IMG/VR virus record: IMGVR_UViG_3300036668_000346
Location: 1 to 33,393 of that record
DNA from: a virus
DNA length: 33,393 nt
Direction: 5' to 3' (one strand)
Each line of letters starts with the position of its first letter. The first letter of the stretch is position 1. A program made the translations under genes and the position numbers. Shown here piece by piece: positions 1 to 33,393 of this stretch. The notes under the pieces were generated by a model. It had not been told where the DNA came from. It was given only the letters and a program-made list of their open reading frames with translations, and ran no database searches.

Positions 1-10
1 CTATATAACC

Positions 11-36
11 ATAGGCAATATAAACGCTTTGCCTAT
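11..36. repeat. 8-bp inverted repeat (hairpin) after the last early gene
   Basis: ATAGGCAA at 11-18 and TTGCCTAT at 29-36 are perfect complements with a 10-base loop. It sits 8 bases beyond the stop of the 44-415 gene. On the minus transcript no U-run follows, so it is not a standard intrinsic terminator; it may stabilise the mRNA 3' end or be part of a longer element outside the window. Confidence 0.5.
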
Positions 37-43
37 CTATACA

Positions 44-415
44 TTAGCTATATACGAAACGCCTCATGCGCTTGCGCTTGGGGTGCTTTTCGGCTTCCTC
101 TGCCCGTGGGGTCATGTCTTTTGAAATGTCAATTGATTTTTGTTGTAGGTAGCGCCTTCTTGCTTGTTCTATAGAGGGCTTGGGCATATTGTCATGATCC
201 CCTATGGCGAATATCCTGATCCACAGGCCATTAAAGAGTATTTGCTTCCAGTCTTTGACGTAGACTAGGCGCTCTTTAAAGAGCAACCTCATGTAGTGCT
301 CATAAGTTGCAGGGGTGATGCCTGTTATGGCACGGATTTGGGGAGTGGTCAGCTCCCCATGCTCCTCCAGTGCATCGATGATCTTGTTACAGTTAATGAT
401 GTCTTTAGGCCCCAT
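44..415 (-). CDS. Winged-helix DNA-binding protein (putative early regulator)
   Basis: A 123-residue protein. Residues 10-55 look like a winged helix-turn-helix: an N-terminal helix, the segment ELTTPQIRAITGITPATYEH as the helix-turn-helix, and LVYVKDW as the wing strand. The C-terminal 30 residues are rich in Lys and Arg, as in many DNA-binding tails. The start at 415 overlaps the previous gene by 11 bases and has GAGG just upstream. It resembles the 157-residue product of 1290-1763 in both the helix-turn-helix and the following stretch (LVYxxxW, then NGL and PKP/EKPK), so the two are probably related regulators. It is the last gene of the leftward early operon. Its target is not visible; the function is inferred from fold only. 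Confidence 0.6.
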   Translation of the reverse strand: MGPKDIINCNKIIDALEEHGELTTPQIRAITGITPATYEHYMRLLFKERLVYVKDWKQILFNGLWIRIFAIGDHDNMPKPSIEQARRRYLQQKSIDISKDMTPRAEEAEKHPKRKRMRRFVYS

Positions 416-656
416 CTAACCTCGCCCCTGCAGTCTTGTTTACTCGAGCCTTATCCCGCTCATCCTCCTGACCTATCCTGTACCCTACTTCAAACGCTCT
501 GCGCAAAGTGTATACGGACAGCTCTATGGGGCTCAGGGACTCTAGAAAACGCATTGCCCTTATGTTGCCCTCGGTTCGTGATTCGAGACGCTTGAGCATC
601 TCCCCTTGCGCCTTGATCCGCGCTTCAAGCGCCTCGAACTCTTCATCTTCGGTCAT
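405..656 (-). CDS. Small coiled-coil protein, function unknown
   Basis: An 83-residue, strongly charged protein. Residues 1-35 (EDEEFEALEARIKAQGEMLK and onward) have heptad spacing that suggests a coiled coil; the C-terminal half is rich in Arg. The start at 656 is preceded by AAGGAA at a good distance. The 3' end overlaps the winged-helix gene by 11 bases, so the two are probably translated together. No family is recognised. It could be a small oligomeric adaptor or an anti-host early protein, but nothing in the sequence decides this. Confidence 0.5.
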   Translation of the reverse strand: MTEDEEFEALEARIKAQGEMLKRLESRTEGNIRAMRFLESLSPIELSVYTLRRAFEVGYRIGQEDERDKARVNKTAGARLDGA

Positions 657-705
657 GTTAATTTCCTTTTGATTAACTTACATACTTACTGGATTCAATT
701 TTTGA

Positions 706-873
706 TTAGGTTTTGCTTAGTTTTTCCAACATTGTTTTAATATCCTGTACCTCTTGCTCAGTCTGCCTGATGTGCCAGATTTTTGAGTTCAGGGACATGT
801 AGCACCAAGCGCCTACTTTCGTGAACGCCAGGCTTTCTTGCTCTAAATGCTCTTGGGTTATCTGAAATACCAT
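706..873 (-). CDS. Short 55-residue ORF, function unknown
   Basis: It reads MVFQITQEHLEQESLAFTKV and continues with two Trp and a charged C-terminal helix ending EKLSKT. It fills the otherwise empty space between the genes at 405-656 and 889-1284, in the same direction. The upstream AGGA lies about 13 bases before this ATG, which is far; an alternative ATG at 877 in another frame has better spacing but gives only 39 residues of less protein-like sequence. The longer frame is preferred because of its mixed hydrophobic and charged helix pattern. Confidence 0.4.
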   Translation of the reverse strand: MVFQITQEHLEQESLAFTKVGAWCYMSLNSKIWHIRQTEQEVQDIKTMLEKLSKT

Positions 874-888
874 CCATCTATTTTAGTC

Positions 889-1284
889 CTAATCCTGTGT
901 AGCAATCTTTTCTGACAACCTTGCTTCTGCTTTAAGTGCAGCATAGGCGATACAATCCTCCAGACTATCTCTGTGCGGTGAGCCTCGTTGCCTGTCCCTG
1001 ACATCTTTGAGCACCTGTAGGAGCAACCACCCTTCTGATTCGCTCAAGCTCTGCCCTGTGATCGTGTTAAAGGCACTCACTGCACGCCCCATGGATCGCT
1101 CCCCTGCTGGTCTGTCATACTGTTGCCCCCGCTCCTTCATGTGCTCTGCTGCCTTCTCAAGCAAGTGTGGGGCAGTGTTCACGTGAAGGGTCTCATGTAC
1201 GGGCGGAGCAGGTTCACTGGCGCTGTTATGCAAAGTAAAAGTACTGTTTAAAATATCCTTTAAACTTTTGTCCATGTTGTCCAT
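889..1284 (-). CDS. DUF6378-like phage protein
   Basis: A 131-residue protein. Residues 40-125 match the pattern I associate with DUF6378: EKAAEHMKERGQQYDRP, then a helix around AFNTITG, then LLLQVLKDVRDRQ, and a final HRDSLEDCIAYAALKAEAR. This family is common in phages and has no known activity; the regular acidic and arginine-containing helices recall all-alpha nucleotide-handling proteins, but that is only a resemblance. The first 38 residues are low-complexity. The start at 1284 has AGAGGA eight bases upstream, inside the end of the preceding gene. Confidence 0.65.
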   Translation of the reverse strand: MDNMDKSLKDILNSTFTLHNSASEPAPPVHETLHVNTAPHLLEKAAEHMKERGQQYDRPAGERSMGRAVSAFNTITGQSLSESEGWLLLQVLKDVRDRQRGSPHRDSLEDCIAYAALKAEARLSEKIATQD

Positions 1285-1289
1285 GTCAT

Positions 1290-1763
1290 TTATCCTCTGA
1301 TTCCTTGTAAGTGATCCCAGTAGCGTTGGTTAACTTCTCGTTGTTGGCGCTCGTTACGCTTGGGCGCCAAGGCTCGTTGCAGGGCAAGGCAGTGATCCAA
1401 GTTAAGTTCCTCTTCCACTTTTTCTGCTGTTACCTTCTTAATATTCTTGACATAGTAGTAATTTGACTTACTGTCTTTGGGTTTTTCAGCGTCAGGCAGG
1501 TTCCCTCTCGTGAACTCTGCTACAAGTCCGTTGCGGGGGCTTTTTACCCAACCGCTTAGGTACACTAAATTATGAAAACGCATCATCCGCAGGGCGTCCG
1601 CCACAGCGTTCTTTGACTTATCAGGGCTGATGCGTTGGGCGATTTCCACAAATGACAACCCACGCTCGGCTTCTATTAATACTTTTGCCGTGGATGCAAT
1701 GGTATTGTTCTGGGCGCTTAGGTAGTCTTCTATTTTGTTAGGTCTAGGTACCTTGGGTTTCAT
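1290..1763 (-). CDS. Winged-helix DNA-binding protein, relative of the 44-415 gene
   Basis: A 157-residue protein. Residues 20-72 form a likely winged helix: a helix around ASTAKVLIEAERGLS, the helix-turn-helix FVEIAQRISPDKSKNAVADA, and the wing strand LVYLSGW. The following NGLVAEFTRGNLPDAEKPK aligns by eye with the same region of the 123-residue protein at 44-415. The C-terminal third is helical and charged. It overlaps the next gene upstream by four bases (ATGA). It is probably a transcription regulator or a DNA-binding accessory protein; the direct target is unknown. Confidence 0.6.
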   Translation of the reverse strand: MKPKVPRPNKIEDYLSAQNNTIASTAKVLIEAERGLSFVEIAQRISPDKSKNAVADALRMMRFHNLVYLSGWVKSPRNGLVAEFTRGNLPDAEKPKDSKSNYYYVKNIKKVTAEKVEEELNLDHCLALQRALAPKRNERQQREVNQRYWDHLQGIRG

Positions 1764-1987
1764 GTTGTTGCTCCTGTAGATTGTTCTCTGGTCTTGTCTT
1801 TGTAAAAGTACCCTTGCTTTTCCATGTATTCGCGGGACTTGTTTAGTTTTAAATTTGTGGCCTTAGCGTAGATCACAACCCTTGTGGTGCCAAAGTACTC
1901 AGCAAGCTCTCTGGTGCAAGTATGCGGGTAGCGTGCCTTGAGGATCGCTTCCTCTTTTTTCGTCCATCTAAACTGCGGTTTGTTCAT
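1760..1987 (-). CDS. Small helix-turn-helix (SANT/Myb-like) protein
   Basis: With the start at 1987 the protein has 75 residues and begins MNKPQFRWTKKEEAILKARY. The pattern W-T-x-x-E-E-x-x-L, then TRELAEYFGTTRVVIYAKA and LKLNKSREY, is typical of small phage helix-turn-helix proteins that look like SANT/Myb or GcrA-type domains. AAGG lies seven bases before this ATG. A longer form starting at 2047 would add 20 residues without a clear ribosome-binding site and would overlap the previous gene by 23 bases. The domain begins right after the shorter start, which favours it. Probably DNA-binding. Confidence 0.6.
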   Translation of the reverse strand: MNKPQFRWTKKEEAILKARYPHTCTRELAEYFGTTRVVIYAKATNLKLNKSREYMEKQGYFYKDKTREQSTGATT

Positions 1988-2024
1988 GTTCATGCCTTCA
2001 TGCGGTGGTGTGTACAGGGGTGTA

Positions 2025-2300
2025 TTAAGCAGAGTCTTCAGGGTCATCTATGTCTTGATCCATAGAGATGAATATAGGGGTCTTTTCCCCCAGGTAAGCG
2101 CCTTGGATGTTGAAATCAAAGTACTCCATGGCATCCACGTAATCCATATCTAATGCCAACTTCTCCACGATCCGTGATGCGTCATACAATGCCACCCACT
2201 CTTGCCCTCTGAGTGTCACGCCCACAAGGCAGTCGTCATACCCATCAGCCAACAAGATCCGCGGATCGAGGGCTTTGATCTTTGTAATGAGTGGGGTCAT
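2025..2300 (-). CDS. Conserved 91-residue phage protein, copy 1
   Basis: The start at 2300 overlaps the previous stop as ATGA and has GCGGAG nine bases upstream, so it is chosen over a longer form reaching 2405. The protein contains ADGYDDCLVGVTL, then VALYDASRIVEKL and AMEYFDFNIQGAYLGEKTP. This is a widespread phage protein type with the core DGxDDxxVGV, YDxxxIxExL, FxxNxxGAxxGExTP, and it is of unknown function. A second copy with the same length is at 8708-8983 (EGFDTAVVGV, YDGEKMVEIL, GVGTPIILW). Confidence 0.7.
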   Translation of the reverse strand: MTPLITKIKALDPRILLADGYDDCLVGVTLRGQEWVALYDASRIVEKLALDMDYVDAMEYFDFNIQGAYLGEKTPIFISMDQDIDDPEDSA

Positions 2301-2539
2301 TTCTGCTCCGCAGGTTGGTTCATAAACGCAGTCAGACCTTTTGCTAAGTAGTCCGCTTGCGCATAATTTAGGCATACATAATAATCTTGTTGGGTAGACG
2401 CCCAAGAGGGGAACTTACAGATATAGCCGTTGCCTGTGTTGGTTACTTTGCACAGTGTCCCCCCAGCGCTGGTGTAGGAGGCGTTGGACTTGATCTTCAG
2501 TACGTTGCCTTTAATCTTGATGGTTTCAAAGTTCTTCAT
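2297..2539 (-). CDS. Hypothetical 80-residue protein
   Basis: It begins MKNFETIKIKGNVLKIKSNA and is predicted to be mostly beta-strand at the N-terminus, with a helical end around YAQADYLAKGLTAFM. GAGAGG lies seven bases before the ATG. The stop overlaps the next start as ATGA. It contains two Cys-x-x... positions but no metal-binding motif. No family is recognised. The intergenic stretch just upstream may carry a promoter. Confidence 0.6.
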   Translation of the reverse strand: MKNFETIKIKGNVLKIKSNASYTSAGGTLCKVTNTGNGYICKFPSWASTQQDYYVCLNYAQADYLAKGLTAFMNQPAEQK

Positions 2540-2617
2540 GTTTCATCCTCTCATGTTTATATTTTAGGTTTTTGTGTACATGTCACAATAACGTGTACCT
2601 TTTTAGGTGTTTTGTGT
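2540..2617 (-). promoter_or_regulatory. Candidate promoter/operator region
   Basis: This 78-base gap is one of few spaces in the early cluster. On the minus strand it holds TTGTGA, 18 bases, then AAATAT ahead of the 2297-2539 gene, a possible weak sigma-70 promoter. It also holds an imperfect inverted repeat GTACACG...CATGTAC (about 2583-2596) that could be an operator. Only suggestive. Confidence 0.3.
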
Positions 2618-2998
2618 TCATGTGTTCTTCTCCTTAAGTTTTCCCTCAATTAGTTTTACTAAATCGCGCACTGTTGCTGTACCACTTTCTGGCAAATTAA
2701 GATTGTTAATCTCATCATCTGTTAGCCCGACCCATTCACGCTTCAGTGGTGCGGTATAAAGTTCAACGCCGCCTTCTGGGTAAGACCCTTTTGGGTAAAC
2801 TAAAATATGGCTATAGTCATCTGAAATAAATCCTTGCAGATCAGTGCTGTCAACCGACCCGAAAGGTTCTTGGGCTTTTTCGGGTTCATAATCAAGTCCT
2901 ACTTCTCTTGCGTTCACAGACATCTTTTCTAATGTCTGGTCTACTGTCAGCCCATCTGGTCGGTACGCCATGTCGTCTGGATTCCACGGTTCGTTCAT
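2618..2998 (-). CDS. Phage protein with WVGLT motif, copy 1
   Basis: A 126-residue protein of a type common in phages, with a conserved core VELYTAPLKREWVGLTDDEI followed by a variable linker and a C-terminal helix LVKLIEGKLKEKNT. The 95-residue protein at 3070-3357 shares this core (FTAQPKRKWVCLTNDE, ending AKIKAKNT) and the N-terminal MNEP. Even the ribosome-binding site and first codons match (AGGAGTAAATAATGAACGAA). They are therefore tandem paralogues. The function is not known; the extra 30 N-terminal residues (DDMAYRPDGLTVDQTLEKMS) are specific to this copy. Confidence 0.65.
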   Translation of the reverse strand: MNEPWNPDDMAYRPDGLTVDQTLEKMSVNAREVGLDYEPEKAQEPFGSVDSTDLQGFISDDYSHILVYPKGSYPEGGVELYTAPLKREWVGLTDDEINNLNLPESGTATVRDLVKLIEGKLKEKNT

Positions 2999-3001
2999 TA
3001 T

Positions 3002-3073
3002 TTACTCCTTTCGTGTATACAGCGGTGCGTCAAAGTGCGCGAATACGAATGCGGTTAGTACTAATATGCTCAT
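3002..3073 (-). CDS. Possible 23-residue hydrophobic peptide
   Basis: It reads MSILVLTAFVFAHFDAPLYT and ends RKE. The ATG overlaps the previous stop as ATGA, and its last codons AAG GAG TAA supply the Shine-Dalgarno of the following gene at 2998. That arrangement, and a hydrophobic first half that could insert in a membrane, suggest a real translationally coupled micro-protein. It is very short, so it could also be chance. Confidence 0.35.
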   Translation of the reverse strand: MSILVLTAFVFAHFDAPLYTRKE

Positions 3074-3357
3074 GTGTTTTTTGCCTTAATTTTTGCTTCA
3101 AGAGCACAAGCGATTTGTTCCACGTCACCCCTATAATATTCGCCTCCCAAATTTGGCATCAACGTGTCTATAGCTTCATTTTTTTCATCATTTGTTAAAC
3201 ACACCCATTTGCGCTTTGGTTGGGCTGTAAACAAAGGCACGTCACCAGATGAAGGGTAAAGCCCAAGGCTAGTATTCCACTCTGTCGCCCCGTCTTGTTT
3301 AACTGCCAGCATATAACCAAGCTCTCTATCTTTTATAAAAGCTACTGGTTCGTTCAT
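3070..3357 (-). CDS. Phage protein with WVGLT-like motif, copy 2
   Basis: A 95-residue protein that begins MNEPVAFIKDRELGYMLAVK and holds VPLFTAQPKRKWVCLTNDEK in the middle; the C-terminal helix ends ALEAKIKAKNT. It is a shorter paralogue of the 126-residue product of 2618-2998. The N-terminal part resembles the version of this family in which a short beta segment precedes the FTAxPKR core. Its Shine-Dalgarno (AAGGAG) lies in the last codons of the preceding gene, so translation is probably coupled. The function is unknown. Confidence 0.65.
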   Translation of the reverse strand: MNEPVAFIKDRELGYMLAVKQDGATEWNTSLGLYPSSGDVPLFTAQPKRKWVCLTNDEKNEAIDTLMPNLGGEYYRGDVEQIACALEAKIKAKNT

Positions 3358-3360
3358 TAT

Positions 3361-3576
3361 TTACTCCTTAAAACGTTTTCTAATTTCATCGGCGCACCAG
3401 GTCGCTAAGACATCTTCACCAGCATAATCTTTATCAATTTCGTAGCAAATATCTATGCACTCTTTAACAATCAACTCAGCAAATCGTTCCAATTCTTTGC
3501 CGTCAGTCACCACATACATCTCGTCAAACTTAGGAAACCCTGCCTCAAGAATTAACTCTTTTATTCGTTTGTTCAT
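3361..3576 (-). CDS. Conserved small phage protein (MNxRIKEL...FAELIVKEC type)
   Basis: A 71-residue, mostly helical protein: MNKRIKELILEAGFPKFDEM, then LERFAELIVKECIDICYEID and a final helix ending EIRKRFKE. Small proteins with the pattern N-x-R-I-K-x-L and F-A-E-L-I-V-x-E-C are frequent in the early or accessory regions of phages of Gram-negative bacteria, with no known role. The start overlaps the preceding stop as ATGA; the last codons give the ribosome-binding site of the next gene. Confidence 0.7.
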   Translation of the reverse strand: MNKRIKELILEAGFPKFDEMYVVTDGKELERFAELIVKECIDICYEIDKDYAGEDVLATWCADEIRKRFKE

Positions 3577-3755
3577 TTGTTTTCTCTTGGTGGTTCGGTT
3601 GGCTTTTTGCCTATCGCGTAACTCAAATTAGGGCAGGAAAGCACTTCTTCTATGTAAGACGATGACCAAGTTTTTGAGTCTGTTAACCAAACCCAAATAC
3701 ACTGGTCGGTATCCTCAAGCCATTGCTTAATAACTTCTGCTTGTGGGTGTTTCAT
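3573..3755 (-). CDS. Small protein related to the IKQW-domain family, copy 2
   Basis: A 60-residue protein starting MKHPQAEVIKQWLEDTDQCI. The beginning aligns with the product of 3752-4042 (HKHAELIKQWADGAEIQFYF), and a Trp follows in both after a similar distance (DSKTW versus NKEDW). It ends in a short basic, Pro-rich tail (KKPTEPPRENK). It overlaps both neighbours by four bases. It is probably a diverged, shortened duplicate of its neighbour, without known activity. Confidence 0.6.
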   Translation of the reverse strand: MKHPQAEVIKQWLEDTDQCIWVWLTDSKTWSSSYIEEVLSCPNLSYAIGKKPTEPPRENK

Positions 3756-4042
3756 ATCTCAAACTCCTTGGCTGACAATTCAATTGCTTCGATTTTGAAA
3801 AACTTAAATTTATCCATCGCTTCTTCGTATGTGTAGTGGTCGCTAGTCATGTCAACGTAATCCCCTTGCACGAGTGCGTACTTGTGCTTAGTAACGATCT
3901 TAGGTTTGACTCGATACTTTGTGCCTTTGTGCCATTGGGGGGACTCAACGTAACGCCAATCTTCTTTGTTTTCAAAATAAAACTGAATTTCAGCACCGTC
4001 AGCCCATTGCTTAATTAGTTCTGCGTGTTTATGTGGTTCCAT
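3752..4042 (-). CDS. Phage protein with IKxWADGAEIQ domain
   Basis: With the start at 4042 it has 96 residues and begins MEPHKHAELIKQWADGAEIQ. AGGAGA lies six bases before this ATG, which makes it better than the ATG at 4060 that overlaps the previous gene. The N-terminal half follows a pattern very common in phages: H-A-x-x-I-K-x-W-A-D-G-A-E-I-Q, a Trp, a P-x-W pair, and YRVKPK. The C-terminal half (KHKYALVQGDYVDMTSDHYT) is specific. The function is unknown. Confidence 0.7.
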   Translation of the reverse strand: MEPHKHAELIKQWADGAEIQFYFENKEDWRYVESPQWHKGTKYRVKPKIVTKHKYALVQGDYVDMTSDHYTYEEAMDKFKFFKIEAIELSAKEFEI

Positions 4043-4052
4043 CTTCTTTCTC

Positions 4053-4232
4053 CTAGTCATTATCGCAATATGTTTCAGGCACTACCTCGTATGTAACGTC
4101 ATATATTTCTCCTTCGCTGAGCACTTCCCAGTCAACACTTTCTAACTGATCTTCTAAATCATCATCATCTTGAGCGATGATGTACGTCTCTATCTGTTGG
4201 GTGACGTAACCCCTAACTAAGTACTGTTTCAT
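4053..4232 (-). CDS. Acidic 59-residue hypothetical protein
   Basis: It begins MKQYLVRGYVTQQIETYIIA and is very acidic after residue 20 (QDDDDLEDQLES, ending ETYCDND). The start at 4232 has GGGGG four bases upstream and overlaps the stop of the gene before it as ATGA, so it is preferred over an in-frame start at 4262. Small acidic phage proteins can act as DNA mimics that block host nucleases or regulators, but that is only a possibility here. Confidence 0.6.
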   Translation of the reverse strand: MKQYLVRGYVTQQIETYIIAQDDDDLEDQLESVDWEVLSEGEIYDVTYEVVPETYCDND

Positions 4233-4387
4233 AATGCCCCCAAAGACTTGTAGTACGCCCACTTGTCAAGATAAACTTGTTGCTCGGACGGCGGTACAAA
4301 GCCCAGGCGCCTGAGTGTCGCCATAACGTCTGTTTTAACAGCAGGTACGTAAACTTTATGGTCTTTTTCATAGGTAAGGATGTCCAT
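4229..4387 (-). CDS. Short 52-residue hypothetical protein
   Basis: It reads MDILTYEKDHKVYVPAVKTD and continues with a short helix (VMATLRRLGFVPP) and a Tyr/Trp-containing end. GGAGA stands eight bases before the ATG, and the stop overlaps the next start as ATGA, so the coding call is firm although the protein is short. No family is recognised. Confidence 0.65.
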   Translation of the reverse strand: MDILTYEKDHKVYVPAVKTDVMATLRRLGFVPPSEQQVYLDKWAYYKSLGAL

Positions 4388-4445
4388 CTTCTTTCTCCGT
4401 GTATAAGTGATTCATTAAGCTATGTAATGCGCCTTTTATGGCTCA

Positions 4446-4598
4446 TTAAACGCAAGTCGTGGTGCAGTTGCCCCCATAACAGCATGTTGTGCACATGATG
4501 ACTTTTCCGTCAGGCGTCACAACAGTGTTAGTCAGGCACGCTGCATAGGCTGCGGTGGTGGCTACGGTTAAGGCAATTGCGATAAGGTACTTTTTCAT
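4446..4598 (-). CDS. Small Cys-rich exported peptide
   Basis: A 50-residue protein: MKKYLIAIALTVATTAAYAA is a typical Sec signal peptide, followed by CLTNTVVTPDGKVIMC and a Cys-rich end (CTTCCYGGNCTTTCV), six cysteines in all. GGAGA lies upstream at good spacing. Signal peptidase I could cut after AYA; the Cys directly after could also be lipidated, although YAAC is not a standard lipobox. The mature 30-residue peptide could form disulphides in the periplasm. Its role is unknown; a superinfection or envelope function made early in infection is conceivable. Confidence 0.65.
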   Translation of the reverse strand: MKKYLIAIALTVATTAAYAACLTNTVVTPDGKVIMCTTCCYGGNCTTTCV

Positions 4599-4639
4599 CT
4601 TTCTTCTCCAGTATGTGGGTACTACGGTTAGGTACTACG

Positions 4640-4855
4640 TTAAAAAACTCGGTCGTGTATTTCATCTTCTAGGTTAATAATTTCAGACTCTGATAGTGCA
4701 CTTAAAACATTTACTTTTCTTGACTTATTGGCTTTGTTAGTACCAAGTAAAACGTAAACAGCGGTAATGTCTATCTGGGTAGGTAAATCCCCATCGGCGG
4801 GCAAGATGTCGTACTTGACGTGCACATCTAGGTTTAGTTGAGTGGACTCAATCAT
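4640..4855 (-). CDS. Hypothetical 71-residue protein
   Basis: It begins MIESTQLNLDVHVKYDILPA, with alternating strands (DITAVYVLLGT) followed by a C-terminal helix (LSESEIINLEDEIHDRVF). Small phage proteins with an N-terminal beta sheet and a final S-x-x-E-I-x-x-L-E-x-x-I helix are known as conserved unknowns. The start overlaps the previous stop as ATGA, so it is translated with the regulator-like gene before it. Confidence 0.6.
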   Translation of the reverse strand: MIESTQLNLDVHVKYDILPADGDLPTQIDITAVYVLLGTNKANKSRKVNVLSALSESEIINLEDEIHDRVF

Positions 4856-5184
4856 GTTTTGCTCGCATTGGCTTGTTCTATGTCACTAAAGTCAGGCACT
4901 TTCATCGCTGTTGAGCTACCTTTGCGGGGACGCCCAACTTTTCTTTTTTGAATAAGTGGGGCAACGACTTCTTTTTGCCCAAACACTTCCCTAAAGTCAC
5001 GCTCGATGGCCAACATTGCAACATTACCTATCGGCATCTTGTAATGGTTGGCGAGTTCTCGAGCCATGGTCAGGAATTCTGACCTTATAACCACCGCTCC
5101 CCAATTCCCGTATGCTTCATTATGACTCGGGGTTCTTTTCCCTTTGACTCTGAGCTTTGGGTAGTATTTTTGGTTCTGAAGCAT
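4852..5184 (-). CDS. AT-hook / possible ribbon-helix-helix protein, first gene of early operon
   Basis: A 110-residue basic protein. KRKVGRPRKG around residues 80-89 is a classical AT-hook (core GRPRKG), which binds the minor groove of AT-rich DNA. Residues 30-70 (AVVIRSEFLTMARELANHYK, then NVAMLAIERDF) have a short strand and two helices and could be a ribbon-helix-helix or similar domain; this part is less sure. It is the first gene behind the TATAAT at 5218-5223, and AAGGA precedes the ATG by eight bases. A first-gene DNA-binding protein next to an AT-rich promoter suggests regulation of that promoter. Confidence 0.6.
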   Translation of the reverse strand: MLQNQKYYPKLRVKGKRTPSHNEAYGNWGAVVIRSEFLTMARELANHYKMPIGNVAMLAIERDFREVFGQKEVVAPLIQKRKVGRPRKGSSTAMKVPDFSDIEQANASKT

Positions 5185-5260
5185 TTGTATATCCTTTATT
5201 TAAAGGCTTAATTGTGTATTATATTCTTTGTCGATAAAAGAGATATTAAACCAATTAAAC
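5185..5260 (-). promoter_or_regulatory. Leftward early promoter
   Basis: The minus strand has a perfect -10 hexamer TATAAT (5218-5223) and an AT-rich upstream region; the -35 is poor (no TTGACA at 16-18 bases). It lies between the terminator of the polymerase operon and the first small early gene, with about 35 bases of leader. The weak -35 could mean an activator or phage sigma-like factor is used. Confidence 0.55.
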
Positions 5261-5291
5261 AAAAAAATACCTAGGGGTTTTCCCTAGGTAT
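5261..5291 (-). terminator. Rho-independent terminator of the replication operon
   Basis: ATACCTAGGG (5267-5276) and CCCTAGGTAT (5282-5291) form a perfect 10-bp stem with a 5-base loop. On the minus strand the stem is followed by at least six T (5261-5266). It lies 19 bases beyond the polymerase stop, so it ends the primase-helicase-polymerase transcript. Confidence 0.85.
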
Positions 5292-5310
5292 CATAATTAA
5301 TTTAGATGTG

Positions 5311-7185
5311 TTATTTTGCGTCGCCCCAAGAGGATCCAATTTCCACGTCTACGCGAGACGGCACCTCCAACTGTACAGCGTCGCACATGATCCGCGCTGC
5401 TTGCTCCGCCTCCTCTCGGTTGTTTACACTGACGGCTAGTTCGTCATGCACCTGCAGGAGCACGCGAAAGCCTGCTTTGTCGAGCGCAATCATTGCCGAT
5501 TTGGTTTGGTCTGCTGCAGAGCCTTGGATCAGTTTGTTCAGCCCTTTGTAAGTCATCGCGCGCTTGATCCGCGGACCGTATTCCACCATGGCTTGTTCGT
5601 ATGGAAGCGCCTTGTTAATGCCCCATGTCGTTGGCTCCCAAAGCGGGAAGCGACACTTACGCCCCATGAGTGTACGGATGCTGCCTGCGGAGGCTGGGTG
5701 CTCGATTCGGCGCATAACGGCATCAATTAAACCACGCAAGAAAGGAACTTTTGCATGAAATGTTTTTAACAATTCGCCTGCTTCATCAACGTCTAATTCA
5801 AGCTGTGAAGCAATCTTATTTTTTCCTGCCCCATACAGGATGGACAAGCCAAGTGTCTTCGCTTGTTTACGCCCAATGCCTGCCATGTCAGCAACCATCT
5901 GGTGAAAGTCAGTGTTTGGGTCGTTTTTATAGGCATCCACCACCTTCTCAGCGCCAGGCAAGTTCAGTAGGCTTGCATAATGGATCAAGATCCGTGGTTC
6001 TTGGCTCGAGAAGTCATTTGCTGCCCACAACTGCCCTTCTTCTGGTAAGAATAGCCCACGCACCAATGGCCCGATAATCTCGTGACGTGAAGGCACCTGC
6101 TGCAAATTCGGAGAATTCATACTGAGGCGTCCTGTGACCGTGCCTCCATTGTCTGAGCGCAGTTGATTGACGTGGGGATGTATGCGCCCATCTTTTTCAG
6201 AAAAGTCAAGGTAGGGCTGTAGGAACGTGCCGTGGGTCTTGTTTAGTTCTCTTGATTCCACAATCATTTTTGACAATGGGTGTGGATTGGTGTCAAGAAA
6301 AGATTTTGTAAAGCTTGGGAGCCCTGTGGTGGATCTTGGGTAAGCGATCTTAAGTTTGTCAAAGGCAAGAGAGATACTCGCTGCAGCCCAAATGTCTATG
6401 TGCATACCGCACGTCTTTTTAATTTCAAGCAAAAGCGCCTCTTCGCGCTTCTTCATTTCTTTGATGTGCCTGTACGCTTTCTCACGATCAAAGAGAATGC
6501 CTTGATGGGTGAGCTTAATGAGCACAGGTAAGAGGTTTGTCTCGAGCTCAAAGATTGACTCGACTTCGTCTTTGCGTAATAAGATTTTAAAGTGTTGCCA
6601 AAGCTTTAGAGTCAGCGCTGCGTCTTGTTCTGCGTAGTCACCAACAAACATCGCGGGCAACTTCCACATGTCCTTTTTTGGGTGCACACCAAAGTCTGCA
6701 GCAGCCTCTTTTAAGCCCTGCTCTGACTTGACTTCCTTTAAGTAATCAAAACCCAAACTGTTCAAGGCGTAAGAAAAACGGTTCTCATCTAAAACAGCTG
6801 CAGCAAGCATTGTGTCAACCACACGCCCGTTGATCTTAAATCCTTGAGCCGTGAGCCATCCGCAATCATAGGAGGCATTGTGCATCACTTTGTCAGCAGT
6901 CGTATCCAGTACTTTTTGTATGTACTTCTCTACAATGCGCTTATCAAGGTTTCCGCCCCCTTGGTGTGCCACGGGGTAGTAGCCCTTCCATCCGTCTACT
7001 GCAATGGCGTAGCCAACGATGTAGCCATCTTTGCGAGGCCAGCCTGGACCAAAGTGCTCCATATTCGGGTCGCAGGTCTCCAAGTCAATTGCAATCTCGT
7101 TAGCCTCAGATAGATCTGGAAAATTCTGTGGTGGTATCCACTCTGAGCCACGAGGAAATAGGGATATTGTTTTATTATTTTTCAA
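5311..7185 (-). CDS. Family A DNA polymerase with 3'-5' exonuclease
   Basis: A 624-residue replicative polymerase of T7/Pol I type. The exonuclease domain shows IAIDLETCDP (D34, E36), MHNASYDCGW (D107) and GDYAEQDAALT (Y184, D188). The polymerase domain shows TGRLSMNSPNLQQVP (351-365), motif A NDFSSQEPRIL (D391, E396), the O-helix RKQAKTLGLSILYG (R439, K443, L447, Y451) and motif C LQVHDELAV (H580, D581, E582). No 5'-3' exonuclease domain is present. The residue equivalent to E. coli Phe762 is Leu447, a variant known mainly from environmental phages and linked there to slower or temperate life styles. The start is TTG at 7185, overlapping the helicase stop (TTGA), with AAAAGG upstream. Confidence 0.95.
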   Translation of the reverse strand: MKNNKTISLFPRGSEWIPPQNFPDLSEANEIAIDLETCDPNMEHFGPGWPRKDGYIVGYAIAVDGWKGYYPVAHQGGGNLDKRIVEKYIQKVLDTTADKVMHNASYDCGWLTAQGFKINGRVVDTMLAAAVLDENRFSYALNSLGFDYLKEVKSEQGLKEAAADFGVHPKKDMWKLPAMFVGDYAEQDAALTLKLWQHFKILLRKDEVESIFELETNLLPVLIKLTHQGILFDREKAYRHIKEMKKREEALLLEIKKTCGMHIDIWAAASISLAFDKLKIAYPRSTTGLPSFTKSFLDTNPHPLSKMIVESRELNKTHGTFLQPYLDFSEKDGRIHPHVNQLRSDNGGTVTGRLSMNSPNLQQVPSRHEIIGPLVRGLFLPEEGQLWAANDFSSQEPRILIHYASLLNLPGAEKVVDAYKNDPNTDFHQMVADMAGIGRKQAKTLGLSILYGAGKNKIASQLELDVDEAGELLKTFHAKVPFLRGLIDAVMRRIEHPASAGSIRTLMGRKCRFPLWEPTTWGINKALPYEQAMVEYGPRIKRAMTYKGLNKLIQGSAADQTKSAMIALDKAGFRVLLQVHDELAVSVNNREEAEQAARIMCDAVQLEVPSRVDVEIGSSWGDAK

Positions 7186-8582
7186 AGTCTGAAGCCTTTT
7201 TGTTCGTTTTTAGGAAGCACTAAGTGCAGCGATTCGCGAGCCCTGGTCAACCCTACATAAAACAAGCGATGTATATCGTCTGCGTTGCGGTCGTACTCTC
7301 GTGCAAACTTAGCGGACAAATCCGTGAGTAGCAATACGTTATCCGCTTCCCCTCCTTTTGCACCGTGGATCGTGGACAGTTTGACATGAATTTTACCCGT
7401 GAGCCGCGTACCGCGACGCAAGAGCGCAACCAAGTAATCACGTTTGTCTTCACCAATCTTGGTTAACGCTTCATGCCAAATAGCATCGGTTGTCAGCCCG
7501 TGGTTTTCCTGTAGTGATTTTAGAGTGTACATGCACTCAGGATCAGCGCTTGATAGGGTTTTGTATCCCCGTTTGATACAATTAGAGCCGAGGTACTTAT
7601 AGATCTGTTTGACCACAGAGAAGGGGACTTCTTTACCCTTTCGAATCGCTTCCCATCCGAGCACCGCGGTCAGGATGGTATCTGAAACGCTTTTTTGACC
7701 GTTTCTTTCAAACAAAATCCCTTGTGATTTGAGCCAGTAATACATCTCGTTGAGCATATAGTTTGTGGCTGCCATGATGAGCCACTCGCCCTTGCTGACA
7801 TCTACCTGTGAGAAGTGGTTGTAGTACTGTACGGTGCCTTGTGTGTCACGTGGCTTCCAAGTCTTTGGTTGTCTTACACGGATGCGCTTTACCACATTGT
7901 TGGCAAGTGCGTGTATTTTTGCAGGCACCCTGTATGATTGATCAAGGACTTTGATTTCTCCTGACAAGTTGAGAAAACTATCCACATCTGCGCCACAAAA
8001 CTTGTACGAAGCCTGGTCATCATCCCCTGCCACATAAACATGATTGCATCTCTTTGCTAACTCGTACACTAAGTTCCATTGTATTCGAGAAAGGTCTTGT
8101 GCTTCATCGACGATCACGGTTTCAAGATTAGGTAACCTGTGTGGCTCTTCCAACAAGCGCTCAAGCAAATCAGTGAAGTCCATAAGACCTTTTGATTGCT
8201 TGTAGTGTCGATAGCAACGCTCAACGAATTCAAAGTGAAACCACTCAATTGTCAAGCTACTACGATTGTAGTAAGTACGCAGGTCTTCGCCTCTGATACG
8301 TGCGATGTTTATCTCATTCAAGATGGGGTGATCTGCACGGACAATATACTCCTCGTCTGTTGTATCAATACTAAGATCAATGCCCGCTTCTTTTGCGAAT
8401 GCGTTGTAATCCTCGGCAGTCATCATGTCCTTTGTACCAATACCCAGACAGCGATAAGCCAAGCTGTGTAGCGTTCTGTACCACGGGAAGTCAACCTCTG
8501 AGTTAAGATCAGGAAACTTAGCCACTGCACGTTCTTTCGCCTCAGACGCTGCTTTGCGGGTAAAGGAAAAGTAGCCAATCAT
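7182..8582 (-). CDS. UvrD/PcrA-like SF1 helicase, body without its P-loop
   Basis: This 466-residue frame holds all SF1A motifs except motif I: FSFTRKAASEA (5-15, Ia), VIVDEAQDLS (156-165, II), VAGDDDQASY (184-193, III), DQSYRVP (IV region), LSTIHGAKGGEADNV (about 403-417, V) and LFYVGLTRAR (440-449, VI). The missing Walker A lies just upstream at 8583-8715 but in a broken frame: the same-frame reading gives RNPGSGKTTYLLN with no usable start codon, while the other frame gives KVFGPP and stops. Deleting seven bases (8653-8659) would join both into a 508-residue helicase. As it stands the product starting at 8582 could not bind ATP normally. It lies between primase and polymerase and should unwind the fork or act in recombination. 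Confidence 0.85.
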   Translation of the reverse strand: MIGYFSFTRKAASEAKERAVAKFPDLNSEVDFPWYRTLHSLAYRCLGIGTKDMMTAEDYNAFAKEAGIDLSIDTTDEEYIVRADHPILNEINIARIRGEDLRTYYNRSSLTIEWFHFEFVERCYRHYKQSKGLMDFTDLLERLLEEPHRLPNLETVIVDEAQDLSRIQWNLVYELAKRCNHVYVAGDDDQASYKFCGADVDSFLNLSGEIKVLDQSYRVPAKIHALANNVVKRIRVRQPKTWKPRDTQGTVQYYNHFSQVDVSKGEWLIMAATNYMLNEMYYWLKSQGILFERNGQKSVSDTILTAVLGWEAIRKGKEVPFSVVKQIYKYLGSNCIKRGYKTLSSADPECMYTLKSLQENHGLTTDAIWHEALTKIGEDKRDYLVALLRRGTRLTGKIHVKLSTIHGAKGGEADNVLLLTDLSAKFAREYDRNADDIHRLFYVGLTRARESLHLVLPKNEQKGFRL

Positions 8583-8715
8583 TGACGGATGAATGCCCCG
8601 CTCAAGCTCTGTTTGTGCGATGTTGAGTAGGTAGGTTGTTTTGCCAGAACCAGGATTACGGCGGGCCGAAGACTTTTTGTATCTTCGACCCTGACTCCTT
8701 ATGTAAGTTATCCAT
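8583..8715 (-). pseudogene. Displaced N-terminus of the UvrD-like helicase
   Basis: The ATG at 8715 opens MDNLHKESGSKIQKVFGPP and then meets TAA (8656-8658). Right after it, one base out of frame, comes GSGKTTYLLNIAQTELERG, which runs into the helicase body at 8582. Family members have KxFGPPGTGKT here. Removing GGATTAC (8653-8659 on the plus strand) gives GPPGSGKTT and one open frame of 509 codons. The start overlaps the preceding gene by eight bases, like other joints in this operon. This is either a real frameshift, a programmed one, or an assembly error. Confidence 0.7.
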
Positions 8716-8983
8716 GTTTTAAGTACCAGTCTTCTATCTCACCTAACCCAGCAGGCCACAAGATAATAGGGGTACCTACGCCCATGTACTTCTCTATGAC
8801 TTCTTCCACTAAATACACTCTAGCGTCTGGGTCAGTGAAATTAAAAGTAGAGACTAATATCTCCACCATTTTTTCCCCATCATAGATAAGCCTCTCCACT
8901 GGGTCTTCATTGTTCCATGCTAACCCGACACCGACTACAGCTGTGTCAAATCCTTCGAACTTGATGAATGGGTAGTTTAAAAT
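8708..8983 (-). CDS. Conserved 91-residue phage protein, copy 2, apparent ATT start
   Basis: The frame from 8983 reads (ATT)LNYPFIKFEGFDTAVVGVG and continues with LIYDGEKMVEIL and GVGTPIILWPAGLGE. It aligns by eye along its length with the 91-residue product of 2025-2300. AGGAGGT stands five bases before the ATT at 8983, and the gene then overlaps the primase stop by seven bases. The first ordinary start, GTG at 8899, would give only 63 residues, cut off the conserved GFDxxVVGV strand and has no ribosome-binding site. I therefore favour the ATT start. The function is unknown; it lies between primase and helicase. Confidence 0.65.
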   Translation of the reverse strand: MLNYPFIKFEGFDTAVVGVGLAWNNEDPVERLIYDGEKMVEILVSTFNFTDPDARVYLVEEVIEKYMGVGTPIILWPAGLGEIEDWYLKHG

Positions 8984-10506
8984 GGTACACCTCCTTCATT
9001 GTCTGGTGTGTCAAACGGTGCGTCTTGCTTTTCAAACAGAGGAAGGCGCCATGTCCGCGTTGCGCGTCCCTTGAGAAATAGACTCGATGGCTCCCCACCC
9101 ATATCTCTTAAGCGCTGTGCCATTTTTGGGGCACTAAGACTTAGAAAATTGTTGCGCCTAAGAAAAGGTTCAATGTCCTTGATGCGAAAGTAAACCTTAC
9201 CTTCTTCCTCGCATGTCCAAGGGCGCCCCAAGAGTATCTCATCGCGGTCCATGGCTTGCTGTAAGTGAGTGCAGAACTCTTCCATCAGATCAGCGAACCG
9301 ACCGCTAATGCTCGTGTCCTCAGTGGCTTCAACGATGTGCTCAAGCTCCACCATTTCACGTAGCAAGGCGTTCAATAATCCTTCCCAATCTTGTCTACGT
9401 AGTGTGGGTGGCAACATATTAACTTTTTCAACGCACGCTTTTTGAAAAGCGATCTGATTAAATAAGCTATCTGTTTCAAGCTCCACACGTTTGCCGTTAA
9501 TGTCCATGAACCACAAAGGCGGTTCACTGTTGTACTTTGACAAAGAGCTCATCTGAGGTGTGTCAGCCGAGTCCGCACCGATACCAAACTTGCGTGAACG
9601 GCATAGCCCTGAGTTGCAAAACGAGTTTATAGGTGCGTCTTTGCATTTGTATTTATAGTCTTTTTTCTGTAATTGTTTTGAGATGATTTGTATCTCACCC
9701 ATGCCCAGGGGTGGGTCAAAATACTTCATGTTGTACTCAAGCATCTTGTCTTCCCAATTCGTGCCTTCAGCTCGCTTGAGGTAGATGCCAATATTAAATA
9801 AACCGTTATTTCGTGTGCCCTCTGGAAACCCTTGTGAACAAAGGGCTTGCAGGCATGGTGGACCATCTTTTATTGGGTTTTCTGCTTGCTTGGGTTCTTC
9901 TGGAAAAGCCAGAGGAGGCGTCTGCACGTATTTCTCATGCAAAGCATAGAACTGTTCAAGCGTGGCAGAGGTGCCATCATCGTTGATACCGTAGCGCAAA
10001 CCATCGTCCCCGCCGAAGTAAGGCAGGTTAAGAAAGTTTCCCGTGTCGCCACGATCTACAAGGATTTCTGTTTGCTTAGGGAATATCTCTCGTCCTGATT
10101 CGCCTAAAAGAGCTGCAACAGCCTTTAGATAACGTTGCATATCGGCAGCAGGCACAGGCTCAGATGTAAACAAAAAGACGTGCGCGCCTCCTGATTTGCT
10201 TCTACATACAACCAAAGGAAGCGCAAGCTTTCTGACTTTTAAGATAAGCCCCGCAAGATCGAGCGGGTATTGGTCAATGTCTACACAACCCCATATGCAA
10301 GAGTTGTCTGCTCGAATAGGGATGATACCAAGGCTTGGCTCAACACCTTCGAGGTGCTTGACCCACAGTTCGTCTGTAGGGGGCTTACGTATAACCATCG
10401 CCTTGCCCGCTTGTTTGCCACTATCCTTGGCGCGTTCGATGCGATAAGTTCCATAAGCAATATCTAAACCTTGGAAAATTGCTTTAAATCGTGTGATGTC
10501 AGTCAT
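8977..10506 (-). CDS. Archaeo-eukaryotic-type primase (primase-polymerase)
   Basis: A 509-residue protein. The N-terminal AEP core shows VDIDQYP (catalytic D76 and D78), CRSKSGGAHVFLF (101-113, with H109 of the sxH motif) and EILVDRGDTGNFLNLPYF (147-164). The middle (about 225-290) is helical and resembles the PriCT-type region (GTRNNGLFNIGIYLKRAEG). Then comes a Cys-rich stretch (KCKDAPINSFCNSGLCRSRK, about 295-314) that may bind zinc. No helicase motif is present, so the separate helicases must unwind. The C-terminus is acidic and ends DNEGGVPF, like an SSB tail. A terminator lies directly upstream of its ribosome-binding site. Confidence 0.85.
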   Translation of the reverse strand: MTDITRFKAIFQGLDIAYGTYRIERAKDSGKQAGKAMVIRKPPTDELWVKHLEGVEPSLGIIPIRADNSCIWGCVDIDQYPLDLAGLILKVRKLALPLVVCRSKSGGAHVFLFTSEPVPAADMQRYLKAVAALLGESGREIFPKQTEILVDRGDTGNFLNLPYFGGDDGLRYGINDDGTSATLEQFYALHEKYVQTPPLAFPEEPKQAENPIKDGPPCLQALCSQGFPEGTRNNGLFNIGIYLKRAEGTNWEDKMLEYNMKYFDPPLGMGEIQIISKQLQKKDYKYKCKDAPINSFCNSGLCRSRKFGIGADSADTPQMSSLSKYNSEPPLWFMDINGKRVELETDSLFNQIAFQKACVEKVNMLPPTLRRQDWEGLLNALLREMVELEHIVEATEDTSISGRFADLMEEFCTHLQQAMDRDEILLGRPWTCEEEGKVYFRIKDIEPFLRRNNFLSLSAPKMAQRLRDMGGEPSSLFLKGRATRTWRLPLFEKQDAPFDTPDNEGGVPF

Positions 10507-10519
10507 TCTTCTTTCTCTG

Positions 10520-10550
10520 AAAAAAAGAGGGTGCAGTCTCCCGCACCCCC
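10520..10550 (-). terminator. Terminator/attenuator between SSB-like gene and primase
   Basis: GGGTGC (10529-10534) and GCACCC (10543-10548) pair across an 8-base loop; on the minus strand the stem is followed by CTCTTTTTTT. It starts six bases after the stop of the 10557-11324 gene, and the T-run is only about 14 bases before the primase start. It should lower primase, helicase and polymerase expression relative to the binding protein. Confidence 0.8.
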
Positions 10551-10556
10551 TAACAT

Positions 10557-11324
10557 TTAAAACGGAGCTGCTTCTACTGCGGATGCTTCGTCGCCATGTT
10601 TTACTTTTACTTCACCCGAATTAATAGAGGCTGCGAACAACTTTGCTGCTTGGTAAGTGCTTGCATCTTCTACTGTTCCGACACGTTCAATTTCCCAACC
10701 GTACCACTTGCCTTTATCATTTGACTCTTGAGCCGTGGTCAGTCGATAGATCTGACTATACAGCGGTGGGGTATAAAGACCGTTACTGCCTTGAAGCTTA
10801 ACAGACATTGCCATAGAATTCCACTTGCGGGACTTCTTAAGCTGTGTGGACTTCATAACAATCAAGGCTGGATTAGGGATACCCTGATCGTCTAACACCA
10901 TCACATAATGATTGGCGGTGTTCTCAATGTAGTTACCACTGTCCAGATAATCCTTGTTCTCACCTGCTTCACGGTGTGTCTTGGAGAGGATGTCACTTGT
11001 GCTTGGGTAGATGGCAATAGGTGCGCCACTGCCACTTCCACGGGGTGCCCATTCAATGTAGACACGGTTGTATAAAGCGGGGATCACTAAGATACCCTTC
11101 TTGCCATCGTACAGTTGACCTGTAACGGTGTTGTAAATCATCCCTGCTACGGCACCTTCTACTTCACCAACTTCAGGTGAGACGTTGGTTAGTAAACGTA
11201 AAAAGGGTAATGCAAAATCATCCTGGTTCATCCCTTCAAAACCTGCATGTGCATCTTCTTCAAAGATTAATGAAACTGCTAATGCACTGGTTCCTTTAAC
11301 GGCTACTTCAGAGTTTTTTGACAT
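10557..11324 (-). CDS. Probable single-stranded DNA-binding protein
   Basis: A 255-residue protein. Residues 35-100 (FALPFLRLLTNVSPEVGEVE, then AGMIYNTVTGQLYDGKKGIL and YIEWAPRG) look like a beta-rich OB-type fold, followed by a loop region and KKSRKWNSMAMS. The C-terminus is acidic and ends GDEASAVEAAPF, like the -DDDIPF tail of SSB that recruits replication partners. Proteins of this pattern occur next to primase and helicase genes in aquatic podoviruses. The position before a terminator fits a protein needed in high amounts. The single-strand-binding function is inferred from context and tail, not from a proven motif. Confidence 0.6.
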   Translation of the reverse strand: MSKNSEVAVKGTSALAVSLIFEEDAHAGFEGMNQDDFALPFLRLLTNVSPEVGEVEGAVAGMIYNTVTGQLYDGKKGILVIPALYNRVYIEWAPRGSGSGAPIAIYPSTSDILSKTHREAGENKDYLDSGNYIENTANHYVMVLDDQGIPNPALIVMKSTQLKKSRKWNSMAMSVKLQGSNGLYTPPLYSQIYRLTTAQESNDKGKWYGWEIERVGTVEDASTYQAAKLFAASINSGEVKVKHGDEASAVEAAPF

Positions 11325-11344
11325 GATTCTTGATCCTTGGTTGT

Positions 11345-11899
11345 TTAAACAGATTTAATGGTGGCTTTTTGTCCAATGTAGACACCAAACAATTCGGTGG
11401 GAAACTCGTTTCCTCGTTCCACCTGTTCACGCACCCATGCTTTTAATGTCATGGGTTCTATCTTCTCGGCTTGCTCAGCAGGAAAGCCAGTCTCCCCGAG
11501 TTGATTCAGTAGGCGAGCACAAAGCTCGTCTTCACCGCGCCCGAAACGTACCGAGACGGTGTTTTTAATAATGTCATCAAAGCCATGCTCACGCAACCAC
11601 TCAAACGCTTCTGCACGTCGGGCTTCCGTAATGCTGGCACTGTAGAATGGTTTGACTTCGATAGAGGATCCATCATCCATTTTGAATGATTTCATGCCTA
11701 GGCTTGAAAGCGCTTCAGGAATGGTCTCTTCGATCATCTTGCGGTATTGGTCTTTGCGTTTCTTGAATTCTAACTCCATTTCATCGAGTTCTTTTTCAAG
11801 TTGCTTGGCACGCTTGGCGAGTGCGGAAATACCAGATAATTGATCATCAGCAAGCGCAAAGGCTTCTGAGTCTTTTTCAAATAAAGTCGTAAGCGTCAT
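11345..11899 (-). CDS. Conserved phage replication-module protein of unknown function
   Basis: A 184-residue protein. Residues 20-58 form a long charged coiled coil (LAKRAKQLEKELDEMELEFK and onward). It is followed by a small alpha/beta domain: SLGMKSFKMDDGSSIEVKPF, AFEWLREHGFDDIIKNTVSV, FGRGEDELCARLL and the end MTLKAWVREQVERGNEFPTE. This pattern is seen in many environmental phages in the same place, beside the SSB-like gene. A Gam-like (host nuclease inhibitor) role is sometimes considered for coiled-coil proteins here, but I see no proof. AAGGAG precedes the ATG. Confidence 0.65.
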   Translation of the reverse strand: MTLTTLFEKDSEAFALADDQLSGISALAKRAKQLEKELDEMELEFKKRKDQYRKMIEETIPEALSSLGMKSFKMDDGSSIEVKPFYSASITEARRAEAFEWLREHGFDDIIKNTVSVRFGRGEDELCARLLNQLGETGFPAEQAEKIEPMTLKAWVREQVERGNEFPTELFGVYIGQKATIKSV

Positions 11900-12230
11900 T
11901 TAATTCTCCTTTCTGTGGATTTAAATCTACCTGTATTGGTATGTACATTCTTTCAAACTTATCCCACTTTAAACATTTAAACCTACCTTTGTTTTTTGAT
12001 GCGGCGATAGAGCTAATTATTGCAATCGCAGTGGGATCACCAATAAACAGGAGATAATCTTCATCGTTAAAATTTGCAAGCTTTCTTTGAATCCTGTGTA
12101 CCGTTGGCACAACGGAAAAAGCAATCTGCGCATTAGGTGGCAGAATTGTTTCGATCTCACCGTACTTCATAGCGGATGAGATGTTGTGTTGTGCAGTTTC
12201 CGAGACAACGTAAACTTTAGGCACTTTCAT
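11877..12230 (-). CDS. Conserved phage protein of unknown function (first gene of replication operon)
   Basis: A 117-residue protein starting MKVPKVYVVSETAQHNISSA, with a Rossmann-like alternation: a strand, a helix, a strand (IETILPP), then DYLLFIGDPTAIAIISSIAA and WDKFERMYIPIQVDL. The segment DYLxxxGDP and the end LKWDKxxxxYxPIxVDL recur in aquatic phages without an assigned role. AAGGAG stands just before the ATG. It opens the leftward replication operon and faces the SNF2 gene across the regulatory region; its 3' end overlaps the next gene by 23 bases. Confidence 0.65.
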   Translation of the reverse strand: MKVPKVYVVSETAQHNISSAMKYGEIETILPPNAQIAFSVVPTVHRIQRKLANFNDEDYLLFIGDPTAIAIISSIAASKNKGRFKCLKWDKFERMYIPIQVDLNPQKGELNDAYDFI

Positions 12231-12309
12231 TTCTCCTTTCTAGAATTGAGATCCAAGTGTATACTTCTTTTTGTCGGGGTGCAACCCCTCCTCAAAGAAA
12301 GAGAGAAAA
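12231..12309. promoter_or_regulatory. Divergent regulatory region between replication operon and SNF2 helicase
   Basis: A 79-base gap between oppositely directed genes. GTATAC (12259-12264) is palindromic and lies in possible -10 boxes for both directions: TATACT (12260-12265) rightwards and TATACA (12258-12263) leftwards, the latter 15 bases from TTGCAC. GGGGT-GCA-ACCCC (12276-12288) forms a small hairpin in the rightward leader. -35 boxes are weak, so start sites are tentative. Confidence 0.4.
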
Positions 12310-13791
12310 ATGGACGAATACATTGCTAACTATCCATTTAAAAATAAGCCCTTCCTTCATCAGGAAGCCTACTTAGAACGTTTTTGGAACAATGGTGTTG
12401 CGGCACTTTTTGCTGACATGGGGACTGGAAAGTCTTATATGATCATCAATAATATCGCAATGCTGTATGACAAAGGTCAGATAAACGCAGCGGTTATTGT
12501 GGCGCCAAAAGGCGTGTACCGTAACTGGTTTAATATTGAAATACCTAAGCACATGCCTAATCACATTGAGTACCAAATGGCGCTGTGGCGACCTAATCCC
12601 ACGAAAAAAGAAGATAGCGATTTAATTGAGCTCTTTGGACGTGGGGAAGAGTTGAAAATACTGCTCATAAATGTTGAAGCGTTCTCCACGACAAAAGGTG
12701 CAAGCTTCGCTGCAAGGTTCCTGCGATCAAGAGAAGCGTTCATGGCAGTCGATGAAAGCACCACGATCAAGAACCCAAAAGCTGCTCGTTCTAAGGCCAT
12801 TGTCAAAGTAGGTAAAGAGGCAATCTACAGGCGCATTATGACAGGCTCTCCTGTCACTAAAAGCCCTATGGATCTATACCAGCAATGCTTTTTCTTGTCT
12901 GGCGGATGCTTAGATTCAGCGAGCTTTTATGCCTTCCAAAGCAGGTACGCAATCATCCAAGAACGCACACTTGCCTCGCATTCTTTTAAGCAGATTGTGG
13001 GCTACAGAAACTTGGATGAACTGCAACAAAAATTAAATAAGTTTTCTTTTCGAGTAACCAAAGAGCAGTGCTTAGACTTGCCTGACAAGGTGTTCTTGAG
13101 ACGCGAAGTGATGCTAACGTTTCCACAAAAATCAGCTTACGAGCAGATGCGTGTTATGGCGCTTGCAAAGCTCGAACAAGGTGTGGCATCCACGGTTAAC
13201 GCGCTCACACAAATCATGCGCTTGCAACAAATCGTGTGTGGGCATGTGACGCTTGATTCGGGGGAAGTGGTCAGTTTGCCTAACAACCGCATGAATGAGC
13301 TCTTGGCGGTGATTGAAGAATCGAGAGGCAAGATTGTTATCTGGGCGCACTTTAGGTATGACATTGAAGCTATTAAAAATGCGCTTCAAAAAGCATATGG
13401 CATGACAAGTGTTGCAACGTATTTTGGTGATACGCCTGACGAGGAACGCCCTGAGATTGTGGCTCGCTTTCAAGATCCAAATAGTGATTTAAGGTTCTTT
13501 GTTGGACAGCCTAGAACGGGTGGATATGGTCTGACACTTACTGAAGCGCACACGATGATTTACTACTCAAACGGCTACGACTTAGAGGTTCGCTTGCAGT
13601 CCGAGGCTCGAATAGATCGTTTTGGGCAAGTAAACAAAATGACTTACGTTGACCTGGTTTCTCCTGGCACGGTGGATGATAAGATTGTCACGGCGCTTTT
13701 ACAGAAGATGAATATTGCCAATGAGGTGATGGGTGATAAAACAAAAGATTGGCTTAAACATAACTCTACGCCTGAGTGGAAAAAATCATGA
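12310..13791 (+). CDS. SNF2/RapA-type SF2 helicase
   Basis: With the ATG at 12310 (AAAGAGAG upstream) it has 493 residues; an in-frame TTG at 12271 is less likely. Motifs in order: FADMGTGKSYM (34-44, Walker A), VIVAPKG (62-68, Ia), MAVDESTTIKNP (145-156, DEAH-like box D148-E149), IMTGSPVTK (176-184, III), IVIWAHFR (IV region), GGYGLTLTEA (404-413, V) and QSEARIDRFGQ (430-440, VI), the last typical of SNF2 helicases. No chromo or other accessory domain is seen. It probably translocates on double-stranded DNA, for fork remodelling, removal of bound proteins, or recombination. It overlaps the nuclease gene by four bases, so both are made together. Confidence 0.9.
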   Translation: MDEYIANYPFKNKPFLHQEAYLERFWNNGVAALFADMGTGKSYMIINNIAMLYDKGQINAAVIVAPKGVYRNWFNIEIPKHMPNHIEYQMALWRPNPTKKEDSDLIELFGRGEELKILLINVEAFSTTKGASFAARFLRSREAFMAVDESTTIKNPKAARSKAIVKVGKEAIYRRIMTGSPVTKSPMDLYQQCFFLSGGCLDSASFYAFQSRYAIIQERTLASHSFKQIVGYRNLDELQQKLNKFSFRVTKEQCLDLPDKVFLRREVMLTFPQKSAYEQMRVMALAKLEQGVASTVNALTQIMRLQQIVCGHVTLDSGEVVSLPNNRMNELLAVIEESRGKIVIWAHFRYDIEAIKNALQKAYGMTSVATYFGDTPDEERPEIVARFQDPNSDLRFFVGQPRTGGYGLTLTEAHTMIYYSNGYDLEVRLQSEARIDRFGQVNKMTYVDLVSPGTVDDKIVTALLQKMNIANEVMGDKTKDWLKHNSTPEWKKS

Positions 13792-14465
13792 TTGACATTA
13801 TTCCGTTGCGTAAAAAATACAAGTACGAGAGCCTGGTTCGCGAAGATGGGCCAGCGGGGCGTGTGTATGTATACGGTGACACCAAACTACCCAGCGTGAC
13901 ACGCATTCTGTCTGAAACAAAAGACAAGAAGGAGCTTGATGCGTGGGCCACGAGAGTGGGTAAGCAAAAGGCGGAGCAGATTAAGAACGAAGCGGCTCTT
14001 GTGGGCACGCACATGCACATGGTGATGGATAGGATGATCGCGGCCCGTGACTTACCTAGACCCACTAGTTGGCAGATGTTAAAAGGTTACGAGATGGGGT
14101 ATCGTCTGATTAACACGTTCTTTCCACAGATTGATGAGATATGGGGCTCGGAGACGGCGCTTTATTATCCTGATCGCTATGCGGGGACCGCGGACATGGT
14201 GTGCGTGTACCGCGGTAAGCCTTCTATTGTTGACTTTAAGCAGTCAAATAAACCGAAGAAACGTGAATGGATTGAAGACTACTTTCATCAGTTGGCTGCT
14301 TACGCATTAGCGCATGACATCGTGCATGGCACGAACATTGAAAACGCTGCGGTGATGATGTCTGTACAAGACGGCTCCACACAGGAGTTCACCACCGCAG
14401 GTCGGGAGTTTCAACAATACAAGCAGGCTTGGTTGCAAAGGGTAGAACAGTTTTACGCCAAGTAA
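13788..14465 (+). CDS. PD-(D/E)XK family exonuclease (RecB/Cas4-like)
   Basis: With ATG at 13788 it has 225 residues; GTG at 13776 is an alternative. The catalytic pattern is clear: THMHMVMDRM (74-83), WGSETALYYPDRYAGTADMV (119-138; E122, D136), SIVDFKQSNKPK (146-157; D149-x-K151) and DYFHQLAAYALAH (164-176; Q168). N-terminal LPSVTRILSE (34-43) is usual for phage nucleases of this type. It should degrade or resect DNA, probably together with the SNF2 helicase it is coupled to (ATGA overlap). The stop codon touches the stop of the convergent gene at 14466. Confidence 0.85.
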   Translation: MIDIIPLRKKYKYESLVREDGPAGRVYVYGDTKLPSVTRILSETKDKKELDAWATRVGKQKAEQIKNEAALVGTHMHMVMDRMIAARDLPRPTSWQMLKGYEMGYRLINTFFPQIDEIWGSETALYYPDRYAGTADMVCVYRGKPSIVDFKQSNKPKKREWIEDYFHQLAAYALAHDIVHGTNIENAAVMMSVQDGSTQEFTTAGREFQQYKQAWLQRVEQFYAK

Positions 14466-14615
14466 TTATTTCTTAGGCTTCTTAGCTGTTTTAGCAGATT
14501 GCTTAAAAGCGGCTGCGGTAGGCGCTCCCTTTGTGCCAGGCTTTCGCATCTTCTCGTTGCTACCTGCTGCGATGCGATCTTTCTTTGCCTTAATATTTGC
14601 GTATAGACCTTTCAT
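14466..14615 (-). CDS. Small basic 49-residue phage protein
   Basis: It reads MKGLYANIKAKKDRIAAGSN, then EKMRKPGTKGAPTAAAFKQS and a Lys-rich end. Very similar tiny proteins (MKGLYANIxAKRxRI...MRKPGxKGAP) are frequent at the end of late operons of environmental phages. With about a third of residues Lys or Arg it may bind DNA or the acidic virion proteins, but its role is unknown. AAGGAG stands eight bases before the ATG, which directly follows the TAA of the previous gene. Confidence 0.75.
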   Translation of the reverse strand: MKGLYANIKAKKDRIAAGSNEKMRKPGTKGAPTAAAFKQSAKTAKKPKK

Positions 14616-16700
14616 TTACTGAGCTCCTTGGTTTTCTTCGCCTGCCGATAATCCCATTATACCTGCGGTGCCTGCTGCACCTGCTCCGATTTGGAACAAG
14701 GGCTGACCTTGTGTAGAGACTTTTTCTTTCATCTCAGCAGGGACATCCATGGACCAAACCTCTACTTTTTCGGGATAAATCAATGGGACTCCACCTTCCA
14801 TCGATACTCGTTCTGTTGGCATTAAAGTCTTTTCAACTTTTACCCCATATTGCTTGCCTAACTTCTCAAGCTTTTTGGGCAACATTTTGTCATAGAATCC
14901 TTTCATGCCCTCACCACCAATCTCAAGATCTACACCCCCCATTGAATACGTTCCCGTTCTTTCGTCAAATACTCCAACTGATTTAGTTATTTTTTCCGCA
15001 ACCTCTTTCCCCACATTGTCTTCAATTTCAGAAATTGAATACTTCTTACCTAGCAACTTATCCCCTGTCGGGGTAATTGCCTCTACTCGTCTTAAGCCGT
15101 TTTCATCAGGTTGGCCATATATAATTTTTTGAATCTGCTTACTCAAGTCATACCTCGCGGCCTGCGTCTTACCTGTGGTAAACGCAATCTTGTCGTAGCC
15201 CTCATCACTCGCTATTTTGATAGCACGCTTTAAGGCTAGATCATCCCAAGTTGTTTTGAAGGGGGCGTCTGGTACGCGGTTGCTTGATGCTATTTGAATC
15301 GGATTATTTTCGGCAATCCGAGCATTAGCTGTTGACAAAGCACTCGCTTCATCCTGTCTTTTATCAATAACGTTGGTAATAAATTCACCATTTTGGTCCC
15401 TAACTTCCCAATATCCCTCCATCATTTTTGCAGTTGTAGCTTTTCTCTGCTCTTTAACACGAGGGTTATAACCCTTCTTCCTTCCAGCCTGATGCCAATC
15501 CGATTGGATTTCCTCGATGAACAACGTAGGTTTGCCGTCTATCACACGGTCGTTTAACCGCATGTGAGCCAGAATGTTTGATTGATCAAAATGAGAAGAA
15601 GTGTAATTCCCTGCAGAAGCATCGCTCATCGGAATTTGTTCACCTGAATTTTTCCAATTCCTCATTGCATCTTGCCTAGCATACGCGATGGCTTCTGGAG
15701 TAGTGTAGCCATTAGAGGAGTTTAAGTATCTTTCATTAAAATAAGAATCAAAGTCAGGAAAATTAGCAGGTGTTTTTTCTGGCAACGTTAACAACACCTC
15801 TCGGTAATTTTCTCCGCCAGGTAAAGTGTAGGGACTAAATTTAGTAGGGTCAGCAAAATAATTATTTTCACTTTCGGGATTTGACAAATACCATCTTATT
15901 TCCTCTTTAAATTCTCTCCAATCGCCTCCAAAATCTTCTTCTACCGAACTATTCATCATTTTATTGTATTCATTTTTTAATTCATTATCAGTTAATTCCT
16001 CTAACGGTTTTTTATTGCCTTTTCCCAACTGAACCTCTTGCACCTGCACGCGGTTCGTGTCTAGATAGTCTTCAATCTCCGCCTTCGTCACAGTAGGCTT
16101 GCTTGTTAAGAAAGTGTCAAGTCCTGTGTACTGAAGCTCTTCTGCCTTGACTCCAGGCGTCTTTTGTAGCTGTGCCAAGAACTGTTGTCCACTGCCTTTT
16201 TGCTGTGGGTTATCCAAGATGGCTTTTTCAACTTGCGAATAAAAACCTTGCTCACTGACTTTAGGTAGTTTCTTCAACGCATCACTTGCTGTCATACCAC
16301 GTTGAATGGCTCGCGGTGCTTTCATCACGCTTCCTACTGCTGCGCCTGCAACAGGGATACCCATTGCAATATCACCCATCGCGCCTAGCCCTTGGAGCGC
16401 AGCGGTGCCGTAATTGCCTTGTTGAAAATTCTCCACGGCTCCCGGTTCGGTGCCCCCTTCTACTGCAGGAAATGTACCAAAGTAGTCCGAGATTCCCGCT
16501 CCAGGGGCAAAGCCTAACCCTAGCAATGCGGCTTGTTTGCCCATACGCTTAAGATCCACCGAGGATGACGATGCAGGCTCTTCATCCCGCTTACGGTAAA
16601 GTAAAGCGCCAAGCTTCTCGGTATCCGCAGAGGCAACGTCCCCGCCTTCTGCGTAACGAAGCGCCTTGACCTTTGACATCATCTTCTTTGCTTGTGCCAT
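14616..16700 (-). CDS. Large virion-associated protein with uncharacterised domain
   Basis: A 694-residue protein near the end of the late operon. Residues 16-21 (YAEGGD) carry the aromatic-x-x-GG motif seen in two other late proteins. Residues 60-135 are Gly/Ala-rich and hydrophobic (AALLGLGFAPGAG, GDIAMGIPVAGAAVGS). From residue 150 on there is a multi-part region: KPTVTKAEIEDYLDTNRVQV, SSHFDQSNILAHMRLNDR, LFIEEIQSDWHQAGRKKGY, APFKTTWDDLALKRAIKIAS, IAFTTGKTQAARYD and IGGEGMKGFYDKMLPK. These blocks recur in large phage proteins, including polyvalent ones, but no activity is known to me. Conserved His, Glu and Asp suggest an enzyme delivered with DNA. The stretch coded by about 15770-16020 is AT-richer than the rest. 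Confidence 0.7.
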   Translation of the reverse strand: MAQAKKMMSKVKALRYAEGGDVASADTEKLGALLYRKRDEEPASSSSVDLKRMGKQAALLGLGFAPGAGISDYFGTFPAVEGGTEPGAVENFQQGNYGTAALQGLGAMGDIAMGIPVAGAAVGSVMKAPRAIQRGMTASDALKKLPKVSEQGFYSQVEKAILDNPQQKGSGQQFLAQLQKTPGVKAEELQYTGLDTFLTSKPTVTKAEIEDYLDTNRVQVQEVQLGKGNKKPLEELTDNELKNEYNKMMNSSVEEDFGGDWREFKEEIRWYLSNPESENNYFADPTKFSPYTLPGGENYREVLLTLPEKTPANFPDFDSYFNERYLNSSNGYTTPEAIAYARQDAMRNWKNSGEQIPMSDASAGNYTSSHFDQSNILAHMRLNDRVIDGKPTLFIEEIQSDWHQAGRKKGYNPRVKEQRKATTAKMMEGYWEVRDQNGEFITNVIDKRQDEASALSTANARIAENNPIQIASSNRVPDAPFKTTWDDLALKRAIKIASDEGYDKIAFTTGKTQAARYDLSKQIQKIIYGQPDENGLRRVEAITPTGDKLLGKKYSISEIEDNVGKEVAEKITKSVGVFDERTGTYSMGGVDLEIGGEGMKGFYDKMLPKKLEKLGKQYGVKVEKTLMPTERVSMEGGVPLIYPEKVEVWSMDVPAEMKEKVSTQGQPLFQIGAGAAGTAGIMGLSAGEENQGAQ

Positions 16701-19700
16701 TTACTGAGCTCCTAAAAAGCGATCTTCAGGGAATAGGGCCGAGAGCATTTGACGGCTTTGGCTTGGGGGTTGTGGTGCAGCACTTTGTGGGCCTGGCGGT
16801 GGCGCTTGGGGCGCGGTGCTTGGTTGACCAGCAGGCGCGCCTTGGTTCGTGAGCCCCGGTACGCCACGAGAGGGTGTGGGAGGAGGCATTTTGTTTAACC
16901 TACCACGAGCAGTCGGGGGAGGAGGTGCTACAGGCTCGTCTTCCATGGTCTCCACATAACGGTCAATAGCCGTTGGCAATATTGCGCCGGGGTATAGGAA
17001 TCGTAAAACGCTAAGTTGAGTGTTTTTGGCTTCTGCTACTGTTGGATTACGAGACATCATTTGTTTAAACAATATCGGGTTTTTTGTTATTTCTTCTAAT
17101 AATAACAATTTCTGTCTAGCAGGCGCCTTAGTAAACAGGTTTTCGAAAAACTTAATTGCTCTTGAAGCGAAGCTAAGTGAGCCAGGACCCCGTGGTCCAA
17201 TTAAACCAGCAAAATTAGCACCAATCATAGCGACAACAAGGCTTTCAACAGCATCTTGTGGCGTAAAAACTTTAGTTGGATCGATTATTCTGCCTTGAGT
17301 TTTTAAGGCCTTTTCCACGTTCAGCATTCTATTACTCAACTGCTTTAAACGAGATAATTCGTCCGATGAAAAAAGGTTCTCCGCTCTCAGTAAATTAGCT
17401 ATAGAAGGGTTGTTTGGCGATAAGGGCTTAAATAAAATGTCATTAAATGCCTGTGGGCTAAATCCACCCCCCTTTAAAGCTGTTTGATAAGCATATTGGT
17501 AAACAGTGGATAGCAAACCATCTCTTGCTGCTTTTCGTAACACGGGATCAGCAGGAGATGAGGCAGTTTCAACAAGTGATTTAAAGTTTTTAGTAGGCGC
17601 TTTTGGGTCAGTTAAAGCCATGGATACGGCAATGGCAGGATCATCCACCTCTAGTAAATCCGCAAATGCTTTCTCTGATTTTATGCGAGTATTAAGCAAC
17701 GAATCAGGGTTTTTAACATCTAATAAAGTACGCTCGGCTGAGCTAATGTCTTTAAAGTCCCCTTCCATGTTTAGATATTTTAAGGCGTCTGCGTTTTGTG
17801 CTCTAAACCTATCTAACTTTCCCACGTCAACTGAACCGTCAAGGTTCAACGCTTCTGAAGCAAAGGCTTGCACTACTTTCCTTTCTGCATCACGCACAGA
17901 ACGGGATGCTTTCCCAGTTGGGTCAACAAAGTCTGCTGCAGATTCCATCTCCTTCATACGCTTTAGTGTGGAATCTGCTCCACCGCTAAAGGATCGTTGA
18001 ACAAGTAATTCAGGAGCTAATACATCTACTCCACGGCGATCTGTTGCAGTGACATTGCCTGCAAAGGTACGCTTAAAGGCTTCGTTGAGTCCATAACTAA
18101 ACGCACGAGCATCTGCATATTGACCTTCTGGTAATGAATCCAAATCATCTAAGATAGCATTAGCAAGAATGGAGTAACGACGTGCTGCTGCAGGCTTGTT
18201 TGGACCTGCTTCACGAGCTTTCTCTAACAAACTACTACGAAAGCGAACCATGTCAATTGCAGACGACGGCTCTAACCCCAATGATTTAATCATATCAGGA
18301 GAGAGCTTTCCTGTTTCCAAGTATTCAGGGGTAACTTCTATCCTGTCTAGATTTTTTAATTTTTTAGCATTAAACCCTAAGCTTGATAAATCCTTTGACA
18401 GCTCACTTAATTCTTTTGAAATGTCGCCTCGGCTCGCCGAACTGAAAGGGGAATTGGCTACGTTATATAAAGCGTCGGCAAAGTTTGTAGGTACAATCTT
18501 TGTGGGCTTTAATTTTCCCCCTACGTTTGTAAAAGTCCCTTTAATCGCTGTCTGCCACAATTGAGTTTCAGATTCACGAGCTATTTTTAAAAGAGAATTC
18601 ATTTGACCCTGCAAAATCTCTCCTACAACAAGCCTGTTGTCCGAGCCCCGAGTACCTAATTTTATGGATTTTTCTAGTGCTTCGGTTTGTGCAATATTAA
18701 AGGCTGTTTGAAATTGTGTGGCTATACTGTCTTTGCGTAAATTTGCAGCCGTAGCAAGGAAAACAGGATCGTTTGTTTGTGACAGGCGTTTTACAATAGA
18801 GTCATAGGCAAGAAGGGCTTCTTCTCCCATTTCTTTTGTGTCGCCAGAGTACTTGGCGTTAGATCTCGCAATTAAACTTTGGAGTTTAGTTAAAACATTA
18901 GACCCTGTTACCTGAGCAGTAGTAGGGGTAGGTACGCTGGTATCTCCTAATTGATTGTACAAAAAATCATCAATGGCTTTTACTATCTGTTTAGGGTCTT
19001 CCCCTGCCTCTTCAATAACGTTAACAAATATATCACGAACCGAATCCAAGGTTGAATCTGAAAACTGCCCTGAAGGAACTGAAGTTGCGCTAATAACTGC
19101 GCTTTTCCCTTTTTTGAAAGCAGCTTTTACTGAGCTCGCTAACTGTGGTCCGAATTTTGAGGGTAAAAAACTAAATGCTACTTCTGCGATAGGTTTTGCC
19201 ATAGGGGATTCAGGGAAATACTCCGCCATACTCCCGCCTGCTACGCCTGCATAAAATGAAGCAATCGCTTCACTTGTGTAATATTTTCCTTTATTAGCAC
19301 GGGCGTATTCACCAATCGCGCCAATAGCATTGCGGACAACACTTGCACCTTGGGGGGCTGCTTTAAAAAACATTGCGCTAGGGGCAAATGCTAGTCCCCC
19401 GGCAAAGGTTCGAGCGCCCTCATAAGAGGAGACAAGATCCTCGCTCTCTGCTTCGGGGAATAACGAACCTACAAAATCAGAAGCATAAAGCCCATATAAA
19501 AACCCAGCAGTACCCCCCGCCAGGGGCATGAAAGGAGCTGCGGGACCAGCAAAAGGCGCTAGTGCTGTGCCTGTTTTAGCGCCACCAATAGTACTAAGCA
19601 ATAAAGCGCCCGATTCGGCAACGCCCCTAGCAGCCCCTGTCCCAAGTGCTTCTGCTCGTTCGGCTAGTGTTGGGCCTGAAGAACCTGTAATAACTCCTGC

Positions 19701-19910
19701 ATCTTCTAAAGCTTGTCGCGGTGTCCATAACACCCCGGTTTTCGGCCCCTGTGACTCATCGCTAGAGAGCGCACCGCTTTGAAGCAGGCTTTGTAAAGTA
19801 ATCGGAGGGCTAACCCCCAATGGCTCGCCAACAGTGACCACTGGTTTAACCGAAGGATCTTCCGTTAGCTCTGCAGAAACTTTTTGATTTTCCAACGTAT
19901 TTTCAGCCAT
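16701..19910 (-). CDS. Large internal virion / ejection-type protein
   Basis: A 1069-residue protein. Residues 88-155 are Gly/Ala-rich and hydrophobic (GTGAARGVAESGALLLSTIG, LAPFAGPAAPFMPLAGGTAG) and could enter a membrane. Residues 290-880 are long amphipathic helices with few hydrophobic clusters, as in podovirus internal core proteins. The last 90 residues are Pro-rich (PVAPPPPTARGRLNKMPPP and more), and the protein ends FLGAQ. Size, composition and position among virion genes suggest an ejection protein that helps DNA cross the envelope. No lytic transglycosylase motif is seen. Its last codons provide AGGAG for the next gene. Confidence 0.6.
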   Translation of the reverse strand: MAENTLENQKVSAELTEDPSVKPVVTVGEPLGVSPPITLQSLLQSGALSSDESQGPKTGVLWTPRQALEDAGVITGSSGPTLAERAEALGTGAARGVAESGALLLSTIGGAKTGTALAPFAGPAAPFMPLAGGTAGFLYGLYASDFVGSLFPEAESEDLVSSYEGARTFAGGLAFAPSAMFFKAAPQGASVVRNAIGAIGEYARANKGKYYTSEAIASFYAGVAGGSMAEYFPESPMAKPIAEVAFSFLPSKFGPQLASSVKAAFKKGKSAVISATSVPSGQFSDSTLDSVRDIFVNVIEEAGEDPKQIVKAIDDFLYNQLGDTSVPTPTTAQVTGSNVLTKLQSLIARSNAKYSGDTKEMGEEALLAYDSIVKRLSQTNDPVFLATAANLRKDSIATQFQTAFNIAQTEALEKSIKLGTRGSDNRLVVGEILQGQMNSLLKIARESETQLWQTAIKGTFTNVGGKLKPTKIVPTNFADALYNVANSPFSSASRGDISKELSELSKDLSSLGFNAKKLKNLDRIEVTPEYLETGKLSPDMIKSLGLEPSSAIDMVRFRSSLLEKAREAGPNKPAAARRYSILANAILDDLDSLPEGQYADARAFSYGLNEAFKRTFAGNVTATDRRGVDVLAPELLVQRSFSGGADSTLKRMKEMESAADFVDPTGKASRSVRDAERKVVQAFASEALNLDGSVDVGKLDRFRAQNADALKYLNMEGDFKDISSAERTLLDVKNPDSLLNTRIKSEKAFADLLEVDDPAIAVSMALTDPKAPTKNFKSLVETASSPADPVLRKAARDGLLSTVYQYAYQTALKGGGFSPQAFNDILFKPLSPNNPSIANLLRAENLFSSDELSRLKQLSNRMLNVEKALKTQGRIIDPTKVFTPQDAVESLVVAMIGANFAGLIGPRGPGSLSFASRAIKFFENLFTKAPARQKLLLLEEITKNPILFKQMMSRNPTVAEAKNTQLSVLRFLYPGAILPTAIDRYVETMEDEPVAPPPPTARGRLNKMPPPTPSRGVPGLTNQGAPAGQPSTAPQAPPPGPQSAAPQPPSQSRQMLSALFPEDRFLGAQ

Positions 19911-19911
19911 T

Positions 19912-22137
19912 TTATTTTCCAGGAGATCTAAATTGTTCTATTGGTACAGCCTCATAAATGCCTTTTTTAGCATCCCAAACTATTATCTCACTGCCCAGGG
20001 GTAGGTTAGTAGCCTTTTGCACATCTTCTGGCGTGAGTATTACTAGAGGCGCTTTAAGCAAACGCTGCAGTCCTGTTATCTCAGCTGCCTTGTCTCGATT
20101 AAGATTTGCCTCCTCCCTCGTAACAGTTAAGTCATTAGCTCGTGCCGTGAAATTATTTTGAAGTTGCGCCAACGTAGTGGTTAAACTGATGAGGTTGTTT
20201 CGATAAGCAACTTCGTTTTGAAGGAATCGTGGCTCAAGATCCAAGAACTGTTCAATAGATTTTCTCTCACTTTCTGCTAGTTTATTTGTTGCTCTAAAAA
20301 GATTAACAAACTGTGACTTAAGTTTCATAATGTCTGAATTGCTTTGATTCGCCTTAGCACTGAATTCACCCGCAAAATCAAAAGGAAATACGTTACCGAA
20401 TATACGAGCCGCCTGCCTAGACGTTCCAATGGCATCCTTGTGCGCTGCCCATAAGGAATCTCGAGGCGAGCCTGGAGGAGACGGAAGTGTTGCATCGAGA
20501 GCAGGACCCGCCACATTTTTCAAGTAATCTTTTGACTCTTGTGAGAGTTTAGCCTTATCCCCGCCAGCCTCTTTGATGTTCAGTTGAACACTTTGAGGGA
20601 CAACAATTGCAGGAGCACCCGCAGGAGCACCCGCAGGAGCACCCGCAGCAGCTTCTGAAAGTAATGCTGACCGACCTTCATTGTCTAACGCACTAACATC
20701 AAATGCACCATTTGCAACCAATTCAAAGGTGCCTCTTTTCTTTAACGCTTCTACCATTTCAGGTATTCGAAGACCTTTGGACGTTTGTTGTACTACATAT
20801 CCTAGGTCATTTGTATAAGTGCTTGTTGTAGGCTTAAGAATCACAGTAGATGCTGCTAAGAATCTAGCCTCTTGTTCAGGAGTTGTCTTTCCTTCTGCAT
20901 AGGGACGGGCGAGCTCAATGACTGTTTGGTATTGCCAATTAGTAGGAAGCTTTCCTCCTTCTTGCTTTGCTTTAGCCATCTCTAAATTATAAGCATCTTC
21001 CGCTTTTAATCCTTGCAACAAAACTTGACGTTTGAATTCCAAGTCAGATTGCTGTGCAGAAGAGGAGGCTTTAGATGCAGCTAAATTACGGGCTTCACGA
21101 GCGTTGCGATCAGCTAGTGCGTAACTAGTCAAAACACCTTCCTCTAAATTACGTCGGGAGGAGGTTTGCTCTTGTGCCCCCTTTAAGGCAGCTAAACGAG
21201 TGGCAACGTTTTGTTGTTCCATCTGCCCTGCTCGAGCTCCAATACGCTCAGGAAGTCCCTGTGCTGCAGAAGCTAAGCTAGTAGCAAATGACGCACCTAC
21301 AGGAACTCGACGACCTTTCCCATCAGTACCAGAGGCTAGATTTAATCCAGCTTGCGCAATGTCAAACAACATCTGCGCTTGGGTCGTGCTCCGATCTCCG
21401 CCACCTAATGCTTCTTGATATATTGGCATAAGTTCGCTGTAAGAACGGCGCAAAGATTCAGGGTCGCGTCTCGCGTCAAGGCTTTGTAGTAAAGCTTGCG
21501 CAGAGTACGGATCAAGTGGAGGGCTTGGGACTTTACTTGGGGTCACGCCCTCCTCATCGGACCCCGCTTGAAAACGTTGGACTTGGACGTATCCACCTTG
21601 TGCCATATTAATAGGCGCCATGGGCGGTGGTCCTTGGTCCGTGGGCGGTTCTAAGAGTGCACCGATACCGCCTTCTGCACCAGGAGGCATACCCATGGCG
21701 CTCGGCGCGCCTGGAGGAGGGGGCATACCACCTGGAGGCATTGGAGGAATCATTGGAGGAGCCATCGGAGGTTGCATACCTTCTACAGGTAAGCCACTGA
21801 TCCCGCCTTGCCCTGCTAACATGGGTTGTAAGAGAGCCAGCACTTCGGTTGGCGTACCCATTGCGGCTTCTTCACCCACCAAGTTAGCTAACTCATCAAC
21901 TCGAGCATCCATGGAACGCATGTCACCACGTAGATTGTTCATCAAAATCTCTGGCGAATTAGGCTTGCGCTCATCCATTGCTTCGGTTGAGTAGCCTTCA
22001 TCTTCGTATTCATCCTCTTCGTAGTCATCATCCATAAAACCTTGCATGATGCCTACGTTTTCAACCATGTCTTCAGGCACGACCCCTACTGCTCCGCCTT
22101 TTTTGAACATGGGACGATTAAGTACTTTTGATTTCAT
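19912..22137 (-). CDS. Large virion protein with acidic and Pro-Met-rich regions
   Basis: A 741-residue protein. It begins MKSKVLNRPMFKKGGAVGVV, with the GG motif at residues 11-16; a second copy MAQGGY is at 178-183. Residues 35-60 are very acidic (DDDYEEDEYEDEGYSTE), and residues 113-175 are low-complexity Met-Pro-Gly (PPMAPPMIPPMPPGGMPPPP). The rest is helical and charged, with three APAG units near residue 500 and a small C-terminal beta domain (LPLGSEIIVWDAKKGIYEA). N-terminal NRPMFxxGG proteins are frequent among late genes of environmental podoviruses. It is probably an internal virion or tail protein. Confidence 0.6.
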   Translation of the reverse strand: MKSKVLNRPMFKKGGAVGVVPEDMVENVGIMQGFMDDDYEEDEYEDEGYSTEAMDERKPNSPEILMNNLRGDMRSMDARVDELANLVGEEAAMGTPTEVLALLQPMLAGQGGISGLPVEGMQPPMAPPMIPPMPPGGMPPPPGAPSAMGMPPGAEGGIGALLEPPTDQGPPPMAPINMAQGGYVQVQRFQAGSDEEGVTPSKVPSPPLDPYSAQALLQSLDARRDPESLRRSYSELMPIYQEALGGGDRSTTQAQMLFDIAQAGLNLASGTDGKGRRVPVGASFATSLASAAQGLPERIGARAGQMEQQNVATRLAALKGAQEQTSSRRNLEEGVLTSYALADRNAREARNLAASKASSSAQQSDLEFKRQVLLQGLKAEDAYNLEMAKAKQEGGKLPTNWQYQTVIELARPYAEGKTTPEQEARFLAASTVILKPTTSTYTNDLGYVVQQTSKGLRIPEMVEALKKRGTFELVANGAFDVSALDNEGRSALLSEAAAGAPAGAPAGAPAIVVPQSVQLNIKEAGGDKAKLSQESKDYLKNVAGPALDATLPSPPGSPRDSLWAAHKDAIGTSRQAARIFGNVFPFDFAGEFSAKANQSNSDIMKLKSQFVNLFRATNKLAESERKSIEQFLDLEPRFLQNEVAYRNNLISLTTTLAQLQNNFTARANDLTVTREEANLNRDKAAEITGLQRLLKAPLVILTPEDVQKATNLPLGSEIIVWDAKKGIYEAVPIEQFRSPGK
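20609..20644 (-). repeat. Three tandem 12-bp units coding for Ala-Pro-Ala-Gly
   Basis: GCAGGAGCACCC is present three times without change on the plus strand, giving an AGAPAGAPAGAP run in the protein. Perfect identity over 36 bases, including wobble positions, shows recent slippage expansion; the copy number may vary between related phages. Confidence 0.85.
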
Positions 22138-22146
22138 ATTTATTCC

Positions 22147-24786
22147 TTAACCAAATAACTTTTGAGCGCCAGCCGCGGCTGACAGACCAGAAATACCTAA
22201 GCCAACGGCCTGAGTAAGCGGGCTAGTGCTAGGCGCTGTTTGAGCAGATAACGTCATCTGACTCGATGGTGCACCTTTGTAGATATCAGACAAGAAGCCT
22301 AACTGCTGGTAAGGCGACATGGTCTGCTGGAGTTGCGTGGCGCGTTGTGCTTCTAAGCGTTGCTGTTCAGCTTGTTGCTCAAGACCGCCTAACTGTGAAA
22401 GCATACTAACGTCTGCCATACCCATCTGTTGATTTGCTTGACCCAGCGCAGCTTGTTGCACGCCAAGTTGACCAATTGTAGAGCCTAACTGACCGATGCC
22501 CATACCAGTTTGGTAATCCACGCCTGCACGTTGTGCACCAAGAGCGCCAATACCTTGACCAAGAGAGCCATAGAGCTGTGCGCCTTGACCCGCGATGTTT
22601 GCTTGTTGTGAGGCGATCTGTGCGGGCAGTAAACCCATCTGTGCTTGTTGCGAGCCCAACTGACCTTGTAGTTGTGCGCCTGCTTGCCCCAATTGAGTTT
22701 GTTGAGTGGCTTGTTGACCAAGAGTTGAACCAATACCTGCCAACTGATTTGCGCCTGCAAGACCAAGCTGTGCGCCTTGAGCAGTTATGCCACCTAATGC
22801 TTGACCAGCTTGCACGCCTAACGAACCTTGCTGCGCAGCTAACTGAGCAGCCTGTTGTTGCAATTGCGCTTGTTGCGCTGTGGTGCCTGTTTGCAATTGC
22901 GCAGCTTGACCATACTGCTGGGCTGCTTGTTGTCCTAAGCCTGCTTGAGTTGCAGCTTGCTGACCATATAAGCTTCCAATCCCTGAGTACAACTGAGACT
23001 GCTGAGCTGCTTGTTGTTGCTGAGTTTGTTGGAGCTGAGCCATTTGCATGGCTGTAGCCGAATCAAACCCGGCTTCTTGAAACTGCTGTTGCGCTGCGGC
23101 AAGACCCAATTGACCTTGCTGACCTGCAACGGATGTCTGCAGTTGCCCTGCTTGAGCAAGTTGCTGTGCAGCTTGTTGTCCGAGACCTGCTTGCTGACCT
23201 GCAATGTTTGCTTGCAGACCCGCTTGGTTGGCTAACATCTGAGCGCCTTGCTGTTGCAAACCTGCTTGTTGCGAGGCAGCGCCAAGTTGACCCTGCCCTG
23301 CTGCTTGCAACATCTGCCCTGCTTGCTGCCCGAGACCTGCTTGGGTAGCGGCTAATTGACCAAATTGGGAGCCAATTGCACCAATGCCTTGCCCTGCTGC
23401 TTGTTGACGTTGTTGCTGTGCTTCAAATGCTTGTTGCGCTGTTTGTTGAGATTGGTTGTAGCCTGACTGTAACCCGCCCACAATTGCTGCATTGCGTTGT
23501 TCGGAGAGTGCACGCTCAAGCTCTGCTTGTTGAACTCCTTCTCGGGTTCCTCCAAAAGCGCCAGCACGCACGGCTTGTGCAGCGAGGTTCTGTTGTGCAA
23601 TGTCACCTTGACGATTGATTTGTCGAATAGACTCATCAATAACCTGTTGCTGATACGGGTTCATGAACTGCTGTGTTTGGTCAGCACTAAACTGATTAGT
23701 TCCTGCTTGTAGCCCGCCAATACCCCCTGCTAACGCCTGTGATGCTGTTGCAAAACCTGGTTGTTGAGCTGCTTGAGCCGCTTGCCCTGCACCGCCGTAC
23801 AATGCCTGAACGCCTTGTTGAAAGCCTGGTTGCCCCGCAGCTTGCATTCCTGCCTGAGCAGCCTGCATACCTGTTTGTTGTGCTTGTTGAAAGCCTGGTT
23901 GTGCTGCGGCTAACTGTGCTTGCTGGGCAGCAGTCATAGCGGTTTGCACGCCTTGACCAAAACCTGCTTGAGTAGCTGCTTGTTGCGCAGCTTGTGTAGC
24001 ACCTCCAGCCGTGCCCATCGCATCGCCTAATATCTGACCTGATAAGCCAAAGTTAGATGGACCTGCCTGTCCTGCTGCTTGTTGCGCTTGGGCAAAAGAA
24101 CCTGTGGCTTGTTGGAAGCCCGGCTGTTGCGCTGCTTGTTGTGATTGCAATGCTGCCTGATAACCCGACCCAATGCCTTGTCCAAAACCCGCCATTCCAG
24201 GCGCTTGAGACGCCATTCCAATAGCCTGTTGCCCTGAAGCTAATCCTGCGCCAATTGCTGCATTCGCAGGATTAAATTGAGGGTTGACCGCTGCGGTGCG
24301 TTGTGCAGCGGTTTGTAAGAGTGCTTGAGAAGGGGCTAAATTAGCCTGTGTAAACTGCCCTGCGGTGTTTACCCCTTGTGCAAGAGTCTGTGCTCCAGCG
24401 CCTACTTGGTCATACCCCATGCCTGCAGCTTCTGCATAGGCAGGAAGTTGCCCTGTAGTAGTAAGACCTGCCTGCATTGCATTTTGAGCTGCCGTAAACT
24501 CGGGGTTTACGTTTATCCCCGCCAAGCCTCGAGCGCCTGTTTGAGCAAGATTTTGACCCTGCGCAACACCCATCCCTGCTGCATCTAAGTAAGGCTGGTA
24601 AGACCCCAAGCCACTTTGCGCGAGCTGTGCTGCTTGCTGCTGTGTAGGGGATAACCCTGCTGTTTGATAAGCAGGTAGGTTCATAGGCATTTGTGACTGT
24701 TCTTTAGCAGCCTTAAGCAACCCTAACTTATATGCTTCAATGTCTGGCGCTTCCCGTACCGTTTGTTCGACGTATTCAGTTGCCAT
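22147..24786 (-). CDS. Gln/Ala/Gly-rich repetitive virion protein
   Basis: An 879-residue protein starting MATEYVEQTVREAPDIEAYK, an N-terminus typical of a late protein group in environmental phages. About two thirds of the residues are Gln, Ala or Gly. The first half holds four QPGF(Q/A) units. Around residues 380-440 is the most protein-like part: FMNPYQQQVIDESIRQINRQ followed by RAGAFGGTREGVQQAE, a pattern I know from these phages. After that come 25-residue repeats (QQAGLGQQAAQQLAQAGQLQ...). It should form long, flexible or fibrous helical structure, perhaps an injected or internal scaffold. The 5' end overlaps the previous stop by one base (TAATG). Confidence 0.65.
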   Translation of the reverse strand: MATEYVEQTVREAPDIEAYKLGLLKAAKEQSQMPMNLPAYQTAGLSPTQQQAAQLAQSGLGSYQPYLDAAGMGVAQGQNLAQTGARGLAGINVNPEFTAAQNAMQAGLTTTGQLPAYAEAAGMGYDQVGAGAQTLAQGVNTAGQFTQANLAPSQALLQTAAQRTAAVNPQFNPANAAIGAGLASGQQAIGMASQAPGMAGFGQGIGSGYQAALQSQQAAQQPGFQQATGSFAQAQQAAGQAGPSNFGLSGQILGDAMGTAGGATQAAQQAATQAGFGQGVQTAMTAAQQAQLAAAQPGFQQAQQTGMQAAQAGMQAAGQPGFQQGVQALYGGAGQAAQAAQQPGFATASQALAGGIGGLQAGTNQFSADQTQQFMNPYQQQVIDESIRQINRQGDIAQQNLAAQAVRAGAFGGTREGVQQAELERALSEQRNAAIVGGLQSGYNQSQQTAQQAFEAQQQRQQAAGQGIGAIGSQFGQLAATQAGLGQQAGQMLQAAGQGQLGAASQQAGLQQQGAQMLANQAGLQANIAGQQAGLGQQAAQQLAQAGQLQTSVAGQQGQLGLAAAQQQFQEAGFDSATAMQMAQLQQTQQQQAAQQSQLYSGIGSLYGQQAATQAGLGQQAAQQYGQAAQLQTGTTAQQAQLQQQAAQLAAQQGSLGVQAGQALGGITAQGAQLGLAGANQLAGIGSTLGQQATQQTQLGQAGAQLQGQLGSQQAQMGLLPAQIASQQANIAGQGAQLYGSLGQGIGALGAQRAGVDYQTGMGIGQLGSTIGQLGVQQAALGQANQQMGMADVSMLSQLGGLEQQAEQQRLEAQRATQLQQTMSPYQQLGFLSDIYKGAPSSQMTLSAQTAPSTSPLTQAVGLGISGLSAAAGAQKLFG

Positions 24787-26837
24787 TAGTTGGCCTCTTC
24801 AAGTTGTTTCATAAGTGCGTACATTTTTTTAGCACCCGCGCGCCGCGAACCGCCACCCGCGTTACGTACTGCTCTAGCCGTGAAAACAAACTCCCCGTCA
24901 GACAACATCGCAGGAATTGAGTCAGAAGTGCCTGTACCTGGACCGTCAATCGGGCCATCCATTGGAATGTACTCGTCCATATCTGTTGGATAATCCGACG
25001 CATCAGTAGAGCCCCCTTCTGAGAAAGCACGCACGGCTGGAGGTTGGTTGTAGTAGCTTGTAGGCATTCTGCGTTGAAGCGGATTAGCGTATTGATTACC
25101 ATAACCACTGCTTGTGTCATATGTAGTCACGGCATCAGGGATAGAGACCCCATAGCGCTCTGGGTCTCGTGCAAGATAATCAAACCCTGTTTCCTGATAC
25201 GTGGCGCTAGGGGGTTCTGTTTCAGGTGCAGTAAAGCCTCCTGAAAGCCCCATAATGCCTAGACCTGCTCCGACAAGCGGACCGTACTGACGTAGCACAC
25301 TTGGCGTGGCTTCCTTGACTGCAGCTTGGTAAGCAGCAGTCCGAACAACCTCGGGAGTACCTGGGGCTAACTTACTAACTGCATCCATCCCTATTTTGTT
25401 AAGCGCCTCATCAGAAGGTGTGCTAGGAGAAAGTTTACTAAATAAGTTCGAAGCACCTTCTTTTACATTGTCAAAAAAGCTTGGTGAAGTATTTGGCACA
25501 CTTGGGGTCGTAACGCTAGGCGGTGGGGTCATTGATACAGGAGCTGTACTTACTGGTGCAGTAGGTACAGGCGCAACGGGTGCATTAGGCATGGGAGCCA
25601 TTGCACTAGACGCGCTTAAATTAGGTGATGTAATGTTAGGTACAGTTGGGACTGTAGGAGGAGCACCTAAAGGAGATGATGTCACGTTAGGGGATGATAC
25701 AGGGAAAGCCTCTGCACCACCTGTTAGACTGTCTGTCGCACCTGCGCCAAAAAAGTCTTTAGTTCCTGAAACAAGACTATCCCACTGTCCTGAGATAGTC
25801 GTTGGGCCTGCATAACTGCCAGCAGAAAACGCTTCTGCGCCACCTAGTACACCTGCGCCAATACCTGCGCCAACACCGCCAATCGCACCAACTTTTAGAG
25901 AATCAACAACACTTTTCCCTGCTAACATTGAAGAACCAAAACCGCCGACAAAGCCACTTACTGCAGCTACACCTGCAACTGAGGTAACCCCCAGTACGCT
26001 TGCTGCCGCAGGTCCTAAGAAGAAAGAAAGCGCCACTGCGGTAACAATTCGTCCGACAGGTGTTTTAACAAAGTTAGTGACACCTTTGACTACGGATTTA
26101 ACACCGCTGACCACGGCTTTTGCAGCACCTTTAAATACGTTACCAACCGCTTTAGTAACTGATTTAAGTGGATTCCAAAACTCCCTTAATCCTGTCTGTG
26201 GATTGATTGTGCCACTGCCACCGTTGCGACGAAGCATACGCGCTTCGGAGGGGGTAATATGTGCCAACATGGTATCGCCATTGCGACCCATCTTTGCTAA
26301 ACCAGAGGCAATTGGATTAAGCTGTGCAATACCACCCTGAGCAAAGGCTTGTGGCGCTTGTTCGGGCATTACTGCGCCCATGGGCAACGAGCCTAAGCCC
26401 TCCTGTGCCATATCCATATCAGGCGCAAAGGAGGTATTAACTTGATCAAGAGCCAAGTTTAACGCTGCAAAAAAGCTTGCATCAAACTCAGGAGGCAAGA
26501 GTTCCTCTGGCACACCTTCCGCTAAGAAGTCGGCACGTATTTCTGCGTAGTTTTCAGGATCTGTTAATACCGAATCAACCACTTCACCTATTGCATCCAC
26601 TATCTCTGGTGGTAGGTTAGCTGCTTTGAGTGTGTCTCTTAAACGCTTAAGTTCAGCAGGATCTATTTCCTCGCCTGCCTTTAAGACTTCATTGCCGAAT
26701 TCAACGGGATCTATCTGCGAACGCGCCTGTTCAAAGGCTGCCATCTGCGCTGGATCAACGTTTAACTCTGGAGCGCCTTGGGCGCCCATTTCAGGCGCTC
26801 CTGAAAGCGCCATTATTCCTTGCATCGCTTCTGCCAT
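24786..26837 (-). CDS. Virion protein with hydrophobic core and two GG motifs
   Basis: A 683-residue protein. Residues 1-150 are acidic and helical (PAQMAAFEQARSQIDPVEFG). FAQGGI (165-170) precedes a conserved-looking block GDTMLAHITPSEARMLRRNG and GTINPQTGLREFW (208-221). Residues 222-260 are basic; 262-333 are hydrophobic and Gly/Ala-rich and may interact with membranes. A Pro/Thr/Ser-rich linker follows. The C-terminus has FSEGGS (605-610) and GTSDSIPAMLSDGEFVFTAR with KMYALMKQ. Blocks of this kind (GDxxxAHxTPxEAxxL, SDSIPAxLSDGEFV) occur in many tail or injection proteins. The Shine-Dalgarno GGAAAGG can pair with a complementary upstream stretch. Confidence 0.65.
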   Translation of the reverse strand: MAEAMQGIMALSGAPEMGAQGAPELNVDPAQMAAFEQARSQIDPVEFGNEVLKAGEEIDPAELKRLRDTLKAANLPPEIVDAIGEVVDSVLTDPENYAEIRADFLAEGVPEELLPPEFDASFFAALNLALDQVNTSFAPDMDMAQEGLGSLPMGAVMPEQAPQAFAQGGIAQLNPIASGLAKMGRNGDTMLAHITPSEARMLRRNGGSGTINPQTGLREFWNPLKSVTKAVGNVFKGAAKAVVSGVKSVVKGVTNFVKTPVGRIVTAVALSFFLGPAAASVLGVTSVAGVAAVSGFVGGFGSSMLAGKSVVDSLKVGAIGGVGAGIGAGVLGGAEAFSAGSYAGPTTISGQWDSLVSGTKDFFGAGATDSLTGGAEAFPVSSPNVTSSPLGAPPTVPTVPNITSPNLSASSAMAPMPNAPVAPVPTAPVSTAPVSMTPPPSVTTPSVPNTSPSFFDNVKEGASNLFSKLSPSTPSDEALNKIGMDAVSKLAPGTPEVVRTAAYQAAVKEATPSVLRQYGPLVGAGLGIMGLSGGFTAPETEPPSATYQETGFDYLARDPERYGVSIPDAVTTYDTSSGYGNQYANPLQRRMPTSYYNQPPAVRAFSEGGSTDASDYPTDMDEYIPMDGPIDGPGTGTSDSIPAMLSDGEFVFTARAVRNAGGGSRRAGAKKMYALMKQLEEAN

Positions 26838-26926
26838 GTTTGTACCTTTCCAGTTATAGCCAGTGACCGCATAGGGGTCGCGCGCCGGGAAAGGACGCGG
26901 AGATAGGCTAATTATGCTTCAAAACC
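26838..26926 (-). promoter_or_regulatory. Leader that can fold over the ribosome-binding site
   Basis: In the minus transcript, CCUUUCC (26888-26894) is fully complementary to GGAAAGG (26845-26851), which is the Shine-Dalgarno of the 683-residue gene. An inner GACC/GGUC pair (26865-26868 with 26876-26879) may close the loop. The 89-base gap is the longest in the late operon. Translation could be kept low until the structure opens. Confidence 0.5.
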
Positions 26927-27259
26927 CTAGTTTCTGTCTAGCTCTAAGTAAGACAAATAAAAGGTTACATCCGCTTCTGATGACTCTATTGTAAGCACAT
27001 CAGAAGACTCTAAAACAAGGGGTATGCCATTGAACACATCAAAAGTCGTGTTAGCACCAACAGGGCGCAACTTCTGTAGTACATTTCCTGCCGTTATCCC
27101 TGACTCGTATTGCGTCACAGTAACTAAAGCGGGAGATGTGGTTGTGTTGGTTACTCGTAGTGAGCGCACAATAGCGGTATTTGCAGCAGGGACAGTATAT
27201 ATTGTTGTCTCATCCGCTACATCAGGAGTCGCATATTGCCTAAAGTATTTATTTGCCAT
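26927..27259 (-). CDS. Small beta-rich virion protein
   Basis: A 110-residue protein beginning MANKYFRQYATPDVADETTI. It is nearly all beta-strand: YTVPAANTAIVRSLRVTNTT, VTVTQYESGITAG, then LVLESSDVLTIESSEADVTF. The pattern YTVPANTxxxxRxLxVTN, followed by a VLxxxDxLxI pair, is seen in small decoration or tail proteins of phages. AGGAGG stands right before the ATG, the strongest ribosome-binding site of the late region, so the protein is probably abundant. The specific place in the virion cannot be told. Confidence 0.65.
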   Translation of the reverse strand: MANKYFRQYATPDVADETTIYTVPAANTAIVRSLRVTNTTTSPALVTVTQYESGITAGNVLQKLRPVGANTTFDVFNGIPLVLESSDVLTIESSEADVTFYLSYLELDRN

Positions 27260-27268
27260 GAGTACCTC

Positions 27269-28423
27269 CTATTGTTGAAATTGTGTGACTTCTATTACCA
27301 CAGCAGGCGCAACAGGTGCAAAGGCTGTAGCAGGTACGTTATTTATTGTCACGTTTGTACTGTCGGCAGCATAGACTAACTCGACATATCCGTTTGCGGC
27401 TAATGATACGGCTTCGTTTAGAAAAAGGGTGGTGTACGCATTATTTGTGCTTACTGTGACGATACGAGCAGAGAATGGGATGTCTGTCCCATTCTTCCTA
27501 AACCAAACCCAAATATTCTTGTCCGCCGCTGATCCACTAATAAACTGTAATGTAGCTACAAACTGATAACGCCCTGACTGGGGTACAACTATTCTTGATG
27601 CGGGAGTTCCTAAAACTACACCGTTACCGTCTCTTGTTACACCAAAAACAATAGGGTATGCGGTATTTGCTGCTACGGGGCTAGTATCTGTTTCTAATGC
27701 AAAGACGCCGTAGTATTGCATTTGAGTGATTGTCGGGCGTACAAAAATAACACCTACTGTGGCGTCTGAAATAACACAAGCGGCAAGCGGTATGACGTTA
27801 TCAGGCGCAGTAGGCTTTACTTTAGTTAGCCCCCCTGCAACGGTTGGTGAAGCATATAAAAGGTCACCCTGAGTAAACGCGCTTGTGTCAAGCCCTCGCA
27901 CAAAACCAAACGTTGTGCAGTACCCTTTTTCTCCAGAGTCAGGTAATTCATGAGTCATGACCCCTAAAATATAAAGACTAGGTTGTGTACCGTCAGCCAA
28001 GTAAGGCGCAACTAAAAGTGCGTTAGGCGTAGCACCTGCAAATCCTACTACTGTGCCGTTAGGTATTGTGACACCAGTTGTATTGCCAACACGGGCATAC
28101 TGCTCTTGCCCAATTTGTTGCGTAACGCCATAATCCATACCTAAGTCAAGCGTTTGGTCAGTGCCGTTCCATCCTAGTCTTGCTGTTTGAGTGGCATAAG
28201 AAGCGTTGGTATTAAAGTCAATATACTCATACAAAAGTTCTGGTGTAGCGCCGTTCCCGGCCCAGTTGTTTGCATCGGCAATGTTATTGGTTGCAATCGG
28301 TGTATAGGATGTGTTTAATTGCAACACAATCTGCTCTAAGGAGCGCACGAGCTGGTCAAACGGCTCAGGGCTATACTGCACAGGGGCTGCATTTGGAAGA
28401 CGTACATTGAGTATCTTGCTCAT
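27269..28423 (-). CDS. Tail fibre-type protein with C-terminal jelly-roll-like domain
   Basis: A 384-residue protein. The N-terminal 45 residues are helical (PEPFDQLVRSLEQIVLQLNT) and may attach or trimerise. Residues 105-230 form a conserved shaft-like domain: YARVGNTTGVTIPNGTVVGF, SLYILGVMTHELPDSGEKG, FGFVRGLDTSAFTQGDLLYA, ending VGVIFVRPT. Residues 238-384 look like a C1q/TNF-type beta sandwich (YGVFALETDTSPVAANTAYP and GRYQFVATLQF), which often binds receptors. It is probably a tail fibre or spike. The start overlaps the homing endonuclease stop as ATGA, so expression depends on coupling to an inserted gene. Confidence 0.65.
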   Translation of the reverse strand: MSKILNVRLPNAAPVQYSPEPFDQLVRSLEQIVLQLNTSYTPIATNNIADANNWAGNGATPELLYEYIDFNTNASYATQTARLGWNGTDQTLDLGMDYGVTQQIGQEQYARVGNTTGVTIPNGTVVGFAGATPNALLVAPYLADGTQPSLYILGVMTHELPDSGEKGYCTTFGFVRGLDTSAFTQGDLLYASPTVAGGLTKVKPTAPDNVIPLAACVISDATVGVIFVRPTITQMQYYGVFALETDTSPVAANTAYPIVFGVTRDGNGVVLGTPASRIVVPQSGRYQFVATLQFISGSAADKNIWVWFRKNGTDIPFSARIVTVSTNNAYTTLFLNEAVSLAANGYVELVYAADSTNVTINNVPATAFAPVAPAVVIEVTQFQQ

Positions 28424-29055
28424 AAATTATTGCCCCAATACCTTTTCTCTAAGTTTTTCCTTGCTTCAACCGCTTCCCCCAGAGATGAATAAAAAGGGGA
28501 GTAACAGCGCTTGCTATTGTTGGTTATGTTTGCTATCCATTTGTTTTCTTTAGCAAGATAGGATACCCCTTTGTGCCCTGTTTTGTTAGGTCGATCTCTC
28601 CTGTTGACTGCCTGAACATGGTAAGATGCCCAACGGCAGTTCTCCTTTGTGTAGCCTTTGTTATTATCAATCCTGTCAAGGGTTTCTTCTCCTACTGGCT
28701 CACCCATAGCTACCTCAAAGTTGACATACTCAAGCCATTCCTCGCAAACAGTAATCCCTCGTGCCCCATAACGAAAGTAGTCTTTGTCCTCTGTATTACG
28801 GCACCGTCGTATCATTGCTCGCCAAGTATTGTAGGAGGACTTATAGCAGCCCCCATGTCTGATAATAGTTTCTTTATGTAAACAACCACAAGATTTTGTT
28901 CGCCCTGTAGCTAATTGTCCAGAAGTTACTACTGTTTTTTTACCGCACTCACACGCACATTCCCATAAACGTTTTTTGCTCTTTCCAACGCCCGCATCCG
29001 CAGTAACAAATAGTCTACCGTAAGTTAACCCTATCCTATTTATAAACTTACCCAT
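28420..29055 (-). CDS. HNH homing endonuclease with AP2 domain
   Basis: A 211-residue protein. It begins with a NUMOD-like start (MGKFINRIGLTYGRLFVTAD) and a zinc-binding type stretch with four Cys (WECACECG and SCGCLH). The HNH core contains RHGGCYKSSYNTWRAMIRRC, then EETLDRIDNNKGYTKENCRW. The C-terminal TGHKGVSYLAKENKWIANIT and the rest form an AP2-type DNA-binding domain. Such genes are selfish and move into sites without them. It lies between two tail genes, with nine bases upstream and an ATGA overlap downstream, and it is AT-richer than its neighbours. No intron remnant is visible. Confidence 0.9.
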   Translation of the reverse strand: MGKFINRIGLTYGRLFVTADAGVGKSKKRLWECACECGKKTVVTSGQLATGRTKSCGCLHKETIIRHGGCYKSSYNTWRAMIRRCRNTEDKDYFRYGARGITVCEEWLEYVNFEVAMGEPVGEETLDRIDNNKGYTKENCRWASYHVQAVNRRDRPNKTGHKGVSYLAKENKWIANITNNSKRCYSPFYSSLGEAVEARKNLEKRYWGNNL

Positions 29056-29064
29056 GATTATTTT

Positions 29065-30930
29065 TCACCTCGCGCCGTCCGGTTGAGCATCTATTCTTAA
29101 CGTACCAAAGCGCCAGTTGGTGTTAATATCCGTGCTTTCAATAGTAAGCTGAATCTGTCTGCCTCGAGCCCTTGTATCCACCTTCTGTGTGGTAGGCGTG
29201 ATGACATACGGGTCAAGAGAGCTTGGGCTTGCTGTGGCTTGTGGGTAAGGGCGAAGCAACAATCGTACAGTCAGATTACCAATTTGGTTCTTGAAATCTG
29301 GAATAAAGCGTTTCATAAACAGCATACTGTCGCCTTCTCCCAAGTCAAAATAACCTGAGACAACGTAAGCGTAGATAGGCTCGCCGTTGGCATCAAAACC
29401 GTCTTCTTGGTTATATACAATACTACGACCTGCCGTCAAACCTTGGATCGTGGACAGCGTTGCTTCGTTACTGTTCTCTAAATACTGAGTAGCAATAGGC
29501 TTACGGTAAGTTCCAATATCTGTCCAAGAAGTGCGTGGCATTGAGCCTGTTGACCAGACGTTTTCTAGGTAGTTATACGTCACGTAGCGATCGTTGTAGT
29601 CAGAGGTAAAGGAGGAATACCACCATGTCACTTCATTAAATTGTGAATTAACCCCTGCATGTAACTTAATTCCCTGCACTTGATTTAAGTCTTTGAACAC
29701 ATAGTCTTGTACTGTACATGCCATCTTTTTAACCGTACCGTCAAACATATAGAACGCTTCAGGGCCCATCCAAAAGGCAATGCCGTTCACGTCCACCGCT
29801 GCGTGAGAGCCAATACATCCGCAATTTGCACCCAACTGTTGGAAGCCAAACACAAAAGGTGGCCCCACATATTGCATGGCATGAAGAGATGTATCGGTGA
29901 AAATCAATATCTGACCACGAGAACGTACGGCTGAAATAATGGTACTGCCATCCGTTAACCGCTGACCACCAGCCGTATTGGTCGCAGACTCAACAAACTC
30001 ATTAATATTTTCTTGGTCAGAAAACCTAACAAACATCGGATCTATTGTAGCGGGAACACCAAGGGTAGACTCCGTGCCAAAACAAATCAAGTGACGATCA
30101 GGCGTGGACACTAGCGCGAATTTGCTTTTCGTGGGAGCCCCTGCAATTGCTGTGACTCGAGTTTGTAATCCCAAAGAAGTATCATATAAGTAGATACCTC
30201 CATCTAAAACCTGACAGATTACATCTTCTCCGTATGCATCTAACTGCCAAATTCTAGGTTTTATATTGATAGAGGCGCTTGCATCGCGAGGCGTACCCCA
30301 AGTATTAGTTCCCCAAGTACCTACGCCCCAACCAAAGTCCACATAACCGATAGGCGCGCCTATGTTAATCTGATAAGTAGCAATCGTTGCCACTCCGCCA
30401 TTTCCTGTGTCAGATGCATTTGCAATGATAGGAGAGGTGATCTCATATGTAGTGGCGCTCTTCACTAACGTAATCTCATACTCTTGGTTTAAAACAGGAG
30501 CGGTAATTACCCCACCAAGCGACACGGCGTCACTAAAGGTAACAAAATCCCCCGTAATTGCCTCATGCGCTATTTGGGTAACGGTCAAGATCCGCGAACC
30601 GTTGACCGCAGAAAATGTTGCGTCACCCGCGGCTGACGTAGCGCGGATCGGGGTTATATCTGCCCAAGTTCCACTTTTGAAAACGTAGAGCTTTCGATTG
30701 GTTCCAATCATCAGGCTGGCTATACCATCAAGCGCATTCCATGTAAAAGCGTCTGTAGCAAGACCAATAAGGTTCACAGGGGTTTGTTCAAAGTCTTTCC
30801 ATCCCCCTATTTTCTCAGGTAAACCGTAACGAAAGCGTACATAATCTCCATCCGTCCACCCGCCTTCAGCACCGTATTCAGTGTTTTGCTTGTCAATTCC
30901 AGGCTGTAATGCTAGACGGATATACGGCAT
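29065..30930 (-). CDS. P22 gp10-like tail/stabilisation protein
   Basis: A 621-residue, mostly beta protein. The N-terminus MPYIRLALQPGIDKQNTEYG and then DGDYVRFRYGLPEKIGGWKD is characteristic of a large group of podovirus tail proteins related to the P22 packaged-DNA stabilisation protein gp10. Repeated WGTxxWGT, YGEDVICQVLDGGIYLYD, FTDTSLHAMQYVGPP and AFWMGPEAFYMFDGTVKKM indicate a beta-propeller. In P22-type phages gp10 plugs the portal and joins the needle. No homologue of the needle is recognised. The assignment to the gp10 group is by pattern, so a different tail hub role is possible. Confidence 0.7.
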   Translation of the reverse strand: MPYIRLALQPGIDKQNTEYGAEGGWTDGDYVRFRYGLPEKIGGWKDFEQTPVNLIGLATDAFTWNALDGIASLMIGTNRKLYVFKSGTWADITPIRATSAAGDATFSAVNGSRILTVTQIAHEAITGDFVTFSDAVSLGGVITAPVLNQEYEITLVKSATTYEITSPIIANASDTGNGGVATIATYQINIGAPIGYVDFGWGVGTWGTNTWGTPRDASASINIKPRIWQLDAYGEDVICQVLDGGIYLYDTSLGLQTRVTAIAGAPTKSKFALVSTPDRHLICFGTESTLGVPATIDPMFVRFSDQENINEFVESATNTAGGQRLTDGSTIISAVRSRGQILIFTDTSLHAMQYVGPPFVFGFQQLGANCGCIGSHAAVDVNGIAFWMGPEAFYMFDGTVKKMACTVQDYVFKDLNQVQGIKLHAGVNSQFNEVTWWYSSFTSDYNDRYVTYNYLENVWSTGSMPRTSWTDIGTYRKPIATQYLENSNEATLSTIQGLTAGRSIVYNQEDGFDANGEPIYAYVVSGYFDLGEGDSMLFMKRFIPDFKNQIGNLTVRLLLRPYPQATASPSSLDPYVITPTTQKVDTRARGRQIQLTIESTDINTNWRFGTLRIDAQPDGAR

Positions 30931-30951
30931 ATTATGACCTTATTTTGACAT

Positions 30952-31575
30952 TCATTTTAGCCCATCTTGACTAAAATAGTCCATTAACTTAGCATACTTG
31001 GTCTGGCGATCATCAAGCCCGTGGATACCACCATTAATGCGTTTTGTCATGCCCACCACATCTTGGTTATCAGCGAGCGCGTTTAATCGATTTACGTTCC
31101 AAAACCATCCTGCTGACTCTGCTGAATACTTAGGTTGTTCCAGCATTTCAGGGCTTTCTACCGCGTCGTTTTTGCAAGCATTGCCGTAAGCTACGTAGTT
31201 ATTCTTGCCAGTAAGCTGAATCAAGCCCCGCCCTATGTATTTCCAACCATCCCCAGAAGCCTCCTCACCATTGCCCATACGGTTAGCATAAGCGCGGTTC
31301 GCGATCCGCTCTGGGTTTCTCGCGTACCGTTGTGCTATTTCAAGAGTAGGAAAGTGCTTAGGCCACACCCGCATCAGACTTGCTACAGAGTAGTTCAAGT
31401 TCTCTTTAACAAACTTAAAGCCTCCAGATTCATGAGCCACTTGGCTTAAAAACCCTGCAATCCTAAACGGATCGTTGATCTCGAACCGCTCACAGGTTTC
31501 ATCTAGTGCATCTGCCCAAGTGTCAGCAAGTTCAGCGGTTGTAATTACGCGCAGTAGTTCTGGGGTGATTAACAT
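30952..31575 (-). CDS. Endolysin, glycoside hydrolase family 19
   Basis: A 207-residue lysozyme of the chitinase-like GH19 type. AHESGGFKFVKENLNYS (47-63) contains the catalytic Glu49; GNGEEASGDGWKYIGRGLIQ (101-120) holds the second acidic position (E104 or E105) and the conserved GRGxxQLTGxxNY. No signal peptide or binding domain is seen, so export depends on the holin. It is the last gene of the lysis cassette: its ATG overlaps the Rz1 stop by one base (TGATG). Confidence 0.9.
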   Translation of the reverse strand: MLITPELLRVITTAELADTWADALDETCERFEINDPFRIAGFLSQVAHESGGFKFVKENLNYSVASLMRVWPKHFPTLEIAQRYARNPERIANRAYANRMGNGEEASGDGWKYIGRGLIQLTGKNNYVAYGNACKNDAVESPEMLEQPKYSAESAGWFWNVNRLNALADNQDVVGMTKRINGGIHGLDDRQTKYAKLMDYFSQDGLK

Positions 31576-31847
31576 CAGTTATCGGCTCGCGGGCCACGCA
31601 GCGTGGCAGGTTCGGGAATCAACGGCGTGTTGGTCAGCCTCTTTTGCCACTTCTGTAAGTCTTGTTGCACACTGCTCGAATACGATTGAGAGGGCTGTGG
31701 CGCGGTTACGGGTGGAGGCGCAGGTAGCACGGGCGATGGAGGTACTATCGGCAAGCTCGAGGCGCAACCGCTCAAGCTCAGTACGAGCAAGATTGGCAGC
31801 ATCAGCGTTTTCTTGAGCGATAGCGTTTGCAACGTTGAGTGCATCAT
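31575..31847 (-). CDS. Rz1-like outer-membrane spanin lipoprotein
   Basis: A 90-residue lipoprotein. The signal peptide ends in the lipobox SLSGC (Cys28), with Ser following, which favours outer-membrane sorting. The mature part is Pro-rich (IVPPSPVLPAPPPVTAPQPS), a hallmark of Rz1, and then helical. The whole gene apart from its last four bases lies inside Rz in another frame, as in lambda. AAGG stands six bases before the ATG. Together with Rz it fuses the two membranes in the last step of lysis. Confidence 0.85.
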   Translation of the reverse strand: MMHSTLQTLSLKKTLMLPILLVLSLSGCASSLPIVPPSPVLPAPPPVTAPQPSQSYSSSVQQDLQKWQKRLTNTPLIPEPATLRGPRADN

Positions 31848-32037
31848 CCTTTACCTTTTGAAGTCTTGCTGATTCTGTTAGAGCCTCTTTGCTCGCTTGC
31901 ACTAAGGCTTGGCTTTGCTCTGCCATCAAGCGGTCAATCTTTGCGTTCAGTCTCCATCCGTTTGCGCTCCATCCTGTGGCTATTCCAATTACCAGACTTG
32001 CTACGGTGGCTATAACGGTTGTTTTTAGGTTGAACAC
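31579..32037 (-). CDS. Rz-like inner-membrane spanin
   Basis: A 152-residue protein. Residues 6-24 (TTVIATVASLVIGIATGWS) form an N-terminal membrane anchor; residues 30-105 are a long coiled coil (IDRLMAEQSQALVQASKEAL and onward) in the periplasm, followed by a Cys-containing end with four Cys in total. The start is GTG at 32037 with AAGGAG six bases upstream. The first 104 bases overlap the holin-like gene, and the second half contains Rz1. Size and topology fit i-spanins. Confidence 0.85.
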   Translation of the reverse strand: MFNLKTTVIATVASLVIGIATGWSANGWRLNAKIDRLMAEQSQALVQASKEALTESARLQKVKDDALNVANAIAQENADAANLARTELERLRLELADSTSIARATCASTRNRATALSIVFEQCATRLTEVAKEADQHAVDSRTCHAAWPASR

Positions 32038-32239
32038 TTACAACTCCTTTGGTATCCTCGTATGTTGCCGCACCAATATAGGTCATCACAACGCCCATCA
32101 CGAACCCGTAAAAAGGTAGTGCAATCTGGCCCAAAACATCAGACTCGGTGGAGAGAATAAGCAACGGGAAGGCTACCCCAGACAACAAAGTTATCCATGC
32201 CATCTTGCGCCTATTCTTCCAGCGGTCTATCTCGCTCAC
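31934..32239 (-). CDS. Holin-like protein with two membrane segments
   Basis: A 101-residue protein. After a charged start (SEIDRWKNRRK) come two hydrophobic segments, MAWITLLSGVAFPLLILS (about 13-30) and IALPFYGFVMGVVMTYIGAA (about 39-58), then a very basic tail (HRSKSGNWNSHRMERKRMET). Short size, two helices, a basic tail and position before the spanins fit a class II holin. The start is GTG at 32239 without a strong ribosome-binding site; a 12-codon ORF (ATG at 32274) ends in GTGA over this start and could bring ribosomes. The last 34 codons lie inside Rz. Confidence 0.65.
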   Translation of the reverse strand: MSEIDRWKNRRKMAWITLLSGVAFPLLILSTESDVLGQIALPFYGFVMGVVMTYIGAATYEDTKGVVSVQPKNNRYSHRSKSGNWNSHRMERKRMETERKD

Positions 32240-32278
32240 TGCACGGCCTGAATAATAGCAACCTCCGAGATCATTTAT

Positions 32279-32602
32279 TTAACTGACCCAAGGTAATGGC
32301 GTGCTTTGTGGGGTAACAGGAGGAGTAATAATTGAGTTAATTTGACCTTGTACGCAAGCTTCTGCGTTAATTGTTACGTTTGGCTCAGCCTGCACCCAGC
32401 CCAGCACAATTTCTTCTGTCAAATCTGCATATAATATAAACCCAACGCTCTCTGCATTTTGAGAAAAGCTAGATGTATTTTCAATTGACGCCGTAACATC
32501 ACCATCTACGCCTGAGCATACCCAGTTTACACTTACAACATAATCGGGTTCAATGTTACTCATTGTTCGCATATTCGTTACTGACCATGTAAATGTAGTC
32601 AT
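32279..32602 (-). CDS. DUF7936-like phage protein
   Basis: A 107-residue protein: MTTFTWSVTNMRTMSNIEPD, then VVSVNWVCSGVDGDVTASIE and a helix-strand end EEIVLGWVQAEPNVTINAEA with a Pro-rich tail (PPVTPQSTPLPWVS). The pattern TFTWSV, VxxVxWxxxGxDG, YADLTxxxVxGWVQ, INPPVxPxxxPLPW is the one I connect with DUF7936, commonly placed beside tail fibres and lysis genes in phages of Gram-negative bacteria. AAAGGA precedes the ATG. It may be a fibre accessory protein; the exact role is not known. Confidence 0.7.
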   Translation of the reverse strand: MTTFTWSVTNMRTMSNIEPDYVVSVNWVCSGVDGDVTASIENTSSFSQNAESVGFILYADLTEEIVLGWVQAEPNVTINAEACVQGQINSIITPPVTPQSTPLPWVS

Positions 32603-32613
32603 TTTTATTTCCT

Positions 32614-33393
32614 TTAGGGGTGAGTTAAAACATAAGCGTCAAATTTTGCATTCAATTCCTGCAAGGCTTTTACTAAAACAGGAATCATGTGCGAATCAAC
32701 CATACGCAGTTTGTCTGCGTCTTCGTTATCTACAATGACAGGGTTAGCACCCTCAAGCGCCAGCACGTCTTGGGCTTTAAAGCCGTAGCGCACCCCGCCG
32801 TTGGTTTCTTCAGAGTCCCGTGCGGTACGGAACTGATACGCCGTAGGTTGCAACGCTTTGACAAACTCAAGGCCGTGCGGTACAGGTGCAAAGTTAGTCT
32901 TGTCCCGCGCATCGGACACCACTGTCCAAGCTACTTGGATGTAGGCATTGGTAACTCCAGTCGAACCCATGCAAAAACGATCGTTTTCGGTTGTTGGGCT
33001 AAAGACTGGGGCGTTGATACCTCCGGAATTATACGGATTGATTGCTGTGTTTCCGCTACCTGTGCCGTTGCTGTAGAGTGCGCCCCGCCCGATGGCTGTG
33101 TTGTAGCTACCTGTGCCGTTGGAGTAGAGTGCGAAAGACCCGATGGCTGTGTTGAAGTTGCCGTTGTTGTTGAAGAGTGCGCTCACCCCGCTGGCGGTGT
33201 TGTCGTTGCCTGTGGTGTTGCGCTGGAGTGCGCTCACCCCGCTGACTGTGTTGTAGCTACCTGTGATGTTGTCGCGGAGTGCGCTCACCCCGCTGGCTGT
33301 GTTTTGAGTGCCCGTGGTGTTGCTGTAGTTTGCGTTCTGCCCGCTGGCTGTGTTGTAGAAGCCAGTGGTGTTGCGCTGGAGTGCGCCAAACCC
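32614..33393 (-). CDS. Tail fibre with S74 chaperone domain (5' end outside the window)
   Basis: Open without stop from the window edge to 32614: 259 residues visible, start not seen. The visible N-terminal part (residues 8-121) consists of 17-residue repeats (NTTGxxNTASGVSALxx), likely a trimeric beta-solenoid. Then comes a short linker and the C-terminal peptidase S74 intramolecular chaperone: VVSDARDKTNFAPVPHGLEF, QPTAYQF, GGVRYGFKAQDVLAL and a final helix MIPVLVKALQELNAKF. S74 domains fold the fibre and then cut themselves off, with the Ser of SDxRxK as nucleophile. It is probably the receptor-binding fibre. Confidence 0.9.
   Translation of the reverse strand, partial: GFGALQRNTTGFYNTASGQNANYSNTTGTQNTASGVSALRDNITGSYNTVSGVSALQRNTTGNDNTASGVSALFNNNGNFNTAIGSFALYSNGTGSYNTAIGRGALYSNGTGSGNTAINPYNSGGINAPVFSPTTENDRFCMGSTGVTNAYIQVAWTVVSDARDKTNFAPVPHGLEFVKALQPTAYQFRTARDSEETNGGVRYGFKAQDVLALEGANPVIVDNEDADKLRMVDSHMIPVLVKALQELNAKFDAYVLTHP
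33031..33393 (-). repeat. Tandem 51-bp repeats in the tail fibre gene
   Basis: Seven consecutive units code for NxTGxxNTAxGxxALxx; most are 17 residues (51 bp), one is 16. Units at 33168-33372 are the most similar (GTGAGCGCACTC recurs on the minus strand at the same place). The array continues beyond the window. Confidence 0.8.

Follow-up and report, generated by a model that had tools for sequence, protein, structure and literature searches.

Phage UvrD-like helicases interrupted in the P-loop probably regain it by a programmed ribosomal stop-hop

In a 33,393-base virus record (IMG/VR IMGVR_UViG_3300036668_000346; this whole stretch of DNA is hereafter called the window), the gene for a UvrD-like helicase is broken within its P-loop, which raises the question of how a helicase could be translated across the break. 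The first-pass annotation of this DNA had assigned the break to the plus-strand heptamer GGATTAC (8653-8659), and the sequence confirms this assignment; the same position is broken in 39 distinct helicases. The gene lies on the minus strand. Its ATG (8715-8713), which overlaps the stop of a preceding small gene, opens an upstream frame, MDNLHKESGSKIQKVFGPP followed by a stop (8656-8715), that constitutes the N-terminal segment of the helicase. The main helicase frame resumes beyond the break with GSGKTTYLLN and extends over 489 amino acids (7182-8651) without an internal stop; read one base over, the frame NPGSGKTTYLLN (PGSGKTTYLLN...) is open as far as 7182. Taking out the heptamer joins 19 and 489 residues into one uninterrupted helicase of 508 residues, as had also been stated. 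The downstream part is a UvrD/Rep helicase: it matches the Pfam families UvrD-helicase (PF00580, 1.7e-28) and UvrD_C (PF13361, 2.8e-10) as well as PHROG 1967, DNA helicase (3e-67), and the presence of both the N- and the C-terminal UvrD domain places it in the SF1 UvrD/Rep group.

The anatomy of the interruption, all on the minus strand, is as follows. A Shine-Dalgarno (SD)-like AAGGAG (8695-8700) lies 3 nt 5′ of a hairpin with the arms GGGTCGAAGAT (8681-8691) and GTCTTCGGCCC (8663-8673), the latter being the native coding sequence for KVFGP and ending 1 nt before the codon CCG (8659-8661). This CCG, the second Pro codon of GPP, is termed the take-off codon here. It is followed directly by the stop codon TAA (8656-8658), which ends the short upstream frame, and by one extra gap base, T (8655), which by sequence comparison makes the insert 7 nt long where 6 nt is usual. 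The landing codon CCT (8652-8654) then adjoins the resume codon GGT (8649-8651). We consider it very probable that a compact signal for programmed translational bypass, a ‘stop-hop’, is present in the helicase mRNA. The ribosome would read MDNL...KVFGPP and reach the stop with tRNA-Pro in its P site, where the slow release expected at Pro-Pro-stop would cause a stall; the peptidyl-tRNA would leave CCG, pass over UAAU and re-pair with CCU, and translation would pick up at GGU, giving the exact native P-loop GPPGSGKTT.

A simpler thought is that the seven bases are a sequencing or assembly error, as had been suggested at first; the contig is metagenome-derived, and one of its close kin (L050) has a helicase with several further indels. 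These extra indels look like read errors, decay of that copy being the alternative. The chance of an error in the window is, however, negligible, since the same seven bases occur in L050 and in a second close relative (L001), making three contigs from separate records, and cognate inserts occur in many other viruses. Such recurrence in relatives had been named in advance as support for recoding. The idea that the change is very recent fares no better. L001 is 97.4% identical to the window across 8.7 kb, and between the two helicases 15 codons have changed synonymously and 2 nonsynonymously (dN/dS 0.03); recent decay is thus ruled out, as L001 keeps the insert at 2.6% divergence with its helicase under purifying selection. 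Between carriers of the element in general, dN/dS is 0.03-0.30 in the pairs for which it was computable. On these comparisons, the seven-base insertion in the P-loop is genuine, occurs repeatedly and is under selection, and it is neither an assembly error nor recent decay. An intron or intein at the insert site was likewise ruled out, given an insert of only 6-8 nt and no Rfam family, intron or other catalytic RNA, at gathering score in the window. A search of the window for tRNA genes found none, and a suppressor or special tRNA supplied by the window was rejected on this ground and because three different stop codons are in use.

Scans of IMG/VR found 39 distinct UvrD-like phage helicase genes interrupted at the same P-loop point, and because one position is hit in so many genes, the break is far beyond chance. 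This count takes in the window and L001, which form one lineage, and a further close pair (L072 and L083). An IMG/VR search by protein similarity alone yielded 53 loci, of which six had inserts, all of the same stop-hop form; in this unbiased set, L013 and its duplicate L014, L020 and L044 read GPP*LGSGKTT or GPP*PGSGKTT, with the stop at the same place. A scan in which the landing codon was left free (GPP, then TRR, any codon and the remaining P-loop) gave 38 stretches, 31 of them distinct, and its 7-nt version recovered only the window lineage. A broader scan, in which the landing codon was fixed, brought the number to 39 and included quite different helicase subfamilies (L095, L097, L098 and L099). 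The scan pattern itself asked for a stop where the insert begins; it also permitted TGG, never seen in a helicase. In 36 of the 39 genes the insert is 6 nt long and keeps the frame; in L108 it is 8 nt, TGATG plus CCG. The gap is accordingly 3 nt, 4 nt (window) or 5 nt (L108), and in each case the landing codon adjoins GGN. L108 came from variable-gap scans, together with a second candidate variant, L106, while four other hits of these scans (L107, L199, L200 and L201) were rejected as chance matches or intact genes. In L106 (3800-3905), the helicase carries a 13-nt insert, TGACGGAAAGACA, with the usual hairpin, and its ACA landing pairs poorly (two of three bases); it is a candidate for either a longer hop or a decayed copy.

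The same scan of bacterial and archaeal genomes gave five matches, and because none of them lies in a helicase, the element appears, on this evidence, to be a phage feature. Ten helicase homologues fetched from a collection of isolated phages all have an intact P-loop, and blastn with an element-bearing stretch found no carrier among isolated phages, a point against a hop.

All sites follow one plan, GGN CCN CCN, stop, 0, 1 or 2 nt, CYN and GGN, this last GGN being the first codon of GGN(S/T)GKT. A Pro codon, a stop directly after it and a pairable landing codon (CCN or CTN) adjoining the resume codon are thus found in 39 of 39 sites, the arrangement expected of bypassing; in the landing-free scan, the codon was CYN in all 31 distinct sites. 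Take-off codons are CCG (24), CCA (8) and CCT (7), never CCC; landing codons are CTA (11), CTG (9), CCA (9), CCG (4), CCT (3) and CTT (3). C in the third position is therefore absent at take-off (0/39, p 5e-6 from codon usage) and at landing (0/39, p 7e-6), although in the same helicases CCC accounts for 27% and CTC for 26% of the respective codon families. The preceding Pro codon is CCC in 13 of the 39 genes, and the second Pro codon itself is CCC in 8 of 34 intact relatives (Fisher p 0.001 against 0/39); these p-values are nominal, because related sequences entered the codon and structure statistics as if they were independent. A tRNA-Pro(UGG) with a modified U34 pairs with CCN directly and with CUN via a single G-U pair in the middle position. 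The third-base rule corresponds to the reading range expected of one such tRNA at both take-off and landing, and the codon rules point to re-pairing of the same peptidyl-tRNA, which readthrough would be hard put to explain. Somewhat against a hop, the CTN landings (23/39) need that G-U pair at the middle codon position.

Readthrough of the stop by a near-cognate tRNA would lengthen the P-loop by two residues (X-Leu or X-Pro), and would need a +1 frameshift in addition in the window. It would suit the 36 in-frame inserts of 6 nt, in which, moreover, the stop is followed by C, and C after a stop is a leaky context. We nonetheless regard readthrough as unlikely. In the window lineage (7 nt) and in L108 (8 nt), the insert shifts the frame, but the landing codon adjoins GGN just the same, and all three stop codons are used (TAA 16, TGA 14 and TAG 9). 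Readthrough also leaves the take-off codon bias unexplained, as well as the pyrimidine second base and the missing third-base C of the next codon, and two residues added within the Walker A motif, GxxxxGK[ST], should impair ATP binding. The window is an informative case, since its 7-nt insert could not be rescued by plain readthrough, slippage to CGU would leave the tRNA unpaired and CCU adjoins the resume codon. The first-pass annotation had rightly allowed for bypass of the insertion, and the break does recur; its example of +1 frameshifting at CCG-CCG-TAA with two extra residues is unlikely. A +1 frameshift was ruled out because re-pairing of tRNA-Pro from CCG to CGU has two mismatches, where a landing on CCU would allow pairing and yield the exact P-loop, and because relatives with 6-nt and 8-nt inserts do without it on the same take-off, stop and landing plan.

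The hairpin is equally regular. Its ~8-14 bp stop 0-2 nt short of the take-off codon. The native codons for KVFGP supply the 3′ arm, and the 5′ arm is additional sequence that intact relatives do not have. In the window, the 5′ arm is part of an N-terminal extension, which the intact relatives inspected also do not have. We scored stems ending at the take-off codon as Watson-Crick pairs minus G-U pairs, in 37 of the 39 sites, L063 and L095 being too truncated. A score of at least 7 was reached in 36 of these 37, in none of 34 intact genes (maximum 6) and in 2.4% of shuffles. The stem sequences differ, with A-T/G-C and C-G/T-G exchanges; the arms are, for example, GGGCCAAAGAT and ATCTTTGGCCC in L073, GGCTGAATAT and GTATTCGGCC in L074, and GGCCCCAGGAT and GTCCTGGGGCC in L099. 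In the window, 11 pairs form the hairpin, and the predicted RNA fold of the region (-25.8 kcal/mol) is 3.6 SD more stable than that of shuffled sequences (z -3.6). In the window sequence itself, a small 3′ stem is also predicted; in T4, a take-off stem-loop holds the stop in the A site. Most hop sites have an SD-like hexamer or pentamer of the AAGGAG type 1-4 nt before the hairpin. Measured with the hairpin looped out, the SD is ~2-5 nt from the take-off codon and ~8-11 nt from the landing codon, the latter being the ordinary spacing of SD-dependent initiation. The spacing fits less well in L065, where the hairpin register must be shifted, L074, L088 and L073. In 3.0 Mb of strand sequence, a gene-blind scan for SD, hairpin, codon and stop hit 28 P-loop sites and 6 others, and a shuffled copy gave 1 match; the 6 matches in other genes of the scanned loci are scattered and make no coding sense.

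This arrangement suggests that the stimulator would be the hairpin, which immediately precedes the take-off codon and has AAGGAG at its base. Hairpin refolding and SD pairing would draw the mRNA back by 6-8 nt and favour forward movement, because the folded hairpin brings the SD too close to the take-off codon and to an ordinary distance from the landing codon. A similar principle operates in the +1 frameshift of prfB, where an SD too near the P-site codon and a stop in the A site go with forward movement, all of which the phage element would share. In contrast to prfB, the closeness of the SD here requires a folded hairpin, the move is non-overlapping (+6, +7 or +8) and +1 re-pairing is impossible at CCG-U. 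The same spacing might instead speak for termination and re-initiation, with the hairpin-bridged SD starting a separate protein at or near CYN inside the P-loop, as AAGGAG lies ~8 nt from CYN once the hairpin is folded away. This is very unlikely, since none of CCA, CCG, CCT, CTA and CTT is a start codon, the lack of GPP would cost the helicase half of its Walker A loop, and the pairing of take-off and landing codons would go unexplained. Two more distant cases lend re-initiation some support. L128 (3390-3520) and L129 (3570-3690), found in an HNH search, have more distant HNH relatives preceding other helicases, with the break after GPPG, one codon later, and an 11-bp hairpin ending at a Gly take-off codon. 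They are weaker cases because their AGY landing matches tRNA-Gly at two of three bases, and re-initiation would be open to them since an in-frame TTG stands at the resume point. The evidence on bypassing, codons, hairpin, selection and HNH genes is all comparative, and from it we infer the stop-hop itself and its efficiency.

How, then, did the element reach so many helicases? In 15 of 39 carriers, against none of 34 intact relatives (p 2e-5), the gene immediately upstream of the helicase encodes an HNH_3 endonuclease (PF13392), and these proteins can be aligned in their N-terminal region. The gene is likewise present in L014, whose duplicate L013 is truncated, and the HNH protein of L108 is a different one, with traces of NUMOD4 and HNH_3. 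In a helicase tree, hop and intact states are interleaved, with 13 state changes, at least 9 of them forced by starred branches. The hop unit is probably a mobile homing cassette with an HNH endonuclease, given the HNH gene just upstream in many relatives. The endonuclease would cut intact P-loop DNA, its presumed target, the insert would shield the carrier by placing a stop that breaks the highly conserved P-loop at the DNA level, and the hop would make the insert harmless. We did not find an HNH gene next to the helicase in the window; this lineage may have lost it, or only the hop may have moved. One could also regard the insert as a mere DNA-level immunity scar against a homing endonuclease in a broken, dispensable helicase, which would agree with the 15 upstream HNH genes and with an insert in the most conserved DNA of the gene. 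We hold this to be highly improbable, as the carriers are under purifying selection, the insert persists over long divergence, and a scar needs neither hairpin nor codon constraints, both of which are present. It is likely, we believe, that these sites form a widespread natural class of stop-hops with a 3-5 nt gap and a hairpin-bridged SD, which travels with HNH genes and allows these to enter the Walker A motif of phage helicases while the helicase gene survives.

The closest known system is T4 gene 60 with MobE, which likewise has a stop immediately after take-off, a matched landing codon adjoining the resume codon, a 5′ stem-loop, an SD-like sequence and a neighbouring homing endonuclease (PMC5009743, PMC11194080). 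Its 5′ stem-loop is thought to pull the mRNA and drive forward movement, and its insert to permit the spread of MobE (PMC5009743, PMC11194080); this precedent supports, by analogy, a 5′ stem-loop motor and a link to homing endonucleases here. The systems differ in the gap (3-5 nt here, 50 in T4), the take-off residue (Pro, but Gly in T4), the hairpin, which here ends at the take-off codon with the SD at its 5′ foot, and the setting, a helicase P-loop with an HNH_3 endonuclease in dozens of genomes as against one phage group. The phage helicase element also does without a long nascent-peptide signal of the KKYK type, which T4 gene 60 cannot do without. The upstream peptides have only ~9-25 residues, which might be held against a hop, because a signal of this type could not exist here in equivalent form; the long nascent-peptide signal is a trait of T4 gene 60 and not general to bypassing. 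Synthetic stop-hops in E. coli share the stop flanked by matched codons, with 9 nt yielding one amino acid, in artificial constructs (PMC5009743), and a 2016 review stated of natural in-frame stop-hopping that “no occurences are known” (PMC5009743). In the mitochondria of Magnusiomyces capitatus, ribosomes also skip short inserts in coding genes, several with imperfect take-off and landing matches, but this concerns yeast mitochondria and 81 sites in many genes, largely independent of context (PMC5009743), whereas the phage element is confined to a single position in one family of genes, where it has its own hairpin and SD.

In the openly licensed literature, we found no description of this P-loop stop-hop element. 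Natural examples of programmed bypassing have so far been few, T4 gene 60 and yeast mitochondria being the main ones, and ~39 related natural variants allow rules for codons, gap lengths, hairpin and SD spacing to be derived by comparison. At ~60 nt, the element is short enough for direct transfer into a reporter. More generally, it points to a way in which homing endonucleases could settle in an invariant coding site with neither intron nor intein, and it warns that gene callers will miss or truncate such proteins.

Several further features were observed. The hop helicase of L073 (minus strand, about 2385-5267) has an intein-like insertion in Walker B (PF14890, Intein_splicing, 1e-7, below the curated cut-off), so that two types of invading element share one phage gene; L065, with 823 aa, may resemble it in this. 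Elsewhere in the window, on the minus strand, 8977-10506 encodes a primase with an archaeo-eukaryotic primase domain as in TOTE conflict systems (PF22548, 5e-12; also a PHROG primase). On the same strand, a 211-aa protein (28420-29055) between structural genes, with a weak AP2 match and HNH-like residues, is possibly another homing endonuclease, and an 879-aa protein in the structural gene region (22147-24786) consists almost wholly of Gln/Ala/Gly-rich repeats (GLGQQAAQ...).
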